The translations under genes were made by a program, and so were the position numbers. DNA of 64,000 nt. Origin: Microvirga arabica. Its GTDB lineage: Bacteria > Pseudomonadota > Alphaproteobacteria > Rhizobiales > Beijerinckiaceae. The DNA lies in assembly GCF_016811235.1 (NCBI RefSeq), contig NZ_JAFBID010000027.1, positions 1-64,000 on the forward strand. The letters are read 5' to 3'. This document shows positions 1-64,000 of the stretch, one piece after another (position 1 is the first letter of the stretch; every line of letters begins with the position of its first letter). Under the pieces are notes generated by a model that worked only from the letters and a program-made list of their open reading frames with translations, was not told where the DNA came from and searched no databases.

Positions 1-1
1 C

Positions 2-58
2 CGCTGCAACAACACGCCGGACAAGGTGCGCACCATCATCGGTGCACATCCCACATGA
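2..58 (+). CDS. C-terminal end of an unidentified gene (partial)
   Basis: A frame open from base 2 runs 18 codons to a TGA at 56-58 and would encode the end of a protein whose body lies left of the window (last residues VRTIIGAHPT). The stretch is too short to name a family. It may equally be chance open frame, because the next 280 bases look non-coding and an IS remnant follows. Confidence 0.22.
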   Translation, partial: RCNNTPDKVRTIIGAHPT

Positions 59-338
59 GTTCCGACGCTGTACTTAGCTCGAGGCTGCGGCCGGCGGAAT
101 TGCATTGCCAATAAGGACGGCAGCAGAGGCAACCAAAGACAGTATGCCCGCTGACCCCGCAGGCGCTTCAAGAATGGCCTTTTTCCACCCGCCACGATTG
201 CTAGCTTGGCACGAGCTGCCTCTATCCACTCTGCAGGAGACTGCTGAAAAAGGCGGTCCCGAAGTCCGAGTTACTTCTGCTAAAAAAATGTTTCCGCGCA
301 AGAAAGACACCGTGCCAATACCGCCCTGCGGGAGGTAG
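59..338. other. Non-coding stretch left of the IS remnant
   Basis: I see no gene here. The short open frames on both strands have no recognisable protein character and no convincing ribosome-binding site. Given the transposase debris immediately to the right, this may be part of a degraded insertion, but no terminal inverted repeat or target duplication could be established. Confidence 0.4.
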
Positions 339-642
339 ACATTCTTCGAGAGCAGCTTGTGGACGGGCTGGCACCCGCACATCACGTTGTCTATGCTGGC
401 GCATGCCTATCTCACCATCGTGCGCCAGCACGCCATCGGGGAGAGTCCGCGTCAAGCGCGTCACCGTGCAGCTGCTGCCGTTCACCGTGCCCGAGGTGAA
501 ACAGCTGCTTTTGCATCTGGTGTGGGAGCGGCCACCTTCGGCTGCGGCAGTGGAGCACTGGTCGGTGTGGCATTGGCGCCATCAGCAGCGGGCGCGAGAA
601 TGCCACTGGCGCAAACGCACCCGCCGCCGACGTAAAACCTAG
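339..642 (+). pseudogene. IS701-type transposase, C-terminal remnant with frameshift
   Basis: Two plus-strand frames together read like the tail of an IS701-family DDE transposase. The first frame (from 339, after an in-frame TAG at 336-338) gives GWHPHITLSMLAHAYLTIVR, the usual helix near the catalytic Glu region. The second frame then continues from about 440 to the TAA at 640-642 with LLPFTVPEVKQLLLHLVW, an AVEHWSVWHWRHQQRARECHW segment and a basic end typical of the family. At least one frameshift separates them, and the N-terminal two thirds with the first catalytic acids is missing. It is therefore a dead fragment. The family call is from memory of conserved C-terminal motifs, not from a search. 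Confidence 0.68.
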
Positions 643-962
643 CTGTAGTATTAGTGGATTGTGGAATGGGAGGCGGGGAAGTACTGGTCGAAGGTAGGAA
701 GACTCTCCACGTCTTGCGTCAATGCCGGAGGTTGTAAAGGCGGACCCTTTGTTGTAAAGGCACATAACCGTCCTCAGACCACCTGTTCCTTGATCTTTCG
801 AACGCTTTCATCAGGCGCGGGACAGATCCAAGAGATCACCCTTGCAAGTCTGAGCTCGTGGGACGTGGATTTGCAACGTCGTCCCGCCCTAAATTCGCAC
901 GGAATTGGCTTTATGCGGGCGCGTTATGAAGGTCAGTTTCGTTTAAATGAGTGGATTTCTGG
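643..962. other. Intergenic region upstream of rimO
   Basis: These 320 bases hold no supportable gene. The only long frame has no family character and runs into the rimO start. The rimO promoter must lie here or in the IS debris, but I cannot point to a convincing -35/-10 pair. Confidence 0.45.
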
Positions 963-2279
963 ATGAATGCTCCCGCGCCCAAAGTCTCGTTCGTATCCCT
1001 AGGCTGTCCCAAGGCCCTGGTCGATTCCGAGCGCATCATTACCCAACTCCGCGCCCAAGGGTATCAGCTAACCAAGGAGCATGACGGGGCCGACGTTGTC
1101 ATCGTCAATACCTGTGGCTTCCTCGACAGCGCCAAAGCCGAGTCCTTGGAAGCCATTGGCGAGGCCATGGCCGAGAACGGCAAAGTCATCGTCACTGGCT
1201 GCATGGGCGCCGAGCCCGAGCAGATCCGAGACCAGTTCCCGAATGTTCTCGCCATCACGGGCCCTCAAGCTTATGAGTTGGTGGTGTCGGCCGTGCACCA
1301 GGCTGTGCCGCCGGCTCATGACCCATTCGTGGATCTTATCCCGCCGCAGGGCGTGAAGCTGACCCCGCGCCACTATGCCTACCTGAAGATTTCGGAGGGC
1401 TGCAACAATCGCTGCTCCTTCTGCATCATCCCGAAGCTGCGCGGCGATCTCGTCAGCCGCCCCATCGGCGACGTGCTGCGCGAGGCCGAGCGGCTTGCCA
1501 AGGCTGGCGTCAAGGAACTCCTGGTGATCTCGCAGGACACCAGCGCCTATGGTCTCGACATCAGGTATCAGCCGAGCCTCTGGAAGGACCAGGAGGTCCG
1601 CACCCGCTTCTTCGAACTGGCCAAGGAACTGGGCGACCTCGGCATGTGGGTTCGCATGCACTATGTGTACCCCTACCCCCATGTGGACGAAGTGATCCCG
1701 CTGATGGCCGAGGGGAAGATCCTTCCCTATCTGGACATCCCCTTCCAGCACGCCTCCCCGCGGGTTCTGAAATCCATGCGCCGCCCCGGCAACCAGGAGA
1801 AGACCCTGGAGCGTATCCATAAATGGCGCGAGATCTGCCCGGACCTGGCCATCCGCTCGACCTTCATCGTCGGCTTCCCCGGCGAGACGGAAGAGGATGT
1901 GGATTTCTTAATGAAATGGCTGAAGGAGGCCAAGATAGACCGTGCCGGCTGCTTCCAGTACGAGCCCGTGCAGGGCGCGCCAGCCAACGACATCGCCGGT
2001 GCCGTTCCGGCCGAGGTGAAGGAGGAGCGCTGGCATCGCTTCATGCAGACCCAGCAGAAGGTCAGCGCCGAGATCCTTAAAAGCAAAGTGGGCAAGACCT
2101 TGCCGGTCATCATCGACGAGCAGGGCGCAACGGTCGCCACCGGCCGCACGAAGTACGACGCCCCCGAGATCGACGGCGCCGTCTATGTAGCCTCGACGAG
2201 GCCGCTGAAGCCTGGTGAGATCGTTAATGTGACGATCGAGAGCTCCGACGAATACGACCTGCACGGGACGGTGATCTGA
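963..2279 (+). CDS. rimO: Ribosomal protein S12 methylthiotransferase RimO
   Basis: Radical-SAM enzyme that adds a beta-methylthio group to the conserved aspartate of ribosomal protein S12. The N-terminal MTTase domain carries the three auxiliary-cluster cysteines, C15 ([11 protein letters not shown]), C51 (NTCGF) and C80 (TGCMGA). The radical-SAM cluster motif CNNRCSFC gives C147, C151 and C154. A TRAM-like domain occupies about residues 375-438. The [13 protein letters not shown] start distinguishes RimO from MiaB. At 438 residues the length is normal. I place the start at the ATG at 963; an in-frame GTG at 951 would add four residues, and neither has a strong Shine-Dalgarno. It is a single gene, convergent with the nicotinamidase 11 bases downstream. 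Confidence 0.97.
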
Positions 2280-2290
2280 GGCCCCTGCCC

Positions 2291-2923
2291 CTATGTATCG
2301 ACAATCTGAGCGCTGCGGGTGATCAGTACGCCCGCAGCGCTCATGTCGTTTTGCGCCTTGGCAAGCGAGCCATCGGTGTCGATGGCCCGTGAGGCATCCT
2401 CGATCACATAAGTCTCGAATCCGGCCGCAGCTGAGTCGAGCGCTGTCCAGGCCACACAGAAATCGAGAGCCAGTCCCGCGCAGAATACCCTGCGGAACCG
2501 GCGTTCCCTGAGATAGCCCTCCAGGCCTGTAGAGGTTTGCCGATCCGCCTCCTTGAAGCCGGAATAGCTGTCGATCCCGGCGTTGTAGCCTTTGCGGATG
2601 ACGAGCTGCGCATGCGGAATGTGGAGGTCTTGCGAGATCTCGGCACCCGGCGTGCTCTGTACGCAGTGGTCGGGCCAGAGCACCTGAGGACCATATGACA
2701 GGTCGGTCAGCTCGAAAGGCTGCTTGTCGGCATGGCTTGAAGCGAAGGAGGCATGTCCCTGCGGATGCCAGTCCTGCGTCAGCACCACGTGCTGGAAGGC
2801 TTTGGCGAGGCGATTGATGGGCGCAACAACGGCATCACCATCAGGCACCGCTAACGCGCCGCCGGGAAGGAAATCGTATTGAACGTCCACCACGATAAGG
2901 ATGTCCTGCTCACCCGGCCTCAC
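2291..2923 (-). CDS. pncA: Nicotinamidase (PncA)
   Basis: Cysteine hydrolase of the isochorismatase-like fold converting nicotinamide to nicotinate and ammonia, feeding NAD salvage through the Preiss-Handler route. The catalytic triad is visible as D13 (VVDVQYDF), K111 (VIRKGYNAG) and C156 (LALDFCVAWT). The metal site is D51, H53 and H86 (QDWHP and WPDHC). K111 and C156 have the same numbers as I recall for the E. coli enzyme. The 210-residue length is usual. The start is GTG, preceded by GGAAGGACAGGG at a workable distance. It lies downstream of the BMP importer on the same strand, but a strong terminator separates the two, so it probably has its own promoter in the short gap. Confidence 0.94.
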   Translation of the reverse strand: MRPGEQDILIVVDVQYDFLPGGALAVPDGDAVVAPINRLAKAFQHVVLTQDWHPQGHASFASSHADKQPFELTDLSYGPQVLWPDHCVQSTPGAEISQDLHIPHAQLVIRKGYNAGIDSYSGFKEADRQTSTGLEGYLRERRFRRVFCAGLALDFCVAWTALDSAAAGFETYVIEDASRAIDTDGSLAKAQNDMSAAGVLITRSAQIVDT

Positions 2924-2978
2924 GATACCCTGTCCTTCCGATCACTGTTCCTCAGCCATGGAATATAGCGGCCCAAGC

Positions 2979-3007
2979 AAAAAGGGCAGCCGGTCTCCCG
3001 GCTGCCC
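2979..3007 (-). terminator. Rho-independent terminator of the BMP importer operon
   Basis: A perfect 10-bp stem (2984-2993 pairing with 2998-3007, sequence GGGCAGCCGG) closes a 4-base loop. Read on the minus strand it is followed directly by five Ts. It lies about 25 bases after the stop of the substrate-binding protein gene and before pncA. Confidence 0.9.
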
Positions 3008-3031
3008 CATTCTGCTGAAATCCGCGAAGGC

Positions 3032-4114
3032 TTATTTCGGGATCCTGTCTTCGATGCCCTTCACGTAGAAGTTCATGCCGAGCACCTGCTGGTCCGACAG
3101 GGCGCCCTGGCCCTTGCACTCGATCTCCTTGCCGTCCTGGCCGATGATCGGGCACTTGAAGGGGTTGAGCTGACCGGAGCGGATGGCGGCCTCAGTCTCT
3201 TGAGCCAGCTTCTTCACGTCGTCGGGCATGTTCTTGTAGGGCGCCATCACGACCATGTTGGAGGCCAGGCCGCCCCAGGTGTCCTCGGACTTCCAGGTGC
3301 CGTCGAGAACGGCTTTAGCGCGAGCGACGTAGTACTGGGACCAGTCGTCGATGATGGCGGTCAGCTGAGCCTTGGGAGCGAACCGCTCCATGTCAGAAGC
3401 CTGGCCGAAGCCGAACTTGCCGCGGGCCTCAGCGGCCTGGATCGGAGCCGGGCTGTCCGTGTGCTGGGCCAGCATGTCGACGCCCTGGTCGAGGAGCGCC
3501 TTGGCGGCATCGCCTTCCTTGGCCGGATCGTACCAGGTGTTGGCGAACACGATCTTGATCTTGACGTTCGGGTTCACCGACTGGGCGCCGAGGTAGAAGG
3601 CGTTGATGCCGGCGATCACTTCCGGGATCGGGAAGGCACCCACATAGCCGATGGTGTTCGACTTGGTCATCTTGCCGGCGATCTGGCCGATGATGTAGCG
3701 GCCCTCGTGGAACTTCGCCGCATAGGTCGAGAGGTTCGGGTTGCGCTTGAAGCCGGTGGCGTGCTCGAACTTGATGTTCGGATACTTTTTGGCGACCTTC
3801 AGGGTCGGCTCCATGAAGCCGAAGGAGGTCGTGAAAATCAGGTCATGGCCGGTGCGGGCCAGCTGCTCGATGGCACGCTCGGAATCGGCTTCCGGCACGC
3901 TTTCCACAAAGGTGGTCGTGACCTTGCCTGGAAAAGCCTTCTCGATAGCCTGACGGCCCTGGTCGTGCTGGTAGCTCCAGCCGTGGTCGCCCACGGGACC
4001 CACATAGATGAAGCCGATCTTGATCTTATCCTTTGGCTGGGCAACTGCGCCCGTGGCCGACAGAGCCAGGACCGTTGCTCCTGCCAAGGCTCCAAACACT
4101 TTCCCTGAAAACAT
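3032..4114 (-). CDS. BMP-family ABC transporter substrate-binding protein (PnrA/Med type)
   Basis: Periplasmic binding protein of the basic membrane protein family, whose studied members (for example Treponema PnrA) bind purine nucleosides. A Sec signal peptide covers about residues 1-25, ending AVA-Q. Mature features are the IGFIYVGPVGDHGWSYQHDQG opening, split below as the family N-terminal strand and DxGW-like site, then TTSFGFMEPT and a GFKRNPNLSTYAAKFHEGRY block. The length, 360 residues, is typical. The ribosome site GAAGGAACGAGC precedes the ATG. It is the last gene of the importer operon, 103 bases after the second permease, so extra expression from an internal promoter or mRNA processing is possible. 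The ligand is inferred: a purine nucleoside or related compound. Confidence 0.93.
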   Translation of the reverse strand: MFSGKVFGALAGATVLALSATGAVAQPKDKIKIGFIYVGPVGDHGWSYQHDQGRQAIEKAFPGKVTTTFVESVPEADSERAIEQLARTGHDLIFTTSFGFMEPTLKVAKKYPNIKFEHATGFKRNPNLSTYAAKFHEGRYIIGQIAGKMTKSNTIGYVGAFPIPEVIAGINAFYLGAQSVNPNVKIKIVFANTWYDPAKEGDAAKALLDQGVDMLAQHTDSPAPIQAAEARGKFGFGQASDMERFAPKAQLTAIIDDWSQYYVARAKAVLDGTWKSEDTWGGLASNMVVMAPYKNMPDDVKKLAQETEAAIRSGQLNPFKCPIIGQDGKEIECKGQGALSDQQVLGMNFYVKGIEDRIPK

Positions 4115-4217
4115 GCTCGTTCCTTCGAGGTTAGGTTTCCAATATTCCGTCGCAGGTCTGGAGGCTTATGGCAAGAATTCCTCTGCCTACACTTTGGTCA
4201 GATGAACACCGGGTTGC

Positions 4218-5135
4218 TCACCGGTCAGGCACGAAGGGCACCCCTAGGGAACCGGGGGCTCCGATGGCCCGGCCATGCCGAATGGAGAGGAGCAGCAGGG
4301 CGACGATGGTGGCGAGATACGGCACCGCCGAGAGCACCTGCGATGGCACTCCGAATTGGGCGGCCTGGGCGTGAAGCTGCAGCACCGTGGCTGCCCCGAA
4401 AATGTAGGCGCCGACCAGCACCCAGCCAGGCCGCCAGGCCGCGAAGACGACCAGGGCCAGGGCGATCCAGCCGCGTCCTGCGGTCATTCCGGGCGACCAG
4501 AACCGGGTATACACGAGGGCCAGATAGGCCCCGGCCAGCCCAGCGCAGGCGCCCCCGAACAGGATGGCCCAGAAGCGCACCCGCCAGACCGGCAGGCCGA
4601 GCGCATTGGCCGAGGTGTGGTTCTCGCCGATGGAGCGCAGGGTCAGGCCCGAGCGGGTCCGCATGAGGTAAAGGCCGACCAAGACCGTCAGCACGATCGA
4701 CGCATAGACGAAGAGATCCTGCTCGAAGAACAAACGCCCGACGATGGGAATGTCGCTTAAGACCGGGATGTCGACCGGCGCGATGGGATCGCGCCGCGCG
4801 CCGACGAACGGAGCGCCGATCAGTCCGGAGAGACCGAGACCTAAAATCGTGAGGGCAAGGCCCGAACCTGTCTGGTTCGCGGCAAAGCCGAGAACGAGCA
4901 GCGCAAAGAGCGCCGCCATGAGAGCGCCGGCCAACATGCCGGCGGCCACGCCCAGAAGCGTGGAGTCGAAGGTCACAGCAGCAGCGAAGCTGCAGGCGGC
5001 TCCCATCACCATCATGCCCTCGACACCCAAGTTCAGGACGCCGGAGCGCTCCGTCACGAGTTCGCCGAGAGCTGCGATCAGCAGCGGCGTGGAGGCGGTC
5101 ACAATGGTCAGGAGAATGGCCTCGAAAGTGGTCAC
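4218..5135 (-). CDS. ABC transporter permease (BMP-type importer, second permease)
   Basis: Inner-membrane permease of the BPD_transp_2 group that pairs with BMP-family binding proteins. It contains the typical ELVTERSGVLNLGVEGMM opening, a GENHTSANALG loop and about eight to ten hydrophobic segments over 305 residues. I chose the GTG at 5135: it follows GGGGAGGGGGC and overlaps the stop of the first permease by 4 bases (GTGA), the usual coupling. A much longer open frame continues upstream to 5972, but that part is only the other frame of the first permease. Confidence 0.92.
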   Translation of the reverse strand: MTTFEAILLTIVTASTPLLIAALGELVTERSGVLNLGVEGMMVMGAACSFAAAVTFDSTLLGVAAGMLAGALMAALFALLVLGFAANQTGSGLALTILGLGLSGLIGAPFVGARRDPIAPVDIPVLSDIPIVGRLFFEQDLFVYASIVLTVLVGLYLMRTRSGLTLRSIGENHTSANALGLPVWRVRFWAILFGGACAGLAGAYLALVYTRFWSPGMTAGRGWIALALVVFAAWRPGWVLVGAYIFGAATVLQLHAQAAQFGVPSQVLSAVPYLATIVALLLLSIRHGRAIGAPGSLGVPFVPDR

Positions 5136-6208
5136 TTGCCCCCTCCCCGTGTCACAAAACGAATGCGGTAGCTGACCATGGCATCGGCCGCGAGCACGCA
5201 TAGCAGCAGGATGCCCTGGAACGCCTGGGTGAGATCGAGGGGCAGCTTCAGCATGATCTGCGCGCTCTCGCCACCGATGAAGGTCAGGGCTACGACGAGA
5301 GAAGCAACCAGGATGCCGATGGGATTGAGACGCCCGAGGAACGCGACTGTAATGGCCGTGAAGCCATAGCCCGGGGAGATCGAGGGCTGAAGCTGGCCGA
5401 TCTGCCCCGAGACCTCGGAAATGCCGGCCAATCCGGCGAGCCCGCCGGATATCGCGAAGACGGCCAGCGTCGTCGCCTTGGAGCTGAAGCCGGCAAAGCG
5501 GGCCGCCCTGGGAGCGTCGCCGGTGAGCTTGAGGCGGTAGCCGAACAGGGTTCGGCCGAGGATGACGGCCGTAACCACGACGGCGATAGCTGCGAAGACA
5601 GCGCCATAATGGACGCGGCCGGCCTCCAGGATCGGCGGCAAGGTAGCGGCCGGATCGAAGGTGACGGATTGTGGAAAGTTGAAGCCCTGGGGATCGCGCC
5701 ACGGGCCGCGCACGAGATAGTCGAGCGTCAGCTGCGCCACATAGACCAGCATGAGGCTGGTCAGAATCTCGTTCACGCCGAACCGGGTCTTCAGGAACGC
5801 TGGAATCAGGCCCCAGAGAGCGCCGCCGAGGATACCAAGTAGGAGCATGAGCGGCAGCACCCAAAGTCCGGCATCGGTGCCATGGGTCCGAAGCGCGAGC
5901 CAGCCCCCAAGCACGGCCCCGATCACATACTGACCCTCTGCGCCGATGTTCCAGAGATTGGCGCGAAAGCAATAGGACAGGCCGATGGCGATGAGCGCCA
6001 TCGGGGTCGCCTTCACGATGAGTTCCTGGAGCGACCAGGGATCGCTCAGAGGCTGGAGGACATATACATCGAAGGCGGCGAGCGGCGAACGGCCCATGAG
6101 CCAGATCACGAAGCCTGCGATCAGGAAGGCCGTGATGAAAGCCGCAATGGACGCGAAAATGCGCATCACCGTGGAAGAGTTGGTGCGAGGCGTCAGCTCA
6201 AACCGCAT
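5132..6208 (-). CDS. ABC transporter permease (BMP-type importer, first permease)
   Basis: Membrane permease forming the channel with the 4218-5135 product. It has the family signatures SYCFRANLWNIGAEGQY and FGVNEILTSLMLVYVA, many hydrophobic helices and 358 residues. The ATG at 6208 follows AGGGAGGCGTCC and lies inside the last codons of the ATPase gene (11-base overlap), which implies translational coupling. An upstream in-frame start at 6247 would only add residues overlapping the ATPase and is not favoured. Confidence 0.92.
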   Translation of the reverse strand: MRFELTPRTNSSTVMRIFASIAAFITAFLIAGFVIWLMGRSPLAAFDVYVLQPLSDPWSLQELIVKATPMALIAIGLSYCFRANLWNIGAEGQYVIGAVLGGWLALRTHGTDAGLWVLPLMLLLGILGGALWGLIPAFLKTRFGVNEILTSLMLVYVAQLTLDYLVRGPWRDPQGFNFPQSVTFDPAATLPPILEAGRVHYGAVFAAIAVVVTAVILGRTLFGYRLKLTGDAPRAARFAGFSSKATTLAVFAISGGLAGLAGISEVSGQIGQLQPSISPGYGFTAITVAFLGRLNPIGILVASLVVALTFIGGESAQIMLKLPLDLTQAFQGILLLCVLAADAMVSYRIRFVTRGGGK

Positions 6209-7745
6209 GGACGCCTCCCTGAGCCTGAGCAACGCCGAGCATCTCAAGACCCACGGCTTCCTTGGTCCATTCGCCGATGGGCTTCAGCGGACTCAAAGTG
6301 CCCTGGTGGATCACGGCCATCCGGTCCGCTACCTCGAACAGTTCGTCGAGATCCTGGCTGACCACGACCACGGCGCTCCCCTCCCGCGCCAGATCGACCA
6401 GCGCCTGACGGATGAGGCGGGCCGCGCCCGCATCGACGCCCCAGGTCGGCTGATCGACGATGAGGAGCTTTGGGCGTCGGATGATCTCGCGGCCGATGAC
6501 GAATTTCTGCAGGTTGCCGCCTGAGAGCTTACGAGCCTGCGGGTCTCCTTCGGGCGTGCGCACGTCGAAGCTCTGAACAATGGACCGGGCGACCCGCCTA
6601 GCGGCATTCATCAGGATGAAGCCGGACCGGCTCACCTCGGTAGCCGCATGGGAAATCAGTGTGTTCTCGCTCAGACTATGGCTCGGAGCGGCCGCATGGC
6701 CCAGCCGCTCCTCCGGCACGAAGGCTGCGCCAAGGCGTCTGCGCGGATCGATACCCAGAGTGCCCGAGGGTTTGCCGTTGATGACGACGGACTCAGCCCG
6801 ATCCGGCAGGCGCTCGCCCGACAGCGCGGCGAAGAGCTCGCTCTGGCCATTGCCCGCAACCCCGGCGATGCCGACGATCTCGCCGGCCCGTGCCACGAGG
6901 CTGATGTCGCGCAGCGCCTGCCCGTGTAAGCCGGCCGGCGGCATCGACAGGTTCGACACCCTGAGCATCTCCCCCTGCGGGTGATGCGGCGCATCGGTGC
7001 GGATCTCGCCCACTGCGCTGCCCACCATCAGGGCGGCAATCTCGCGGGCGCTGCTCGCCCGGGGATCGATGGTGGCCACAACCCGCCCTGCCCGCAGAAT
7101 GGTGGCGCGGCGGCAGAGGCGGCGTACCTCTTCCAGCTTGTGGGAGATGTAGAGGATGGAGCAGCCCTCTGCCGAGAGCCTGTCGAGGGTCGTGAAGAGA
7201 TGCTCGGCCTCCTGCGGGGTGAGCACCGAGGTCGGCTCGTCGAGGATGAGCAGGCGCGGGTTCTGAAGCAGGCATCGAACGATCTCGATGCGCTGACGCT
7301 CGCCGGCCGAGAGGGTCCAAACGGCCCTGTCCGCATCGAGCGCCAAACCGTAGGTCCGGCTGATCTCTCCAAGCTTTTCTCGAACCTTGGACAGGCTCCA
7401 TTCGCTGGAGAGCGCCACGGCGATGTTCTCCGCCACGCTCAGCTCGTCGAAGAGCGAGAAGTGCTGGAACACCATGCCAAGGCCGAGCGCCCGCGCCTCG
7501 ACAGGCGAGCCGATGGTCACGGGACGGCCTTGCCAGCGAATCACGCCGGCGCTCGGCTCGATCACCCCGTAGAGGATCTTGACCAAGGTCGACTTGCCCG
7601 CCCCGTTCTCACCCAGAAGGGCCTGAATCTCGCCCGGCTCGATCGAAAGATCGATTCCGTTATTCGCGAGAAGATCGCCGTAACGCTTGCTGATCCCTTT
7701 AAGTTCGACGAGGGGCGTTCCCGAGGGTGGTACGTCTGCCTTCAC
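6198..7745 (-). CDS. ABC transporter ATP-binding protein, two ABC domains (BMP-type importer)
   Basis: Cytoplasmic ATPase with two fused ABC cassettes, as in sugar/nucleoside importers of the RbsA or YufO type. Cassette 1 has Walker A GENGAGKST (45-53), signature LSAGE (145-149) and Walker B ending in E170 (RLLILDEPT). Cassette 2 has the signature LSGGN near residue 400 and the LLIVDQPTWGVDAGA segment, with Q where a catalytic Glu is usual and a degenerate Walker A (GVAGNGQSE), which is normal for this group. The 515-residue length fits. The start is GTG at 7745, the only possible start because an in-frame TAA lies six codons upstream. This is the first gene of the operon; its promoter should lie in the 204-base divergent gap to the monooxygenase gene. 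Confidence 0.94.
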   Translation of the reverse strand: MKADVPPSGTPLVELKGISKRYGDLLANNGIDLSIEPGEIQALLGENGAGKSTLVKILYGVIEPSAGVIRWQGRPVTIGSPVEARALGLGMVFQHFSLFDELSVAENIAVALSSEWSLSKVREKLGEISRTYGLALDADRAVWTLSAGERQRIEIVRCLLQNPRLLILDEPTSVLTPQEAEHLFTTLDRLSAEGCSILYISHKLEEVRRLCRRATILRAGRVVATIDPRASSAREIAALMVGSAVGEIRTDAPHHPQGEMLRVSNLSMPPAGLHGQALRDISLVARAGEIVGIAGVAGNGQSELFAALSGERLPDRAESVVINGKPSGTLGIDPRRRLGAAFVPEERLGHAAAPSHSLSENTLISHAATEVSRSGFILMNAARRVARSIVQSFDVRTPEGDPQARKLSGGNLQKFVIGREIIRRPKLLIVDQPTWGVDAGAARLIRQALVDLAREGSAVVVVSQDLDELFEVADRMAVIHQGTLSPLKPIGEWTKEAVGLEMLGVAQAQGGVHAV

Positions 7746-7949
7746 ACAAGCGTCTCTGACTTAAAGGTTGAACCCGGGTCGGAATCTGCACATGAATGAT
7801 GGCTCATACGGAAGCTGGCAAGCGCCGTAGAGGTCCGTCACTCCTTCGTGAGCCGATCATAGGGATGCGGCGCACCGGTCGGCAATGGCGAATCCATGGT
7901 TTATTGTGAGTCCGCTCCCCGTGCACAAAAATGGTTAAGAGGCAAGGCT

Positions 7950-9158
7950 TTGACCGAAAGCACCTATAACGTTGCTGTTGTCGGCGCTGGGGCCGTCGGC
8001 CTGAGCGCTGCCGTGGCTTTTGCCCGCGACGGCTTCAAGACCGTTCTGGTCGGAGGGCTCGATACGCGCCGGGATGGCCGCACTGTCGCTCTTCTCAACG
8101 GCTCGGTGCGCTTTCTGGAGGCGCTCGGAGCATGGCCCGCCATCGTTCGGGAGGCCGCTCCGCTCGAGACCATGCGGATCGTCGACGACACGGGCAGCCT
8201 GTTCCGTCCTCCTCCGGCCTCGTTCCGGGCCGGAGAGATCGGCCTCGACGCCTTCGGATGGAACATCGAGAACACCGCCCTGGTCGAGAAGCTCGCCGAG
8301 GCAGCGCAGGCTTGCGTGAACCTGACCCACGTGCCGGAATTCGCAACCGGCTTCGAGGCGAGCGACACCGGAGCCAGCCTGACGCTGGCCGGTGGCGGAA
8401 CCGTCAGGGCGAGCCTCGTAGTCGCCGCGGACGGGCGCAATTCCAAGCTGCGCCAGATTGCCGGGATTGGAACCCGCACCTGGTCCTATCCCCAATCCGC
8501 CGTGACCGTTATCCTCGCCCATGATCGGGACCACAGGGAAACCTCGACGGAATTCCATACCCGCCATGGGCCCTTCACGCTCGTTCCCCTGCCCGGCCGC
8601 CGCTCCAGCCTCGTCTGGGTCACGAGCAAGGCCGAGGCGGAGCGCCTGTCGCAACTCGACGAGGCGGCTTTGGCGGCCGCTATCGAGCGGCAGGCTCAGT
8701 CACACCTCGGTGTCATGCGCGTCGACGGCCCACGGGGCCTCGTGCCGATGACCGGCCTTTCGGTGAACCGCTACTGGGCTCGGCGGGTCGCTCTCGTGGG
8801 CGAGGCAGCCCATGTCTTCCCGCCCATCGGGGCGCAGGGCCTCAATCTCGGCTTCCGCGATGTCGCCTCCCTGCGGGATGCGGTCGTAGACGGGCAGAAC
8901 GAGGGGCATGAGCCCGGGTCCGAGGAAACCTTGACCCGCTATCAGAGCAGCCGCGACCTCGATGTCCGCCTGCGGACGGCCGCCGTGGACGGGCTGAACC
9001 GTACTCTTCTAACCGGCATGCTGCCAACGGACTTCCTGCGCGGGGCCGGCCTCCTGGCGCTCAGCAATATCGGTCCTTTGCGCCGGGTTGTCATGCGCGA
9101 GGGGGTTCTGCCGCGGGTGGGCGCTCCCCGGCTGATGCAGGGCGCTTCGACCGGTTAG
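7950..9158 (+). CDS. UbiH/UbiF-family FAD-dependent monooxygenase
   Basis: Flavoprotein hydroxylase of the UbiH/COQ6 family, probably acting on the ring of a ubiquinone precursor; the exact ring position cannot be read from sequence. It shows the dinucleotide motif GAGAVG (12-17), the central ADGRNSKLRQ segment and the second FAD motif VALVGEAAHVFPPIGAQGLN. The glutamate in GEAAH replaces the commoner aspartate. I start at TTG 7950 because AGAGG lies seven bases upstream and the protein then begins TESTYNVAVVGAG; the frame is open to a GTG-like start near 7896, which would give an uncharacteristic extension. It encodes 402 residues. Its stop overlaps that of the AEC gene tail to tail. Confidence 0.88.
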   Translation: MTESTYNVAVVGAGAVGLSAAVAFARDGFKTVLVGGLDTRRDGRTVALLNGSVRFLEALGAWPAIVREAAPLETMRIVDDTGSLFRPPPASFRAGEIGLDAFGWNIENTALVEKLAEAAQACVNLTHVPEFATGFEASDTGASLTLAGGGTVRASLVVAADGRNSKLRQIAGIGTRTWSYPQSAVTVILAHDRDHRETSTEFHTRHGPFTLVPLPGRRSSLVWVTSKAEAERLSQLDEAALAAAIERQAQSHLGVMRVDGPRGLVPMTGLSVNRYWARRVALVGEAAHVFPPIGAQGLNLGFRDVASLRDAVVDGQNEGHEPGSEETLTRYQSSRDLDVRLRTAAVDGLNRTLLTGMLPTDFLRGAGLLALSNIGPLRRVVMREGVLPRVGAPRLMQGASTG

Positions 9159-10123
9159 GGAAACAGGTCGTAAGGCATGGCGCCTGTCTTGGTGATGTAG
9201 AGGATGACGGTCAGGGTCAGCATCGAGACAATCGTGCCGATGAGCACGCAGGCCGAGGCGCGTTCCACGCCCACGTTGTACTGGGTCGAAATGACGAAGA
9301 TGTTCAGCGCCGGCGGCAGCGCCGCCATGATGACCGCCGCATAGATCCAGGCGGGGCCGAAGTCGCCCAGGGCCGAGAGTACCACCCAGACGAGAAGCGG
9401 GTGGAGGATCAGCTTGATGAAGACCAGAACCGGCACCTCTCCGGGCATCTGCCGCAGGGGCCTCAAGGCCACGGTGACACCGAGGATGAACAGGGCGCAG
9501 GGCGCGGCAGCCCCCGCGAGCCACGTGACGATCTGGTCGGCGGCCTGGGGCAGTTGGAGATGCAGGTAGCTCGCCGCCACGCCGATGGCGGTCGCGATGT
9601 TGAAGGGGTGAGTCACGACACGCCAGACGATCCTGCGGATCGTGGCCGCAAGACTCAACTTCTCGACCCCGGCCAGGGACATGAGGAGCGGCACGACGGA
9701 GAACAGAAACAAGTTGTCGAAGACAAAGATCAGCACCACCGGGGCGCTGGCCGAGGCGCCGATCGCCGCAAGGATCAGCGGCGGCCCCATATAGCCGATA
9801 TTCGAATAGGACCCGGCCACCCCCTGCATGACCGATTGCGGCAAGTCCCTGGTGTAGCGCCATCCGGTTGCGAAGGAGAGCGCGAAGGCGCAGAAGGTCG
9901 AGAACGTCGTCGCCAGGATGAAGGGCCAGTTCGCAAGCTCGTCCAGGGGCTTGTCGGCGATGAGCCGGTAGAACAGGCAGGGCAGCGCAACATAGATCAG
10001 GAAGAACTGCATCCATGCGAGCCCGGCTTCCGGCTGCTTCACCACCTTGCCGCAGAAGAAGCCGAGCCCGATGAGGCCGAAGAAGGGGGCGAGCAGGTTG
10101 AACAGCCCGATCAGGTCGGACAT
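9155..10123 (-). CDS. AEC-family transporter (auxin efflux carrier type)
   Basis: Integral membrane carrier of the AEC family, 322 residues with about ten hydrophobic helices. Recognisable points are GLIGLGFFCGKV near the N terminus, GSYSNIGYMGPPL in the middle and an ALPPALNIFVISTQYNVG segment near the C terminus. Bacterial relatives move organic acids such as malate or malonate, but the substrate here is unknown. The ATG at 10123 has GGAGCCGCCC just upstream; longer upstream starts are ignored. Convergent with the monooxygenase gene, the two stops sharing four bases (TTAG). Confidence 0.88.
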   Translation of the reverse strand: MSDLIGLFNLLAPFFGLIGLGFFCGKVVKQPEAGLAWMQFFLIYVALPCLFYRLIADKPLDELANWPFILATTFSTFCAFALSFATGWRYTRDLPQSVMQGVAGSYSNIGYMGPPLILAAIGASASAPVVLIFVFDNLFLFSVVPLLMSLAGVEKLSLAATIRRIVWRVVTHPFNIATAIGVAASYLHLQLPQAADQIVTWLAGAAAPCALFILGVTVALRPLRQMPGEVPVLVFIKLILHPLLVWVVLSALGDFGPAWIYAAVIMAALPPALNIFVISTQYNVGVERASACVLIGTIVSMLTLTVILYITKTGAMPYDLFP

Positions 10124-10282
10124 GGGCGGCTCCAGGCAGATGGACGGGCAGACGGAGGCGTGAGCATCTCTTCTGGCAAGGTTCCAACCTTGCGGCAATC
10201 CCACCTATCGGCAGACCCATAGTCCTAAAATGCAGGGCTGGCCGGGAAGAACTCTGCTCTCCTGATCGTGAGATGGGTGCGT

Positions 10283-10310
10283 TTGGAGATTTCCGTCCAG
10301 ATGACTATAT
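10283..10310 (+). promoter_or_regulatory. Possible promoter of hspQ
   Basis: TTGGAG (10283-10288) and CTATAT (10305-10310) are separated by 16 bases upstream of hspQ. The implied start site would leave a very short leader overlapping the ribosome-binding site CAGGAG, so the assignment is weak. A heat-shock sigma factor is expected for this gene family but is not shown by the sequence. Confidence 0.3.
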
Positions 10311-10331
10311 GAAGGACCAGGAGTTAAGACC

Positions 10332-10661
10332 ATGAAAGCGAGTTCAGCCAAATTCGCGATCGGCCAGGTGGTCCGCCACCGGGTGTTTGACTTCAGGGGG
10401 CTCATCTTCGACGTCGACCCTGAATTCGACAACACTGAGGAGTGGTGGCTCTCGATCCCCGAGGAAGTCCGGCTCCGCAAGGACCAGCCCTTCTACCACC
10501 TCTTCGCCGAGAACGCGGAAACCGAGTACATCGCCTATGTCTCCGAGCAGAACCTTCTGCCCGACGAGTCAGGCGAGCCGTTGCGCAACCCGATGATCGG
10601 CGAGATGTTCACCCGCCAGAAGAACGGCACCTACAGGGCCCACCCAATCCTGGCGAATTGA
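10332..10661 (+). CDS. hspQ: Heat shock protein HspQ
   Basis: Small cytosolic protein of the YccV/HspQ family, known in E. coli as a heat-induced Lon specificity-enhancing factor that also destabilises mutant DnaA. The 109 residues begin AKFAIGQVVRHRVFDFRG and include IFDVDPEFDNTEEWW, QPFYHLFAEN, YVSEQNLLPDESGEP, the full set of family landmarks. Start ATG follows AGGAG with eight-base spacing. Single gene, ended by a long shared hairpin terminator facing the IalB gene. Confidence 0.95.
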   Translation: MKASSAKFAIGQVVRHRVFDFRGLIFDVDPEFDNTEEWWLSIPEEVRLRKDQPFYHLFAENAETEYIAYVSEQNLLPDESGEPLRNPMIGEMFTRQKNGTYRAHPILAN

Positions 10662-10672
10662 GAACAAGCGCG

Positions 10673-10719
10673 CATCAAACAGAAACGCCGGGCTCATGGC
10701 CCGGCGTTTCTGTTTGATG
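10673..10719. terminator. Bidirectional terminator between hspQ and the IalB-type gene
   Basis: A perfect 21-bp inverted repeat (10673-10693 with 10699-10719) encloses a 5-base loop TCATG. Each arm has a GC core (CGCCGGGC) followed outward by a T/A-rich part (GTTTCTGTTT), so it can terminate transcription from both convergent genes. Confidence 0.87.
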
Positions 10720-10733
10720 AAAGCTGTCTGGCC

Positions 10734-11579
10734 TTACGGCTTGGGAGCTGCCTGGGCGGCTGGAGCGGTTGCACCCGGGGCGGCAGGCGTGCCCTGGCTC
10801 TGGAGCATGCGCTGGCGCATCTCTTCGCTCTTCTTCTGCAACTCTTCCTGCAGCTTCTTCTGCTGCTCTTCGAGCACCTTCGGGTCGATCGGGGGACCGT
10901 CGAAGGCCTTGCCGAAGCCGGCAGCCGGGACGGCGAAGGTGATCTCGCGGCCCATCTGGTTCTGCACGCTGACGTTCAGGTTGGCGCCCTTCTTCAGGGC
11001 GGCGATGAAGTCGTCCTTCACCTGAGCCTCGGCGAAGCAGCCGTTGGGCAGGCACATGACGTAGCGGCCGGCAACCGCCTGGCCTTGGTCAACCGTGAAG
11101 CGCAGGCCCGGCTGCAGGAGCAGGCCGAGCGGCATCACGAAGCGGGCAACCTTCTGCGGCTGCGCACCCTTCACGTCGTAGACGGCGAGAGCGAGAACCG
11201 GCTGGCCCTGATCGGACACGAAATCGCGGGTGGTGTAGCAGATCTCGGTGTTGGTGTTCTGGTCCTTGCCGCAGACCTTCGTCCATTCCGGCTGCGATGG
11301 TTCGGCCTTCACCTGCACGACGGTCGGACCGGCATTCTGCTGCGGCTGAGCGCCCTGGGCCTGGGCTGGAGCGGCGGGACGTGCCGGCTGAGCGGTCGGA
11401 GCGGCGGGACGTGCCGGCTGGGCTGCCGGAGCCGCAGGCCGTTGGGCCGGAGCGGTCTGAGCCGGAGCAGGTTGAGCCGGAGCGGTCTGGGCCAGAACGG
11501 GTGCGCTCACCAGAACGGCCAGAGCTGTTGCCAGGCCACGGGTCCCCCCCAGGCTCGCGAAGCGTGTCGCGAAAGACAT
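10734..11579 (-). CDS. Invasion-associated locus B (IalB) family protein
   Basis: Secreted or periplasmic protein of the IalB family, named after the Bartonella protein; in free-living relatives the role is undefined. A signal peptide covers about residues 1-30. A Pro/Ala/Gln-rich linker of about 60 residues with near-exact repeats follows. The IalB domain then shows two cysteine pairs (KVCGKDQNTNTEICYTT and MCLPNGCFAEAQ). A charged coiled segment (EEQQKKLQEELQKKSEEM) and an Ala/Pro-rich tail end the 281-residue protein. Single gene, transcribed divergently from the peptide-binding protein. Confidence 0.9.
   Translation of the reverse strand: MSFATRFASLGGTRGLATALAVLVSAPVLAQTAPAQPAPAQTAPAQRPAAPAAQPARPAAPTAQPARPAAPAQAQGAQPQQNAGPTVVQVKAEPSQPEWTKVCGKDQNTNTEICYTTRDFVSDQGQPVLALAVYDVKGAQPQKVARFVMPLGLLLQPGLRFTVDQGQAVAGRYVMCLPNGCFAEAQVKDDFIAALKKGANLNVSVQNQMGREITFAVPAAGFGKAFDGPPIDPKVLEEQQKKLQEELQKKSEEMRQRMLQSQGTPAAPGATAPAAQAAPKP
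11368..11427. repeat. Two 30-bp direct repeats in the IalB linker
   Basis: Units 11368-11397 and 11398-11427 share GGAGCGGCGGGACGTGCCGG and most of the rest. On the coding strand they give a 10-residue AQPARPAAP-type repeat in the linker. The region can change length by slippage without breaking the frame. Confidence 0.85.
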
Positions 11580-11792
11580 GTCGTTAGATCCTCTTCAGTC
11601 GAAAGGTCGGCTTTCGAAGTGGCCGTTGATCCGGCGCGTTCTTAACCTGTGATGACGTGGTCAAATCCTCGCCCAATGTGGCGAAGACAAGACGCGTGGC
11701 GCTCCTTTAACCTTTCGTGTGGTAGGTTTCCAGTCACCCAGGGCAAAATTCTGTACAACATTGCTCAGGTGAGAATTGGCATCGGGAGAGCC

Positions 11793-13601
11793 ATGGGCCG
11801 CTGGCTTATCAGAAATCTGCTGTTTTCGGCTGCTCTTGCCCTCGTGGCCTTCGGGGCCGCCGCCCAGGAGGCGCTGCCAGTGCGGCATGGCATCGCGATG
11901 CACGGGGAACCTGCGCTTGCGCCCGGCTTCGAGCACCTGCCCTACGCCGATCCGCAGGCGCCAAAGGGCGGCCGAATCACGTTGGCCCTGCAGGGGACCT
12001 TCGACAGCCTCAATCCCCTGATCGTCCTGGGCGTCGCGCCGGATGTGGTGCCGCGCTATGTGCTGCAGCCGCTCATGATGCGCTCCACCGACGAACCCTT
12101 CACGATCTACGGCCTTCTCGCCCGCTCCGTTGAGATGCCGGAGGACCGGAGCTCCATCACCTTCCACCTTGATCCCCGCGCCCGGTTTTCCGACGGCCAC
12201 CCGCTCACGGCCGAGGATGTGCGCTTCACGTTCGAGATGCTGAAGAAGAACGGCAAGCCGTTCCATCGGTCGAGCTTCAGTCAGGTCAAGGCGGTCGACA
12301 TCATCGATCCGCACCGCATCAGGTTCGATCTCTCGGGCTCCAATGATCGGGAACTGCCGCTCCTGATCGGGATGATGTCGGTGTTTCCGGCTCACGCGAC
12401 GGATCCCGAGAGGTTCGACAAGACCACCCTCACTCCGCCCATCGGCTCGGGCCCTTATGTCCTCACCGAGGTCAAACCGGGGGAGCGGGTGGTGCTGACA
12501 CGCCGTAAGGACTACTGGGGCGAGGATCTGCCCATTACCCGCGGCCTCTACAATTTCGACGAGATCCGATACGATTTCTATCGCGACGCCAATACGTTGT
12601 TCGAAGCCTTTAAGGCAGGGCTTTACGATTTCAGGATCGAGGGCGATCCGGGCCAATGGGCCACCGGCTACGACATTCCGGCCGTCAAGAGCGGGCGCGT
12701 CCTTCTCGAAACCATAGAGACCCGGCTGCCCAAGGGCATGAACGGCTTCGTCTTCAACACTCGCAAGCCTCTCTTCGAGGACGTGCGCGTCCGGGAAGCC
12801 TTGAGCTACCTGTTCGACTTCGATTGGGTGAACCGCAATCTCTACTTCGGGCAGCTCACCCGCTCCAACAGCTACTTCTCCGGTTCGGATCTTGCCTCCA
12901 CGGGCCGCCCCGCCGATGCCCGCGAGCGTGTCCTGCTGGCAGAAACGCAATCGTCTGTCCGGGGCGACATTCTGGAAGGCCGCTGGGAACCGCCGGCAAG
13001 CGACGGCTCGGGCCGCGATCGGGACATGGCCCGCAAGGCGCTTGCGCTTCTAAGCGACTCCGGCTGGGTGCTCGAAGGCGATATCCTGCGGAAGAAGGGG
13101 ACAGGCGAGCCCTTCACCTTCGAGATGCTGGTCAATTCCCGCCAGCAGGAGCGGCTCGCCCTCAACTTCTCGCAGTCCTTAAGCCGGATTGGCATTCAGG
13201 CGCGGGTGCGCCTCGTCGATGACGTGCAGTACTGGCGGCGCTTGGCCCGATTCGACTTCGACATGGTCCAATGGCTTTGGGCGGCCTCTCTCTCCCCCGG
13301 CAACGAACAACGTAACCGCTGGGGCTCCGCAGCGGCGCAAAGGAGCGGGTCGCATAACCATGCCGGAGTAGCCTCACCTGCGATCGACCGTCTGATCGAT
13401 GCGCTGCTGGAGGCCAAGGGCCGGGAAGATTTCGTCTCGGCCGTCCGGGCTCTCGACCGTACCCTGCTGTCGGGCTTCTATGTGGTCCCGTTATTTTATC
13501 TGCAGGATCAATGGCTTGCCTACAGCAGCGATCTCAGGAGGCCTGAGACCGTGCCGCTCATGGGGACCAATATCGATATGTGGTGGAAGCAGCCTCGCTG
13601 A
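11793..13601 (+). CDS. Extracellular solute-binding protein family 5 (YejA-like)
   Basis: Periplasmic binding protein of the SBP_bac_5 family, close in style to YejA, the binding component of a microcin C/peptide importer. Signal peptide at about 1-24 (SAALALVAFGAAAQ). Typical blocks follow: LPYADPQAPKGGRITLALQG, FDSLNPLIVLG, IGSGPYVLTEVKPG and FNTRKPLFEDVRVREALSY. It has 602 residues. The ATG at 11793 is preceded by GGGAGAG; the open frame continues upstream but without signal-peptide character. No permease or ATPase genes are beside it, so it is either an orphan or serves a transporter encoded elsewhere. Confidence 0.91.
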   Translation: MGRWLIRNLLFSAALALVAFGAAAQEALPVRHGIAMHGEPALAPGFEHLPYADPQAPKGGRITLALQGTFDSLNPLIVLGVAPDVVPRYVLQPLMMRSTDEPFTIYGLLARSVEMPEDRSSITFHLDPRARFSDGHPLTAEDVRFTFEMLKKNGKPFHRSSFSQVKAVDIIDPHRIRFDLSGSNDRELPLLIGMMSVFPAHATDPERFDKTTLTPPIGSGPYVLTEVKPGERVVLTRRKDYWGEDLPITRGLYNFDEIRYDFYRDANTLFEAFKAGLYDFRIEGDPGQWATGYDIPAVKSGRVLLETIETRLPKGMNGFVFNTRKPLFEDVRVREALSYLFDFDWVNRNLYFGQLTRSNSYFSGSDLASTGRPADARERVLLAETQSSVRGDILEGRWEPPASDGSGRDRDMARKALALLSDSGWVLEGDILRKKGTGEPFTFEMLVNSRQQERLALNFSQSLSRIGIQARVRLVDDVQYWRRLARFDFDMVQWLWAASLSPGNEQRNRWGSAAAQRSGSHNHAGVASPAIDRLIDALLEAKGREDFVSAVRALDRTLLSGFYVVPLFYLQDQWLAYSSDLRRPETVPLMGTNIDMWWKQPR

Positions 13602-13728
13602 TTCAAAGCGCACTCCGACGCGTCTATTGTTGAGCTTCCATTCATGTAGATGATGAAACTAATGCCCTGCTTCGACGTTAGGTGAGTACCTCCTGTCCCA
13701 CTGTCGCGTCTAAATGCAGGGTATCGTC

Positions 13729-14073
13729 ATGAACGCAATGCCGAAGGTCCTCGTTGTCGATAGCGGCGAGCGCCCCCCCGATGGCGCTCTGTCCGCCGAA
13801 CTGGCCGGCATGGGTTATGCGAGCGTGACCACCCCCTTCGAGGCTGCCGACGACGTCCTGGCCCTGATCCCCAGCCCGGCTGCCGTCGTGCTGCAGATGC
13901 CCCGCCACGCCGACTGGGCGGAGCGCAGGCGCTTCCTCGACCTCGCCCGCCGTCTCCGCAAGAACCTGGGAGAGACCGGAACCCCGGTCATCATCACGGG
14001 AGGCGTGAGTGGAGCCGCCACGATGCTCCAGAACCAGCTCAGCGTGCGCGTCGCCGCAGCGCCGGATCTTTAG
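13729..14073 (+). CDS. Small protein with degenerate receiver-like fold
   Basis: 114-residue protein I cannot name. Its pattern follows a CheY-like receiver: strand 1 PKVLVVDSGE, strand 3 AAVVLQMP and strand 4/5 TPVIITGG. The acidic pair at the end of strand 1 is reduced and the phospho-acceptor aspartate position after strand 3 is Gln. If the fold is right, it cannot be phosphorylated in the usual way. The ATG at 13729 follows CAGGG; an in-frame ATG at 13714 would add five residues. It converges on the serine hydrolase gene with a 4-base overlap of ends. Confidence 0.62.
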   Translation: MNAMPKVLVVDSGERPPDGALSAELAGMGYASVTTPFEAADDVLALIPSPAAVVLQMPRHADWAERRRFLDLARRLRKNLGETGTPVIITGGVSGAATMLQNQLSVRVAAAPDL

Positions 14074-14945
14074 CCGTCCAAGAGCCGGAAGGCTCCTTCT
14101 TCCGTGACAGCCTCATCCTCGCTCGTCCTGAAGAAAGCGGCTGTTCGCGACACTGAACCGCCAAGGCTCCGATAGACCGCAATCGTGCTGCCCGGCCCTC
14201 CTCCCGTGTGTCCGCCCACATTGAGACCCGCGGTGGTATCGCCGGTCATCGTGCCCAGCCCATAACCGGGGTTCTGCCAAGGGCGCCCGGCAATGGGGCC
14301 GGGAAGTACGAACGGAGTGAGCATTTCCCGCAACAAGCCGAGCGTCAGCAGGCTGGTCTCCAGTAATCTGTCCAGCAGAAGCGCCGCATCTGCCACTGTC
14401 CCCACCATCAGGCCGTGGTAGACCCAGGCCGGGTGATAGCCCTTCGCGCTGCCCATACTGACATCCGCAAGATCCGCCCGGTCCCGTGCGATACGCGCGT
14501 TCCTGATCCCGAGCGGCGTCAGGACAAGCCGCTGCAGGGCGGCATTCAGGTCGGACCCGACTATGGTTTCGATCAGCTGGCCGACGACCAGATATCCGAC
14601 ATTGGAGTAGTCCCACCCCTCGCCTGCCGGATAGCGCAACTTTTGCGCGTCGAGCCGGTTCAGGAGTTCCGGCACTGGCCAAGGGTCGTCGCCGCGCCCG
14701 ACCGCCTCATGGTAGGCGCGAAGGTCACCATAATTTGCCAGTCCTGAGCGATGTTGGAGCAGCTGGCGGAGGGTGTAGGGCCTGCCTTCGACCGGCTCAT
14801 CCAGAGTGATGAGGCCATCGCGAATCAGCACCAGGGCTGCGGCGGCGAGAACCGTTTTCGTAAAGCTCCACCAGGGCACGAGGCGATCAGCGTCGCGGCT
14901 GTCGACCACGGCGCCCTTCTCAACCAAGGCCCAGGCTTCGATCAT
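14070..14945 (-). CDS. Serine hydrolase, class C beta-lactamase-like
   Basis: Serine hydrolase of the beta-lactamase/PBP-like (class C) family, 291 residues. The nucleophile motif S-F-T-K is at 28-31, the Y-S-N motif at 114-116, and a HTGGGPGS segment stands for the KTG-like third motif. QLLQHRSGL is also family-typical. No signal peptide is apparent, which suggests a cytosolic esterase- or peptidase-like role rather than antibiotic resistance. The ATG at 14945 overlaps the stop of mfd (ATGA), so it is translated from the mfd transcript. A longer frame reaching 15404 is only the other frame of mfd. Confidence 0.87.
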   Translation of the reverse strand: MIEAWALVEKGAVVDSRDADRLVPWWSFTKTVLAAAALVLIRDGLITLDEPVEGRPYTLRQLLQHRSGLANYGDLRAYHEAVGRGDDPWPVPELLNRLDAQKLRYPAGEGWDYSNVGYLVVGQLIETIVGSDLNAALQRLVLTPLGIRNARIARDRADLADVSMGSAKGYHPAWVYHGLMVGTVADAALLLDRLLETSLLTLGLLREMLTPFVLPGPIAGRPWQNPGYGLGTMTGDTTAGLNVGGHTGGGPGSTIAVYRSLGGSVSRTAAFFRTSEDEAVTEEGAFRLLDG

Positions 14946-17900
14946 CAGGCCGCCTTCTTCTCCGCAATCCTGGCGAGGCTGCGCAGGATCGTGGTCGCCG
15001 CCTTGATGCGTTCGTCCGGCGTCTCGATGTCCCGAATGAACACGATCTTCATGTCCGGGCGTACCTTCGCGAAGGAGGCCTGCTCGGTGACATAGGAGAT
15101 GAGGCCGGTCGGGTTGGCGAAGGAATTGTCGCGGAACGAGATGATGATGCCCTTTGGCCCGCCATCCACCTTCTCCACATTTGCCCGTCGGCAGAGCACC
15201 TTGATAGCCATGATCTTGAGCAGTTGATCGACCTCCGACGGCACTGGCCCGAACCGATCCACCAGCTCTGCCCGGAAGGCATCGATCTCCTGGTCGGTCT
15301 CGAAGGTGGAGAGGCGGCGGTAGAGGCCGAGACGCAGCTGCAGATCGGCGATGTAGCTCTCCGGGATCATCACCGGCGCGCCGACCGCAATGGTGGGCGA
15401 CCACTGGTCTTCCGTCGGCTCCTCGATGCCGGCCTTGAGCTGCGCCACCGCCTCCTCCAGCATCTGCTGGTAGAGCTCGTAGCCCACTTCCTTGATGTGG
15501 CCCGATTGCTCCTCGCCGAGCAGGTTGCCCGCGCCGCGAATGTCGAGGTCGTGGGAGGCGAGCTGGAAGCCGGCCCCTAGGGTATCCAGGGTCTGGAGCA
15601 CCTTGAGGCGCCGCTCGGCCTGCACGGTCAAGGACTTGTTGGCCGGCACCGTGAACAGGGCATAGGCGCGGGTCTTCGAGCGCCCGACGCGGCCGCGCAG
15701 CTGATAGAGCTGCGACAGGCCGAACATGTCGGCCCGGTGCACGATGAGCGTATTGGCGGTTGGGATGTCGAGGCCGGATTCCACAATGGTGGTGGAGAGC
15801 AGGATGTCGTACTTGCCCTCGTAGAAGGCCGTCATGACATCCTCAAGCTGGCCCGCCGCCATCTGGCCGTGCGCCACAGCCACCTTGGCCTCCGGAACTT
15901 CCTTGTCGAGGAACGCTTTCACGTCGCCGAGATCGTCGAGGCGCGGCACCACGTAGAACGCCTGCCCGCCCCGATAACGCTCGCGTAGCAGCGCCTCGCG
16001 GATGAGGAGTGGGTCGAAGGGCGTGATGAAGGTGCGAACCGCCAGCCGGTCCACCGGCGGCGTCGTGATCAGGGACAGCTCGCGCACGCCGGTGAGAGCC
16101 AGCTGCAAAGTACGCGGAATCGGGGTGGCCGATAGTGTCAGCACGTGGACCTCCGCGCGCAGCTCCTTCAGGCGCTCCTTATGGCTGACGCCGAAATGCT
16201 GCTCCTCGTCGACGATGATGAGGCCGAGATCCTTGAACTTGATGGCCTTGCCCAGAACCGCATGGGTGCCGATGACGATGTCGACGGATCCGTCCGCCAG
16301 CCCCTCCTTGGTCTTCTTCATCTCGGCGGCCGGCACGAAGCGGGAGGCCTGCGCCACGTTCAGCGGCAGACCCCGGAAGCGGTCGCAGAAGGTCCGGTAG
16401 TGCTGGCGCGAGAGGAGCGTCGTGGGCACCACGACGGCCACCTGCTTGCCGCCCATGGCGGCCACGAAGGCCGCACGCAGCGCCACCTCGGTCTTGCCGA
16501 AGCCGACGTCGCCGCAGACAAGGCGGTCCATCGGGCGGCCGGAACCCATGTCGTCCAGCACCGCCTCGATGGCGTTGAGCTGGTCTTCGGTCTCGTCGTA
16601 AGGGAAGCGGGCCGCGAACTCGTCGTAGAGCCCTTCCGGCGGCGTCAGCCGCGGCGCGTCCTTGAGGATGCGGGCGGCGGCGATCTTCATGAGCGCGCCC
16701 GCCATCTCGCGGATGCGCTGCTTCATCCGGGCCTTGCGGGCCTGCCAGGCTCCGCCGCCGAGCTTGTCGAGCTGAACCTCCGTCTCCTCCGACCCATAGC
16801 GGGTCAGGAGTTCGATGTTCTCCACCGGCAGGAACAGGCGGTCGCCGCCGGCATAGTGCAGCTCGAGACAGTCATGCGGCGCGCCTGCCGCTTCGATGGT
16901 CTTCAGCCCCTCAAAGCGTCCAATGCCGTGGTCCACGTGCACCACGAGGTCGCCGGGCGTCAGTGCCGCCACCTCGGTGAGGAAGTCCTGAGGCCGCTTG
17001 GATTTCCGCTTCTGGCGCACCAGACGGTCGCCCAGGATGTCCTGCTCGCTGATGACAGCCAGATCGGCGGTCTCGAAGCCCGATTCCAGGGGCCAGATGC
17101 CGACCGGAATCTCGTTGCGCGGATAAGCCAGCGCATCCGAGAAGCGCGCAATCGGCTTCGTCTGGCGCAGGTCGTGATCCTGCAGCACGTGACAGAGCCG
17201 CTCCCGCGAGCCTTCGGTCCAGGCACCGAGCATCACGCGCTTCTTGGCAGCTTGCAGGTCGCGGATGTGCCGGATCACCGCCTCGAACACATTGGCGTTC
17301 TCATCCGCCCGCTCGGCGATGAAGTTGCGGCCCTGCCGCGCCTCGCAGTCGATGACGAGCCGGCCAGAGGATTCCGGCAGCGCGAAGGGCGTCAGGCGTG
17401 CGAGCGGAAGGGCGGCAGTGCGCTCCGACCACTCCTCCGGCTTGAAATAAAGCGCATCCGGCGGCAGCGGACGGTAAGGCGCCACGCCCGCCTGGTTCTG
17501 GCCCATGCCCTCGCGGCGGGCATCGTAGTAGTCCTTCACCTGCGACAACCGCTCGGCGGCCGCATCATCGGACAGCGCATCGAATACCACCGGGACGCCT
17601 GGCAGATAGTCGAAAAGCGTGTCGAGGTGGTCGTGGAACAGCGGCATCCAGTGCTCGAGGCCGGGATAGCGCCGCCCCTCGCTGATCGCCTCATAGAGCC
17701 GGTCGTCGCGGGTCGGCGCCCCGAAGGCTGCCACATAGGCCTGACGGAAGCGCTTGATGCTCTCGGTGGTCAGCTGCACCTCGCTCATGGGAACGAGATC
17801 GAGAGCCCGCAGGGTGCCGACCGTGCGCTGGGTCTCCGGATCGAAGGCGCGGATCGACTCCAGGGCATCGCCGAAGAAATCCAGGCGAACCGGGTTAGGC

Positions 17901-18466
17901 AGTCCTGCCGGGAAAAGGTCGATGATGCCGCCGCGCACCGCGTATTCGCCCGTGTCGCGCACGGTCCCCGTCCGGAGAAAGCCGTTGGCTTCTAGCCAAT
18001 TGACCAGCTGGGTCGTGTCCACCACGTTGCCAGGCGCTGCCGAGAACGTTTCCGCCGCGATGCGAGCCCTCGGCGGCACGCGCTGGACGAGGGCGTTGAC
18101 CGTCGTGGAGAGGATGCGTGGCTTGTCCTCGGAGGTCTTGGAACGGGCGAGCCGCGCCAGGGTCGTCATGCGCTGCGCGGTGATCGCGGCGTTCGGCGAC
18201 ACCCGGTCGTAGGGCTGGCAGTCCCAGGCCGGGAAGGTCAGAATCTCGATTTCAGGCGCGATGAAGCCGAGGCTGTTGGCGAAGTTCTGCTGCCGCTGCC
18301 CGTCCCGGGCCACGTGCACCAGAACGGCCGGACCCTCTACCTGCCCCGAGAGGCCGCGAGCGAGATCGGCGACGGCAAGCGCATCGAAGCCGTCAGGTGT
18401 CCCTGACAAGGTGAGGCTTTGCCCCTTCTTGAGGGCGTCGAGGGCACGGGTCAGGGCAGGCTTCAT
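14945..18466 (-). CDS. mfd: Transcription-repair coupling factor Mfd
   Basis: DNA translocase that removes RNA polymerase stalled at lesions and recruits UvrA. The order is UvrB-like N-terminal region, CarD-like polymerase-interaction domain near residue 500 (GDLVVHVDHGIGRFEG), helicase domain with Walker A DVGFGKTEVALRAA near 652, DEEQ box (VDEEQHFGVSHKERLK) near 749 and QLRGRVGRSK, then the C-terminal inhibitory domain. About 1,173 residues, the normal size. I choose the ATG at 18466; a TTG eight codons upstream is also open and neither has a strong Shine-Dalgarno. The gene lies downstream of sdhE on the same strand and is coupled to the serine hydrolase gene. Confidence 0.97.
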   Translation of the reverse strand: MKPALTRALDALKKGQSLTLSGTPDGFDALAVADLARGLSGQVEGPAVLVHVARDGQRQQNFANSLGFIAPEIEILTFPAWDCQPYDRVSPNAAITAQRMTTLARLARSKTSEDKPRILSTTVNALVQRVPPRARIAAETFSAAPGNVVDTTQLVNWLEANGFLRTGTVRDTGEYAVRGGIIDLFPAGLPNPVRLDFFGDALESIRAFDPETQRTVGTLRALDLVPMSEVQLTTESIKRFRQAYVAAFGAPTRDDRLYEAISEGRRYPGLEHWMPLFHDHLDTLFDYLPGVPVVFDALSDDAAAERLSQVKDYYDARREGMGQNQAGVAPYRPLPPDALYFKPEEWSERTAALPLARLTPFALPESSGRLVIDCEARQGRNFIAERADENANVFEAVIRHIRDLQAAKKRVMLGAWTEGSRERLCHVLQDHDLRQTKPIARFSDALAYPRNEIPVGIWPLESGFETADLAVISEQDILGDRLVRQKRKSKRPQDFLTEVAALTPGDLVVHVDHGIGRFEGLKTIEAAGAPHDCLELHYAGGDRLFLPVENIELLTRYGSEETEVQLDKLGGGAWQARKARMKQRIREMAGALMKIAAARILKDAPRLTPPEGLYDEFAARFPYDETEDQLNAIEAVLDDMGSGRPMDRLVCGDVGFGKTEVALRAAFVAAMGGKQVAVVVPTTLLSRQHYRTFCDRFRGLPLNVAQASRFVPAAEMKKTKEGLADGSVDIVIGTHAVLGKAIKFKDLGLIIVDEEQHFGVSHKERLKELRAEVHVLTLSATPIPRTLQLALTGVRELSLITTPPVDRLAVRTFITPFDPLLIREALLRERYRGGQAFYVVPRLDDLGDVKAFLDKEVPEAKVAVAHGQMAAGQLEDVMTAFYEGKYDILLSTTIVESGLDIPTANTLIVHRADMFGLSQLYQLRGRVGRSKTRAYALFTVPANKSLTVQAERRLKVLQTLDTLGAGFQLASHDLDIRGAGNLLGEEQSGHIKEVGYELYQQMLEEAVAQLKAGIEEPTEDQWSPTIAVGAPVMIPESYIADLQLRLGLYRRLSTFETDQEIDAFRAELVDRFGPVPSEVDQLLKIMAIKVLCRRANVEKVDGGPKGIIISFRDNSFANPTGLISYVTEQASFAKVRPDMKIVFIRDIETPDERIKAATTILRSLARIAEKKAA

Positions 18467-18539
18467 GGTGAATATCAGGCCAGAGATCAAAGGGAACGCG
18501 GGCGTTTCCGCCCGGTTCGGAGGATGAGAGGTTTTACAG

Positions 18540-18638
18540 TGTCATCCCTGGCGGTCCATCAGGATCGGAAAGGGATCCATCGTGCAGGCGTGTGAGTGGA
18601 TTCCCTTCCCCTCCGCTCCGGTCCGGCCGGGAATGACA
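18540..18638. repeat. Palindromic intergenic repeat, copy A
   Basis: About 100 bases between mfd and sdhE begin TGTCATCCC and end GGGAATGACA. Inside, GGGATCCA (around 18571) faces TGGATTCCC (around 18597). The element can fold into a long imperfect hairpin. Its ends match copy B at 21159-21285, so this is a dispersed REP/MITE-like family. No coding content. Confidence 0.75.
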
Positions 18639-18643
18639 ATGTG

Positions 18644-18940
18644 TCAGCTGTGGATTGGCGACGTGTGGGTGTGGAACGCTTTGAGACGCTTGAACAGAGG
18701 TGTGTCGTAGTTCGAGGGCGTCTCGATCTCGCCGGTGATCCAGCCGAGCAGGTCCCGGTCAGTCACCTCGATCAGGCGCTCGAATTCGGCGAGGTCCTCC
18801 TCGGAGAGTTCCCCGATTTCCGCATCGGCAAAGCGGCCCATGATCAGGTCCATCTCCCGCATGCCCCGGTGCCAGGAGCGGTACAGGATCTGCCTGCGGC
18901 GAACGTCGAGGCCCGCGCTGCTGCGTGTCGTTCCGCTCAT
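18644..18940 (-). CDS. sdhE: FAD assembly factor SdhE
   Basis: Small protein (98 residues) that promotes covalent FAD attachment to the SdhA subunit of succinate dehydrogenase. The RGMREMDLIMGRFAD segment contains the conserved RGxxE motif, followed by LSEEDLAEFERLIEVTDRDL and a WITG motif. I use the ATG at 18940, preceded by GGAG; the frame is open further upstream into the recG leader but without family character. Divergent from recG, upstream of mfd, a neighbourhood I recall as common in alphaproteobacteria. Confidence 0.95.
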   Translation of the reverse strand: MSGTTRSSAGLDVRRRQILYRSWHRGMREMDLIMGRFADAEIGELSEEDLAEFERLIEVTDRDLLGWITGEIETPSNYDTPLFKRLKAFHTHTSPIHS

Positions 18941-19028
18941 GACATTGCTCCGATCCGATAAGATTGCGTCGCCTCCGGGCGGCTTGATCGCTATATAGCT
19001 ATCTCCCCTCGACTTACACCCCATTTGA

Positions 19029-21146
19029 ATGTCACTGCGTCCTTCCATTCTCGATCCGCTCTTCGCCCCGGCCAACACCCTGCCGGGCGTCGGGCCAAAG
19101 ATCGCCCCCCTGCTCGACCGCCTCCTCGGCGAGCCGGGCAAGCCCACGCGCGTTGCGGATCTCCTGTTTCATCTGCCGAGCAGCGGCATTTCCCGTGAGA
19201 TGAAGGGCTCCGTGGCGGATGCACCGGTCGGCGAGCCGGTCACTCTCTCGGTCAGCGTCGTCGCGCACCGACCGCCCCCGCCCGGCCGCCGGGCGCCCTA
19301 TCGGATTCTGGTGGAGGACGAGACGGGTGACGTGACGCTGATCTTCTTCAACGGCCAGAAGGCGCGTCTCGAAAAGATCCTGCCTGTGGGCGAGCGCCGC
19401 TACATCTCTGGAAAGATCGAGCTCTGGGATGGGCGCCGGCAGATGGTCCACCCGGACCGGATCCTCGATGATCGCGGCATCGAGAACCTGCCGGCCGTCG
19501 AGGCTGTCTATGGTCTCACCGAGGGCCTCTCCTCGCGCATGGTGGGCAAGTTTATCGGTGCTGCCCTTGAAAAGGTCCCGCATCTGCCCGAATGGCAGGA
19601 CCCTGCCTGGATGGAGCGCAATGCCCTGCCGGATTTCCGACAGGCGCTGTTTGCTCTCCATCGGCCTGACAATGCCGCTCAGCTGTCCGAGGATGCGCTC
19701 GCCAAATCTTCCCCACGTCGGCGCTTGGCTTATGACGAGTTGCTCGCCTCCCAGCTGGCTCTCGCCCTCGTGCGAAGCCGCATGCGGCGGTTGCCGGGGC
19801 GGGTGAATGCGGGCGACGGGCGTCTGGTCGAGCGCTTGAGATCTGCCCTGCCCTTCGGTCTCACGGGGTCGCAGGAAAAAGCCGTCGAGGACATTCGCCA
19901 TGATCTCGTGTCCGACAAGAAGATGCTGCGGCTGCTCCAGGGCGATGTGGGTTCGGGCAAGACCGTCGTCGGCCTGCTCACCATGGCGAGCGCCATCGAG
20001 GCCGGACGGCAGGCTGCCATGATGGCGCCGACCGAGATTCTCGCCCGCCAGCATTACGAGCGGCTTGCGCCAATGGCGGAACAGGCGGGGCTGACCATCG
20101 CTCTTCTGACCGGCCGCGAGAAAGGTGTCGCACGCAGGCACATCCTCGCGGGCCTTGCCGATGGCAGCATTCAGATCGCGGTGGGCACCCATGCCTTGTT
20201 TCAGGAAGGCGTGGCGTTCCACGATCTCGGCGTCGCGGTCGTCGACGAGCAGCACCGCTTCGGCGTGCATCAACGGCTGGCATTGGGCTCCAAGGGCGAG
20301 GCCGTCGACATTCTCGTCATGACCGCCACCCCGATCCCACGCACCCTGGCCCTCACCTATTTCGGCGACATGGACGTGTCGGTGCTGAGCGAGAAGCCGG
20401 CAGGCCGCAAGCCCATCGCCACGAAGCTCATCGCCATCGACCGCCTCGACGAGGTGGTGGGCGGCATCGGCCGGGCGATTGCCAGTGGCGATCAGGTCTA
20501 TTGGGTCTGCCCGCTCGTGGGCGAATCCGAGTCTATTGATCTCGCGGCCGCCGAGGAACGGTTCGAGATGCTGCAAGGCTTCTTCCGCGACAAGGTCGGC
20601 CTGGTGCACGGCAAGATGGCTGGCCGGGACAAAGACGCCGCCATGGAGCGCTTCTCCAGCGGCGCCACCAAGATCCTAGTCTCCACCACGGTGATCGAGG
20701 TCGGCGTCGACGTGCCGAATGCCACCATCATGGTCATCGAGCATGCGGAGCGCTTCGGCCTCGCGCAATTGCACCAGTTGCGCGGCCGCATCGGACGCGG
20801 CTCGAAGTCCTCCACCTGCCTCCTCGTCTACAAGGGCCCGCTGGGTCAGGTCGCTCAGGCTCGTCTCGAAATGATGCGCCAGACGGAGGACGGCTTCCGG
20901 ATCGCCGAGGAAGATCTGCGCCTTCGGGGCGAAGGCGAGGTGCTGGGCACGCGCCAATCTGGCACCCCGGGCTTCAAGCTGGCCCGGCTTGAGGTGGACG
21001 GCGATCTCCTCGGCGTGGCCCGGGATGATGCCCGCTTGATCGTGGACCGGGATCCAGATCTCGTGAGCGAGCGTGGTCAGGCGCTGCGGGTGCTGCTCTA
21101 CCTGTTCGAGCGCGATTCCGCGATCCGGCTGTTGAGAGCGGGGTAG
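19029..21146 (+). CDS. recG: ATP-dependent DNA helicase RecG
   Basis: Branch-migrating helicase that remodels stalled replication forks. The wedge/OB domain occupies about the first 200 residues (NTLPGVGPK at the start, TGDVTLIFFNGQ in the OB fold). The motor shows Walker A GDVGSGKT near 306, the family-specific DEQH box (VDEQHRFGVHQR) near 407, MTATPIPRT and QLRGRIGRG near 583. It has 705 residues. It is transcribed divergently from sdhE across an 88-base gap and followed by a palindromic repeat that may act as its 3' processing or termination structure. Confidence 0.97.
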   Translation: MSLRPSILDPLFAPANTLPGVGPKIAPLLDRLLGEPGKPTRVADLLFHLPSSGISREMKGSVADAPVGEPVTLSVSVVAHRPPPPGRRAPYRILVEDETGDVTLIFFNGQKARLEKILPVGERRYISGKIELWDGRRQMVHPDRILDDRGIENLPAVEAVYGLTEGLSSRMVGKFIGAALEKVPHLPEWQDPAWMERNALPDFRQALFALHRPDNAAQLSEDALAKSSPRRRLAYDELLASQLALALVRSRMRRLPGRVNAGDGRLVERLRSALPFGLTGSQEKAVEDIRHDLVSDKKMLRLLQGDVGSGKTVVGLLTMASAIEAGRQAAMMAPTEILARQHYERLAPMAEQAGLTIALLTGREKGVARRHILAGLADGSIQIAVGTHALFQEGVAFHDLGVAVVDEQHRFGVHQRLALGSKGEAVDILVMTATPIPRTLALTYFGDMDVSVLSEKPAGRKPIATKLIAIDRLDEVVGGIGRAIASGDQVYWVCPLVGESESIDLAAAEERFEMLQGFFRDKVGLVHGKMAGRDKDAAMERFSSGATKILVSTTVIEVGVDVPNATIMVIEHAERFGLAQLHQLRGRIGRGSKSSTCLLVYKGPLGQVAQARLEMMRQTEDGFRIAEEDLRLRGEGEVLGTRQSGTPGFKLARLEVDGDLLGVARDDARLIVDRDPDLVSERGQALRVLLYLFERDSAIRLLRAG

Positions 21147-21158
21147 AACAACTCCCAC

Positions 21159-21285
21159 TGTCATTCCGGGGACGCGTAGCAGAGCCCGGAATCCATGAAC
21201 ACGACGACTGAAGAAAGAGCGATCAGCGTTGTGCCTCTTACAGCACTGTCATTTCGGGAGGCCACAGGCCGAGCCCGGAATGACA
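21159..21285. repeat. Palindromic intergenic repeat, copy B (double unit)
   Basis: Between the convergent recG and glmS genes. The first half starts TGTCATTCCGGGG and contains GAGCCCGGAATCCATGA. The second half, 21247-21285, is a compact hairpin: TGTCATTTCGGG pairs with CCCGGAATGACA, with an inner GGCC/GGCC stem. The same TGTCATTCC / GGAATGACA ends occur in copy A at 18540-18638. Confidence 0.78.
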
Positions 21286-21298
21286 GCAAAGGCCTGTC

Positions 21299-23125
21299 TC
21301 ACTCCACCGTCACGGACTTGGCGAGGTTGCGCGGCTGGTCCACGTCTTTGCCCATGAACACGGCCGTGTGATAGGCGAGCAGCTGGATCGGAACCGCATT
21401 GATGATTGGCGCCACGACAGGATGTACGGACGGCATCACGATGGTGGCCATGGTGTCGAGGCCTGTCTCCAGGGCACCCTTCTCGTCAGTGATCAGGATG
21501 ATGCGGCCACCGCGGGCGGCGACTTCCTGCATGTTCGATACGGTCTTTTCGAAAATGTTGTCGTGCGGCGCGATGACGATGACCGGCATCGTCTCATCGA
21601 TGAGCGCGATAGGTCCGTGCTTCAGCTCGCCGGCCGCATAGCCTTCCGCATGGATATAGGAGATTTCCTTGAGCTTCAGGGCGCCTTCCATCGCAAGCGG
21701 ATACGAGGTGCCGCGTCCGAGATAGAGCACGTCCTTGGCCTTCGAGAGCTCGCGGGAGAGAACCTCGATCTGATGCTCCCGCTTGATCGCCTCGGTCATC
21801 TGGCCCGGCACCGCAATCAGGGCGTTCACCAGTTCCTTTTCGTCCTCTGCACTCAGCGTTCCACGCGCCCGTCCCGCCGCGATGGCAAGCGACAGGAGCA
21901 CGGTGAGCTGGCAGGTGAAGGCCTTTGTCGAGGCGACGCCCACTTCGACACCCGCAAGGGTCTGCGCAACCACATTGCTCTCGCGGGCCATAGTGGAGGT
22001 CGGCACGTTCACCACGGAAAGCGTATGCTGCTTCTCCGCCGTAGCGTAACGCAGGGATGCCAGAGTGTCTGCCGTCTCGCCCGACTGCGAGACGAAGAGC
22101 GCCAAGCCGCCCGGCTCCAGAGGAGCCTCCCGGTAGCGGAACTCGGACGCCATATCGATCTCGACCGGAATGCGTGCCAGCCGCTCGAACCAGTATTTCG
22201 AGATCAACCCCGCCAGATAGGCGGTGCCGCAGGCGGAGATGGAGATCCGGTTCAGATCCTTGAAGTCGAAGGGCAACTCAATAGGAAGCTCAACCCGTTC
22301 GCCAGCAAAGTTGACGTAATGCGCGAGCGTGCGCCCCACCACCTCGGCCTGCTCGTGGATCTCCTTGGCCATGAAGTGGCGGTAGTTGCCCTTGTCGGCC
22401 ATGAAGGACCCGGCCGGGATCTTGTGACGGGTGCGTTGCACCTGCTTACCGCTCTCATCCCGGATGTCAGCGCCCCTCTGGGTTAGGATTACCCAATCAC
22501 CATCATCGAGATAGGCGACCTCATCCGTGAACGGGGCCAACGCCAGGGCATCGGAACCAAGATACATCTCGCCCTGGCCATAACCGATGGCGAGAGGAGC
22601 GCCGTGGCGTGCTCCGATCAGCAGATCATCCTCGCCGGAGAACAGGAACCCGAGCGCAAACGCGCCGCGCAGGCGCGGCAGAGTGACGGCTACTGCCTCA
22701 ATCGGTCCGCGGCCCTGCCGCATCTCGTGGGTGACAAGCTGGGCCACCACCTCGGTGTCGGTCTCGGTCTCAAAACGGATGCCTTTGGCCTCAAGCCCGG
22801 TCTTCAGCTCTCGGAAGTTCTCGATGATGCCGTTATGAACCACCGCCAGCTTGTCGGTGGCGTGCGGGTGGGCATTAATCTCATTGGGCTTGCCGTGGGT
22901 GGCCCACCGGGTGTGGCCGATGCCGATGACGCCCGAGAGCGGGGATTGGGAGAGCTTGGTCTCAAGGTTTCGCAGCTTACCCTCGGCACGCCTGCGGTCG
23001 AGGTGGCCCTCCTCCAGGGTCGCGACGCCAGCGGAATCGTAACCGCGGTATTCAAGCCGCTTGAGCGCCTCCACGATCTGGGGAGCAACCGGCGTTTTCC
23101 CAATGATTCCAACAATTCCGCACAT
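21299..23125 (-). CDS. glmS: Glutamine-fructose-6-phosphate aminotransferase (isomerizing)
   Basis: Makes glucosamine-6-phosphate from fructose-6-phosphate and glutamine, the entry step to UDP-GlcNAc for peptidoglycan and LPS. The N-terminal nucleophile is C2 (MCGIVGIIG), the glutaminase domain follows with GHTRWATHG, then two SIS sugar-isomerase domains (SQSGETADT and GRGTSYPLA) and the terminal SVTVE. It has 608 residues, full length. It is 110 bases downstream of glmU on the same strand. Start ATG follows AAGGAAG. I see no glmS ribozyme, as expected outside Gram-positives. Confidence 0.97.
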   Translation of the reverse strand: MCGIVGIIGKTPVAPQIVEALKRLEYRGYDSAGVATLEEGHLDRRRAEGKLRNLETKLSQSPLSGVIGIGHTRWATHGKPNEINAHPHATDKLAVVHNGIIENFRELKTGLEAKGIRFETETDTEVVAQLVTHEMRQGRGPIEAVAVTLPRLRGAFALGFLFSGEDDLLIGARHGAPLAIGYGQGEMYLGSDALALAPFTDEVAYLDDGDWVILTQRGADIRDESGKQVQRTRHKIPAGSFMADKGNYRHFMAKEIHEQAEVVGRTLAHYVNFAGERVELPIELPFDFKDLNRISISACGTAYLAGLISKYWFERLARIPVEIDMASEFRYREAPLEPGGLALFVSQSGETADTLASLRYATAEKQHTLSVVNVPTSTMARESNVVAQTLAGVEVGVASTKAFTCQLTVLLSLAIAAGRARGTLSAEDEKELVNALIAVPGQMTEAIKREHQIEVLSRELSKAKDVLYLGRGTSYPLAMEGALKLKEISYIHAEGYAAGELKHGPIALIDETMPVIVIAPHDNIFEKTVSNMQEVAARGGRIILITDEKGALETGLDTMATIVMPSVHPVVAPIINAVPIQLLAYHTAVFMGKDVDQPRNLAKSVTVE

Positions 23126-23163
23126 GATAAAGAACTTCCTTTTGCGACGCGACCAACGCTACG

Positions 23164-23196
23164 CTTGAGATCCCTCTTACAAAGGGAGGCCTCAAG
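23164..23196 (-). other. Hairpin between glmU and glmS
   Basis: CTTGAG (23164-23169) can pair with CTCAAG (23191-23196) and an inner CCCT with AGGG. There is no following T-run on the minus strand. It may be a weak attenuator or an RNA-processing site between the two genes; function is not demonstrated by sequence. Confidence 0.35.
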
Positions 23197-23235
23197 GGCA
23201 GAATCAACTTGCGTAACCTATTGTGACAAACAGCC

Positions 23236-24609
23236 TTATTTCTTCTTGGCGGCTTGAGCCTTTTCCCGGAATCCGATGGCCCAGCCTTCCTTGATGGTCT
23301 GACGTCCACGGCCGAGACCTAAGGCATCATCAGGAACGTTGTCCGTAATAACGGACCCGGAGCCCACGAAGGCGCCCCTGCCGATGGCAATAGGAGCCAC
23401 GAGGGAGGAATTCGAGCCGATAAAGGCCCCTTCCCCAATCTCGGTCCGGTACTTGCCGAAGCCGTCGTAATTGCACGTGATGGTGCCGGCGCCGATATTC
23501 GCCTCTGCCCCCACGCTCGCATCGCCGAGATAGGTCAGGTGGCTGACCTTGGCGCCTGCCCCGAGATCCGTGTTCTTGATCTCGACGAAGTTGCCGACCT
23601 TGGCCTTGGGACCGATCATCGCACCGGGGCGCAGGCGGGCGAAGGGGCCGACTCCTGCTCCCGAAGCAATCCGCGCGCCCTCCAGATGGCTGAAGCTGTG
23701 GATGATGGCTCCCTCCTCCACCACCACGCCCGGCCCGAAGACCACGTGAGGCTCCACCACCACATCCTGCCCCAAGCGGGTGTCATGGCTGAAGAACACC
23801 GTCTCCGGAGCAATCAGCGTGACGCCGGACGCCATGGCGGCCTGGCGCAGACGGTTCTGGATCATGCGCTCGGCGGCCGCGAGCTGCGCCCGGTCGTTGA
23901 CCCCATGCACCTCCTCCTCCGACACAACGGCAATCGCCGTCCTGTGACCAAGGCTGCGGGCAATCTCGACGATGTCGGTGAGATAGTACTCGCCCTTGGC
24001 ATTCTTGTTCTGCACCCGATCGAGGAGTGGCAGGGCCAGGTCGCCTCGGATTGCCATCAGCCCGCCGTTACACAGAGTAATCGCCCGCTCGGCCTCGCTG
24101 GCATCCCGATGCTCGCGAATGGCCAAGAGCTCGTTGCCAGAGGTGATGAAGCGGCCGTAGCCGGTTGGGTCCTTGGCCTCGAAGCCCATGGCGACCACGG
24201 CAGCCCCTTCCGCAAGGGGAGCTCTCAGCTTGATGAAGGTATCGGGCAGGATCAGGGGCGTATCGCCGAACGCGATGATCACATCATCGGTGGGCTGCGC
24301 CAGCGCTTCCCGGGCGCTCAGAACCGCATGAGCGGTGCCGAGCCGGTCCGTCTGAACGAAGATTCTGGCCTGGGCCGAGACTTTCTGGACCTCCTTGGCC
24401 ACATCGTCACGATCCGGCCCAATCACGACGGCAGTGCTGGTAGCGCCCGCCTGGGTCAGGGTCGCCAGTACATGGCCCAGCATGGAGCGGTTCGCGACCT
24501 GATGCAGCACTTTGGGCTTTGCGGATTTCATCCGGGTGCCCTCACCTGCCGCGAGCACAATGGCCAGGCAGCTCCGAGACGACACTTGGGAGGTGTGAGA
24601 CAGGGTCAT
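23236..24609 (-). CDS. glmU: Bifunctional GlmU: GlcN-1-P acetyltransferase / GlcNAc-1-P uridylyltransferase
   Basis: Cytosolic enzyme performing the last two steps to UDP-GlcNAc. The uridylyltransferase half has [19 protein letters not shown], with its nucleotide-binding glycines and lysine, near residues 18-36. The C-terminal half is a left-handed beta-helix of hexapeptide repeats with [16 protein letters not shown] and [11 protein letters not shown]. The 457-residue length is standard. It precedes glmS on the same strand, putting the first and last enzymes of the pathway in one transcription direction. Confidence 0.97.
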
Positions 24610-24814
24610 ACAGTTTCAATCCGGTGAGGCACTGCCGTGCAGCTAAATCAGAAGGGGTAAATCGGCAATCGTTTCATGAGCAATCCGGCAGTTTGCCCAA
24701 TGGCCGCGTTTACTTCGTGCTCACGATTGACGATATGTATAAGGCATTCCACTTGTTTGGCTGAAGAGCCTTCGTACACGCAAGAGTATAACTGTGCCGG
24801 TACCGCCAAGGGGC

Positions 24815-26365
24815 ATGTCCCCCTTCCATCCTCGCCGGCGCGATATGCTGGCCTATTTCGGTGCCTCCGCCGCCGGGCTGGCATTCGCGCCAGCCCTCAG
24901 AGCGCAGACGCCTCAGGAGACGATTTCGGCCAGGATGGGGGAGAATCAACGCTTCGATCCGGCGGTCGTGGTCGACATTGCTCGCCAGCTTGCCAAGAAG
25001 CCGTTCGCTGCGCCCGCCAACGACCTGCCGGACGTCTTCGCGAATCTCAATCCGGAGCAGTACGCAGCCCTTCGCTACACACAGCCGCCAATCTGGAGCT
25101 CCGAGTCCCGCGGAATCGCCGTCGAGCCGCTCCATCGCGGATTCGTGTTCCGGGACGGGGTCGAGCTTTTCCTGGTCGAAGATGGGGCTGTTCGCCGGAT
25201 CGGCTACAACCCCGCGCAATTCGACTTTGGCCGGATCAATCTGCCTAACAACCTCGGCGACATCCGCTATTCCGGCTTCAAGCTGATTGCCCAAATGGGC
25301 AACGGCAGGCCCTTCGACTTTGCCGTCGTGCAGGGCGGCACCTTCTTCCGCGCCATTGCCCGTGGGCAGAACTACGGTGCCATCGCGCGGGCGCTGACCC
25401 TGCGCCCGGCGGAAGCCCGCGGTGAGGAATTCCCTGCCTTCCGCGCCTTCTGGCTGGAGCGCCCGGCCGTGGGCAGCAACAGCATCACGGCCCATGCGGT
25501 CCTCGATTCGGAGTCGACCACCGGTGCGGTCCGCATGACGTTCCGCCCTGGCGACATGACCATCGTTGACGTAGAGACGACCCTGTTTCCCCGGGTCAAC
25601 CTGGAGCACGTCGGGTTGGGTGGCCTTGCGTCGACCTATCTCTACGGACCAAACGACCTACTCAACGCGGATGACATCCGACCCGCTGTCCACGATTCTT
25701 CAGGGCTCCAGATGCTGAACGGATCCGGGGAATGGCTCTGGCGGCCGCTTCAGAATCCGGAGACGCTCCAGATCTCCGCCTTCGTCGACAACTCTCCCCG
25801 CGGCTTCGGCCTGCTGCAGCGGGAGCGGTCCTACGAGGCCTTCCAGGATGACGAGCAGCGTTTCGAGCGCAGGCCGAGTGTCTGGATCGAGCCTCTGGGC
25901 AATTGGAGCCAGGGCAGCGTGCAGTTGCTGGAAATCCCGACCGACGCCGAGATCAACGACAACATTCTCACCTACTGGCGCCCAAGAGCGCCCATGGCGG
26001 CAGGCTCCGAGGTTGCCTTGGCCTATCGGCAGTATTGGGGCTGGAGCGCACCGGAGCGGCCACCGCTCGCGACCGTCACCCAGACCCGCTCTGGCCGGGG
26101 CAGCGGAGGCCGCCGGCGGAGGTTCGCGGTCGATTTCAGTGGCGACGTTCTGGGTGACAACCTCCCGGGGGACCTAAAATCCGTCTTAACCGTTGGCCCC
26201 GGAACGTTCCAAAACCTCAAACTTTTGCCATATCCTGAGAGAAAGACAGTACGTGTCGCATTCGAGCTTGACCCGGGCAACGAAAACGCGTGTGAGATGC
26301 GCCTGATCCTAGAAGCAGGCGGGAAACCGATTAGCGAGACATGGCTGTATCGTTGGACACCGTAA
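24815..26365 (+). CDS. opgG: Glucan biosynthesis protein OpgG/OpgD family
   Basis: Periplasmic protein required for assembly or branching of osmoregulated periplasmic glucans. The N terminus carries a twin-arginine-type leader (PRRRDMLAYFGASAAG then AFAPALRA), more like OpgD than E. coli OpgG, whose leader is Sec-type. Family landmarks include YRYQQPP-like LRYTQPPIW, FDFGRINLPNNLG, QGGTFFRAI and TYWRPRAPMAAG. About 516 residues from the ATG at 24815; a GTG at 24794 is an alternative start. Its end overlaps opgH by 25 bases. OpgG versus OpgD cannot be settled without alignment; pairing with opgH favours OpgG. Confidence 0.9.
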   Translation: MSPFHPRRRDMLAYFGASAAGLAFAPALRAQTPQETISARMGENQRFDPAVVVDIARQLAKKPFAAPANDLPDVFANLNPEQYAALRYTQPPIWSSESRGIAVEPLHRGFVFRDGVELFLVEDGAVRRIGYNPAQFDFGRINLPNNLGDIRYSGFKLIAQMGNGRPFDFAVVQGGTFFRAIARGQNYGAIARALTLRPAEARGEEFPAFRAFWLERPAVGSNSITAHAVLDSESTTGAVRMTFRPGDMTIVDVETTLFPRVNLEHVGLGGLASTYLYGPNDLLNADDIRPAVHDSSGLQMLNGSGEWLWRPLQNPETLQISAFVDNSPRGFGLLQRERSYEAFQDDEQRFERRPSVWIEPLGNWSQGSVQLLEIPTDAEINDNILTYWRPRAPMAAGSEVALAYRQYWGWSAPERPPLATVTQTRSGRGSGGRRRRFAVDFSGDVLGDNLPGDLKSVLTVGPGTFQNLKLLPYPERKTVRVAFELDPGNENACEMRLILEAGGKPISETWLYRWTP

Positions 26366-28536
26366 GTCACGATTCGAAGGAAAATGTAGCCGCCCTTGAG
26401 CGGCCTGCAGCCGCTATGCCTCCCGAAAAGCACCTCGACATGCCGACCCAGTCGCTCCGGCGCTGGTCGGCGTCCGAGGAGCGCAAGCCCCTTCTGCAGC
26501 ATCCGAAGCTCGGAACATGGCTCGCGCGCCTCTTCGTGTTCGGCGGCGGCCTCCTGATTACGGCCTACGGCACCTGGGAAATGTATCAGGTCGTGTCGGT
26601 CAGCCGCACCACGGCGCTCCAGTGGGTGCTCCTCGGCCTGTTCACGGTCAATTTCTCGTGGATCGCCGTTGCGTTCACGAGCGCGCTCCTGGGTTTCCTC
26701 GCCTTGCTCCGTCGCCCAGGACATCAGGGCCCCCTGCCTTCGACGCTCCTGCACAAGACCGCCATAGTGATGCCGGTCTACAACGAGCAGACGGACCGCA
26801 CCTTCGCGGCTCTGGAGGCGATCTATGAATCGGTTCAGGCGACCGGGCTCGGGGACAGTTTCGACTATTTCATCCTCTCGGACACCACCAACCCGGATGC
26901 CTGGGTTGCGGAAGAGCGTGCCTTTCTCGCCCTGAGGGAGCGCCTGGGACCCGGCGCGCGCTTCTATTACCGCCATCGCCAGAAGAACCATCACCGCAAA
27001 GCCGGCAACATCGCGGACTTCGTCTCCCGCTGGGGTGGGCATTACGAGCACATGCTGGTGCTCGACGCCGACAGCCTCATGACCGGCGAGTGCATCGTGC
27101 GCCTGGCTGCCGCCATGGAAGCCGATCCCGACGCCGGCATCATCCAGTCGCTGCCGCTGATCATCAACCGCAACACCCTCTTTGCCCGCCTCCAGCAATA
27201 TGCCGCCCGCGTCACTGGCCCGGTGATCGCCATGGGCCTTGCGGTCTGGATGGGACGCGATGGCAATTACTGGGGCCACAACGCCATCATCCGCACCAAG
27301 GCCTTCGCGGCCCATGGCGGATTGCCGGACCTGAAGGGCAAACCGCCCTTCGGCGGGCACATCCTCAGCCACGACTTCGTGGAGGCGGCCCTGCTCCGCC
27401 GCGCAGGCTGGTCGGTCTACATGCTGGCGGACTTGCAGGGATCGTATGAGGAAAGCCCACCCTCCCTCATCGACCTCTCGGCCCGTGACCGGCGCTGGTG
27501 CCAGGGCAATCTCCAGCACATGCGGGTGGTCACGGCAAAGGGCTTGAAGCTGCCGACCCGGCAACACTTCGCCACCGGCATCATGTCGTATCTCGCCTCG
27601 CCGTTCTGGCTGTTCCAACTGATCGTCGGTATCGCCCTGGTCCTGCAGACCACCTACATCCGGCCGGAATATTTCGCCCGTGACTTCCGCCTCTATCCGA
27701 TCTGGCCGCGCTTCGACCCCGAGCGAGCCCTCACGCTGTTCGCCGTGACCATGGGGATCCTGCTTGCGCCGAAGCTCTTCGGCCTGATCCTGATGCTCAT
27801 CCGCAGCAGCGATCGGCGCGCATCGGGCGGCGGCATCCGGCTGATCATCTCCTCGACCATCGAGATCATCCTGTCGGCCCTCCTGGCGCCGATCCTCATG
27901 CTCATCCAGTCCGGTTCGGTGTTTCAGATCCTGCTCGGACGCGATACGGGCTGGCAGCCGCAGCGTCGCGACGACGGTTCCATTCCGTTCAAGGACATCG
28001 TCCGTCGCCACAGGGCTCATACGGTGCTGGGAGCCCTTGCGGGTCTCTCGGCGTTCATGATCGCCACGTCCCTCTTCCTGTGGATGTCACCGACGATCAT
28101 CGGTCTTCTTCTGGCGATCCCTCTGTCCTGGCTCAGCGGCCAGTTGGGAGCGGGTCTCGCCCTCAAGCGGCTTGGGCTCCTCAGGACGCCTGAGGAGTAT
28201 CAGCCTCCGGCCATCGCCACGCGCGCCAACGAGCTTCAGGCCCGCAACATCACCTTCGGCTTCGACGACGCGGACAGCCTGAGGGCCATCTACGAGGATC
28301 CGACCCTGAGGGAGCGCCACATCGAGATGCTTCCGCCGGCGCCGGCGCGCAAGCGCGGGATCATCGAGACGGAACGCGCCCTTGCGGAGGCCAAGCTCGT
28401 TGATGCCGAGACCATCGACGATGCGGTGAACTGGCTCCACAACAAGGAACGCATGGTCGTCCTCCATGACCGCGCTCTCATCGACATGCTGGTGCATCTG
28501 AAGCCCAAACCGGCCGAAGCCCAAGCTGCGGAGTAA
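26341..28536 (+). CDS. opgH: Glucans biosynthesis glucosyltransferase OpgH (MdoH)
   Basis: Inner-membrane family-2 glycosyltransferase polymerising the beta-glucan backbone from UDP-glucose and exporting it. Hydrophobic helices flank the catalytic domain, which has IVMPVYNEQ, LDADS, SHDFVEAALLRRAGW and the RRWCQGNLQH motif corresponding to QxxRW. Several helices follow and a cytosolic tail ends the 731 residues. The ATG lies inside the last codons of opgG, so translation is coupled. Together the two genes form a complete minimal OPG operon. Confidence 0.95.
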   Translation: MAVSLDTVSHDSKENVAALERPAAAMPPEKHLDMPTQSLRRWSASEERKPLLQHPKLGTWLARLFVFGGGLLITAYGTWEMYQVVSVSRTTALQWVLLGLFTVNFSWIAVAFTSALLGFLALLRRPGHQGPLPSTLLHKTAIVMPVYNEQTDRTFAALEAIYESVQATGLGDSFDYFILSDTTNPDAWVAEERAFLALRERLGPGARFYYRHRQKNHHRKAGNIADFVSRWGGHYEHMLVLDADSLMTGECIVRLAAAMEADPDAGIIQSLPLIINRNTLFARLQQYAARVTGPVIAMGLAVWMGRDGNYWGHNAIIRTKAFAAHGGLPDLKGKPPFGGHILSHDFVEAALLRRAGWSVYMLADLQGSYEESPPSLIDLSARDRRWCQGNLQHMRVVTAKGLKLPTRQHFATGIMSYLASPFWLFQLIVGIALVLQTTYIRPEYFARDFRLYPIWPRFDPERALTLFAVTMGILLAPKLFGLILMLIRSSDRRASGGGIRLIISSTIEIILSALLAPILMLIQSGSVFQILLGRDTGWQPQRRDDGSIPFKDIVRRHRAHTVLGALAGLSAFMIATSLFLWMSPTIIGLLLAIPLSWLSGQLGAGLALKRLGLLRTPEEYQPPAIATRANELQARNITFGFDDADSLRAIYEDPTLRERHIEMLPPAPARKRGIIETERALAEAKLVDAETIDDAVNWLHNKERMVVLHDRALIDMLVHLKPKPAEAQAAE

Positions 28537-28553
28537 CCCGGATCCAGAGCCTG

Positions 28554-29489
28554 TCAGGCCCCAGCCTCCACGGGGCTGAGGGCGGATGTCTTCTCCGCAT
28601 CCGCTGCCACTTCACTCAGGACCCAGTCGCGGAAGGCTTCGATCTTTGGGGAGCGCCGGCGGGCTTTGGGATAGACCAGCCAGTAACCCCGCTCGGACGT
28701 GGCGAGCAGGTCGAAGGGCTGAACGAGGCGACCTGCCGCGAGATCCGCCGGAAAGAAATACGGGTTGATCAGGGCAAAGCCCTGCCCCGCCATGGCGGCC
28801 ATGCCCTCGAACTGCTGAGCGCCAAGATAGTTGTCGGGGCGCTGCGACGGGTCGAAGTCCTTCACCCCTGCGGCCGAGAACCAGTCCTGCCACCACGGAT
28901 CGTTCGGCGAGATGATCGGGAATTTCAGGATATCCGATGGCTCCTTGAGCGTGATGCCCCGGATGAGCTCGGGACTGCAGACCGGCGTGAACAGGTTCGG
29001 AAACAGAAGATGCGCCTCCAGGCCGGGCCAGTTCCCGTTGCCGCTCCTGATCCCCAGGTCGAAGTCACTCTGGCCGAAATCCACCACCTGCCCTGAGATA
29101 TTGATCTGAACGGCGATGGTCGGATGAAGCTGCTGGAAGTGCCCCAATCGGGGAACGAGCCAATTGGCTGCGAAAGTGGTCAGCGTCGAGATCGAGAGAA
29201 CCGTTTGAGCCGATGCTTCGATGCCTGCAAAGGCAGTGCGCAATGCTTCGAACGCCTCTGTAACGGCAGGAGCAAGTTGCCGCCCTTTCGCCGTCAGGAC
29301 CACCTGGCGCGGCAAGCGAACGAACAGGGGCGCGCCGATCCGGTCCTCGAGAACCTTAATCTGATAGCTCACGGCGGCTTGGGTCATGCCCAGTTCCTCG
29401 GCCGCCCGCGTAAAGCTCTGGTGCCGCGCGGCTGCCTCGAAGACTCGGACGGCACTCATAGGAGGCAATTTCGACGGCATCTTGGGCAT
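28554..29489 (-). CDS. LysR-family transcriptional regulator (GcvA-like)
   Basis: DNA-binding regulator with the LysR winged helix at the N terminus (LPPMSAVRVFEAAARHQSF then EELGMTQAAVSYQIKVLE) and a periplasmic-binding-like effector domain. The start resembles GcvA-type members. About 311 residues from the ATG at 29489; an ATG three codons later is equally possible, and the open frame reaches 29540. It is transcribed away from the DUF1127 gene with a 131-base gap that could hold its target. The effector is unknown. Confidence 0.88.
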   Translation of the reverse strand: MPKMPSKLPPMSAVRVFEAAARHQSFTRAAEELGMTQAAVSYQIKVLEDRIGAPLFVRLPRQVVLTAKGRQLAPAVTEAFEALRTAFAGIEASAQTVLSISTLTTFAANWLVPRLGHFQQLHPTIAVQINISGQVVDFGQSDFDLGIRSGNGNWPGLEAHLLFPNLFTPVCSPELIRGITLKEPSDILKFPIISPNDPWWQDWFSAAGVKDFDPSQRPDNYLGAQQFEGMAAMAGQGFALINPYFFPADLAAGRLVQPFDLLATSERGYWLVYPKARRRSPKIEAFRDWVLSEVAADAEKTSALSPVEAGA

Positions 29490-29620
29490 GATTATCCATA
29501 AGGCTGCCTTATGCCAGCCTATCGGCATTTGCTTTGTCAAGCTCCTGAAACAGGAGCACCGTACAGGTGCTCAATCGAGGGTGCTGAAAGCCCTCTGGCC
29601 AAACAAATCGGTAGGCTGTC

Positions 29621-29821
29621 ATGAGGTACGAAGAGACTCGCCGCTCGCGCGGTATCGAGAATGCTTGGCTGCGCCTGAAGCTCTGGCTGCGCCCGGGTCT
29701 TCTCAGAAACGATACGGTTATCTCGGATCTGAGCCATCTGTCCGACCATGAGCGGCGCGATATCGGACTGCCCGAACCGGTCCGCTACATGGATTGGCGG
29801 ATCCTGAAGGATCAGAAGTAG
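29621..29821 (+). CDS. DUF1127 domain small protein
   Basis: 66-residue basic protein ending in the DUF1127 (YjiS-like) motif LSDHERRDIGLPEPV. Small proteins with this domain in alphaproteobacteria have been linked to RNA binding and phosphate/carbon metabolism; nothing here shows a specific role. Start ATG follows GGTAGG. Tail to tail with the Na/Pi cotransporter gene, which makes a phosphate link thinkable but unproven. Confidence 0.85.
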   Translation: MRYEETRRSRGIENAWLRLKLWLRPGLLRNDTVISDLSHLSDHERRDIGLPEPVRYMDWRILKDQK

Positions 29822-29829
29822 CCCGGCGT

Positions 29830-31473
29830 TCAGGATGTCAGGCGACTCGGCTTCAGCTCCCCGCTCTGCTCCAGCAGGGAATGGCCGGTGGAGGCGATGT
29901 GAGCCTCGATTCGTTTCAAGTCACGGACGATGTCGAGCTGAAGCGTGCCTGTATCGCCTGCCGTCCGGCCGGACCGAAGCTGATCGAGATGCTTCTGGGC
30001 CACCGCCCGCTCAAGATCTCGGAACCGCTCCTTCTCGGAGACGAGCCGGCGGGCCGAGCCGATATCCTGGAACATGAGAACGGACGCCGCCAGTTGCAGG
30101 TGCTCCAGCAACTTGGCATGCATGCTGGCGATGTCCTCCAGGCTGTCCTTGGGCAGGCGCAGGTGGTTCTTGATGCGCTTGGCGGCCAGCTCCATCAGGT
30201 TCTTGTCGATGATGTCTCCCACATGTTCCAGATTGATCGCGAAGGCGAGGATGTCCGAGAGGCGCTTCGCCTCCGCCTCGCTCAGAGCTTCGTGATTGAT
30301 GGAGCTGAGATAACGGCGGATGGCACTGAACAGCCGGTCCAGTACATCGTCAGTCCGGCTGACCTGATCGACGCGGCTGATGTCGTCCTCCCGAAAGAGA
30401 TCCTGTGAGCTGCGCAGCATCGCATCGACCGTATCGACCATCCGCAGAACCTCCCGGGCTGCGTTGGACAGGGCGACTGAAGGCGTATCCAGGGCATCCT
30501 TGTCGAGATATTGCGGCACGCCCGGATCGGAGGCCTGGAGCTTTTCCGGGAACAGCCTGACGAGCAGCTTTGCGATCCATGGCAGCGGCAGGATGAAGAT
30601 GGCAGCCAGCACCACATTGAAGATCGTGTGGAAGTTCGCTGCAAGACGCGCCGGGTCCGGGTCGATCATCGTCATGGCAGCCAGAATCGGATCGATCAGC
30701 GGCAGCGCCACCGCGCAACCGACGACCCGCGTCGCCAGATTGCCGACCGGCACCCGGATCTTAGCGGGGTCGCCTCCCATGGCTTCCAGGAAGGGATTGA
30801 GTGCGCTGCCCAGATTGGCGCCAAGCACCATCACGAGAGCTGCTGCCGGTCCGATAACGCCAGCTGCGGCTAGGGACATCACAAGCAGCATCGCAGCGAC
30901 GCTGGAATGGGCCATCCAGGCGAAGAATGCCGACAGGAACACCATGATCAATGGGTCCGCGGCGATGGATGCAAGAAGTTCCTTGAGGACGACCGAGTTC
31001 TCGATCAGGTGAATCGTCTCGCTGAGCAGGTGGAGCGACAGCAGCATCAGCCCAAGTCCGATGGCGACGCGCCCCAGATCTTTCGTCCGGCTCGTCTTTC
31101 CGCGCCGGAAGGCCATGAACCCACCGAAGACAAGCACCGGGAAGATCAGCGACACATCGAAGGACAGCACCTGCACGATCAGGGTCGTGCCCACATTGGC
31201 GCCCAGCATCACGGCAAGGGCTGGAACGATGTCCACCGCTCCGCCGGCCGTGAAGGATGCTACCATCAGGGCCGTAGCCGTACTGCTCTGGAGAACTGTC
31301 GTGACGCCGACGCCTGCCAGGAAGGCTTGCAGGCGGGTTCTCAGGGCCATTCCCAGGATCCAGCGCAGATCGCTGCCGAAAGCGCGTTGCACTCCGCTGT
31401 TGACCATCGTGATGCCCCAGAGAAGCAGGGCAATCTCACCGAACAGGTGGATCAAGACGGAGGTGGCAGACAT
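29830..31473 (-). CDS. Na/Pi cotransporter family protein with PhoU-like domain
   Basis: Inner-membrane sodium-phosphate cotransporter (NptA/PNaS family), 547 residues. The two inverted repeats each carry the family QSS-type motif: TTVLQSSTATALM near residue 60 and MAHSSVAAMLL near 190, the second with H in place of Q. About eight or nine hydrophobic segments are followed from about residue 340 by a helical PhoU-like domain (LEHVGDIIDKNLMELAAKR). It probably exports or imports phosphate coupled to sodium; the PhoU part suggests regulation by phosphate status. The ATG at 31473 is the first in frame. Confidence 0.92.
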   Translation of the reverse strand: MSATSVLIHLFGEIALLLWGITMVNSGVQRAFGSDLRWILGMALRTRLQAFLAGVGVTTVLQSSTATALMVASFTAGGAVDIVPALAVMLGANVGTTLIVQVLSFDVSLIFPVLVFGGFMAFRRGKTSRTKDLGRVAIGLGLMLLSLHLLSETIHLIENSVVLKELLASIAADPLIMVFLSAFFAWMAHSSVAAMLLVMSLAAAGVIGPAAALVMVLGANLGSALNPFLEAMGGDPAKIRVPVGNLATRVVGCAVALPLIDPILAAMTMIDPDPARLAANFHTIFNVVLAAIFILPLPWIAKLLVRLFPEKLQASDPGVPQYLDKDALDTPSVALSNAAREVLRMVDTVDAMLRSSQDLFREDDISRVDQVSRTDDVLDRLFSAIRRYLSSINHEALSEAEAKRLSDILAFAINLEHVGDIIDKNLMELAAKRIKNHLRLPKDSLEDIASMHAKLLEHLQLAASVLMFQDIGSARRLVSEKERFRDLERAVAQKHLDQLRSGRTAGDTGTLQLDIVRDLKRIEAHIASTGHSLLEQSGELKPSRLTS

Positions 31474-31793
31474 TCAGTCCTCGAAAACTCACAATGTGGC
31501 ACGATCGACTTGCTTATCCCGCAAGAGCCAGGACGGCAATAAGGTTGCCGGCTAATAATGGTGGTCTGCCGCAGAACTTTGCCCAATGAGGGTAGATCGA
31601 GAGGCATCTTGGCCCTGGCAGTGATCTAACCCTAATTACTTAATAGGTTCAAAGATTTGGCTTCGCCTACCCTCCGAGGGACAACCGGATGTAGCCGTGG
31701 AACAATTTGGCTACTCCCAACGCATGCTCTCATCCCCGGAATGACGTCTGCTCTTTTCCACAATTAGCCGGTACGCATGAACATCGACACGGC
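31474..31793. other. Intergenic region left of the 15-bp tandem repeats
   Basis: About 320 bases between the Na/Pi gene start and the repeat tract contain no supportable gene. The base composition is more AT-rich than the surroundings, as expected for divergent promoters. The frame of the downstream protein is open back to 31707, but without Shine-Dalgarno or conserved look. Confidence 0.45.
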
Positions 31794-31853
31794 CAAGTCT
31801 TAAGGTTTGAAGTCTTGAGGGCCGAAGTCTCGAGGGTCGAAGTCTTGATGGAC
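31794..31853 (+). repeat. Four 15-bp tandem repeats
   Basis: Units start at 31794, 31809, 31824 and 31839; the core AAGTCTTGAGG recurs with few changes (CAAGTCTTAAGGTTT, GAAGTCTTGAGGGCC, GAAGTCTCGAGGGTC, GAAGTCTTGATGGAC). The last unit contains the ATG at 31848. If read in the downstream frame the tract would give the 5-residue repeat EVLRA-EVSRV-EVLMD, so slippage would preserve frame. Confidence 0.85.
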
Positions 31854-32228
31854 ACTATCCCACTGGTGAGTATGCGAGGGTATGAGATGGGTTTGGACGA
31901 TCCATTCCCGATTGAGAAATGCTCCGGGCGTGTCCGGGGAGCCATCCTGGCAGAGTTCCAGGGCCGATGTCCGACGATCCGTGAGGTGGCCAGCATCTCC
32001 GACGCCCAATGGTTGACGGTGCCCAATATCGGCCCGACGACTCTGGAGGAGCTGCGCAGCATGACCCAGCAGGTTCCTAGCAGGGAGGATGACGCGGCTG
32101 CCCCTCACATGGCTGATCATGAAGTCCTGTCTCGACTGAACCGGCTGCAGAGGGAGTTGAATCTCATTGTGAGTGAAATCCGCTCAAGATTGTCAGGAGC
32201 GCAGAAGCGGCGGCGTATGGAAGAATAG
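31848..32228 (+). CDS. Small protein with RpoA C-terminal-domain-like helix-hairpin-helix
   Basis: About 126 residues. The central part (GRCPTIREVASISDAQWL then VPNIGPTTLEELRSM) matches the helix-hairpin-helix pattern of the RNA polymerase alpha C-terminal domain, where this fold contacts promoter DNA and activators. A helical C-terminal segment (LSRLNRLQRELNLIVSEIRSRL) looks like a short coiled coil, and the tail is basic (KRRRMEE). The start is uncertain: ATG 31848 sits in the last tandem repeat, while ATG 31887 has a better GAGGG six bases upstream and would begin MGLDDPFPIEK. A DNA-binding or polymerase-associated role is inference. Confidence 0.68.
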   Translation: MDTIPLVSMRGYEMGLDDPFPIEKCSGRVRGAILAEFQGRCPTIREVASISDAQWLTVPNIGPTTLEELRSMTQQVPSREDDAAAPHMADHEVLSRLNRLQRELNLIVSEIRSRLSGAQKRRRMEE

Positions 32229-32429
32229 CCTGATATAGAGAGCCAAAGTCGTATCTGATATTTTCAGCAACGGAATAACATATGTCGTCGCTGTTTTCAG
32301 CACATTCCTGTGGGGAAGATGTGACACATCGCCTGTAATTTCAAAGAGATGTCTCTAATCGATTTGAATTAAACCCTAGATCAGGTATGGCCAACCTTAA
32401 CAAGATATGACGTGGCGTTGGGGCAGGTC

Positions 32430-34853
32430 ATGGCTACCGTAGAAACGAGCGTGCAGAATACCGGGCAGAGCAGTTCTGCCGGGACGACCAGCTTCATCAC
32501 GGTTCATGCGGACGGGAAGTCGGACCTCAACATCAGGATCACGGAAGCTGGTGGCAAGCTGGTCTTCGACGTTTCCGTCGCTCCGGGCAGCAATCCCAAC
32601 CTGTCGACTCTGCAAGCGCTCTATTTCAACATTGCAGGTTTGGATCTCAACGAGAACACTACGCTGAACGTCGAGGGCGCCTCGATCAGCCGCAGCGGCG
32701 TGATCGGCGACAAGGCCGGCTTCGAATCCAGCAACGTGAATGGTCACGGCGGGCCCTACGACGCTTTCGTGGAGTTCGGGTCGAATGGGGTCTACAGCAC
32801 CACGTTCACGCTGTCCGATCCCGCATCGAGTGAGCCGCTTCGGCTGAGTCTCCTCAGCGGGCAGACTTTCGGGTTCCGTCTCGACACACCTGACGACAAG
32901 ATCACTGCAGTCGCATCCCAGCTTCCTGTTCAACAGCCGGTTCTAGACCCGACCATTCCGGACGGAAATGGCCCGGATGTGACCGGTTCCTACGACGACC
33001 TGATCGAAGCCGGCGACGGCGACGACATCATTCACGGCGGCCGCGGCAACGACGAGATGCAGGGTGAAGGCGGCAACGACACCATTGTTGGAGGTACGGA
33101 TTACGGTCGCTTGGCTTGGGATGGCGGAACCCTCACGAAAGTCACGATCGGCGACAACCTCTACGGCAACGACGGTGCCGACACCTATTTTTATGCGAAG
33201 GGCGACGGTGTCGATCTGATCTGGGATTTCAGGCCGGATGAAGACACAATCGTCATTGGCTACAGCTCGACGGAGATCATCGGCGCGACTTTCGTGCGTG
33301 GCGTGACAAACCGCATTGAGACCTCCAGCCATGACAAGATCGTGCTGATCCTGGGCAAGGGCGCCACGACTCACGACGCCATCATCATCAATGACTTCGG
33401 CGGTTTGCGCGACAGCACCCGAGCATCCTTCGTGTTTGCCGACGGCAAGAGGATGTCGATGAAGGAGGTCCTCGCCCTCGCCGAGAATTCCCCTGTTCCG
33501 ACCGCCCTGCAGGATACATGGACGGGCACAGCGGGAGGAAATGGTCGCAATTCGGGCCGTGCGAGCAACTCGCTCGATCTGTTCGGCAGCAACGGTGCCG
33601 AGACTCTCATCGGGCGTACGGGTGACGACCGCCTGTACGGCAACGAGGGCTTCAACCAGCTCAATGGCAATGATGGCCATGACGAGCTTTACGGAGGCAA
33701 TGCCCGCGACATCCTGATCGGCGGGCGCGGTGACGATCTGGGCCTCGGCAATGGTGGCGCTGACATCGTTGTCGGCGGTGTCGGCTCCGACAAGCTCTAT
33801 GGCGGCGGCGGCGCAGATATCATCTACGGCGACACCGATGGCCTCGATGACGGCAAGGACATCTTCAACCAAGGCTTCGACTTCCGGTTCAACCTTGGCC
33901 TCGAAGAGAAGTATCGCGCCCTCTTCGAGGCGGCGGAGCCCACAGCCGGCAGCGGCGTGAGCGCCGGGCCGCTCGTGATCACACCCGGAAAGAACTGGTG
34001 GGGTGGCTTTGAGGTCACGGTCGCGGTCAAAGCCGATGCAAGCCTTGGGGGCTGGAACCTCTTCCTGAACAGTGCCTACGAGATCACATCCATCTGGGGC
34101 GCCGAGCTCAAGAAGGTGCAGGACGGCAGCACGAGCTCTCTCTACGAGTTGAAGAATGCCCCCTGGAACGGCAACCTTGCGAAGGGCCAGACGACCACGG
34201 TCGGATTTACGGTGCGCACTCCCTTCGACTTGGTCGTCGAGAATAGTAATCTGCTCATGGCGGGACTCAAGATCGGCACAGACCGAACTCTCGATCCGGG
34301 TGTCGCGGGTGCCCTCAGCCTGGTCAACCGTGAGCTTGCCGGCATGAAGGAGGTAACTGCGACCGAGAGCTACACGCTTGCCGGCAGCACCAAGAAGCTG
34401 GTTGCGCTCAGCGGCAACAAAGCCATCGACTTAGCCGGCAACAAGATCGGCAACACCATCATCGGCAATGATGGATCGAACGAGATCGCCGGACGCGAAG
34501 GCAAGGACATTCTGACAGGCAAGAAGGGCAAAGATACTTTCATCTTCGACACCGCCCTGTCCAAGGCAAACCTGGATACGATCACCGATTTCGACGTGAA
34601 GAATGATCGCTTCTGGCTCGACAACGCGATCTTCAAGAAGCTGGGCTCAGGCAACGCGACGAAGCCGAAGCAGTTGAAAAAGAGCTTCTTCAGCCTCGAC
34701 GAGGCCAAGGATAAGAACGACCACGTGATCTACGACAAGACCACCGGTGTTCTTTCCTACGATGCAGATGGATCCGGCAACGGACAGGCTGTCGCGTTCG
34801 CCAAGCTCAAGGCCGGTGTCGAACTGAAATTCAGCTACTTTTACGTGATCTGA
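32430..34853 (+). CDS. Secreted RTX-repeat protein with a CBM2-like domain
   Basis: 807-residue protein without N-terminal signal peptide, acidic and Gly/Asp-rich, as expected for type I secretion. An undefined beta-rich N-terminal domain (to about 180) precedes RTX nonapeptides GDGDDIIHGGRGNDEMQGEG (about 192-222). A second RTX block lies at about 385-468 (LYGGGGADIIYGD). Residues about 510-598 read like a family 2 carbohydrate-binding module: WWGGFEVTVAV, GGWNLFLN, ITSIWGAELKK, NAPWNGNLAKGQTTTVGF. A third RTX block (about 670-708) and a C-terminal DTITDFDVKNDRFWLD...YDADGSGNGQAVAF region typical of RTX C termini end the protein. No catalytic domain is recognised. No T1SS ABC/MFP genes are adjacent. 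ATG 32430 follows GGGGCAGG; a GTG six codons upstream is possible. Confidence 0.86.
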   Translation: MATVETSVQNTGQSSSAGTTSFITVHADGKSDLNIRITEAGGKLVFDVSVAPGSNPNLSTLQALYFNIAGLDLNENTTLNVEGASISRSGVIGDKAGFESSNVNGHGGPYDAFVEFGSNGVYSTTFTLSDPASSEPLRLSLLSGQTFGFRLDTPDDKITAVASQLPVQQPVLDPTIPDGNGPDVTGSYDDLIEAGDGDDIIHGGRGNDEMQGEGGNDTIVGGTDYGRLAWDGGTLTKVTIGDNLYGNDGADTYFYAKGDGVDLIWDFRPDEDTIVIGYSSTEIIGATFVRGVTNRIETSSHDKIVLILGKGATTHDAIIINDFGGLRDSTRASFVFADGKRMSMKEVLALAENSPVPTALQDTWTGTAGGNGRNSGRASNSLDLFGSNGAETLIGRTGDDRLYGNEGFNQLNGNDGHDELYGGNARDILIGGRGDDLGLGNGGADIVVGGVGSDKLYGGGGADIIYGDTDGLDDGKDIFNQGFDFRFNLGLEEKYRALFEAAEPTAGSGVSAGPLVITPGKNWWGGFEVTVAVKADASLGGWNLFLNSAYEITSIWGAELKKVQDGSTSSLYELKNAPWNGNLAKGQTTTVGFTVRTPFDLVVENSNLLMAGLKIGTDRTLDPGVAGALSLVNRELAGMKEVTATESYTLAGSTKKLVALSGNKAIDLAGNKIGNTIIGNDGSNEIAGREGKDILTGKKGKDTFIFDTALSKANLDTITDFDVKNDRFWLDNAIFKKLGSGNATKPKQLKKSFFSLDEAKDKNDHVIYDKTTGVLSYDADGSGNGQAVAFAKLKAGVELKFSYFYVI

Positions 34854-34883
34854 CCGGTCCCGTCGTCACCACTCCATGCAATG

Positions 34884-34913
34884 AGAGGTGCGCAGCGCAT
34901 GCGCGCCTCTTTT
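34884..34913 (+). terminator. Rho-independent terminator after the RTX gene
   Basis: AGAGGTGCGC (34884-34893) pairs with GCGCGCCTCT (34901-34910) with one G-T wobble and a 7-base loop, followed by TTT. It lies 30 bases after the RTX stop and also faces the convergent signalling operon. Confidence 0.82.
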
Positions 34914-34943
34914 CTATGACAATGACGCCTTCAAAGATCCCCC

Positions 34944-35996
34944 TCAGATCGCGAAGGGCAGAACGGCGCGTGTTCCCGCGTGCTGCAGGTCGAACCTGAC
35001 GGCGGAATGCAGGTTGGACGCCATGGCGTTCACGATTCTCGTACCGAGCCCGCTTCCCTGCACTTTTCCGTTTCCCGTCCAGCCGATGCCGTCATCCTCG
35101 ACGACAAGAACGACCTCCTCGCCGGAAGACGACAGAGCCACGCGGATATCGCCCGACGCACCCTCCGGGTAGGCATACTTGAAGGCATTGGTGACGAGCT
35201 CCGTCACGATGACACCGATCGACACGGCCTTATCCGTTGGAATGGCGATTGGTTCCGCCAAGACGGTGATCGTGTGGACGCGACCTGCGGCCCTCATGGC
35301 ACCTTCCAATTCCTCGATCAGCCCTTGCAGATAGGTATCCATCTCGACGAAACGCACATCGTTCGATGTGTAGAGACGCCGATGAATCTGCGATATGGCT
35401 GTTATCCGGCTCTGCGTTTCGGTGAGGGTGTCCTTGGCGACCGTGTCACTCCCCAGGGCCCTCTGCTGCATGGCCACGAGGGATGCAACGAGTTGGAGGC
35501 TGTTGGCGACACGGTGGTTGACTTCGCGAAGGAGCATCTCCGCGCGCTCCCGCGCCTCGCGCATTTCACGCTCGGCCGCTTCCTTCTCGCGCCGGAGGCG
35601 AGCGGCGGAAAGCGCCTGCTCGGCAGCCGTGCGCAGGAGATCGAGGAAGACGCCGCCGACATCCTTGATGACGTAATCGGCAGCACCCGCCTTGAGCGCG
35701 GCAACCGCAATTCGGCCTTCATCAGTGCCAGTCACGTAGACCACAGGTGGAGGGTCGGGCAGCTTGTGGATCTCCGTGAGAACTTCCAGCCCCTCCTTGC
35801 CGGGCATGAAGTGGTCCAGGGCGATCACGTCGAAACGCTCCGCAGCGAGATGGCTCAAGCCCTCGTCGCCGCTCAACGCATGCCTCACATGGAAACCGTG
35901 GCGCGAAAGGGTGCGCTCGACGAGCCGACCAAGGCCGTGGTCATCATCGATGTACAGGAGCCGGATCTGCGGGCTGTCTGTATTGCCTTCAGTCAT
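34944..35996 (-). CDS. Receiver domain fused to HisKA_2/HWE-type histidine kinase
   Basis: 350-residue cytosolic signalling protein. The receiver (about 12-125) has the acidic cluster YIDDD, phospho-acceptor D61 ([10 protein letters not shown]), T90 and K111. A coiled linker ([18 protein letters not shown]) leads to a HisKA_2-type dimerisation helix with H161 in [17 protein letters not shown], then an HATPase domain with [14 protein letters not shown] and DDGIGW. Proteins of this type in alphaproteobacteria often act in general stress or light pathways. It is the last gene of a three-gene operon, its ATG overlapping the preceding stop by 4 bases. Its own kinase could phosphorylate other regulators; targets are not encoded nearby. 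Confidence 0.9.
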
Positions 35997-36424
35997 AGGG
36001 TTTCTGGAACCTGGATGACGGACAGGAACAACCCCAACTGCCGGATGGCCTGTGAGAACGACTCGTATTCAACCGGCTTCGTGATGTAGACGTTGGCACC
36101 AAGGTCGTAGCAGCGCTGGATTTCGCGCTGGTCGTCGGTGGTCGTGAGCACAACCACAGGTGCGCGCTTCAACTTCTCGTCCGCTTTCAGCTTGATGAGA
36201 ATGTCCACCCCGTTCATGTCCGGCAGGTTCAGGTCCAGCAGAACCAGGAATGGTCCGGCGTTGCGGACTTCTTCGCTGAACAGGTGGTCGACGGCACTCG
36301 TCCCGCTCGGGAAGGTCCGGATCTCGTTGCAGACCCCCGCACGGCGAATGTTCTTCTCGATCAGGCGGGCGTGCCCCTCATCATCCTCGACCATGATGAT
36401 GGTGACAGGCTGTTGCTGGGGCAT
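35993..36424 (-). CDS. CheY-like single-domain response regulator (Rcp1-like)
   Basis: 143-residue receiver with no output domain. It shows the acidic pair [12 protein letters not shown], phospho-acceptor D64 ([12 protein letters not shown]), VVVLTTTDD and the conserved lysine in YITKPVEY. The style ([21 protein letters not shown]) is that of Rcp1, the partner of cyanobacterial phytochrome kinases. It sits between the two kinases with 4-base overlaps on both sides, so it most likely carries phosphate between them or titrates one of them. Confidence 0.93.
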
Positions 36425-39264
36425 CAGGCAGCTTCCGAAGTCATGGAAATGTATTTTGGCAGAACGACCGTGAAGGTCGAGCCCTCACCCAGCCGCGATG
36501 ACACGGTAATCGTGCCGCCTAGCCTTCGCACGAGCGCACGCACATGCGCAAGCCCGATGCCTTCTCCCTGCTGGTCCTGCACACCGGAGCGCCGGAACAG
36601 GTCGAAGATTCGTTCGAAGTCCTGGGGAGCGATCCCTCGCCCGTTATCCTCGATTTCGAACTGGACACTTACTCCATGGTCCCTGCCCCGTACTACGATC
36701 CGCCCAGGGCGGCTGGAGTCCAAATACTTAACGGCGTTGTCGATCAGGTTGCCGAAGATCTGCTCGATGGCGAGCCGATCGCTCGTGAGGTTTGGAACAG
36801 CCTCAATGAGCAGCTCCGCGCCGCGCCCATGGAGCTGGTGTGCGACGCTTTGGCACTGGGCTTCGAGCAGCTGGCGCATGCTGAGCGGCTCCGGCATGAG
36901 CACACGCCGCCCCTCGCGGGAGAGCTTCAGGATGGCGTTGATCAGCTTGTCCATCTTGACGGTCGAAGAGCGGATGAACCCGATTGCCTCCGGCAGGTCC
37001 ATTTCAATGGCCATGCGGGCTTCTGGCGTGACCAGATGAGGATCCTTTCCAAGGACCTGCCGGTAGAAGCGCTCCACCTCGGCCTGGGCTGCCTCGAGCT
37101 CGCTCGTGAAACCCATCACATTGACGAGGGGCGCCCTGAGATCGTGGCTCACGATATAGGCAAAGCGCTGGATCTCCTCGTTCGCCTCATCCAGTTCGGC
37201 AACCCGCTCGGCCAGCATGGATGCAAGCCGCCGTATCTCCTCCTGGGCCTGTTTGAGATCGTGGATGTCCGTGCAGCTGCCATACCATCGGACGATGCGT
37301 CCTGTGCTGCCGCGAAGCGGCTGCGCTCGCCCCAGAACCCAGCGGTACTCGCCCGAGCGATGCCTAAGCCGGTACTCGATGTGGTAGGGCTCCCCTGTTT
37401 CCAGGCATCGGCGCCAGACACCCCAGGCCCTGTCCTGGTCGTCTGAATGGAACATCCCATTCCATCCTTCTCCATCGGTCGTCCCCTCGGGAACACCCGT
37501 GTATTCGTACCAGCGCTGATTATAGTAATCGTGAAAGCCGTCGGGCTGCGTCGCCCAGATCAACTGATCGATCGAGTTCGCGATGACCCTGAATCTCTCT
37601 TCGCTCTCCTGCAGCGCCTTTTCGGCCTGACGGGCTTCCGTGATGTCCACGTTAACGCCGATCATCCCAAGGAACTCGCCCTCTGAGCCGAAGCGCGGCT
37701 GGGCATCGCTTCGGATGATCCGGTACTGTCCGTCGCTGCGCTGGAAACGGGCCTCGGTCGTGAAGGTAGAATGGGTCTGCACGGCCTGGGTCAGCGAAGC
37801 AAGAAGGCCTTCCTGGTCATCTAGGTGGACCGTCGGACCCCAGTTGAAATCCTGAACGTCAGCGTCTTCGACCTCCCAGAATTCCCGCTGCGCGCGGTTG
37901 AGGTAGACACACTTTCCAAGTTGATCGCTCATCCACAGCATGACCGGAGCGCTCTCTGCCACCAAGCGAAAGCGCTGCTCGCTTTCGCGCAAAGCTTCCT
38001 GACTCCGCTTCCGTTCGGTGATGTCGAGAGCCACGCCAACGATCTTGGAGGGCGTTCCGTCAGGATTGAGCTTCATCTCGGCTCTCAGCAGTAGCCAACG
38101 GATCGATTCATCAGGCCAGATATAGCGAAACTCAACCTCCACAAACCGCTCACCGCGGGCCATGACATCTCGCGCGGCCGCCTGCATGCGCTCACGCTCC
38201 CCAGGGTAGTAACGAGCGCGAATCGCCTCGATGGAAGGCTGTGCGTCGGGGGCGAATCCGAGAAGCTGGTACAGTTCCGGCGAGCCGACCAGCGTGTCGC
38301 TTGCGGCATCGAGCTCCCAAATCGCCATTCGACCGGCATCGATTGCAAGGCGCAAGCGAGCCTCGCTCGCCCGCAGCGCATCCTCAATTCGGTTTTGCTC
38401 TGTTACATCATGTCCTTGGACGAAAATGCCCGACACCATCCCGTCTGGACCAAGGAGAGGCTGATACAGGAAGTCAAGGAAATGCTCTTCCGGCGTGCCA
38501 CCTGGACGAGCCGCCAGCAGGATCCGGATCCTGCGGCCGACGAAGGGCTGTCCGCCGTCATAAACACGATCCAGCAACTCGACGAATCCCTGGTCGACGA
38601 CCTCGGGCAGAGCCTGCCGCACGGGTTTGCCCACGATGTCATCACGACCGACCAGGCGCAGATAGGCGGCGTTCGCCATTGTGAAAACATGATCCGGACC
38701 GCTAAGAGCCGCCATGAAGCCGGGAGCCTGCTCGAAAAGGCCACGCAGGTGCTGGCGCTCCTCTGTCAGAGCCTGATTGGTCTCCTGCACCGCTTGAGCC
38801 CTGCGGAACATGTCCGTCTCGATCAAGGCGGAATGCACTGGAGGAACGGTAGAGCTTCGCGTCAGAACTCTCAAACGCTGCAGCTCGGTCACATCGACCG
38901 TATGCTGGAGAATGAAGGTCATCTCGCCCGCATGGTTGAAGAGCGGCGTGTGGGTCGCACTCCAGAAGCGCTCCTCGAAACCCTGGCCGTTGGGCAGGGG
39001 AATGGCGTACTCGATGATCGGAATATGATCGGCCAACTTCTCGCGGATCACTTTCTCGAAGGAGTTGCGCAACTGACGATGGCTTGGCGTGTCCGGATCG
39101 CTGGGAAAGGCCTCGAACATGTTGCGCCCGACAAGGTCCTCCCGCTCGCGCATGGTGACCTTGAGGTAGGCATCATTCATCCCGACGATATTGAGGGAAA
39201 GGTCTAGAAGCACGTACGGATTGGGGGATGCGCTGAACAGCGCCTCAAAATTAATCGTCTTCAA
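36424..39264 (-). CDS. Multi-PAS sensor histidine kinase
   Basis: 946-residue kinase without membrane segments. About five PAS domains in series: roughly 5-130, 170-300, 305-425, 430-550 and 555-680, several with PAC tails such as GVALDITERKRSQ and GVNVDITEARQAE. A short coiled coil (LASMLAERVAELDEANEEIQ) precedes the HisKA site SHDLRAPLVNVMGF, phospho-accepting His near 705. The HATPase domain has NLIDNAVKYLD, DNGRGI and GEGIGLAHV. A GAF/PHY chromophore domain is absent, so the input signal is cytosolic and unidentified. First gene of the three-gene signalling operon, overlapping the regulator by 4 bases. Confidence 0.93.
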   Translation of the reverse strand: MKTINFEALFSASPNPYVLLDLSLNIVGMNDAYLKVTMREREDLVGRNMFEAFPSDPDTPSHRQLRNSFEKVIREKLADHIPIIEYAIPLPNGQGFEERFWSATHTPLFNHAGEMTFILQHTVDVTELQRLRVLTRSSTVPPVHSALIETDMFRRAQAVQETNQALTEERQHLRGLFEQAPGFMAALSGPDHVFTMANAAYLRLVGRDDIVGKPVRQALPEVVDQGFVELLDRVYDGGQPFVGRRIRILLAARPGGTPEEHFLDFLYQPLLGPDGMVSGIFVQGHDVTEQNRIEDALRASEARLRLAIDAGRMAIWELDAASDTLVGSPELYQLLGFAPDAQPSIEAIRARYYPGERERMQAAARDVMARGERFVEVEFRYIWPDESIRWLLLRAEMKLNPDGTPSKIVGVALDITERKRSQEALRESEQRFRLVAESAPVMLWMSDQLGKCVYLNRAQREFWEVEDADVQDFNWGPTVHLDDQEGLLASLTQAVQTHSTFTTEARFQRSDGQYRIIRSDAQPRFGSEGEFLGMIGVNVDITEARQAEKALQESEERFRVIANSIDQLIWATQPDGFHDYYNQRWYEYTGVPEGTTDGEGWNGMFHSDDQDRAWGVWRRCLETGEPYHIEYRLRHRSGEYRWVLGRAQPLRGSTGRIVRWYGSCTDIHDLKQAQEEIRRLASMLAERVAELDEANEEIQRFAYIVSHDLRAPLVNVMGFTSELEAAQAEVERFYRQVLGKDPHLVTPEARMAIEMDLPEAIGFIRSSTVKMDKLINAILKLSREGRRVLMPEPLSMRQLLEAQCQSVAHQLHGRGAELLIEAVPNLTSDRLAIEQIFGNLIDNAVKYLDSSRPGRIVVRGRDHGVSVQFEIEDNGRGIAPQDFERIFDLFRRSGVQDQQGEGIGLAHVRALVRRLGGTITVSSRLGEGSTFTVVLPKYISMTSEAA

Positions 39265-39486
39265 AACTTGCGCTGGACAGCAGCCAGCCTCCCTGTCTGA
39301 GCCGGGCGGAGCTTATGCGTATTTAGGCCCTGTTTGTCCGAGAGCCATGGGATGCGCCAAAGACGACCAGATCTGTGACTAATCCGGCACTCTCGGCATC
39401 CCGCCTGCGGCGCAACAAAACCTTGACCACAAGCGTTCCGCTGAAAGTTGAGGCCCGTTGCCTCTATAGAAGGGTATGCAGGGTTG

Positions 39487-41010
39487 ATGATGAACGGAGC
39501 GAGCCCATCAGCGCCTTCCTCTGAAGCCGGGGAATTCGCCCAGTTGCAGGCTCGCCTGGCTGCCATGTTCCGTGGCTTTTCGGATCAGGACACGCCACGG
39601 ACGGTCGTCATCGTTCCGAGCCTGACCATGGATCGGGAGGTTCTCGCCAACATCTCGGGCGTTCATCACTATGAAGAGCGGATGCTCTGCTATCTGATGC
39701 TCCTGCGGCTGCCCCGGACGCAGATCATTTATGTGACGAGCCATCCGGTCCCGGAGCCGATCGTCGACTACTACCTGCACCTGCTGCCGGGAATCCCTGC
39801 GCAGCACGCCCGGAAGCGCCTGACCCTTCTCTCCTGCCACGATGGTTCGCGCACCTCCCTGACCGAGAAGATCATCGAGCGCCCTCGCCTGCAGCAGCGG
39901 ATCCGGGACTCCATTCCCGATCCGTCCGCCGCCTACATGATCTACTTCAACGTCACGGAACTGGAGCGCGACCTGGCGCTCAGCCTCGATCTGCCGATCT
40001 ATGGCTGCGATCCCGACCTTCTGTCGCTAGGCTCCAAGAGCGGCTCGAGGAAGATCTTCCGTGAGGCCGGCATCGCGATGCCCGAAGGCTTGGAGGATCT
40101 CTTCACGCCGGATCAGATCGTGGACGCGCTGCTGGAGCTAAGGCAGCGCCGGCCTGCCATCAAGCGAGCGGTCGTGAAGCTCAATGAGGGGTTTTCAGGC
40201 GAGGGCAATGCGGTGTTCGCCTATGGGGGAGCCCCCAATGTGTCCGACCTGCGAGGCTGGGTCCGCAGCCGCCTTCCTCACCTTGCCTTCGAAGCAAAGG
40301 ACATGACCTGGGAGTTGTTCGAGGAGAAGCTCCGCGCCATGGGCGGGATCGTGGAGGAGTTCATTGAAGGAGAGGTCAAGCGCTCCCCTTCGGCCCAGTT
40401 CCGCATCGACCCGCTCGGGCAGCTCGAGCCTGTCTCGACCCACGATCAGGTTCTCGGGGGCGACAGCGGGCAGGTCTTCCTCGGCTGTACCTTTCCGGCC
40501 GACAAGCACTACCGCCTCGATATTCAGCAGGATGGCCTCAAAGCGGCCAGGGCGCTTGCCGAGCAAGGCGTCTGCGGGCGTTTCGCCATCGATTTCCTGT
40601 CGGTGCTGGAAGGCAACGAGTGGCGCCACTACGCCATTGAGATCAACCTGAGGCGCGGGGGAACGACGCATCCGTTCATGATGCTCGAGTTCCTGACGGA
40701 TGGCTGCTACGACCCAGCCACCGGAAGCTTCCTCACCCCGGCCGGTCAGCCCCGTTGCTACTACGCCTCCGACAACCTCGAATCGCCGCTCTATCGTGGT
40801 CTCACCCCCGGCGACCTGATCGACATTGCGGCAATCAACAGGCTGCACTTCGATGGAGCCTGCCAGAAGGGCGTGGTCTTCCACCTGATCGGCGCCCTGT
40901 CGGAATTCGGCAAGCTTGGTGTCCTCTGCATCGCTCCATCTCATGAGGAAACGGAAGCGCTCTACAGACGCACGACCGAAGTGCTCGACCGGGAGAGCAC
41001 AACGGTCTGA
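39487..41010 (+). CDS. ATP-grasp ligase, PGM1-like (peptide ligase-related)
   Basis: About 507 residues. The N-terminal half has a pre-ATP-grasp fold with VVIVPSLTMDREVLANISGV and HYEERMLCYLMLLR. The C-terminal half carries ATP-grasp landmarks: AVVKLNEGFSGEGNAVF (nucleotide-binding Lys and glycine loop), IVEEFIEGEVKRSPS and the metal-site strand AIEINLRRGGTTHP. This arrangement resembles proteins called peptide ligase PGM1-related, after the pheganomycin ligase. The acceptor and amine substrates are unknown. Start is ATG 39487 or the adjacent ATG 39490, which has the better spacing from AGGG. It converges on purT, another ATP-grasp enzyme, with a 10-base gap. Confidence 0.82.
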   Translation: MMNGASPSAPSSEAGEFAQLQARLAAMFRGFSDQDTPRTVVIVPSLTMDREVLANISGVHHYEERMLCYLMLLRLPRTQIIYVTSHPVPEPIVDYYLHLLPGIPAQHARKRLTLLSCHDGSRTSLTEKIIERPRLQQRIRDSIPDPSAAYMIYFNVTELERDLALSLDLPIYGCDPDLLSLGSKSGSRKIFREAGIAMPEGLEDLFTPDQIVDALLELRQRRPAIKRAVVKLNEGFSGEGNAVFAYGGAPNVSDLRGWVRSRLPHLAFEAKDMTWELFEEKLRAMGGIVEEFIEGEVKRSPSAQFRIDPLGQLEPVSTHDQVLGGDSGQVFLGCTFPADKHYRLDIQQDGLKAARALAEQGVCGRFAIDFLSVLEGNEWRHYAIEINLRRGGTTHPFMMLEFLTDGCYDPATGSFLTPAGQPRCYYASDNLESPLYRGLTPGDLIDIAAINRLHFDGACQKGVVFHLIGALSEFGKLGVLCIAPSHEETEALYRRTTEVLDRESTTV

Positions 41011-41020
41011 TTCCGCTGCA

Positions 41021-42193
41021 TCAGCTTTCGTAAGTGATCTGCACCCGATCGGCTGACTGGCGTGCCCGCTCGCGGGCCTCTTCCACGGTGCTGCCGGACG
41101 CCAGTGCAACGCCCATGCGACGGTGCTTGCGGCTCGTGGGCTTGCCGAACAGGCGGACCTCCACGTCAGCGTCCCCGGAAGCAAGCTCCAGCGCCTCACG
41201 CAGTCCCTGAATCGAGAACCGTTCGGCCTCACGGTCCGCCAGGATCACGGCCGATGCGGTGGGTCCATTCAGGCGAACCTGCGGGATCGGCAGTCCCAGG
41301 ACGGCACGGGCGTGGAGATCGAACTCGGAAAGGTTCTGGGACAGGAGGGTGACGAGTCCCGTATCGTGCGGACGGGGCGAAAGCTCCGAGAAGATCACCT
41401 CGTCCTGTGTGACGAAGAATTCGACTCCAAAGATTCCGTAGCCACCCAGGTTGTCGACAACCTTGCGGGCCATCTCCTGAGCCTCGGCGAGCAGCTTGTC
41501 GGTCATGGGCGTCGGCTGCCAGGATTCCTGGTAGTCCCCCCGCTCCTGCCGATGCCCGATGGGCGCGCAGAAGGATACGCCCTCGCGGGAGCGGACCGTC
41601 AGCAGGGTGATCTCATACTCAAAAGCGACGAACTCTTCGACGATCACCTTCTTGCGGTCGCCCCGCATGTTCGCCACGGCATCGTTCCAGGCCTGCTCCA
41701 GCTGGTCGGCCGTCCGAACGGTGCTCTGGCCTTTACCTGAGGAGGACATGACCGGCTTGATGACGCAGGGCAGACCCGTATGCTCGGCCCCGGCCCTCAC
41801 CTCCTCCAGGCTCTCCGCATATCTGTACTTGGAGGTGCGCAGCCCAAGTTCGGTGGCGGCAAGCTCGCGGATTCGGTCCCGGTTCATGGTCAGAGAGGCC
41901 GCACGGGCTGAAGGCACGACTAAAAAGCCCTTATCCTCGAACTCCTGCAGCACCTCGGTGCGGATCGCCTCGATCTCCGGCACGATGAAGTCAGGCCTAT
42001 GCTTCTCGATAGCCTGCCGCAGGGCATCGGCATCGAGCATGGAGAAGACCTCGGCCTCATCGGAGACCTGCATGGCCGGTGCATTGGCATAGCTGTCGCA
42101 GGCCACCACATGGCAGCCGTACCGCTTGGCCGAAATCACGAACTCCTTGCCGAGTTCGCCGGAGCCGAGAAGGAGAATTTTGGCAGTGAACAC
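41021..42193 (-). CDS. purT: Formate-dependent GAR transformylase PurT
   Basis: ATP-grasp enzyme converting glycinamide ribonucleotide and formate to formyl-GAR in purine synthesis, the folate-independent alternative to PurN. Landmarks are LLLGSGELGKEFVISAKRYG near the N terminus, VMSSSGKGQS in the ATP lid, VEEFVAFEYEITLLTVR and the LSPRPHDTGLVTLLSQ segment. I place the start at GTG 42193, preceded by AAGGAG with six-base spacing, giving 390 residues, close to the E. coli enzyme as I recall it. The frame is open to 42328 but that addition has no conserved look. Confidence 0.95.
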   Translation of the reverse strand: MFTAKILLLGSGELGKEFVISAKRYGCHVVACDSYANAPAMQVSDEAEVFSMLDADALRQAIEKHRPDFIVPEIEAIRTEVLQEFEDKGFLVVPSARAASLTMNRDRIRELAATELGLRTSKYRYAESLEEVRAGAEHTGLPCVIKPVMSSSGKGQSTVRTADQLEQAWNDAVANMRGDRKKVIVEEFVAFEYEITLLTVRSREGVSFCAPIGHRQERGDYQESWQPTPMTDKLLAEAQEMARKVVDNLGGYGIFGVEFFVTQDEVIFSELSPRPHDTGLVTLLSQNLSEFDLHARAVLGLPIPQVRLNGPTASAVILADREAERFSIQGLREALELASGDADVEVRLFGKPTSRKHRRMGVALASGSTVEEARERARQSADRVQITYES

Positions 42194-42468
42194 GAGGCGC
42201 TCCTTCGTTTGTAACCGAACGGCGATACATCGGATTCCGTAGCCGATCCATAGGGTCGAGTCGATCCCGGACCGTGAGAGCCTCTCCTGAAAAAGCTTTG
42301 TTCCTGGCCATTTTCCGAGGTTCGTCATGGATCCGCTTTCGTCCAGCGGCGTTCATGAGCATCGAGGGGATTTCAGCCTCGCTTGCGCTCAGTGCAGCCC
42401 TGCCGTCTCAACCATGCACTACGCAAACATGAGCTTCGTGAGTTAAGGGTCTGCCCAGGAGAAACCCT

Positions 42469-42780
42469 ATGCTAGCCAAGAAGAAATCTTCCGAAACCCA
42501 GAACCGGCGCGTGACCCGAGTCGACCCTCCTGCCCTTGAGGAAGCGATTGCGGCGGCCCAGGGCCTGACGGACGATGTTGAGAGCCAGATCGAGATCGCC
42601 GCGCAGCTCATGGGAATGTCCGAGGACGAGGTCCGCCCCGAGGTCATGAAGGCTGCAGTTCCGGCTCCGGTCCGTCGACCCATGCGCTTGGCAGACCGTT
42701 TCTCCATGCCCGAACGTAATGAGGGCTCGAAGGTCGTGGTGGTAGAACGGAAGCGCCCTCGCCTCGTCATGCCGCGATAA
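42469..42780 (+). CDS. Conserved small basic protein of unknown function
   Basis: 103 residues, no recognised domain. AGGAGA lies seven bases before the ATG, so it is very likely translated. The protein has a basic start (MLAKKKSSETQNRR), a helical acidic middle (EEAIAAAQGLTDDVESQIEIAAQLMGMSEDEVRPEV) split here only for description, and a Pro/Arg-rich tail ending RKRPRLVMPR. Located between purT (divergent) and the EamA transporter, 93 bases upstream of the latter on the same strand. No function is assigned. Confidence 0.7.
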   Translation: MLAKKKSSETQNRRVTRVDPPALEEAIAAAQGLTDDVESQIEIAAQLMGMSEDEVRPEVMKAAVPAPVRRPMRLADRFSMPERNEGSKVVVVERKRPRLVMPR

Positions 42781-42873
42781 GCCTGTTATCCTGTTCTCCC
42801 GCCCGGTGGCGCTGGCCCGATCGGCTGGCGCCTTTGCCTTTTCTAACATCTCCTCCAGCGGGATTGCCCGAAC

Positions 42874-43794
42874 ATGGCCAAAGGTATCGTTCTCGCCTTC
42901 CTTGCCTTTGCGGTCTTCGCCTGGGGCGACGCCATCGTGAAGGAGATCGGCCATGGCCTCGACCCGTTCGAGGTGACCTTCTTCGGCTATCTCATCCCGC
43001 TGATCCTCTCGCCCGTTTTCATGAAAACGGGCGACAGCGTGCTCGACATGGTGCGCTGGAATAGGCCCTGGCTCATGGGGCTCAGGGTCTTCCTGATCGC
43101 GGCCACGACGCCGCTCAGCGTCATGGCGTTCCGGAGCCTGCCCTTTGCTGAGGCTTTCGCGCTCCTGTTCCTCATGCCGAGCTTGGTGACGGTCCTCTCC
43201 ATTTTCATCCTGAAGGAGCATGTGCGCTGGCGGCGTGGCCTTGCCGTGTGCGCCGCCTTCGTTGGGGTGCTGGTCATCGTACGTCCCGGCTTCAAGGAAC
43301 TGTTGCCCGGTCATATTGCAGCCCTTGCGGCTGCTTTATGCGCAGCCGGAGGGGTCATTGCCGGCCGCATGATCGGCCATACGGAAAAACGGTTCACCCT
43401 GATCAGCACCGTATTCCTGGCGACGACCCTCCTGGCTGGGGTGCTGATGATTCCGGGCTTTGCCTGGCCCACAGGGCATCAGTGGATCCTGCTCCTCGCC
43501 TTTGCCGCGACAGCCTTCGTCGCACAGGCCCTGTTCATCGTGGCGACGATGTACGCTCCGGCCGACCGCCTCGGGGCGACCCAGTACAGTCAGATCCTCT
43601 GGGCCCTGGCAATTGGAGCCATCTTCTTCGAGGAATGGCCTGACGCACTGGCCTTGTTCGGCATCGTGATCGTGGTTGCAGCCGGCCTGTTCATCTTCGC
43701 CCGCGAGCAGACGCTCAAGCGTGGCCGGCCGGAGGCAGATTCCTTGCCTGAGACCGTACCTCCCGCGCCGGCGGCGACATCCACCTCGCACTGA
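42874..43794 (+). CDS. EamA-family (DMT superfamily) transporter
   Basis: 306-residue inner-membrane protein with two EamA repeats and about ten hydrophobic helices (FLAFAVFAWGDAIVKEIGHG at the start; SLPFAEAFALLFLMPSLVTV and LGATQYSQILWALAIGAIFF as repeat landmarks). A proline-rich cytosolic tail follows. Family members export amino acids, metabolites or nucleotides sugars; the substrate is unknown. It lies 129 bases upstream of the polyketide synthase operon on the same strand. Export of that pathway's product is thinkable but nothing in the sequence shows it. Confidence 0.88.
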   Translation: MAKGIVLAFLAFAVFAWGDAIVKEIGHGLDPFEVTFFGYLIPLILSPVFMKTGDSVLDMVRWNRPWLMGLRVFLIAATTPLSVMAFRSLPFAEAFALLFLMPSLVTVLSIFILKEHVRWRRGLAVCAAFVGVLVIVRPGFKELLPGHIAALAAALCAAGGVIAGRMIGHTEKRFTLISTVFLATTLLAGVLMIPGFAWPTGHQWILLLAFAATAFVAQALFIVATMYAPADRLGATQYSQILWALAIGAIFFEEWPDALALFGIVIVVAAGLFIFAREQTLKRGRPEADSLPETVPPAPAATSTSH

Positions 43795-43923
43795 GGCTGA
43801 CATCACAGAGGTGCGACTTCTGCCGCATCCGCGTTCACTCGCCTGCCCCGTGCCCTATGTCCCTGAGCGGCAATCATTGGGGCTTGGTCCTCAGTCAAGG
43901 GCCAGACAGGCAGGGTGGATTTC

Positions 43924-45006
43924 GTGACAGGCGCCTATATCAATCGGATCGGCACGGCTGTGCCTGAGTATGACGTCCATCAGACCTTCATCGGTTTTGT
44001 CGACAACCTGTTGCCCGAGCGAAAGGACAAGCTTCTGTTCAGGCGCATGGTGCAGCGCTCCGGCATCGAGCATCGCTACTCAACCCTCACGCCCAGTGAG
44101 AACCTGAACGTGGCTGCCGATCAGGAGGGTTTCTTCCAACCGGGGCAGTTTGCCGGGACTGCTGCCCGGATGAGCCGTTTTGAAACCCATGCGGTTGATC
44201 TTGCCGAGAGGGCTGTCGAGGCTCTTGATCTTGGCGAGGAACTCCCCTCACTCACCCATCTTATCGTAGCATCCTGCACGGGCTTTACCGCTCCGGGGCT
44301 CGATCAGCAGCTGATGGCACGCCTCGGCCTCACCCCCTCCATCGAGCGCACCATGGTCGGATTCATGGGCTGCGCGGCGGCCGTCAACGCATTGAAGTTG
44401 GCGCACCACATCGTCCGGTCGGAACCCTCCGCGAAGGTGCTGGTCGTCAATCTGGAGCTCTGTACCCTTCATCTTCAGGAAACCTCCGATCTTGAGGTGA
44501 TCCTGGGGGCTCTGCTCTTCGGCGACGGATGCGCCGCGAGCTTCGTGACGGCCGAGCCACGCGGCATTGCCCTCAAGGATTTTCGCGTCGCGACCATTCC
44601 GGATACGAGGGATCTCATCACGTGGCGCATCGGCGATGCCGGCTTTCAGATGAGCCTGTCCGGTGAGGTGCCGCAGCAGATCGCGAAATCGCTCCGCCAT
44701 GAGGCAACCCGCAACGATGACGGAGGCATCCTACGTGGCCAGCAGAAAAACGAATTCGACCTCTGGGCCGTTCATGCGGGCGGGCGCACGATCCTCGACG
44801 CGGTCGAGCAGGGACTAGAGCTTGAGCCGGATGCCTTGCGCTGGTCCCGCGGGGTTCTGCGGGATTTCGGCAACATGTCGTCCGCCACCCTGATGTTCGT
44901 GCTGGGTCGCATGATGCAGCAGGCGCCGCCGGATTCGAGAGGATTCGGCATGGCCTTCGGCCCTGGGCTAGTCGCCGAAACCTTCCGGTTCGACATCGCA
45001 GGGTAA
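43924..45006 (+). CDS. Type III polyketide synthase (chalcone/alkylresorcinol synthase family)
   Basis: Homodimeric ketosynthase that extends an acyl starter with malonyl-CoA without an acyl carrier protein and cyclises the chain. The catalytic triad is complete: C150 in GFMGCAAAVNALKLAHH, H284 in LWAVHAGGRTILDAVE and N317 in DFGNMSSATLMFVLG (add 3 if the GTG at 43915 is used). The substrate-side segment SCTGFTAPGLDQQL is also typical. 360 residues is normal. I prefer GTG 43924 because GCAGGG lies eight bases upstream. First gene of a four-gene operon with two methyltransferases and a flavoprotein. Starter, chain length and ring type cannot be read from sequence. Confidence 0.9.
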   Translation: MTGAYINRIGTAVPEYDVHQTFIGFVDNLLPERKDKLLFRRMVQRSGIEHRYSTLTPSENLNVAADQEGFFQPGQFAGTAARMSRFETHAVDLAERAVEALDLGEELPSLTHLIVASCTGFTAPGLDQQLMARLGLTPSIERTMVGFMGCAAAVNALKLAHHIVRSEPSAKVLVVNLELCTLHLQETSDLEVILGALLFGDGCAASFVTAEPRGIALKDFRVATIPDTRDLITWRIGDAGFQMSLSGEVPQQIAKSLRHEATRNDDGGILRGQQKNEFDLWAVHAGGRTILDAVEQGLELEPDALRWSRGVLRDFGNMSSATLMFVLGRMMQQAPPDSRGFGMAFGPGLVAETFRFDIAG

Positions 45007-45013
45007 CGCCGCC

Positions 45014-45727
45014 ATGGGCCGAAGCTTCGCCGAGCGCAGCCACGAGACGGAGCTGATGGACACCGAGGCTGTCAGTTTCGAGGATTACCGGGCCTGCCTG
45101 AAGGATCTCGCCACGGTCAATGCTTTGACCCTGACCCATGGCCCAATCCTGACATGGCTCGACCGCGCCACCCGCAATCTGGCACCGAGCGGGCGTGTGA
45201 CGGTTCTCGATGTGGGTTACGGTTATGGCGATCTCCTGCGCAAAATCCATGCTTGGAGACGCCGTAAGAGACGGATCGTCGATCTGGTTGGGGTCGACCT
45301 CAACCCCATGAGCGAGACGATTGCCCGTGCGGTCACGCCCACCGATGTCTCCATCGATTACCGAACCGGCAACGTCTTCGACTACGAGCCCGAACGGCCG
45401 ATCGACTTCATCATCAGTTCCCAGACGACGCATCACATGTCGGATGAGGAGCTGGCAGTTTTCATCCGCTGGATGGAACAGGTGGCGGCACGCGGCTGGT
45501 ACATTGCCGACCTGCACCGTCATTCCGTCCCGTTTCATGCTTTCGGCGCCCTCGCCCGCGTCGCTCGCTGGCATCGCTTCGTCCAGCACGACGGGCCCGT
45601 CTCCATCGCTCGCAGCTTCCGGAAAGACGATTGGGAGAGGATCCTGCATGCAGCGGGCCTTTTGCCCGGAACGGCAGAGATTCGGTGGCATGTTCCGTTC
45701 CGCCTCTGCGTAAGCCGATTGAAATGA
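45014..45727 (+). CDS. SAM-dependent class I methyltransferase of the polyketide operon
   Basis: 237-residue Rossmann-fold methyltransferase. SAM-binding motif I is VTVLDVGYGYGDLLRKI, and the motif II acid lies in LVGVDLNPMSETIA. The N terminus RSHETELMDTE and the later SSQTTHHMSDEEL segment are distinctive. It starts 8 bases after the polyketide synthase stop and overlaps the next gene by 4 bases, so it is co-translated. It is likely to methylate a polyketide ring hydroxyl or carbon; which one is not determinable. In Streptomyces srsABC a methyltransferase follows the synthase in a comparable way. Confidence 0.87.
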   Translation: MGRSFAERSHETELMDTEAVSFEDYRACLKDLATVNALTLTHGPILTWLDRATRNLAPSGRVTVLDVGYGYGDLLRKIHAWRRRKRRIVDLVGVDLNPMSETIARAVTPTDVSIDYRTGNVFDYEPERPIDFIISSQTTHHMSDEELAVFIRWMEQVAARGWYIADLHRHSVPFHAFGALARVARWHRFVQHDGPVSIARSFRKDDWERILHAAGLLPGTAEIRWHVPFRLCVSRLK

Positions 45728-46878
45728 GCGGCTACCGTACCGAGGAGTGCGTGATCGTAGGCGGAGGGCTCGCCGGAGCCTCGGCCGCCTGCGTCCTGGG
45801 CCGGGAAGGCCGCTCGGCGCTTCTCCTTGAGCGCGATCTGCAACTACGTCATAAAACCTGTGGCGAGTTCCTCAGTGTCGAGGCGCAAGCCTATCTTGCC
45901 CATCTCGGCATCGATCTCGAAGGTCTAGGCGCAAGCCGGATCTCGCGCCTGCGGCTGTATCATCGTGAGGGACAGGCTGACGCAGAGCTGCCCTTCTTGG
46001 CCCGCGGAATCTCCCGCAAGGTTCTGGACGAAACGCTTTTGCAAAAGGCCGTGGCGTACGGCGCTCGCGTTGTGCGTGGCGCGACCGTGCGGTCCATCGC
46101 AGCCGATGAAGCAGGCATTCGGATCGACGCGGGACCATTCGGCAAGATCCAGACGGAAACACTCTTTCTGGCCAGCGGCAAGCATGATGTCAGGGGTGTC
46201 AAGCGCTCGGCATCGGGATCCATCAACGATCTCGTCGGCTTCAAGATGCACTACCGGCTCTCGGAGCGCCAGCGAGCAGCCCTCGACGGCGCCATCGAGG
46301 TCGTCCTGTTCGATGAAGGCTATGCGGGTCTGCAGTTGATCGAGGGCGGGATCGCCAACTTGTGTCTGGTCGTGTCCCGGAACCGCTTTGAGCATGTCGG
46401 AAAGAGTTGGACCGGCCTGACTGAACATATCGTCCGTGAGTCCCCGCTCTTAGCCGGCCGGCTGCGGGACGCACTCGCGCTTTTCGACAAACCCCTGTCG
46501 ATCTTCCAGATACCTTATGGCTTCGTTCATCAGCCCGAAGCGATCGAGGCTCAAGGGCTCTACCGCCTTGGCGATCAGATGGGTGTTATCCCCTCTTTCA
46601 CCGGTGAGGGCATGTCGATAGCCCTTCACAGCGGGTGTCTGGCTGCTTCGATATTTCTTCGCCATAGCTGCACCGGCGGCGATTTCCATCGGAAGATGGC
46701 ATCCGACATACGGCGGCAGGTCCGGCTCGCCTTCTTGCTCAATAAGGCTGCGCGCTACGGACCGGGCCAGTCGGCGCTCTTTCAGATCTGCCGTACATGG
46801 CCTTCCCTCATGCGGCAGGTCGCGGCCTTCACCAGACTTCGGGAGGGCTCCATGCAAAGCGCACTGGCACTGCCATGA
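45724..46878 (+). CDS. FAD-dependent oxidoreductase, geranylgeranyl-reductase-like
   Basis: 384-residue flavoprotein. The dinucleotide motif VIVGGGLAGASAA is at the N terminus, followed by the KTCGEFLSVEAQAYLAHLG segment that recalls the Cys-Gly/Ala-Glu motif of geranylgeranyl reductases. The second FAD motif is YRLGDQMGVIPSFTGEGMSIA. Family relatives hydroxylate, halogenate or reduce lipophilic substrates. In this operon it could oxidise a resorcinol to a quinone or reduce a prenyl/acyl chain; I cannot decide. The start ATG overlaps the methyltransferase stop (ATGA); the frame is open to 45631 inside the methyltransferase gene, which I discount. Confidence 0.86.
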   Translation: MSGYRTEECVIVGGGLAGASAACVLGREGRSALLLERDLQLRHKTCGEFLSVEAQAYLAHLGIDLEGLGASRISRLRLYHREGQADAELPFLARGISRKVLDETLLQKAVAYGARVVRGATVRSIAADEAGIRIDAGPFGKIQTETLFLASGKHDVRGVKRSASGSINDLVGFKMHYRLSERQRAALDGAIEVVLFDEGYAGLQLIEGGIANLCLVVSRNRFEHVGKSWTGLTEHIVRESPLLAGRLRDALALFDKPLSIFQIPYGFVHQPEAIEAQGLYRLGDQMGVIPSFTGEGMSIALHSGCLAASIFLRHSCTGGDFHRKMASDIRRQVRLAFLLNKAARYGPGQSALFQICRTWPSLMRQVAAFTRLREGSMQSALALP

Positions 46879-47723
46879 TCGTGCCACGGAAAGTTCAGAC
46901 ATCCGCTGCTGTCGCTGAGCATTACGACGAGCTTGACCCGTTCTACCGCGAGATCTGGGGTGAGCATCTCCATCACGGCCTCTGGAAAAGCGGTCGGGAG
47001 ACGCTGAGCGAGGCGGTCGAGGCCCTCCTCGCCCATCTCGCCGGAGCACTGGAGCTTCATCCTGGCCAACACATCTGTGATGTCGGTTGCGGCTATGGCG
47101 CGACGGCCGAGTGGCTCGCGCGTCGCTATGGTGTCCGCGTGACCGGCGTCACGCTCTCGTCCGTACAGCTTCGGAAGGCGCAAACCCGTAGCGCCGCATC
47201 GCCCCTGCTGCACTTTAACCTGCAGGACTGGCTCGGGAATACGTTTGAGAGCGAGAGCTTCGACTGTGTGATCGCCATCGAGAGCTCCGAGCACATGCCC
47301 GACAAGCAGCGGTTCTTCGACGAGGTCTCTCGCACCCTCCGTCCCGGCGGGCGCTTCGCCGTCTGTGCCTGGCTGGCGCGTGATAGCGCCCGCTCCTGGG
47401 AGGAACGCTACCTGCTGGAGCCGATCTGCCGGGAGGGGCGTTTGCCAGGTATGGGCAACGAGTCGGAATATTGCGCATGGGCCAGCAAAGCCGGCCTCGT
47501 GGTCGATGGGTTCGAAGACCTCAGCGCCAGGGTGAGGCGCACTTGGGCGCTGTGCACGGGGCGGGTGGCAAGGAAGCTCCTGACCCATCGGCAATACAGA
47601 CGCTATCTGCTGGACGCCCGAGCCAGGAACCGCATCTTCGCCCTCAGCGTCCCACGCATCTGGATCGCCTATCTGACCGGATCGATGCGCTACGGTCTCA
47701 TGACGGCGCATAAGCCGAAGTAG
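46875..47723 (+). CDS. Methyltransferase resembling tocopherol O-methyltransferases
   Basis: 282-residue SAM-dependent methyltransferase. The opening AVAEHYDELDPFYREIWGEH then LHHGLW is strongly reminiscent of gamma-tocopherol and related quinone/sarcosine methyltransferases. SAM motif I is ICDVGCGYGATAEWLARRYG, followed by GVTLSSVQLRKAQ, IAIESSEHMPDK and LRPGGRFAVCAWLA. The ATG overlaps the flavoprotein stop (ATGA). As the last gene of the operon it gives a second methylation. The C-terminal RIWIAYLTGSMRYGLMTAHK is also seen in tocopherol-type enzymes. Convergent with the ankyrin gene 16 bases away. Confidence 0.88.
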   Translation: MIVPRKVQTSAAVAEHYDELDPFYREIWGEHLHHGLWKSGRETLSEAVEALLAHLAGALELHPGQHICDVGCGYGATAEWLARRYGVRVTGVTLSSVQLRKAQTRSAASPLLHFNLQDWLGNTFESESFDCVIAIESSEHMPDKQRFFDEVSRTLRPGGRFAVCAWLARDSARSWEERYLLEPICREGRLPGMGNESEYCAWASKAGLVVDGFEDLSARVRRTWALCTGRVARKLLTHRQYRRYLLDARARNRIFALSVPRIWIAYLTGSMRYGLMTAHKPK

Positions 47724-47739
47724 ACTCGCGAAAAATCCT

Positions 47740-48270
47740 CTACGAATTGGCCGAGCGCACGAGCAATTCCGCCGCATCGGACGCACCCATGGCGCTCGCC
47801 AGAGCATCTGCCGTGAGCCCGCCGGCATCACGCGCCTGAGGATCGGCTCCGCGCGCCAGCAGCATCTCGACGATTTCGATCCGGTTGAACATGGCTGCGA
47901 TCATGAGCGGAGTCTTGCCGCCGTCACCCCGGCCGTTCACGTCGGCGCCTCCGTCGAGAAGGCACTCCACCGATGCCACGTCGCCCTTGAAGGCAGCGCC
48001 CGCGAGGGGCGTCTGGCCCCGATCATTGGCGAGTTCCGGATCGGCGCCATGCTGCAGCAGAAGCCGCACGGTCTCGGCATGTCCATGATAGCTCGCCAGC
48101 ATCAGAAGCGAGTCGCCCTTCTCGTTGCGCAGGTTGGGCGGCAAACCCATGTGGAGAAGATCGCCCAACTCTTGCGCCTGCCCGGCCCGCGCGTGCTGGA
48201 AAACGCGCTGAGCGAAGGCGATGGTCTCCTCGTCCGGCTCCGGGCGCGGCTTCGGTGGCTCGTCTGTCAT
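47740..48270 (-). CDS. Ankyrin-repeat protein
   Basis: 176 residues with about four ankyrin repeats. Typical units are GDSLLMLASYHGHAETVRLL, GQTPLAGAAFKGDVASVECL and GKTPLMIAAMFNRIEIVEML, each followed by a LxxGADP/DV turn. A short charged N-terminal helix (PDEETIAFAQRVFQHARAGQ) precedes them. No signal peptide, so cytosolic; ankyrin repeats mediate protein contacts. Same strand as the nucleoside hydrolase, 35 bases downstream of its stop, so probably co-transcribed. The partner is unknown. Confidence 0.91.
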   Translation of the reverse strand: MTDEPPKPRPEPDEETIAFAQRVFQHARAGQAQELGDLLHMGLPPNLRNEKGDSLLMLASYHGHAETVRLLLQHGADPELANDRGQTPLAGAAFKGDVASVECLLDGGADVNGRGDGGKTPLMIAAMFNRIEIVEMLLARGADPQARDAGGLTADALASAMGASDAAELLVRSANS

Positions 48271-48305
48271 GGCGCTCTCTCGATTCTCGCCTGCGATGTA
48301 CTGGT

Positions 48306-49229
48306 TCAGATAGCGGTGAGGTGCCGGGCGAGAAGATCCAGAGCAGCGGGACCATCGACGCCAAGGGCCACCTGCACAAGACTTCCCTCCGGGCTGATCG
48401 TGAGCGCTCCAGCCGCCTCCCCATTTCCGGTGTCAACGCTCAGGCGAAGCTCCTCGATGCGGAAGAGTTCGGGCGCAAGGGCGTATAGCATCACGCAAGG
48501 ATCGTGGAGCGGGCGGCTCTCCCGGTTCGCCGCACCTTCAAAATAAGATTCGATGAGGCTGCCCACCATGGCAGCCATCGGATTTACGTTTGCTGCCAGG
48601 GTTTCAACGAACTCACGTGTGGCGCGTACGCGGCGGGTGACGTCGAGAGGAATGAGAACGAGGGGCAGGCCCGACGCGACCACAACCGCCGCCGCCTCGG
48701 GATCGGCCCACAGGTTGAACTCGGAACGCGGCCCGACATTGCCGTGCTCATGGATTGCTCCGCCCATGGCGATTATCCGGCCAATGCGCCTTGCCGCCTC
48801 GGGTCGCTCGAGAGCGAGGCGCGCCAGATTCGTCAGCGGCCCAAGGGCGAGCACGTCAACAGCGCCAGCCGGCTGCTCCAACAGGAAATTGGCCAGCCAT
48901 TCCACGGCATGCTGGCTTTCGGGAAGCCACGCGGGATCAGGCAGGGCAACCCCGCCGATGCCGTCCTCTCCGTGCAGGTTCAGCGGCTCGGGGCCTGTCC
49001 GCGACAGTGGCGCGGAGGCTCCTTGGAACACCGGAATATCTTCCCGATCTGCGAATGCGAGAAGGCGGCCTGCATTGCGCGTCGTGGCTTCGATGCCGAT
49101 GTTGCCTGCCACCGTCGTGACTCCCGCGATGCTGAATTGGGGCGAAGCGAGCGCCAGGAGAATGCCGATGGCATCGTCGATGCCGGGATCGGTGTCGATG
49201 ACGGTCAGGCGGGGTTTTGCGCGAGTCAT
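48306..49229 (-). CDS. Nucleoside hydrolase (inosine-uridine preferring family)
   Basis: Cleaves the N-glycosidic bond of ribonucleosides to give a free base and ribose. The calcium-binding hallmark DTDPGIDDAIG is at residues about 12-22. Further landmarks are TTVAGNIGIEATTRNAG, ALGPLTNLARL, the catalytic-region MGGAIHEHGNVGPRSEFNLW with Asp, Asn and Glu/Asp ligands, and HDPCVMLYAL. 307 residues is standard. Purine versus pyrimidine preference is not readable, but the neighbours (adenine-deaminase-like gene divergent at 80 bases, phosphoribosyltransferase nearby) favour purines. Confidence 0.93.
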   Translation of the reverse strand: MTRAKPRLTVIDTDPGIDDAIGILLALASPQFSIAGVTTVAGNIGIEATTRNAGRLLAFADREDIPVFQGASAPLSRTGPEPLNLHGEDGIGGVALPDPAWLPESQHAVEWLANFLLEQPAGAVDVLALGPLTNLARLALERPEAARRIGRIIAMGGAIHEHGNVGPRSEFNLWADPEAAAVVVASGLPLVLIPLDVTRRVRATREFVETLAANVNPMAAMVGSLIESYFEGAANRESRPLHDPCVMLYALAPELFRIEELRLSVDTGNGEAAGALTISPEGSLVQVALGVDGPAALDLLARHLTAI

Positions 49230-49309
49230 GATCGGGGTAGAAACCTTTCAGGTCCGTGTGGTTTCTTATCCGACAGCGGGCCGCTTTTGACCATAGCCAC
49301 AGGTGCGCC

Positions 49310-51184
49310 GTGACCCGTTCCGCCCCACTTCCCGACGATCTTCTGGTGAATGCCGTGGATGAGGTGGCAATCCGCCAGGATCTGGTTCTGGTCGCATTGG
49401 GCAAGAGGCCAGCGGATCGGCTCCTGCGCGTCGGGCGGTTGCTCGATGTCCACACCCGCACATGGCTCGATGATCAGGAGATCGCGATCCGCGGCCGTCG
49501 CATTGCCTGGACCGGACCCGCGGGCACTTTCCCGGGAGCCGCCCTCGCGCAGGAAGACCGCTCGAACCTTGCCGCTGGTCCAGGTTTCGGCGAGGTGCAC
49601 AAGCATATCGAAAGTTCGCACATCACGCCGGAATACGAGGCAGCGCTGGTTCTCCCGCGCGGCAACACCTGGACTTGTGAGGCAAGCCATGAGTTCTCAA
49701 ATGTCGACGGTCCGCACAATCTGGAATTCTGGCTGACGGCGCGTCGGCATGGCTCGCCCATGAAGATCTTCCCGCTTCCCGGCTCGGCGGTGCCGCCCAC
49801 AGCCTATGAATGGGGTGGCGGCTATTACGGCTACGACGACCAAGAGAGCTTCCTGAGGCAAAGCATCATGGTCGCCGGGCTTGACGAGGTGATGGACTGG
49901 CCTGCCGTCTGGAACCCTGAAAACCCGTCGCACAAGCGACTCTGGGGAATGATCCAGGCGACGTTCGAGCAGCGCGGCGTGGTTGAAGGTCACGGCGCCG
50001 GCCTGCGGGACCTCGACTCCATCAATGCCTTCGCGGCGGCAGGCCTCGCGTCCGATCATGAAGGTTGGACGGCCGAGGAGGTGTGGGACAAGCTGCGCCA
50101 CGGCATCTTCATCGAGATCAGGCCGCATTCCATGCCGGCGATCATCCAAGGCCTGCTTGAGCGCGGCCTCTCCGACTGGTCTCAGATCGCCTTCGCCACC
50201 GACGACCGCAGCGCGTCGGATACCTTGAAGATGGGAGCGACAGATCACAATGTACGGCTCGCCATCCAGTCCGGCCTGTCGCCAGAGATCGCCATTCAAT
50301 GTGTGACCATCAACCCGGCGCGCCACATGCGTCTGACGCCCTGGGTCGGCAGCATCGCGCCGGGACGCTTCGCCGATATCGTGCTGCTCGACGATGTGGA
50401 AACCGTCTCCATCGCGGAGGTCTGGGCTGACGGACGGCAGGTGTCGAAGGGCAAGGAGTATCTCGGTCCCCTGCCTGCCATAGACTGGCCCGACTGGGCC
50501 TCAAAGACAGTGAACATCAAGCGCACCATTGAACCGCAGGATTTCGCGATTCCCGCAGAGCCGGGCCGGACCACCATGCAGGCAGCGCTGCTGCGGCCGT
50601 TCCACTGGCATGACGACTTCATCACCATGGAGCTTCACGTCGCGCATGGCGAGGCTCAGCGCGACCCGGCCCGAAACATCACCAAGTTTGCCATTGTCGA
50701 CCGCTTCTCCGGTGAGGCAAAGATCTCGCGCATGTTCTGGCTCGGCTGCGGGCCCAAGACACCTGACACCGCGGTCGGCTGTACGGTGGCGCATGACAAG
50801 CACAATCTTTGGATCGTAGGCTCGTCCGATGAAGCCATGGCGATGGTGGCCAATCGCGTGGCGGAGATCGGTGGCGGCTGGGTTCTCGTCAGTGGCGGCA
50901 AGGTCCTGGCGGAGGTGCGCTATGAGATCGGTGGACTGATGACCCAGCGTTTGGCGGAAGAACTGGATGCTGACATGCAGCAGCTTTATACGGCCGCGGA
51001 AACTATCGAATGGCTCTATGAGCCAACCTTCTCGCCGCGCTGGTATCCGGGTTTTCCGGAACGGCTGCAATTCGCCACCCTCACCTGCGCTCCTTGGCGC
51101 TGGGTTCTGGTCGCGCCTTGCGAGGCCGCCCCGCAGGGTTTCGTCAATGTGGCGACCGGGCAGACGCACCCGGTCGTCTGGTAG
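49310..51184 (+). CDS. Adenine deaminase-like amidohydrolase
   Basis: 624-residue metallohydrolase of the Ade family, which normally deaminates adenine to hypoxanthine. The metal site reads PGFGEVHKHIESSHITP: the HxH pair is kept but the aspartate usual before it is Glu. SHEFSNVDG, EGHGAGLRD, ASDHEGWTAEEVWDKLRHG and FATDDRSASDTLKMGATDHN correspond in order to the family blocks. The C-terminal domain is complete and the protein is somewhat longer than usual. The GTG start at 49310 has AGGTG near it; the frame is open to 49256. Divergent from the nucleoside hydrolase, convergent with the amidohydrolase operon. Adenine as the true substrate is likely but not certain. Confidence 0.83.
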   Translation: MTRSAPLPDDLLVNAVDEVAIRQDLVLVALGKRPADRLLRVGRLLDVHTRTWLDDQEIAIRGRRIAWTGPAGTFPGAALAQEDRSNLAAGPGFGEVHKHIESSHITPEYEAALVLPRGNTWTCEASHEFSNVDGPHNLEFWLTARRHGSPMKIFPLPGSAVPPTAYEWGGGYYGYDDQESFLRQSIMVAGLDEVMDWPAVWNPENPSHKRLWGMIQATFEQRGVVEGHGAGLRDLDSINAFAAAGLASDHEGWTAEEVWDKLRHGIFIEIRPHSMPAIIQGLLERGLSDWSQIAFATDDRSASDTLKMGATDHNVRLAIQSGLSPEIAIQCVTINPARHMRLTPWVGSIAPGRFADIVLLDDVETVSIAEVWADGRQVSKGKEYLGPLPAIDWPDWASKTVNIKRTIEPQDFAIPAEPGRTTMQAALLRPFHWHDDFITMELHVAHGEAQRDPARNITKFAIVDRFSGEAKISRMFWLGCGPKTPDTAVGCTVAHDKHNLWIVGSSDEAMAMVANRVAEIGGGWVLVSGGKVLAEVRYEIGGLMTQRLAEELDADMQQLYTAAETIEWLYEPTFSPRWYPGFPERLQFATLTCAPWRWVLVAPCEAAPQGFVNVATGQTHPVVW

Positions 51185-51187
51185 GCG

Positions 51188-52513
51188 TCAGCCCGCCGCG
51201 TCGATCCGGGCCATCTCGGCCTTGAAGGTCATTGCAATCTGCCCGGCATCGCGCATGATCTTCTTGCGCTCCAGGCTTTCCACATCGCGGTCGCGCATGA
51301 TCCACCGGCCGCCAACCATCACGTCCTGCACGTCCATAGGCATGCCTGAGAACACGAGCGTCGCGTAGATGTCGTAGACCGGCTGCAGGCGCGGCGCGGA
51401 GAGGTCGATCCGGATGAGGTCCGCCTGCTTGCCGGGCTCGAGCGAGCCGATGCGGCTGTCGAGCCCCAGAACTTGCGCACCCTCAAGCGTCGCCATGCGG
51501 ATCACCTGGGCGGCCGGCATGGGCTTGCGGCTGTGGCCGAGCAACTTCTGGAACATGGAGACCGAACCGAACTGGCTGAACAGGTCCAGCGTATTGCCGC
51601 TCATCGGACCATCGGTGGCGATGCCCACCTTGATGCCGGCAGCTCGCATGGCTTCAATAGGCGCAATACCGCGCCCGGCCTTGGCGTTCGAGCGGGCATT
51701 ATGAGCGACGCGCACATCCGCTTTAGCCATGCGTTCGATTTCGAACGGATCGATGTGCAGGCAGTGAGCGGCGATCAGGCCCGGGAGCAGCAGGCCCGCC
51801 TTCTCCACGACGGCAACGGGACGCAATCCATGGTTCTTGCGACACCATTCCATCTCGCTGTCCATTTCAGCAAGATGGAGCTGCACCGGCACGTCGCGAT
51901 GCGCTTCAGCCCATCGGGCGACGCTAGCCATCACCTCGATATCGGTCGAGTAAGGCGCGTGAGGGGCAATGGAGGGAGTGATCCGGTCGTGCCCCGAAAA
52001 CTCGGACACGAGTTCCTCGACCAGCGCAAAGCCCTCGTCGATGGTCTTGTGATCCGGCGGATTGAAGGTCGCCAGCGTCTGCCCGACGACACCGCGCAAG
52101 CCAGCCTGATCGAGAGCCCGCCCGACCTCCGTCTCGTAGTAGTACATATCGGCGATGGTGGTGACGCCAGCCTCGATGGATTCGAGAGCGCCGAGAAGCG
52201 TACCGACGCGCACCATCTCAGGGGTGACGAACTTGCGCTCCATCGGCAGCACGTAGCGGAACAGCCGGTCGTCGACATCCTCACCGAGGCCGCGGAAGAG
52301 CGTCATCGCCAGATGGGCATGGGGATTGACCATGCCGGGCATGATCACGTCGCCTTCGGCATCAATGATCTCAGCCCCGTCCACCTGCGGCGGCTCGCCG
52401 GAACCGAGCGCCCGGATCGTGCTTCCCTCGGTGTGGATCCACCCCGTCTCGATGACACTCATGTGTTCGTCGATGGGGAGCAGGCAGGCATTCCTGATCA
52501 GTACAGACGCCAT
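51188..52513 (-). CDS. Amidohydrolase, MtaD/SsnA/AtzB-like
   Basis: 441-residue cytosolic metallo-dependent hydrolase of the group that includes methylthioadenosine/adenosylhomocysteine deaminases and chlorohydrolases. Metal ligands lie in GMVNPHAHLAMTLFRGLGED, the LHLAE strand, AAHCLHID and GIATDGPMSGNT. PHAPYSTD and AHNARSNAKAG are further markers. ATG 52513 shares one base with the TAA of the ABC ATPase (TAATG), with GGGAGCCAGG upstream. As the last gene of an importer operon it probably deaminates or dehalogenates the imported compound, a purine-like amine being the best guess. Confidence 0.9.
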   Translation of the reverse strand: MASVLIRNACLLPIDEHMSVIETGWIHTEGSTIRALGSGEPPQVDGAEIIDAEGDVIMPGMVNPHAHLAMTLFRGLGEDVDDRLFRYVLPMERKFVTPEMVRVGTLLGALESIEAGVTTIADMYYYETEVGRALDQAGLRGVVGQTLATFNPPDHKTIDEGFALVEELVSEFSGHDRITPSIAPHAPYSTDIEVMASVARWAEAHRDVPVQLHLAEMDSEMEWCRKNHGLRPVAVVEKAGLLLPGLIAAHCLHIDPFEIERMAKADVRVAHNARSNAKAGRGIAPIEAMRAAGIKVGIATDGPMSGNTLDLFSQFGSVSMFQKLLGHSRKPMPAAQVIRMATLEGAQVLGLDSRIGSLEPGKQADLIRIDLSAPRLQPVYDIYATLVFSGMPMDVQDVMVGGRWIMRDRDVESLERKKIMRDAGQIAMTFKAEMARIDAAG

Positions 52514-53580
52514 TACCTGGCTCCCTCGCTTGCCAGAATCGTGCATTGCTCCGGCATAGGCACAAGCTTCACGCCCGTGCCGGCCTCCAATGGCGCCGTA
52601 AGGCTCCCGTTGGCGATGAGAGGTCCGGCTGCCGTCTCGCACTGATACTGATAAGCCCGGCCGAGATAGGTCCGCAGGCCCAACCGGGCCGGAAGACCTT
52701 CAGCGGCGGGGTCCGTCGACACCACCAAGCCGTCGGGCCGCGTGGCGAGAAGGAAGGTGTCAGGAATCGCCCCATATACGGCCTGCGACAGCCGGAGGGT
52801 GACCCCGGCTGTTTCAGCGGTGACCACATCGCCTTCGCGTGCGATGACCTTGAGGGGGATGATGTTCTCGAAGCCCACGAAGCGGGCCACGAAAGTGTTG
52901 GCGGGGCGCCGGTAGAGAATCTCCGGCTTGTCGAACTGCATGAGCCGGCCGGCACTCATGATGGCGACACGGTCCGAGATCGAGAAAGCCTCCTCCTGGT
53001 CGTGCGTGACATAGACCGAGGTGGTGCCGTTCGACCGCTGCAGCTGGCGGATCTCCACCCGCATGTCGACGCGCAGCTTCGCATCGAGATTCGAAAGCGG
53101 CTCGTCGAACATCAGCAGCGGAGGCTCGATCACGAGGGCTCTTGCCAAGGCAACGCGCTGTTTCTGACCGCCCGAGAGCGCCCCGGGCGCTCGATCCGCA
53201 AGAGCGGAAAGCCCCACGCGTTCCAGCATGGCCATGGCGCGCTTGCGGCGCTCGGAGGATCCGAGGCCCCTCTGCTTCAGCCCGAAGGCCACATTGTCCA
53301 GCACCGAGAGATGCGGGAACAGTGCGTAGTTCTGGAAGACGAGGCCGATATCGCGCTTATGAGGCGGCAGGCGCGTCAGGTCGCGTCCGCCGAGCTGGAT
53401 TGAGCCCGTGGTCGGCCTGAGAAAACCTGCGATCAGGCGCAGGGTCGTGGTTTTGCCGCAGCCGCTGGCACCGAGAAGCGAAACGAGCTCACCGGCCTGC
53501 ACCGAGAGCGAGAGGTCTTCGAGAACCTTGGTCGTTCCGTAATGGGCCGAGACGGCTTGGAGATCGAGGGGCTGTGTCAC
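52513..53580 (-). CDS. ABC transporter ATP-binding protein (PotA-like)
   Basis: 355-residue ATPase of the polyamine/iron/sulfate importer class. Walker A is GASGCGKTT near residues 37-45, the Q loop is VFQNYALFPHLSV, signature LSGGQKQRVALARAL, Walker B LLMFDEPLSNLDAKLR and the switch His in YVTHDQEEAF. A C-terminal TOBE domain follows (ENIIPLKVIAREGDVV and LATRPDGLVV). It lies 6 bases downstream of the second permease and is coupled to the amidohydrolase gene. Confidence 0.94.
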   Translation of the reverse strand: MTQPLDLQAVSAHYGTTKVLEDLSLSVQAGELVSLLGASGCGKTTTLRLIAGFLRPTTGSIQLGGRDLTRLPPHKRDIGLVFQNYALFPHLSVLDNVAFGLKQRGLGSSERRKRAMAMLERVGLSALADRAPGALSGGQKQRVALARALVIEPPLLMFDEPLSNLDAKLRVDMRVEIRQLQRSNGTTSVYVTHDQEEAFSISDRVAIMSAGRLMQFDKPEILYRRPANTFVARFVGFENIIPLKVIAREGDVVTAETAGVTLRLSQAVYGAIPDTFLLATRPDGLVVSTDPAAEGLPARLGLRTYLGRAYQYQCETAAGPLIANGSLTAPLEAGTGVKLVPMPEQCTILASEGAR

Positions 53581-53586
53581 GGAAAG

Positions 53587-54375
53587 CTACTTTGCAAGAA
53601 AAGTGAGGCCGAGGGTCCGCTCCACCACGGCCATGACGGCCACGGTGAGGAACATCAGAAGCACGGAGACGGATGCGACCGTCGGGTCGAAGAACTGCTC
53701 CACATGGGCGAGAATCTGGATCGGCAGCGTGCTGATCCCCGGCCCGGTCAGGAAGAGCGACACCGACACATCGTTGAGCGAGGTGATAAAAGCGAGGATG
53801 AAGGCCGCGATCACCCCTGCCCTGATATTCGGCAGCACGATAGTGAAAAAGGTCTTCACAGGCGCACTGCCGAGGCTGATCGCGGCCTCCTCGACGGAGA
53901 AGTCGAACGAGGCGAGGCTCGCGCTGATCACACGGACCACATAGGGCAGCACAATGAGCGTATGACCGATGAGAAGGGACAGGAAGATCGGTGCACCGGT
54001 TCCGACCGTGAACGATTTGAGCAGAGCGAAACCGAATACGATCTCGGGGACAAGGATCGGCAGCACGAACAATGTCCCGAGCCACTTCGGGAGCTCGATC
54101 CGGAAGCGGTTGAGCGCATAGGCAGCAGGGATCCCGATCAGGAGGGCAATCATCGTTCCCAGGAAGGCGATCTGCAGGCTCGTCACGATGGTCCGCCGGA
54201 AAGCGCTGATCTCGAAGATGTTTTCGAACCAGCGCAGGGACAGTCCCTGCGGCGGGAAGGTGAGATAGGTGGTGTCGCTGAGCGCTGCGCCGACCACGAT
54301 GACCAGCGGCAGCATCAGGAACAGATAGACCAGTCCCGCAACGACGATGAGAAAGGGATGAGGTCTGTCGGACAT
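53587..54375 (-). CDS. ABC transporter permease (PotC-like)
   Basis: 262-residue inner-membrane permease with six predicted helices. The EAA loop is VEEAAISLGSAPVKTFFTIV, which contacts the ATPase. LSLRWFENIF and TFPPQGLSLRW match the PotC group. The ATG overlaps the stop of the preceding permease gene by 4 bases (ATGA). Partner of the 54375-55223 product. Confidence 0.93.
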   Translation of the reverse strand: MSDRPHPFLIVVAGLVYLFLMLPLVIVVGAALSDTTYLTFPPQGLSLRWFENIFEISAFRRTIVTSLQIAFLGTMIALLIGIPAAYALNRFRIELPKWLGTLFVLPILVPEIVFGFALLKSFTVGTGAPIFLSLLIGHTLIVLPYVVRVISASLASFDFSVEEAAISLGSAPVKTFFTIVLPNIRAGVIAAFILAFITSLNDVSVSLFLTGPGISTLPIQILAHVEQFFDPTVASVSVLLMFLTVAVMAVVERTLGLTFLAK

Positions 54376-55223
54376 CAGGTTGCCATGGGATTGATGCGGC
54401 GGGCGATGTGGCTCATCGCGAGAACAATGGTGATTGTGATCACTGTCATGATGGCCGCAATGGTCGAAGCTCCGACCCAGTCGAAGGACACCATGGCGCG
54501 CTGATGCAGCAGTGTGGCGAGCACGGTCTGGCGCTCGCCGCCGAGCAGTTGCGGCGTGGCGTAGGCCGTGAAGCTGCCGGTGAAGACGAGCACCGCACCG
54601 ACGATCAGTCCGGGCACTGCCAGGGGCAGAAGCACCTGCCAGAAGGTGGCGAGCGGCGAGGCCCCGAGCGACGAGGAGGCCTGCAGCACATCTTTGGGAA
54701 TGTTCTCAAGTACGCCGACAAGCGAGAGCACCATCAGCGGCACAAAGAGATAAACCATGCCGATGATGACGGCTCCTTGCGTATAGAGCATCTCCAGCGG
54801 CTCGCTCGTGATGCCGAGCCCCAGCAGGGTCTGGTTTAGGATCCCGTTGCGGCCCAGGATGATGAGCCAGGCAAAGGCCCGGACCACGACGCCGGTCAGA
54901 AGCGGGAACACGGCCGCGACGATGAGCAGGCTCTTCAGCTTTCCCGGCGCACGGGAGACCACATAGGCCGTCATGAAGCCGAAAATCAGGGAGATGATCG
55001 TCGTGATGGCGGCAATCTGCAGCGTCCGGAACAGAACCGTCGTGCGGAAGCCGCTGTTGAAATAGGAAATATAGGGAGCAAAGACCCCGCGCGGATCCAT
55101 GAAGGTGCCGGCGATCACAGCCCCGATGGGGATGAGCAGGAAGCCGATGACGGCGAGCGTGGCGGGCGCGGAAAGCGCCCACCCGGTTGCGCCGCTGCGG
55201 CGCCAAAAACGTCTTGAGGTCAT
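54375..55223 (-). CDS. ABC transporter permease (PotB-like)
   Basis: 282-residue inner-membrane permease with about six helices. The EAA loop is VLQASSSLGASPLATFWQVL, with LPLAVPGLIVGAVLVFTGSF following, as in PotB-type proteins. I use the ATG at 55223 (MTSRRFWRRSG); an upstream in-frame start at 55286 would lie inside the binding-protein gene. It begins 10 bases after the binding-protein stop. Confidence 0.92.
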   Translation of the reverse strand: MTSRRFWRRSGATGWALSAPATLAVIGFLLIPIGAVIAGTFMDPRGVFAPYISYFNSGFRTTVLFRTLQIAAITTIISLIFGFMTAYVVSRAPGKLKSLLIVAAVFPLLTGVVVRAFAWLIILGRNGILNQTLLGLGITSEPLEMLYTQGAVIIGMVYLFVPLMVLSLVGVLENIPKDVLQASSSLGASPLATFWQVLLPLAVPGLIVGAVLVFTGSFTAYATPQLLGGERQTVLATLLHQRAMVSFDWVGASTIAAIMTVITITIVLAMSHIARRINPMAT

Positions 55224-55233
55224 GATCGCTGGA

Positions 55234-56274
55234 TTACTTCCCGAAGACCTCGCTCCAGGCGTCGATCCAATCGCTCTTGGCCGCATTGAGCTTCTCGTAA
55301 TCGAGGCGCTTGAGCGACGAGATCATCTTCTGGCCATAAGTCCAGCGGGCAGCCTCCTCGGGCTTCAGCTGCACCGCGGTGGCGACCGGAGCATCCACGC
55401 CGCGCTCGGCCAGCGTCTGCTGGATTTTCGGATCGAGGATGAAGTTGATGAACTGATGCGCAAGGTCGGGGTTCGCCGCGCCTTTGGCAATGTTCACCGT
55501 GTTGAGAGTGGCGTAGTCGCCCTCCTTCAGCTCCGCCCAGCGCACGGTCGGAACGGCCGCCTGGATCTGGGCCAGGGTGAAATCCTGCGCCATCGCGACG
55601 GAAACTTCGCCGGTCGAGAACAGGTTCACGAGCTCGGAGCCGGTATTGTAGTTCTTCACCACGTTGGGCTTCAGCTGTTCGAGGGCTTTGAAGGCTGCGC
55701 TCTCGTCCTTATAGGGATCGACACCCGCCTTGCTGGCCGCAACCAGAACGGTCATCGGACCGGCCGTGGTGGTGATGCCGGGCAGCGAGATGCGGCGCTT
55801 CAGGTCATCCCGCCATAGGTCGTTCCAGGACGTGATCGGTGCGCTCACCTTGGCGCTGTCGTAAATGATGCCGACGCGGCCGATGGTGTAGGCGGGACCG
55901 AACTGCCCCTGCGGTGCGCGGGCCAGCTCATAGATGCCGTTCAGGTTGGGGAGCTTGGAGCGGTCGACCGGCTGGAACAAGCCTTCCTGAATGCCGAGCT
56001 GGGAGAAGCTGTCGGTGAGATAGACCACATCGACGCCGCTGCCGCCGCGGATCTTGATCTTGTTCAGGCGGTCGGCGTTGTTGCCGGTCTCGAAGACCAG
56101 TTCGCAGCCGCATTGGGCGCGGAACGGCTTGAGCACAATCTCTTCCAGCTTGTCGCCGTTGAAGCCCCACCAGGAGATCGTCAGCGTTTTGTTCTGAGCC
56201 ATAGCCGGGGCTGAAGACAGCGCCGCCAGAAGAAAGGCCGTACTGACAAGAGGTTTGTACCAACGCCCTACCAT
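55234..56274 (-). CDS. Extracellular solute-binding protein (PotD/spermidine-putrescine type)
   Basis: 346-residue periplasmic binding protein of ABC family SBP_bac_8/PotD type. A Sec signal peptide of about 27 residues ends APAMAQ. Mature landmarks are LTISWWGFNGDKLEEIVLKP, FETGNNADRLNKIK, VVYLTDSFSQLGIQ and NTGSELVNLFSTGEVSVAM. The acidic polyamine-binding residues of PotD are not evident by eye, and with purine-related neighbours the ligand may be something else. The ATG at 56274 follows AGGAG with eight-base spacing. Second gene of a six-gene operon. Confidence 0.9.
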   Translation of the reverse strand: MVGRWYKPLVSTAFLLAALSSAPAMAQNKTLTISWWGFNGDKLEEIVLKPFRAQCGCELVFETGNNADRLNKIKIRGGSGVDVVYLTDSFSQLGIQEGLFQPVDRSKLPNLNGIYELARAPQGQFGPAYTIGRVGIIYDSAKVSAPITSWNDLWRDDLKRRISLPGITTTAGPMTVLVAASKAGVDPYKDESAAFKALEQLKPNVVKNYNTGSELVNLFSTGEVSVAMAQDFTLAQIQAAVPTVRWAELKEGDYATLNTVNIAKGAANPDLAHQFINFILDPKIQQTLAERGVDAPVATAVQLKPEEAARWTYGQKMISSLKRLDYEKLNAAKSDWIDAWSEVFGK

Positions 56275-56305
56275 CTCAGATCTCCTAGGTTCCAATGTTT
56301 CGCTG

Positions 56306-56329
56306 CCGACAGGGTCGTCTCCCGGTCGG
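56306..56329 (-). promoter_or_regulatory. Hairpin in the leader between the phosphoribosyltransferase and the binding-protein gene
   Basis: On the minus strand CCGAC pairs with GTCGG, one C-T mismatch follows, then GGG pairs with CCC around a 6-base loop AGACGA. It lies 30-55 bases before the binding-protein start in a 165-base intergenic leader that also holds the palindrome CCATGGCCATGG (56365-56376). No T-run follows. It could partition expression between the first gene and the importer, or be part of a structured leader. Confidence 0.35.
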
Positions 56330-56439
56330 GGGCCCCTGCCCTGGTGCCGTAGGCATTAACACAACCATGGCCATGGAAAAGCCCTGCCCCTCACGGACTT
56401 TGCCCACGTTACAGACATTCTGCTCAAAAAGCTCGCAAA

Positions 56440-57129
56440 TCAAAAAACCGGTGCCCAGCCCCCAGAAGCCGTCCGCTTGAGCCTTGGCGTCCGCAGCACC
56501 CCGACCACCCGCTCCGGCCATTCCGGGCTGATGGCCGCGAGCTTGTCTCGCCAGGCATCCGTCTGGAGCATCGCCGCACCGATGGCGACGGGTCGGACCC
56601 CGCATAAGGAGAGGAGCTCCAGGGCGGCAGCGATGGAACGTCCGCTGCTGATCACGTCGTCCACCAGAAGAACCCGCCTGTTCTCGATCAACGGCAGCAT
56701 GCGTGGGTCGAGATAGAGCCGCTTGAGCTGGTCCGGGCTCGTGATGGAGGTCATCGGCACGGACAGATCCTCCCGGTACCAGAACTTGCGGGAGGTTCCG
56801 AGGGGAACATAGCGGCTGTGCTCCAGCTTCCTGGCCGTGCCTCTTGCCAGGGTGAGCCCCAAGGTCGGAAGCCCCACCACCACCTCCGGGGCGAAAGCGC
56901 GGACCTTCTCGGCGAGGCCGGCGCACAGCGCGTCCTCCACGGCAAAACCAGCCTGGTTGATGATGAGAGATGCCAGGGCATGCTCTCCATCCGCCAGTTC
57001 CCGGATCGGCAGGAGCAACTGGCGTCCATCCTCGAACTCCGCCGGATAGAAGCCGCGATGCCCATCCGCCGGTTGTCCGTCGAAGGTCGACGGCGGATGG
57101 ATCTCCTGCCAGAACTCGTAGGGCTGCAT
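56440..57129 (-). CDS. Phosphoribosyltransferase family protein
   Basis: 229-residue PRTase. The PRPP-binding loop is VLLVDDVISSGRSIAAALE near residues 152-170. EVVVGLPTLGLTLARGTARK forms the upstream pyrophosphate-loop region and a FWYREDLSVPMTSIT hood is unusual. Family members join a purine or pyrimidine base to PRPP; position at the head of an operon with an importer and an amidohydrolase favours a purine base salvage role. Specificity is unknown. Divergent from the M20 gene with a 99-base gap that should contain both promoters. Confidence 0.87.
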   Translation of the reverse strand: MQPYEFWQEIHPPSTFDGQPADGHRGFYPAEFEDGRQLLLPIRELADGEHALASLIINQAGFAVEDALCAGLAEKVRAFAPEVVVGLPTLGLTLARGTARKLEHSRYVPLGTSRKFWYREDLSVPMTSITSPDQLKRLYLDPRMLPLIENRRVLLVDDVISSGRSIAAALELLSLCGVRPVAIGAAMLQTDAWRDKLAAISPEWPERVVGVLRTPRLKRTASGGWAPVF

Positions 57130-57228
57130 TGATCGTTCCTGTCGGTCGGCTGCGGGAAGAATGATTGTGGGTTGTCCTCTGCCGGGTTATCGAACGATTC
57201 CACCCGGCATATCCAGGATCAAAGTACC

Positions 57229-58398
57229 ATGCTCCTTCAGGACCTCATCCAGGCGGACCTACCATTCCTGCGCAGCCTCCGCCAGGATCTCCATGCCCAT
57301 CCGGAACTGGGGTTCGAGGAGGAGCGGACGAGCGGCATCGTCGCTTCCCTGCTGGAGGAGGCAGGCCTTCGAATTTATCGGGGACTGGGCAAGACAGGCG
57401 TCGTCGGCACCCTGCAGATCGGCAACGGCACGCGCACCATTGGCCTTCGCGCCGACATGGACGCGCTGGCGATGCCGGAGCAGGCGGAGCGTTCATACAA
57501 GTCGAAGTTCCCCGGCAAGATGCATGCCTGTGGGCATGACGGGCACACCACACTGCTCGTCGGAGCCGCTCGCTACCTGGCTAGGACCCGCAACTTTTCC
57601 GGTACGGTCCATTTCATCTTCCAGCCGGCGGAGGAAGGCCGGGGCGGGGCGAAGGCGATGGTGGAGGATGGACTCTTCGACCTCTTTCCTTGTGGTGCGG
57701 TCTACGGCCTGCACAACATGCCGGGATTGGCCGTGGACGAGATGGCCGTCACCGCTGGCCCGCAGCTTGCATCATCGGACAGCTGGTTCGTGACCTTCAA
57801 GGGAGTCGGCACTCATGGGGCCAAGCCTCATCTCGGCAAGGATCCGATCACGGCGAGCGGCCACTTCCTCGCGGCTCTGCAGACCGTCGTGGGGCGGGTG
57901 GTCAACCCGTTGCAGCCTGCCGTGATCAGCGCGTGTTCGGTACAGGCCGGTGATCCACGGGCGCTCAACGTTATTCCCGATGTGGTCGAGATCGGCGGCA
58001 CGGCGCGGGCTTACTCCGCCGAGGTGCGCGATCAGCTTGAAAGGGAGATCGGGCGCCTTGCCAGCGGCGTCGCGACTATGTTCGGCATCGAGGTCTCATA
58101 TGAGTTCCGCAGGCGCATCCCTCCCGTGATCAACCATGCCGATGCCACGGCGCAGGCGTTGAGAGCGGCGCGGGTGATCTGCGGCTCAAAAGTCGTAACG
58201 AATTTCGAGCCCTCAACCGCAGGCGATGACTTCGCATTCTTCAGCGAGGCAGCCCCGGGCGCCTATGTATGGCTCGGGAACGGCCCCGCCGTCAACGGAG
58301 CGCTCCACCACAACACGGCTTACGACTTCAACGACGAGGCGATCCCAACCGGCGTCGCCTTTTGGGTCGCGCTCGTCGAGCAGGAGCTTGCAGCCTAG
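57229..58398 (+). CDS. M20 family amidohydrolase (hippurate hydrolase-like)
   Basis: 389-residue M20D metallopeptidase. Metal ligands are seen in MHACGHDGHTTLLVGAARYL (Cys/His pair), FQPAEEGRGGAKAM (Glu pair) and the GLHNMPGL His. The dimerisation lid contains GVGTHGAKPHLGKDP. The C terminus AGDDFAFFSEAAPGAY and LHHNTAYDFND complete the family set. Relatives release amino acids from N-acyl or auxin conjugates. ATG 57229 gives a normal N terminus (LLQDLIQADLPFLRSLRQDL); the frame is open to 57172. It converges on the helicase gene with a 4-base stop overlap (CTAG). Confidence 0.92.
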   Translation: MLLQDLIQADLPFLRSLRQDLHAHPELGFEEERTSGIVASLLEEAGLRIYRGLGKTGVVGTLQIGNGTRTIGLRADMDALAMPEQAERSYKSKFPGKMHACGHDGHTTLLVGAARYLARTRNFSGTVHFIFQPAEEGRGGAKAMVEDGLFDLFPCGAVYGLHNMPGLAVDEMAVTAGPQLASSDSWFVTFKGVGTHGAKPHLGKDPITASGHFLAALQTVVGRVVNPLQPAVISACSVQAGDPRALNVIPDVVEIGGTARAYSAEVRDQLEREIGRLASGVATMFGIEVSYEFRRRIPPVINHADATAQALRAARVICGSKVVTNFEPSTAGDDFAFFSEAAPGAYVWLGNGPAVNGALHHNTAYDFNDEAIPTGVAFWVALVEQELAA

Positions 58399-60824
58399 CG
58401 CCTCCTGGCGCGAACCTGCTCCATCTCGCCGGCATCGGCCTCGGACCGGCGGCGCCGATTCTTTCGTTGCTTCTGCGGAGCCTTGCCCCTGTCCCGCCGC
58501 GCCTTGTCCTCAGGCTTGCGGCGCTGCGAAACTGAGGTCGTGACCAGCTTCTCCTCAATCTTGGCGTTGAGGCTGGCACGCAGATCGACCACCTCCTCCA
58601 CATCCCGGAAGACATCCGGATAGCGCTGGGCAAGCCAAAGCCAGGACGTGGCGATCTTCACCCGGGCCTCCAGCTTCAGGAGATCCGTGTTAACGCCGAA
58701 ATCCGGCGCCTGTACACGCCCGTCGCGGGCATGCTGCCGGGCCCAATCGATGAGCAGCTCCACGGCCAGTTGCTCGCGTCCATCGACGGGTGCCATGGAA
58801 TAGGACAACCGGTCGAGGATCGGCATGTCGACGGTATCGAGGAGCGTTGCCAGCTCGATCATCTCGTCCATGTCGGCCATGCGCAGATCCGGGTGGCCGG
58901 CGACAAGCGTGTCGTTCAGGTGCTGGAGTACGCGACCGAGGCGGTCGGTCTGCAGCACCTCGCTCGCCGAAAGCACCGTCTCCTGGTTCGGGCGGACATA
59001 GGCCTTGCCCCGCAGCTTTCCGGCATCACCCGTCAGCGCGTTGCCGATGATCTTCTCCACCTGGGCGTAGCCGCCGACATCGGGCAGAGCCGTCACGAGG
59101 CCTTCGTCGTGGTGGCCGAAGCGCCCTGCCCGGCCGGCGATCTGCTTGATCTCCATGGCGGTGAGCTGGCGGTCGCGAACACCGTCGAACTTGCGCAAGG
59201 TGGAGAACACGACCCGCCGCAGCGGTCCGATGTTCAACCCCATGCCGATGGCATCGGTCGCCACGAGGATCTCGGCCTCGCCATTGCGGAAGCGCGCGGC
59301 CTCGGCCCGGCGAACTTCGGGACCCAGCGCGCCGTAGACGGTCGCCACCGTGCGCCCGGACTGCACGAGGCGTGTGCGCAGATCGTGCACATCGCGGCGG
59401 GTGAAGGCCACGACGGCATCGCCTCGCATCAGCTTGTTGAGATTGGCCGGCACACCCTCGACGCGCAGCCGGCCCTTGCGCTTGAGGATCTTCACCTCCA
59501 GCGGTTCGCCGGTCATGGCAAGCAAATGTTCGACGAGAGGGATCGCCTCCGGCGCACCCGTCAGCACCACGAGCTTTGCAGGAGCGCCAACCATCGCCTG
59601 GGTCCAGGCCCAGCCGCGGCTCGGGTCCCCCAGCATCTGCACCTCGTCGATGACGCAGACATCGACGACGCGATGCAGATCGAGGGTCTCGATGGTCCGG
59701 GCGATATGCGTCGCGCCTTCCGGCAGCACTCGCTCCTCGCCTGTGACCATGCCGGCGGGAAGCCCCTCCTCGCTCATGCGCTCGAAATGCTCGAGCGCCA
59801 GGAGCCGCAGAGGCGAAAGAATTTCCGCGGTCGCGGCCTCGCGCGCGAGCTTTAGCGCCTCATAGGTTTTGCCTGAGTTGGTCGGCCCGGCCAGAAACAC
59901 GAAGCGGCGATTGAGGGAGCGGGCGACCGGGAAGATCGCCGCATAGCGCTCGTAGCCAGAGGCCTCGCGGATCTGCGCCTCGCGCAGGTGCCGGAGCCTG
60001 CGGGCGGCGGCTTTCGAACGGTAGTCGTCGAGCTTCTGGCGCAGATTGCGTGCGGCACCGGCCGGACCGCCCTTGTCGGAGGCGTGGACCCGATCAAGCT
60101 TGTCGAGAGCGGCACGAATGCCACCAAGAATGGCCTGCCGCTCGTCCGCGTCCTCGAAGGCATCGAGATAAGTCTCGAGCTCGTCGCGCCAGCCAGCCAG
60201 TTCCTGCTCGCAGGCCCCGAACGTGGCGTCGCGCAGCTCGATGAGCCTGGCTTCCAGGGCCTCAGAAGCCGCCGCAAGTTCGGCACGTTCCACGCGGGCG
60301 GGTGCCAATACCACGGCCGCGACCTCGACGGGTTCGGTGAAGGCAAACTCGGTGGCGATCTCGATGGGCTCGCTGTCGGGCAGGACCTGCATCGGCTGGC
60401 TGAATACCGCCCGATAACCAGCGAAAACGCGCTCAGGCTTCCAGCGGCCGCTCTCGATCCGACGGATGTCCTCGGCGATATAGATGCCCGTGTTCCTGCG
60501 GACAGGCGCCAGGATGCTCTGGCGCCGCCGATGAGCCGCATCGTCGGGAGACTGGTCGCTGTCCTTTCGGCGCCCATGAGAACGCTGGGCGGATCCACTC
60601 TCATCGCCCTGCCCTCGCCAAGACGGAACCTGAGCGGCAAGCGGCACGACGACCTCAGGGTCGAACATCGGCTCTTCGACGCTGCGCCCGCGCCGCTGCA
60701 CAGTCCGGCGCTCCGCCACCGGGATCAGCCCGGCCTCGATCCAGCGGTCGCATTCGGCCTGGCTGGCGAGCAGGATGCCCGGCAGGTGGTTGAGGCTGAC
60801 AAGGTTCTTCGATTTCTTGGACAT
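58395..60824 (-). CDS. SUV3-like superfamily 2 RNA helicase
   Basis: 809-residue helicase resembling mitochondrial SUV3, which unwinds RNA for the degradosome. Walker A is FLAGPTNSGKTYEALKLA near residue 314, the DEVQ box is VCVIDEVQMLGDPSRGWAW near 395, and the C-terminal motor has ATDAIGMGLNIGPLRRVVFS and QIAGRAGRFG. The N-terminal ~300 residues are an extra region with a charged helical part, and the C terminus ends in a Lys/Arg-rich tail (KAPQKQRKNRRRRSEADAG) likely to bind RNA. This family is common in alphaproteobacteria, in line with the mitochondrial ancestry of SUV3. RNA rather than DNA substrate is inferred from family. Confidence 0.91.
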   Translation of the reverse strand: MSKKSKNLVSLNHLPGILLASQAECDRWIEAGLIPVAERRTVQRRGRSVEEPMFDPEVVVPLAAQVPSWRGQGDESGSAQRSHGRRKDSDQSPDDAAHRRRQSILAPVRRNTGIYIAEDIRRIESGRWKPERVFAGYRAVFSQPMQVLPDSEPIEIATEFAFTEPVEVAAVVLAPARVERAELAAASEALEARLIELRDATFGACEQELAGWRDELETYLDAFEDADERQAILGGIRAALDKLDRVHASDKGGPAGAARNLRQKLDDYRSKAAARRLRHLREAQIREASGYERYAAIFPVARSLNRRFVFLAGPTNSGKTYEALKLAREAATAEILSPLRLLALEHFERMSEEGLPAGMVTGEERVLPEGATHIARTIETLDLHRVVDVCVIDEVQMLGDPSRGWAWTQAMVGAPAKLVVLTGAPEAIPLVEHLLAMTGEPLEVKILKRKGRLRVEGVPANLNKLMRGDAVVAFTRRDVHDLRTRLVQSGRTVATVYGALGPEVRRAEAARFRNGEAEILVATDAIGMGLNIGPLRRVVFSTLRKFDGVRDRQLTAMEIKQIAGRAGRFGHHDEGLVTALPDVGGYAQVEKIIGNALTGDAGKLRGKAYVRPNQETVLSASEVLQTDRLGRVLQHLNDTLVAGHPDLRMADMDEMIELATLLDTVDMPILDRLSYSMAPVDGREQLAVELLIDWARQHARDGRVQAPDFGVNTDLLKLEARVKIATSWLWLAQRYPDVFRDVEEVVDLRASLNAKIEEKLVTTSVSQRRKPEDKARRDRGKAPQKQRKNRRRRSEADAGEMEQVRARRR

Positions 60825-61118
60825 TCAGATTTCCGAAAGGCGGCTCCCGCCTCTTTCATGGACAGCCTGTCGTCGCAGCTTGCGCCGCGTGTCCGGGTAA
60901 ACTCCAGAAGGCTGCAGATGTTTTCGAGTGTCGCTGTGAAGCGATGACGACCCCGCTGCTCCGGCCATGCTCTTGGGATCGATGCAGGGGGGTAAGATGT
61001 TGAGGTGCCGCGCTTTTCCTATGTGATTACTGCAGAGTGCAATATCAAGGGAGCTGCTGGCTATGGGCAGCTCTCCTCCGCAATGCCTTATCCCCTGCCC
61101 AATAGAGCCTGTTCCGGC
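60825..61118. other. Intergenic region between the oligopeptidase and helicase genes
   Basis: No gene is supportable in these 294 bases. The promoter of the helicase gene should lie in the left part. A weak GAGCC/GGCTC hairpin at about 61107-61122 lies at the end of the oligopeptidase gene but has no T-run. Confidence 0.45.
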
Positions 61119-63167
61119 TCACGCTGTACCTTCGCCCTTCAGCGTCCTTCGCAGGAAAGACAGGCCCAACGCGGAGAGAAAAGCCGCCTGCTCCTTGTTG
61201 GCGGCGCCATGCCCGCCATCGTCAGGCTCGTAGAAGAAGACCGGCTGCTTCATGGCCTCAAGCTTGGCTGCCATCTTTCGGGCATGGCCGGGGTGGACGC
61301 GGTCGTCCCGTCGGGATGTCACAAGCAGCGCGGGAGGATAGGCGCGGCCCACCTCCAGGTTCTGGTAGGCGGAGAAGCCCGCCATGTAGGCCCAATCCTC
61401 GGGTCTATTCGGATCACCATATTCTGCCACCCAGCTCGGCCCGGCCAGAAGGCGCGTATAGCGCTGCATGTCGAGGAGCGGCACGGTGCACCAGATCGCT
61501 CCGAAGCGTTCGGGATAGCGAGTGAGCATGTTGCCCACGAGCAGGCCGCCGTTGGAGCCGCCATAGGCCGCCAGCTGCCTCGGCGTCGTCACGCCCCGTG
61601 TGGCGAGATCCTGGGCGATGGCGGCGAAATCATCGTGAGACAGGCGCTTGCCCTCGCGCATGCCGGCCTTGTGCCAAGCCGCTCCGAACTCTCCCCCGCC
61701 GCGGATGTTGGCCACGACCCAGACATTGCCCCGCTCCAGCCAAGTCTTGCCGATGCCTCCGAGATAGCCCGGCGTCATCGAGACGGAGAAGCCACCATAC
61801 CCGTAGAGCACCGTCGGGCGCGGCCCGTCCTGGCCGTTCGGACCAATCTGGTAGTAAGGGATCCGCTCCCCATCCACCGAGACCGCCTCGTGGCGCGTCA
61901 CCTCCAGGCCGGATGCGTCGAAGGCGGCGGGCGCTTCCTTCAGCACCTCGATCCGCTTGTCCTCCGTCACGAGTGCCAGCTTCGTCGGCTCGACGAAGCT
62001 GGAGATCGTCAGGAGAAGCTCGTCGGTTCGCTCCAACTGGCTCGCATCTAGCGACACGGCATGGATGGAAGCCGTGTCCGGCAGCCCCTCCAGTTGCTCC
62101 AGGCTCCACGGCGAGCCGGGCGTTCCGAGCCAGATCTGGCTGGCGAGGTTGTCGAGAACCGTGAGCACCAGCCGGGACTTCGTCCACCAGAAGCCGGAGA
62201 GAACCCGCCGGGGACCGGGTTCGAACAGCACCTCGAACTGGCGGTCTCCTTCAAGGAAGCGCGAGAAGCTGATCGCCAGGAGCACATCGGCCGGATAGGT
62301 GCGCTCCGGCAGGGCCCAGTCGCTTTTCAGCTTCACGACGAGCCAATCCTTCTCCACGTCGAAGCGGGCATCGAGCGGCAGATCGATCAGCAGGGGTTCG
62401 CCGTCCTCGCGCGCGAGGTAGCTGATCCCCTCCTCGAAGGTGATCTGTCGCCGGTAGAAGGTGCGTTCATATCCGGGCTCGCGGTCAACCGAGGCCGAAA
62501 TGTAGATGTCGCTGGCCTCGCCCTCGAACAGCACAGGCGCCTGCATGAAATCCGAGCCGCGGCGCCACAGGCGCACGGTTCGCGGATAGCCTGAAGCGGT
62601 CGCGGCATTTGCCCCGAGGGTGGTCGAGACAAGGAGCGTATCCTGATCGAGCCAGGCCGCCCCACCCTTGGCCTCCTGGAGTGCAAAGCCGTCTTCGATG
62701 AACCGTTTCTCGATGAGATCGAACTCACGGACCACCACGGCATCGGCACCGCCCCGGGACAAGCTCACCAAGCCGTAGCGCTGTTCCGGCTGAAGCGTGC
62801 CACAGCCTTTCCAGACCCAGTCCTCCCCCTCCAGGCCTGCAAGCGCGTCAATGTCGAGAACCGTCTCCCAAGTCGGCTCCGGCTGGCGGTAATCCTCCAT
62901 GGAGGTGCGCCGCCACAAGCCGCGCACGTGGGCAGCGTCCTGCCAGAAATTGTAGAGCTGCCCGCGTCGGCGGGTGATGAACGGGATATTGTCGGGACGG
63001 GTCGAGATCTCGTAAAGGGCCTTCTTGTCGGCTTCGAAAGCCTGGTCGCACAAGGCCACCTTGGTGGTTTCGTTATGGGTTCTTACCCAGGCGAGCGCCT
63101 CCTCGCCTTCCACATTCTCCAGCCAGAGATAGGGATCGGTACGTTCCTGCATCTGTTCGACCTTCAT
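61119..63167 (-). CDS. Prolyl oligopeptidase family serine peptidase (S9A)
   Basis: 682-residue cytosolic serine peptidase. The N-terminal beta-propeller begins RTDPYLWLENVEGEEALAWV. The C-terminal alpha/beta-hydrolase holds the nucleophile in AAYGGSNGGLLVGNM, the Asp in TSRRDDRVHPGHARKM and the His in PDDGGHGAANKEQ. VVANIRGGGEFGAAWHKAG is also S9 typical. No signal peptide. I use ATG 63167, preceded by GGGCGGA; a TTG at 63206 is open but weak. Probably degrades short proline-containing peptides. Confidence 0.93.
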   Translation of the reverse strand: MKVEQMQERTDPYLWLENVEGEEALAWVRTHNETTKVALCDQAFEADKKALYEISTRPDNIPFITRRRGQLYNFWQDAAHVRGLWRRTSMEDYRQPEPTWETVLDIDALAGLEGEDWVWKGCGTLQPEQRYGLVSLSRGGADAVVVREFDLIEKRFIEDGFALQEAKGGAAWLDQDTLLVSTTLGANAATASGYPRTVRLWRRGSDFMQAPVLFEGEASDIYISASVDREPGYERTFYRRQITFEEGISYLAREDGEPLLIDLPLDARFDVEKDWLVVKLKSDWALPERTYPADVLLAISFSRFLEGDRQFEVLFEPGPRRVLSGFWWTKSRLVLTVLDNLASQIWLGTPGSPWSLEQLEGLPDTASIHAVSLDASQLERTDELLLTISSFVEPTKLALVTEDKRIEVLKEAPAAFDASGLEVTRHEAVSVDGERIPYYQIGPNGQDGPRPTVLYGYGGFSVSMTPGYLGGIGKTWLERGNVWVVANIRGGGEFGAAWHKAGMREGKRLSHDDFAAIAQDLATRGVTTPRQLAAYGGSNGGLLVGNMLTRYPERFGAIWCTVPLLDMQRYTRLLAGPSWVAEYGDPNRPEDWAYMAGFSAYQNLEVGRAYPPALLVTSRRDDRVHPGHARKMAAKLEAMKQPVFFYEPDDGGHGAANKEQAAFLSALGLSFLRRTLKGEGTA

Positions 63168-63308
63168 GTGGATTCCGCCCAGATGGGCTTGAGGGGCGTG
63201 AGACAATCGACAACAGGATTATTGGTCAACTGAGGCCTGCGACAACATCCTGGTGGCGAACCGAACCGTTCACCATCCGTTGATGGTCAAACCATCGAGA
63301 AAGGGGCC

Positions 63309-63686
63309 ATGATGGATCCGTTCGTTTCAGCGTTGGAAGAACTCGCGGAAGCGCTGCTCGCAGGAGAGGATCCGGAAAGCGCCTTGCAGGATATCGCCCA
63401 GGAACATGACCTTCCTGCCCCGGCTCTGCGCAACCGCGCCCTTCGGGCACTGGGCCCGCTTGAGACCTACAATAAGCGACAGGCGGAGTTGAAGAAGGAA
63501 CGCGACCAGACCGCCCGCCGCCGCGACCCGGTTTTTGCCGGGGCATCGTTTCTGGCTGCGGTCGCGAGCCTCAACCCCAGGCTCAGTGCCGAGGACAGAC
63601 AGGCCGAGATCGAGCGCCTCGCGGCCGAGTACGACGTCGATCCTGCCGCGCACAAGGAAGCCATCGAGCGGCTGCGCAGGCGCTGA
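63309..63686 (+). CDS. Conserved small helical protein of unknown function
   Basis: 125 residues, mostly helical and charged; no domain recognised. It starts MMDPFVSALEELAEALLAGE and has a polar central helix (ETYNKRQAELKKERDQTARR) and a weakly hydrophobic segment (PVFAGASFLAAVASL). AAGGGG lies just before the paired ATGs at 63309 and 63312. It is transcribed divergently from the oligopeptidase (142-base gap) and converges on the last gene. No function assigned. Confidence 0.66.
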   Translation: MMDPFVSALEELAEALLAGEDPESALQDIAQEHDLPAPALRNRALRALGPLETYNKRQAELKKERDQTARRRDPVFAGASFLAAVASLNPRLSAEDRQAEIERLAAEYDVDPAAHKEAIERLRRR

Positions 63687-63702
63687 GACGCGACGGATAG
63701 GA

Positions 63703-64000
63703 TCAGGTACGCAGATAGTTGAGGCAGCCTGCAGGAAGTCCGGCTCCGGTGACCAGAATCGCGCCGTGCCGAAACAGCCTCCACGCCGATTGCCCGCCAG
63801 CGAGTCGGGCGACGGCGAGATCCCCGCTGCCGTCCATCCAGACCAGCTTCGCGTCGACCGATGCGAGGGATCTGATCACATGCTCCTGCCCTGTGCCCGG
63901 GGGGAACATCACCGTGGTGAATTCATTGCCACGCAGAGGCCAGATTCCTAAAGCTCCTGCTCCGACAACCATGAGGGTGACCAATGTTCGGGTCGGAGCG
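63703..64000 (-). CDS. Conserved hypothetical membrane-anchored protein (5' end outside window)
   Basis: The minus-strand frame ends with TAG-type stop at 63703-63705 and remains open to the right edge, so the true start may lie beyond base 64000. The visible N-terminal part (VTLMVVGAGALGIWPLRGNE) looks like one membrane helix; the rest (FPPGTGQEHVIRSLASVDAK and RHGAILVTGAGLPAGCLNY) would face the periplasm. I recall small proteins of this build in related alphaproteobacteria but cannot name a function. Confidence 0.6.
   Translation of the reverse strand, partial: APTRTLVTLMVVGAGALGIWPLRGNEFTTVMFPPGTGQEHVIRSLASVDAKLVWMDGSGDLAVARLAGGQSAWRLFRHGAILVTGAGLPAGCLNYLRT

Follow-up and report, generated by a model that had tools for sequence, protein, structure and literature searches.

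A four-gene type III polyketide synthase operon of Microvirga arabica is probably a branch of a widespread family for hierridin-like alkylresorcinols

What might be built by four adjacent genes of Microvirga arabica that begin with a type III polyketide synthase (PKS), and how much of this gene set is new? The window, i.e., the whole stretch of 64,000 nucleotides of contig NZ_JAFBID010000027.1 analyzed here, was confirmed to carry four codirectional open reading frames (ORFs) on the + strand at 43924..47723, where an earlier sequence-only reading had placed a four-gene operon (Table 1). Pfam and NCBIfam agree on a chalcone/stilbene-type synthase, a class I methyltransferase (MT1), a flavoprotein of the FAD_binding_3/GG-reductase superfamily, and a CMAS-type methyltransferase (MT2), with the NCBIfam matches falling under the curated cutoffs. 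The longest PKS ORF starts at 43915; the alternative GTG start at 43924 was preferred because several orthologues open with MTxAxINxIGTAVP. The PKS stop (45006) and the MT1 start (45014) are separated by 7 nt rather than the 8 nt first counted, and the MT1/FAD and FAD/MT2 junctions each read ATGA, in agreement with the 4-nt overlaps described earlier.

Table 1. Features of the operon in the M. arabica window
Feature	Position	Strand	Basis
Type III polyketide synthase (PKS)	43924..45006	+	Pfam Chal_sti_synt N and C; C153-H287-N320, W237
MT1, class I SAM methyltransferase, predicted ring C-methyltransferase	45014..45727	+	Pfam/NCBIfam, planctomycete operon MT family, model
FAD flavoprotein, predicted aromatic-ring hydroxylase, by motif not geranylgeranyl reductase	45724..46878	+	Pfam/NCBIfam, folds, motif scan
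MT2, RebM/CMAS-type methyltransferase, genus-limited fourth gene	46875..47723	+	Pfam, PDB match, genus orthologues

The operon is not a chance arrangement, because PKS, MT, and flavoprotein genes recur in the same order at 72 of 80 related loci from Alpha- and Gammaproteobacteria, Acidobacteriota, and one myxobacterium. These 80 loci were kept out of 102 confirmed loci, and all exceptions remain in the denominator: five without MT/FAD (four Williamsia/Gordonia loci and one contig end), two without MT1, and one with the flavoprotein gene upstream on the opposite strand. The gene-neighborhood check across Hyphomicrobiales that the sequence-only reading had called for gave the PKS-MT-FAD order in 20/20 further loci opened. 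The synthase clade was also found in 15 of 121 genomes of the Gordonia family; around 14 of these 15 synthase loci (L082, L084, and 12 more) no MT1 match was seen, and flavoprotein-profile matches reached 38 bits at most. When the flavoprotein alignment was run against 296 actinobacterial genomes, no PKS or MT1 match lay within about 1.5 kb at the 20 loci kept.

The trio of PKS, MT, and flavoprotein is therefore a known set and not, as had been supposed, an undescribed pairing of a PKS with a geranylgeranyl reductase (GGR)-like flavoprotein, since it is widespread and has been published for Acetobacteraceae, with related trios published for cyanobacteria and planctomycetes (in the available text of PMC8776678, PMC8086630, and PMC10896814). 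The concern that the four genes might rarely stand together elsewhere holds for the full quartet, which was seen only in Microvirga, but not for the trio, which is common. In open-licence literature (listings and passages), the four-gene set was not found in any publication; neither did this literature yield a publication pairing a type III PKS with geranylgeranyl reductase. An antiSMASH mention of a T3PKS has been published for M. brassicacearum, in the text available.

A link to known chemistry comes from MT1. In 198 Planctomycetota genomes, 29 of the 38 MT1-profile matches of at least 80 bits have a type III PKS no more than 6 kb away, compared to 1 of 37 among the weaker matches listed. 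Eleven residues invariant in the MT1 family are kept in 16/16 planctomycete operon MTs, except for one Gly72Ala, and thus, judged by profile and residues, MT1 belongs to the same family as the MT of the planctomycete MT-FAD-PKS operons. The window also has the adjacent, same-strand PKS, MT, and flavoprotein genes of hierridin-like and planctomycete operons. The MT1 model (pLDDT of 95.5) has CouO/NovO, tied with BpumL, as its nearest folds; this list, like that for the flavoprotein below, is a second look at a Foldseek ranking and leaves room for families outside it. The synthases of G. maris, R. baltica, and S. maiorica are described as producing alkylresorcinols, and coexpression of the G. 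maris MT and flavoprotein genes added one methyl group, judged to be C-linked (PMC10896814, in the passages available). Because the MT1 family is common to operons with alkylresorcinol synthases and C-methylation, a hierridin-like alkylresorcinol pathway is the best reading. We consider it probable that the operon is the Microvirga branch of a widespread PKS-methyltransferase-flavoprotein family building modified, hierridin-like alkylresorcinols. Counting against this reading is the distance to the Gimesia panareensis trio, with identities of 35% (PKS), 24% (MT), and 26% (FAD).

The synthase itself is a type III PKS, with PF00195 and PF02797 above cutoff and the Cys-His-Asn triad intact as earlier claimed, C153-H287-N320 (numbered from 43915) being kept in 70/70 aligned synthases (66 of those gathered and 4 PDB segments). 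In the tree it clusters with long-chain type III PKSs, far from THNS, and not with a family of known non-lipid product, which favors the proposal of a methylated phenolic or quinone lipid as the best reading. The 45-member synthase clade excluding L239 has a support of 0.171. Pks18, an alkylpyrone synthase using long-chain starters, is the best PDB match (1ted, 9.6e-44) and, with weak support, lies closer to the window clade than do the alkylresorcinol synthases of planctomycetes. The latter branch separately, outside Pks18 and Steely1, again with weak support; this placement counts against the alkylresorcinol reading. It is therefore conceivable, albeit unlikely, that the synthase closes a lactone to yield long-chain alkyl-alpha-pyrones, later modified by MT1, the flavoprotein, and MT2, with neither resorcinol nor quinone formed. 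What argues against pyrones is the MT1 family, which accompanies alkylresorcinol synthases in planctomycetes (PMC10896814, in the available passages), and Trp237. In our alignment this residue, numbered from 43915, is replaced by Leu in Pks18 and by Tyr in THNS, and we take it to be equivalent to Trp281 of ArsB. Trp281 has been tied to resorcinol closure in the available text of PMC9927152. As proof of such closure, Trp237 was rejected, since Pks11, whose PDB entry is labeled alpha-pyrone synthesis-like, shares the Trp, and CylI, counted among alkylresorcinol enzymes, carries Leu; the residue is only suggestive of alkylresorcinol synthesis. An aromatic or short acyl-CoA starter, which would yield a stilbene-like compound or small phenol instead of a lipid, is very improbable: starter choice can probably not be read from the sequence here, and chalcone and stilbene synthases of plants are also among the PDB matches of the PKS (1e-36 to 1e-38), but its nearest characterized relatives (Pks18 and the planctomycete enzymes) take long-chain starters, and THNS is distant in the tree.

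For the flavoprotein, the name "GGR-like" holds at the level of the superfamily only. The YxWxFP signature of geranylgeranyl reductases occurs in 0/43 members of the flavoprotein family versus 20/20 control reductase-like proteins, and its structural matches are led by halogenases and monooxygenases; a ring hydroxylase is therefore the likelier prediction than a prenyl reductase. The missing signature led us to reject a prenyl-reductase identity, and with no prenyltransferase in the four-gene unit, it is improbable that the protein is a true prenyl or alkyl reductase of the geranylgeranyl-reductase type that would saturate double bonds in a side chain or in a prenylated product. A ring halogenase, suggested by the halogenase-led fold and profile matches, is hardly credible, given that the flavin-dependent halogenase motif WxWxIP is found in 0/43 family members, although the control set, which contains no halogenase, lacks it too. 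The window and planctomycete operon flavoproteins share a superfamily, and both lack YxWxFP. Among the planctomycete flavoprotein-profile matches of at least 80 bits listed, 31/56 are near a PKS. Reductase-like proteins without a nearby PKS fall in the same score range, at 109 to 147 bits with this profile, and bit scores were thus rejected as proof of operon orthology; what ties the flavoprotein to planctomycetes is its position and the absence of the motif. The corresponding hierridin step is called a reduction in PMC8086630 but a hydroxylation in PMC10896814, in the text available of each.

MT2 is the sole new element of the operon and is limited to the genus within what was searched: orthologues occur in 20/37 Microvirga genomes, only where PKS and flavoprotein exist, and none was seen in such loci outside Microvirga in the genomes and loci searched. 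Its best PDB match is 3bus (5.2e-32). The earlier description as tocopherol O-methyltransferase-like reflects a database label carried by its relatives and gives no proof of O-methylation; the plant tocopherol O-methyltransferase methylates a ring carbon.

In the pathway that we infer, including its substrates, products, step order, order and position of methylation, and role as membrane lipid or auxiliary quinone, the synthase would add three malonyl units to a long-chain fatty acyl starter and form a 5-alkylresorcinol through aldol-type ring closure. MT1 would place a methyl group on a ring carbon, the flavoprotein would hydroxylate the ring to give an alkyl-hydroquinone, oxidizable to a quinone, and MT2 would add one further methyl group onto oxygen or carbon. 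No metabolite is known from Microvirga in the literature covered, which counts against the alkylresorcinol reading. More speculatively, and doubtful at present, MT2 might act last, on an alkyl-hydroquinone already C-methylated and hydroxylated, and so produce a doubly methylated alkylbenzoquinone specific to the genus, which Microvirga would use beside ubiquinone as an auxiliary electron carrier in the membrane and which would be encoded on a gained-and-lost cassette. If true, this compound would correspond, in an alphaproteobacterium, to the polyketide quinones of mycobacteria.

The operon is a gain/loss cassette in the genus. PKS orthologues were found in 24/37 genomes and flavoprotein orthologues in 22/37, with the PKS present in every one of the latter, and the genomes form a series: PKS with an MT1 remnant, PKS and MT1, PKS and FAD with a truncated MT1, PKS with MT1 and FAD, and all four genes. 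Among named species, M. massiliensis has a truncated MT1 and no MT2, M. roseola lacks MT2, and M. lupini carries all four genes. One relative has the operon site without the operon. Lipid profiles of existing strains could therefore show the pathway step by step. Composition was rejected as a sign of recent transfer, with 1-kb GC of 0.61 to 0.65 over the operon and similar flanks at 0.59 to 0.65. An EamA transporter was rejected as a pathway gene; its orthologues (at least 78% identity) occur in 26/37 genomes, 7 of them without the PKS, and are absent from 5 of the 24 PKS-bearing genomes. Since several Microvirga species are root-nodule strains, survival in soil and nodules could be affected by a phenolic lipid of the membrane or by a spare quinone. 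Beyond the genus, the shared methyltransferase family connects the PKS-MT-flavoprotein operon that is common in Alphaproteobacteria and Acidobacteriota with the planctomycete alkylresorcinol operons, with testable chemistry.

Compared to known systems, loci L033, L035, L040, L041, and L059, from Acidocella and Lichenicoccus and presumably Acetobacteraceae, carry the window's kind of MT1 and FAD protein but have three genes and no MT2. All Acetobacteraceae type III PKS clusters described in the available text of PMC8776678 contain a type III PKS, a methyltransferase, and an FAD-dependent monooxygenase, and Microvirga is named there among the closest outside synthases. The planctomycete operon (e.g., of Gimesia maris) likewise joins MT, flavoprotein, and type III PKS genes (PMC10896814, in the text available), with the MT family in common and a flavoprotein of the same superfamily without YxWxFP; it differs in its usual order, MT-FAD-PKS versus PKS-MT-FAD in the window, in its low identity (versus G. 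panareensis), and in having no MT2-type gene. The cyanobacterial hidABC clusters encode the same three functions; the gene order of some is that of the window (hidC>hidA>hidB), and some include a second methyltransferase, called a homologue within the cluster and compared with MT2 by description only (PMC8086630, in the available passages). By description only, too, the operon resembles SrsABC of Streptomyces griseus and PkqABC of Mycobacterium smegmatis, in which a PKS-methyltransferase-oxidoreductase operon leads to methylated alkyl benzoquinones and PkqA has Trp281 (PMC9927152, in the available text).

The four-gene operon proposed by the sequence-only reading is real: four co-directional genes are separated by a 7-nt gap between the polyketide synthase (PKS) and the methyltransferase MT1, followed by ATGA overlaps at the MT1/flavoprotein and flavoprotein/MT2 junctions, and the gene names given then match the Pfam and NCBIfam names at superfamily level. 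The host genome comprises 6.67 Mb in 246 contigs; the nearest named relatives of this genome are Microvirga, and the window synthase is 94% identical to that of Microvirga sp. BT688. With residues numbered from 43915, C153, H287, and N320 are kept in 70/70 aligned synthases.

Genes of the type III PKS operon in the window
Feature	Coordinates	Strand	Remark
type III PKS	43924-45006	+	longest ORF from 43915
MT1	45014-45727	+	
FAD flavoprotein	45724-46878	+	
MT2	46875-47723	+	

The occurrence of these genes was examined in 80 of 102 loci fetched with the window synthase from named genomes, among them Acidocella, Lichenicoccus, Bradyrhizobium, Granulicella, Edaphobacter, Marinobacter, and Enhygromyxa. 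In 72 of the 80, a span of at most 5 kb held co-directional PKS, MT, and flavoprotein (FAD) genes in this order. These 72 comprised 39 loci with MT1/FAD of the window kind, 19 with the window kind plus MT2, and 14 whose MT and FAD are of a diverged kind (identity to the window proteins 18-21% and 24-26%, respectively, in the rows that were aligned). The remaining eight lacked MT1 (two), had the flavoprotein elsewhere (one), or lacked both (five, i.e., four actinobacteria and one contig end). In many Acidobacteriota loci, extra genes separated MT and FAD; a DUF2306 membrane-protein gene does so in a Granulicella locus (L056:9869-10510), and an unassigned gene of similar size occupies this place in other Acidobacteriota loci. 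The synthase clade was present in 26/397 sampled Hyphomicrobiales genomes, own genome included (matches < 1e-100), and in 20 of 20 loci inspected among the other 25 carriers, MT1-profile and flavoprotein matches, about half of each kind, followed the PKS. Pairing of such a PKS with a geranylgeranyl-reductase-like flavoprotein had been taken as undescribed; this did not hold up, given the trio order in 72/80 loci and, in the portion of PMC8776678 available, the statement that all Acetobacteraceae type-3 PKS clusters, whose product is unknown, contain a methyltransferase and an FAD-dependent monooxygenase. Altogether, the trio is common and the quartet is not.

Six loci (L034, L042, L044, L193, L203, and L205) carry a second kind of trio. 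Their synthases group with those of the class-A loci L036 and L043 (support 0.918), their MT and flavoprotein are approximately 20% and 25% identical to the window kind, and the MT family residues are kept; either the tailoring genes were exchanged under a retained synthase, or they diverged very rapidly.

The new element of the operon is MT2, which is genus-limited in the genomes and relatives searched. Among 37 genomes of the genus group, own genome included, the synthase was found in 24 (at least 71% identity), the flavoprotein in 22 (at least 51%), and MT2 in 20 (at least 65%), with MT2 carriers nested within flavoprotein carriers and these within synthase carriers. By tblastn, G029 retains PKS and MT1, G031 retains the PKS and a remnant of MT1, G024 lacks MT2, and in G007 MT1 is truncated and MT2 missing. 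The best MT2 match in 24 order-level genomes reached only 79 bits and 39% identity, and MT2 occurred in 19/80 synthase loci, all 19 from Microvirga. The best 120 of 5366 database relatives of MT2 were all at least 63% identical, and every one of these with a named organism was Microvirga, although many entries name none.

In loci L011-L027, an EamA gene precedes the operon, and those loci that are long enough show ankyrin genes, nucleoside-hydrolase genes, or both behind it. In G023, a genome with no such PKS, the EamA and nucleoside-hydrolase matches are direct neighbors, some 85 bp apart. This neighborhood is absent from the loci of M. puerhi, M. roseola, M. pakistanensis (whose locus ends early upstream), and M. 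massiliensis. The occupied, empty, and differing sites thus indicate that the operon was gained or lost as one block, in either direction. Four other PKS-less regions (L278-L281) contain PurT and EamA with no nucleoside hydrolase within the stretch taken, so the clean empty site comes from one genome. That site (L277, G023:C7:80000-99000, 7554-9461) also lacks the ankyrin gene present between EamA and the nucleoside hydrolase in most relatives. Separately, an ATP-grasp gene encoding a PGM1_C domain (window 39448-41010), which adjoins PurT in several relatives too, gave a sub-cut-off match to the peptide ligase BesA (138 of 750 bits); its product is possibly a peptide-forming ligase.

A synthase tree rooted on THNS places the window synthase in a Microvirga clade (support 0.999) within the trio clade. 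The latter has a support of 0.967 when it includes the planctomycete loci L239 and L240, but of 0.171 when reduced to its other 45 members. A separate clade (0.961) holds eight further planctomycete operon synthases, and Pks18 and Steely1 were placed between the two with weak support (0.731 and 0.585). The tree supports a lipid-type synthase, without deciding between resorcinol and pyrone. The proposed chemistry, a methylated phenolic or quinone lipid, stands in broad terms; such a product might act as a membrane lipid, as a spare quinone, or in defence. Trp237, conserved in 63/70 aligned synthases, leans toward resorcinol, although exceptions exist, since Pks11 has Trp and CylI has Leu. In four Williamsia/Gordonia loci, the clade's synthase stands by itself, with no MT/FAD. 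Across L082, L084, L086, L090, and L169-L180 (Williamsia, Gordonia, and kin), same-clade synthases have no MT1 match and only weak flavoprotein matches nearby, which may point to stand-alone or rewired use. A second type III PKS class, 33% identical, occurs in the order (L098:4136-4675); in L098, an ICMT-family membrane methyltransferase gene (PF04140) comes after it.

An MT1-family profile gave 38 matches of at least 80 bits in 198 Planctomycetota genomes; a type III PKS lay no more than 6 kb away for 29 of them and a flavoprotein match no more than 3 kb away for 29, vs 1/37 tabulated weaker matches near a PKS. Conversely, an MT1-family gene was near 25 of the 30 best-scoring planctomycete synthases and 4 of the 43 others. 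Eleven invariant residues of the family, including His140-His141, Arg169, Asp193, and Ser197, are kept in 37/37 other rows and, bar one Gly72Ala, in 16/16 planctomycete operon MTs. By these profile and residue matches, the new link is the MT1 family common to the window operon and alkylresorcinol operons of another phylum. Adjacent MT1-family and flavoprotein genes also occur in G562:C156, G640:C129, and G705:C111, planctomycete draft genomes with no type III PKS match, which may point to a different substrate or to a pathway whose genes are dispersed.

According to the part of PMC10896814 available, C. glutamicum formed alkylresorcinols with the synthase of G. maris, of R. baltica, or of S. 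maiorica, whereas two synthases from outside MT-flavoprotein-PKS operons gave no product. When the MT and flavoprotein genes of G. maris were expressed as well, a single methyl was added, which the authors judged to sit on carbon; they left the role of the flavoprotein open. Gimesia panareensis carries one of these planctomycete operons; compared to the window proteins, identity is low (PKS 35%, MT 24%, FAD 26%). The window operon is likewise similar to hierridin-like clusters, for which the accessible text of PMC8086630 gives the orders MT>oxidoreductase>PKS and, as in the window, PKS>MT>oxidoreductase, with two methyltransferases in some clusters.
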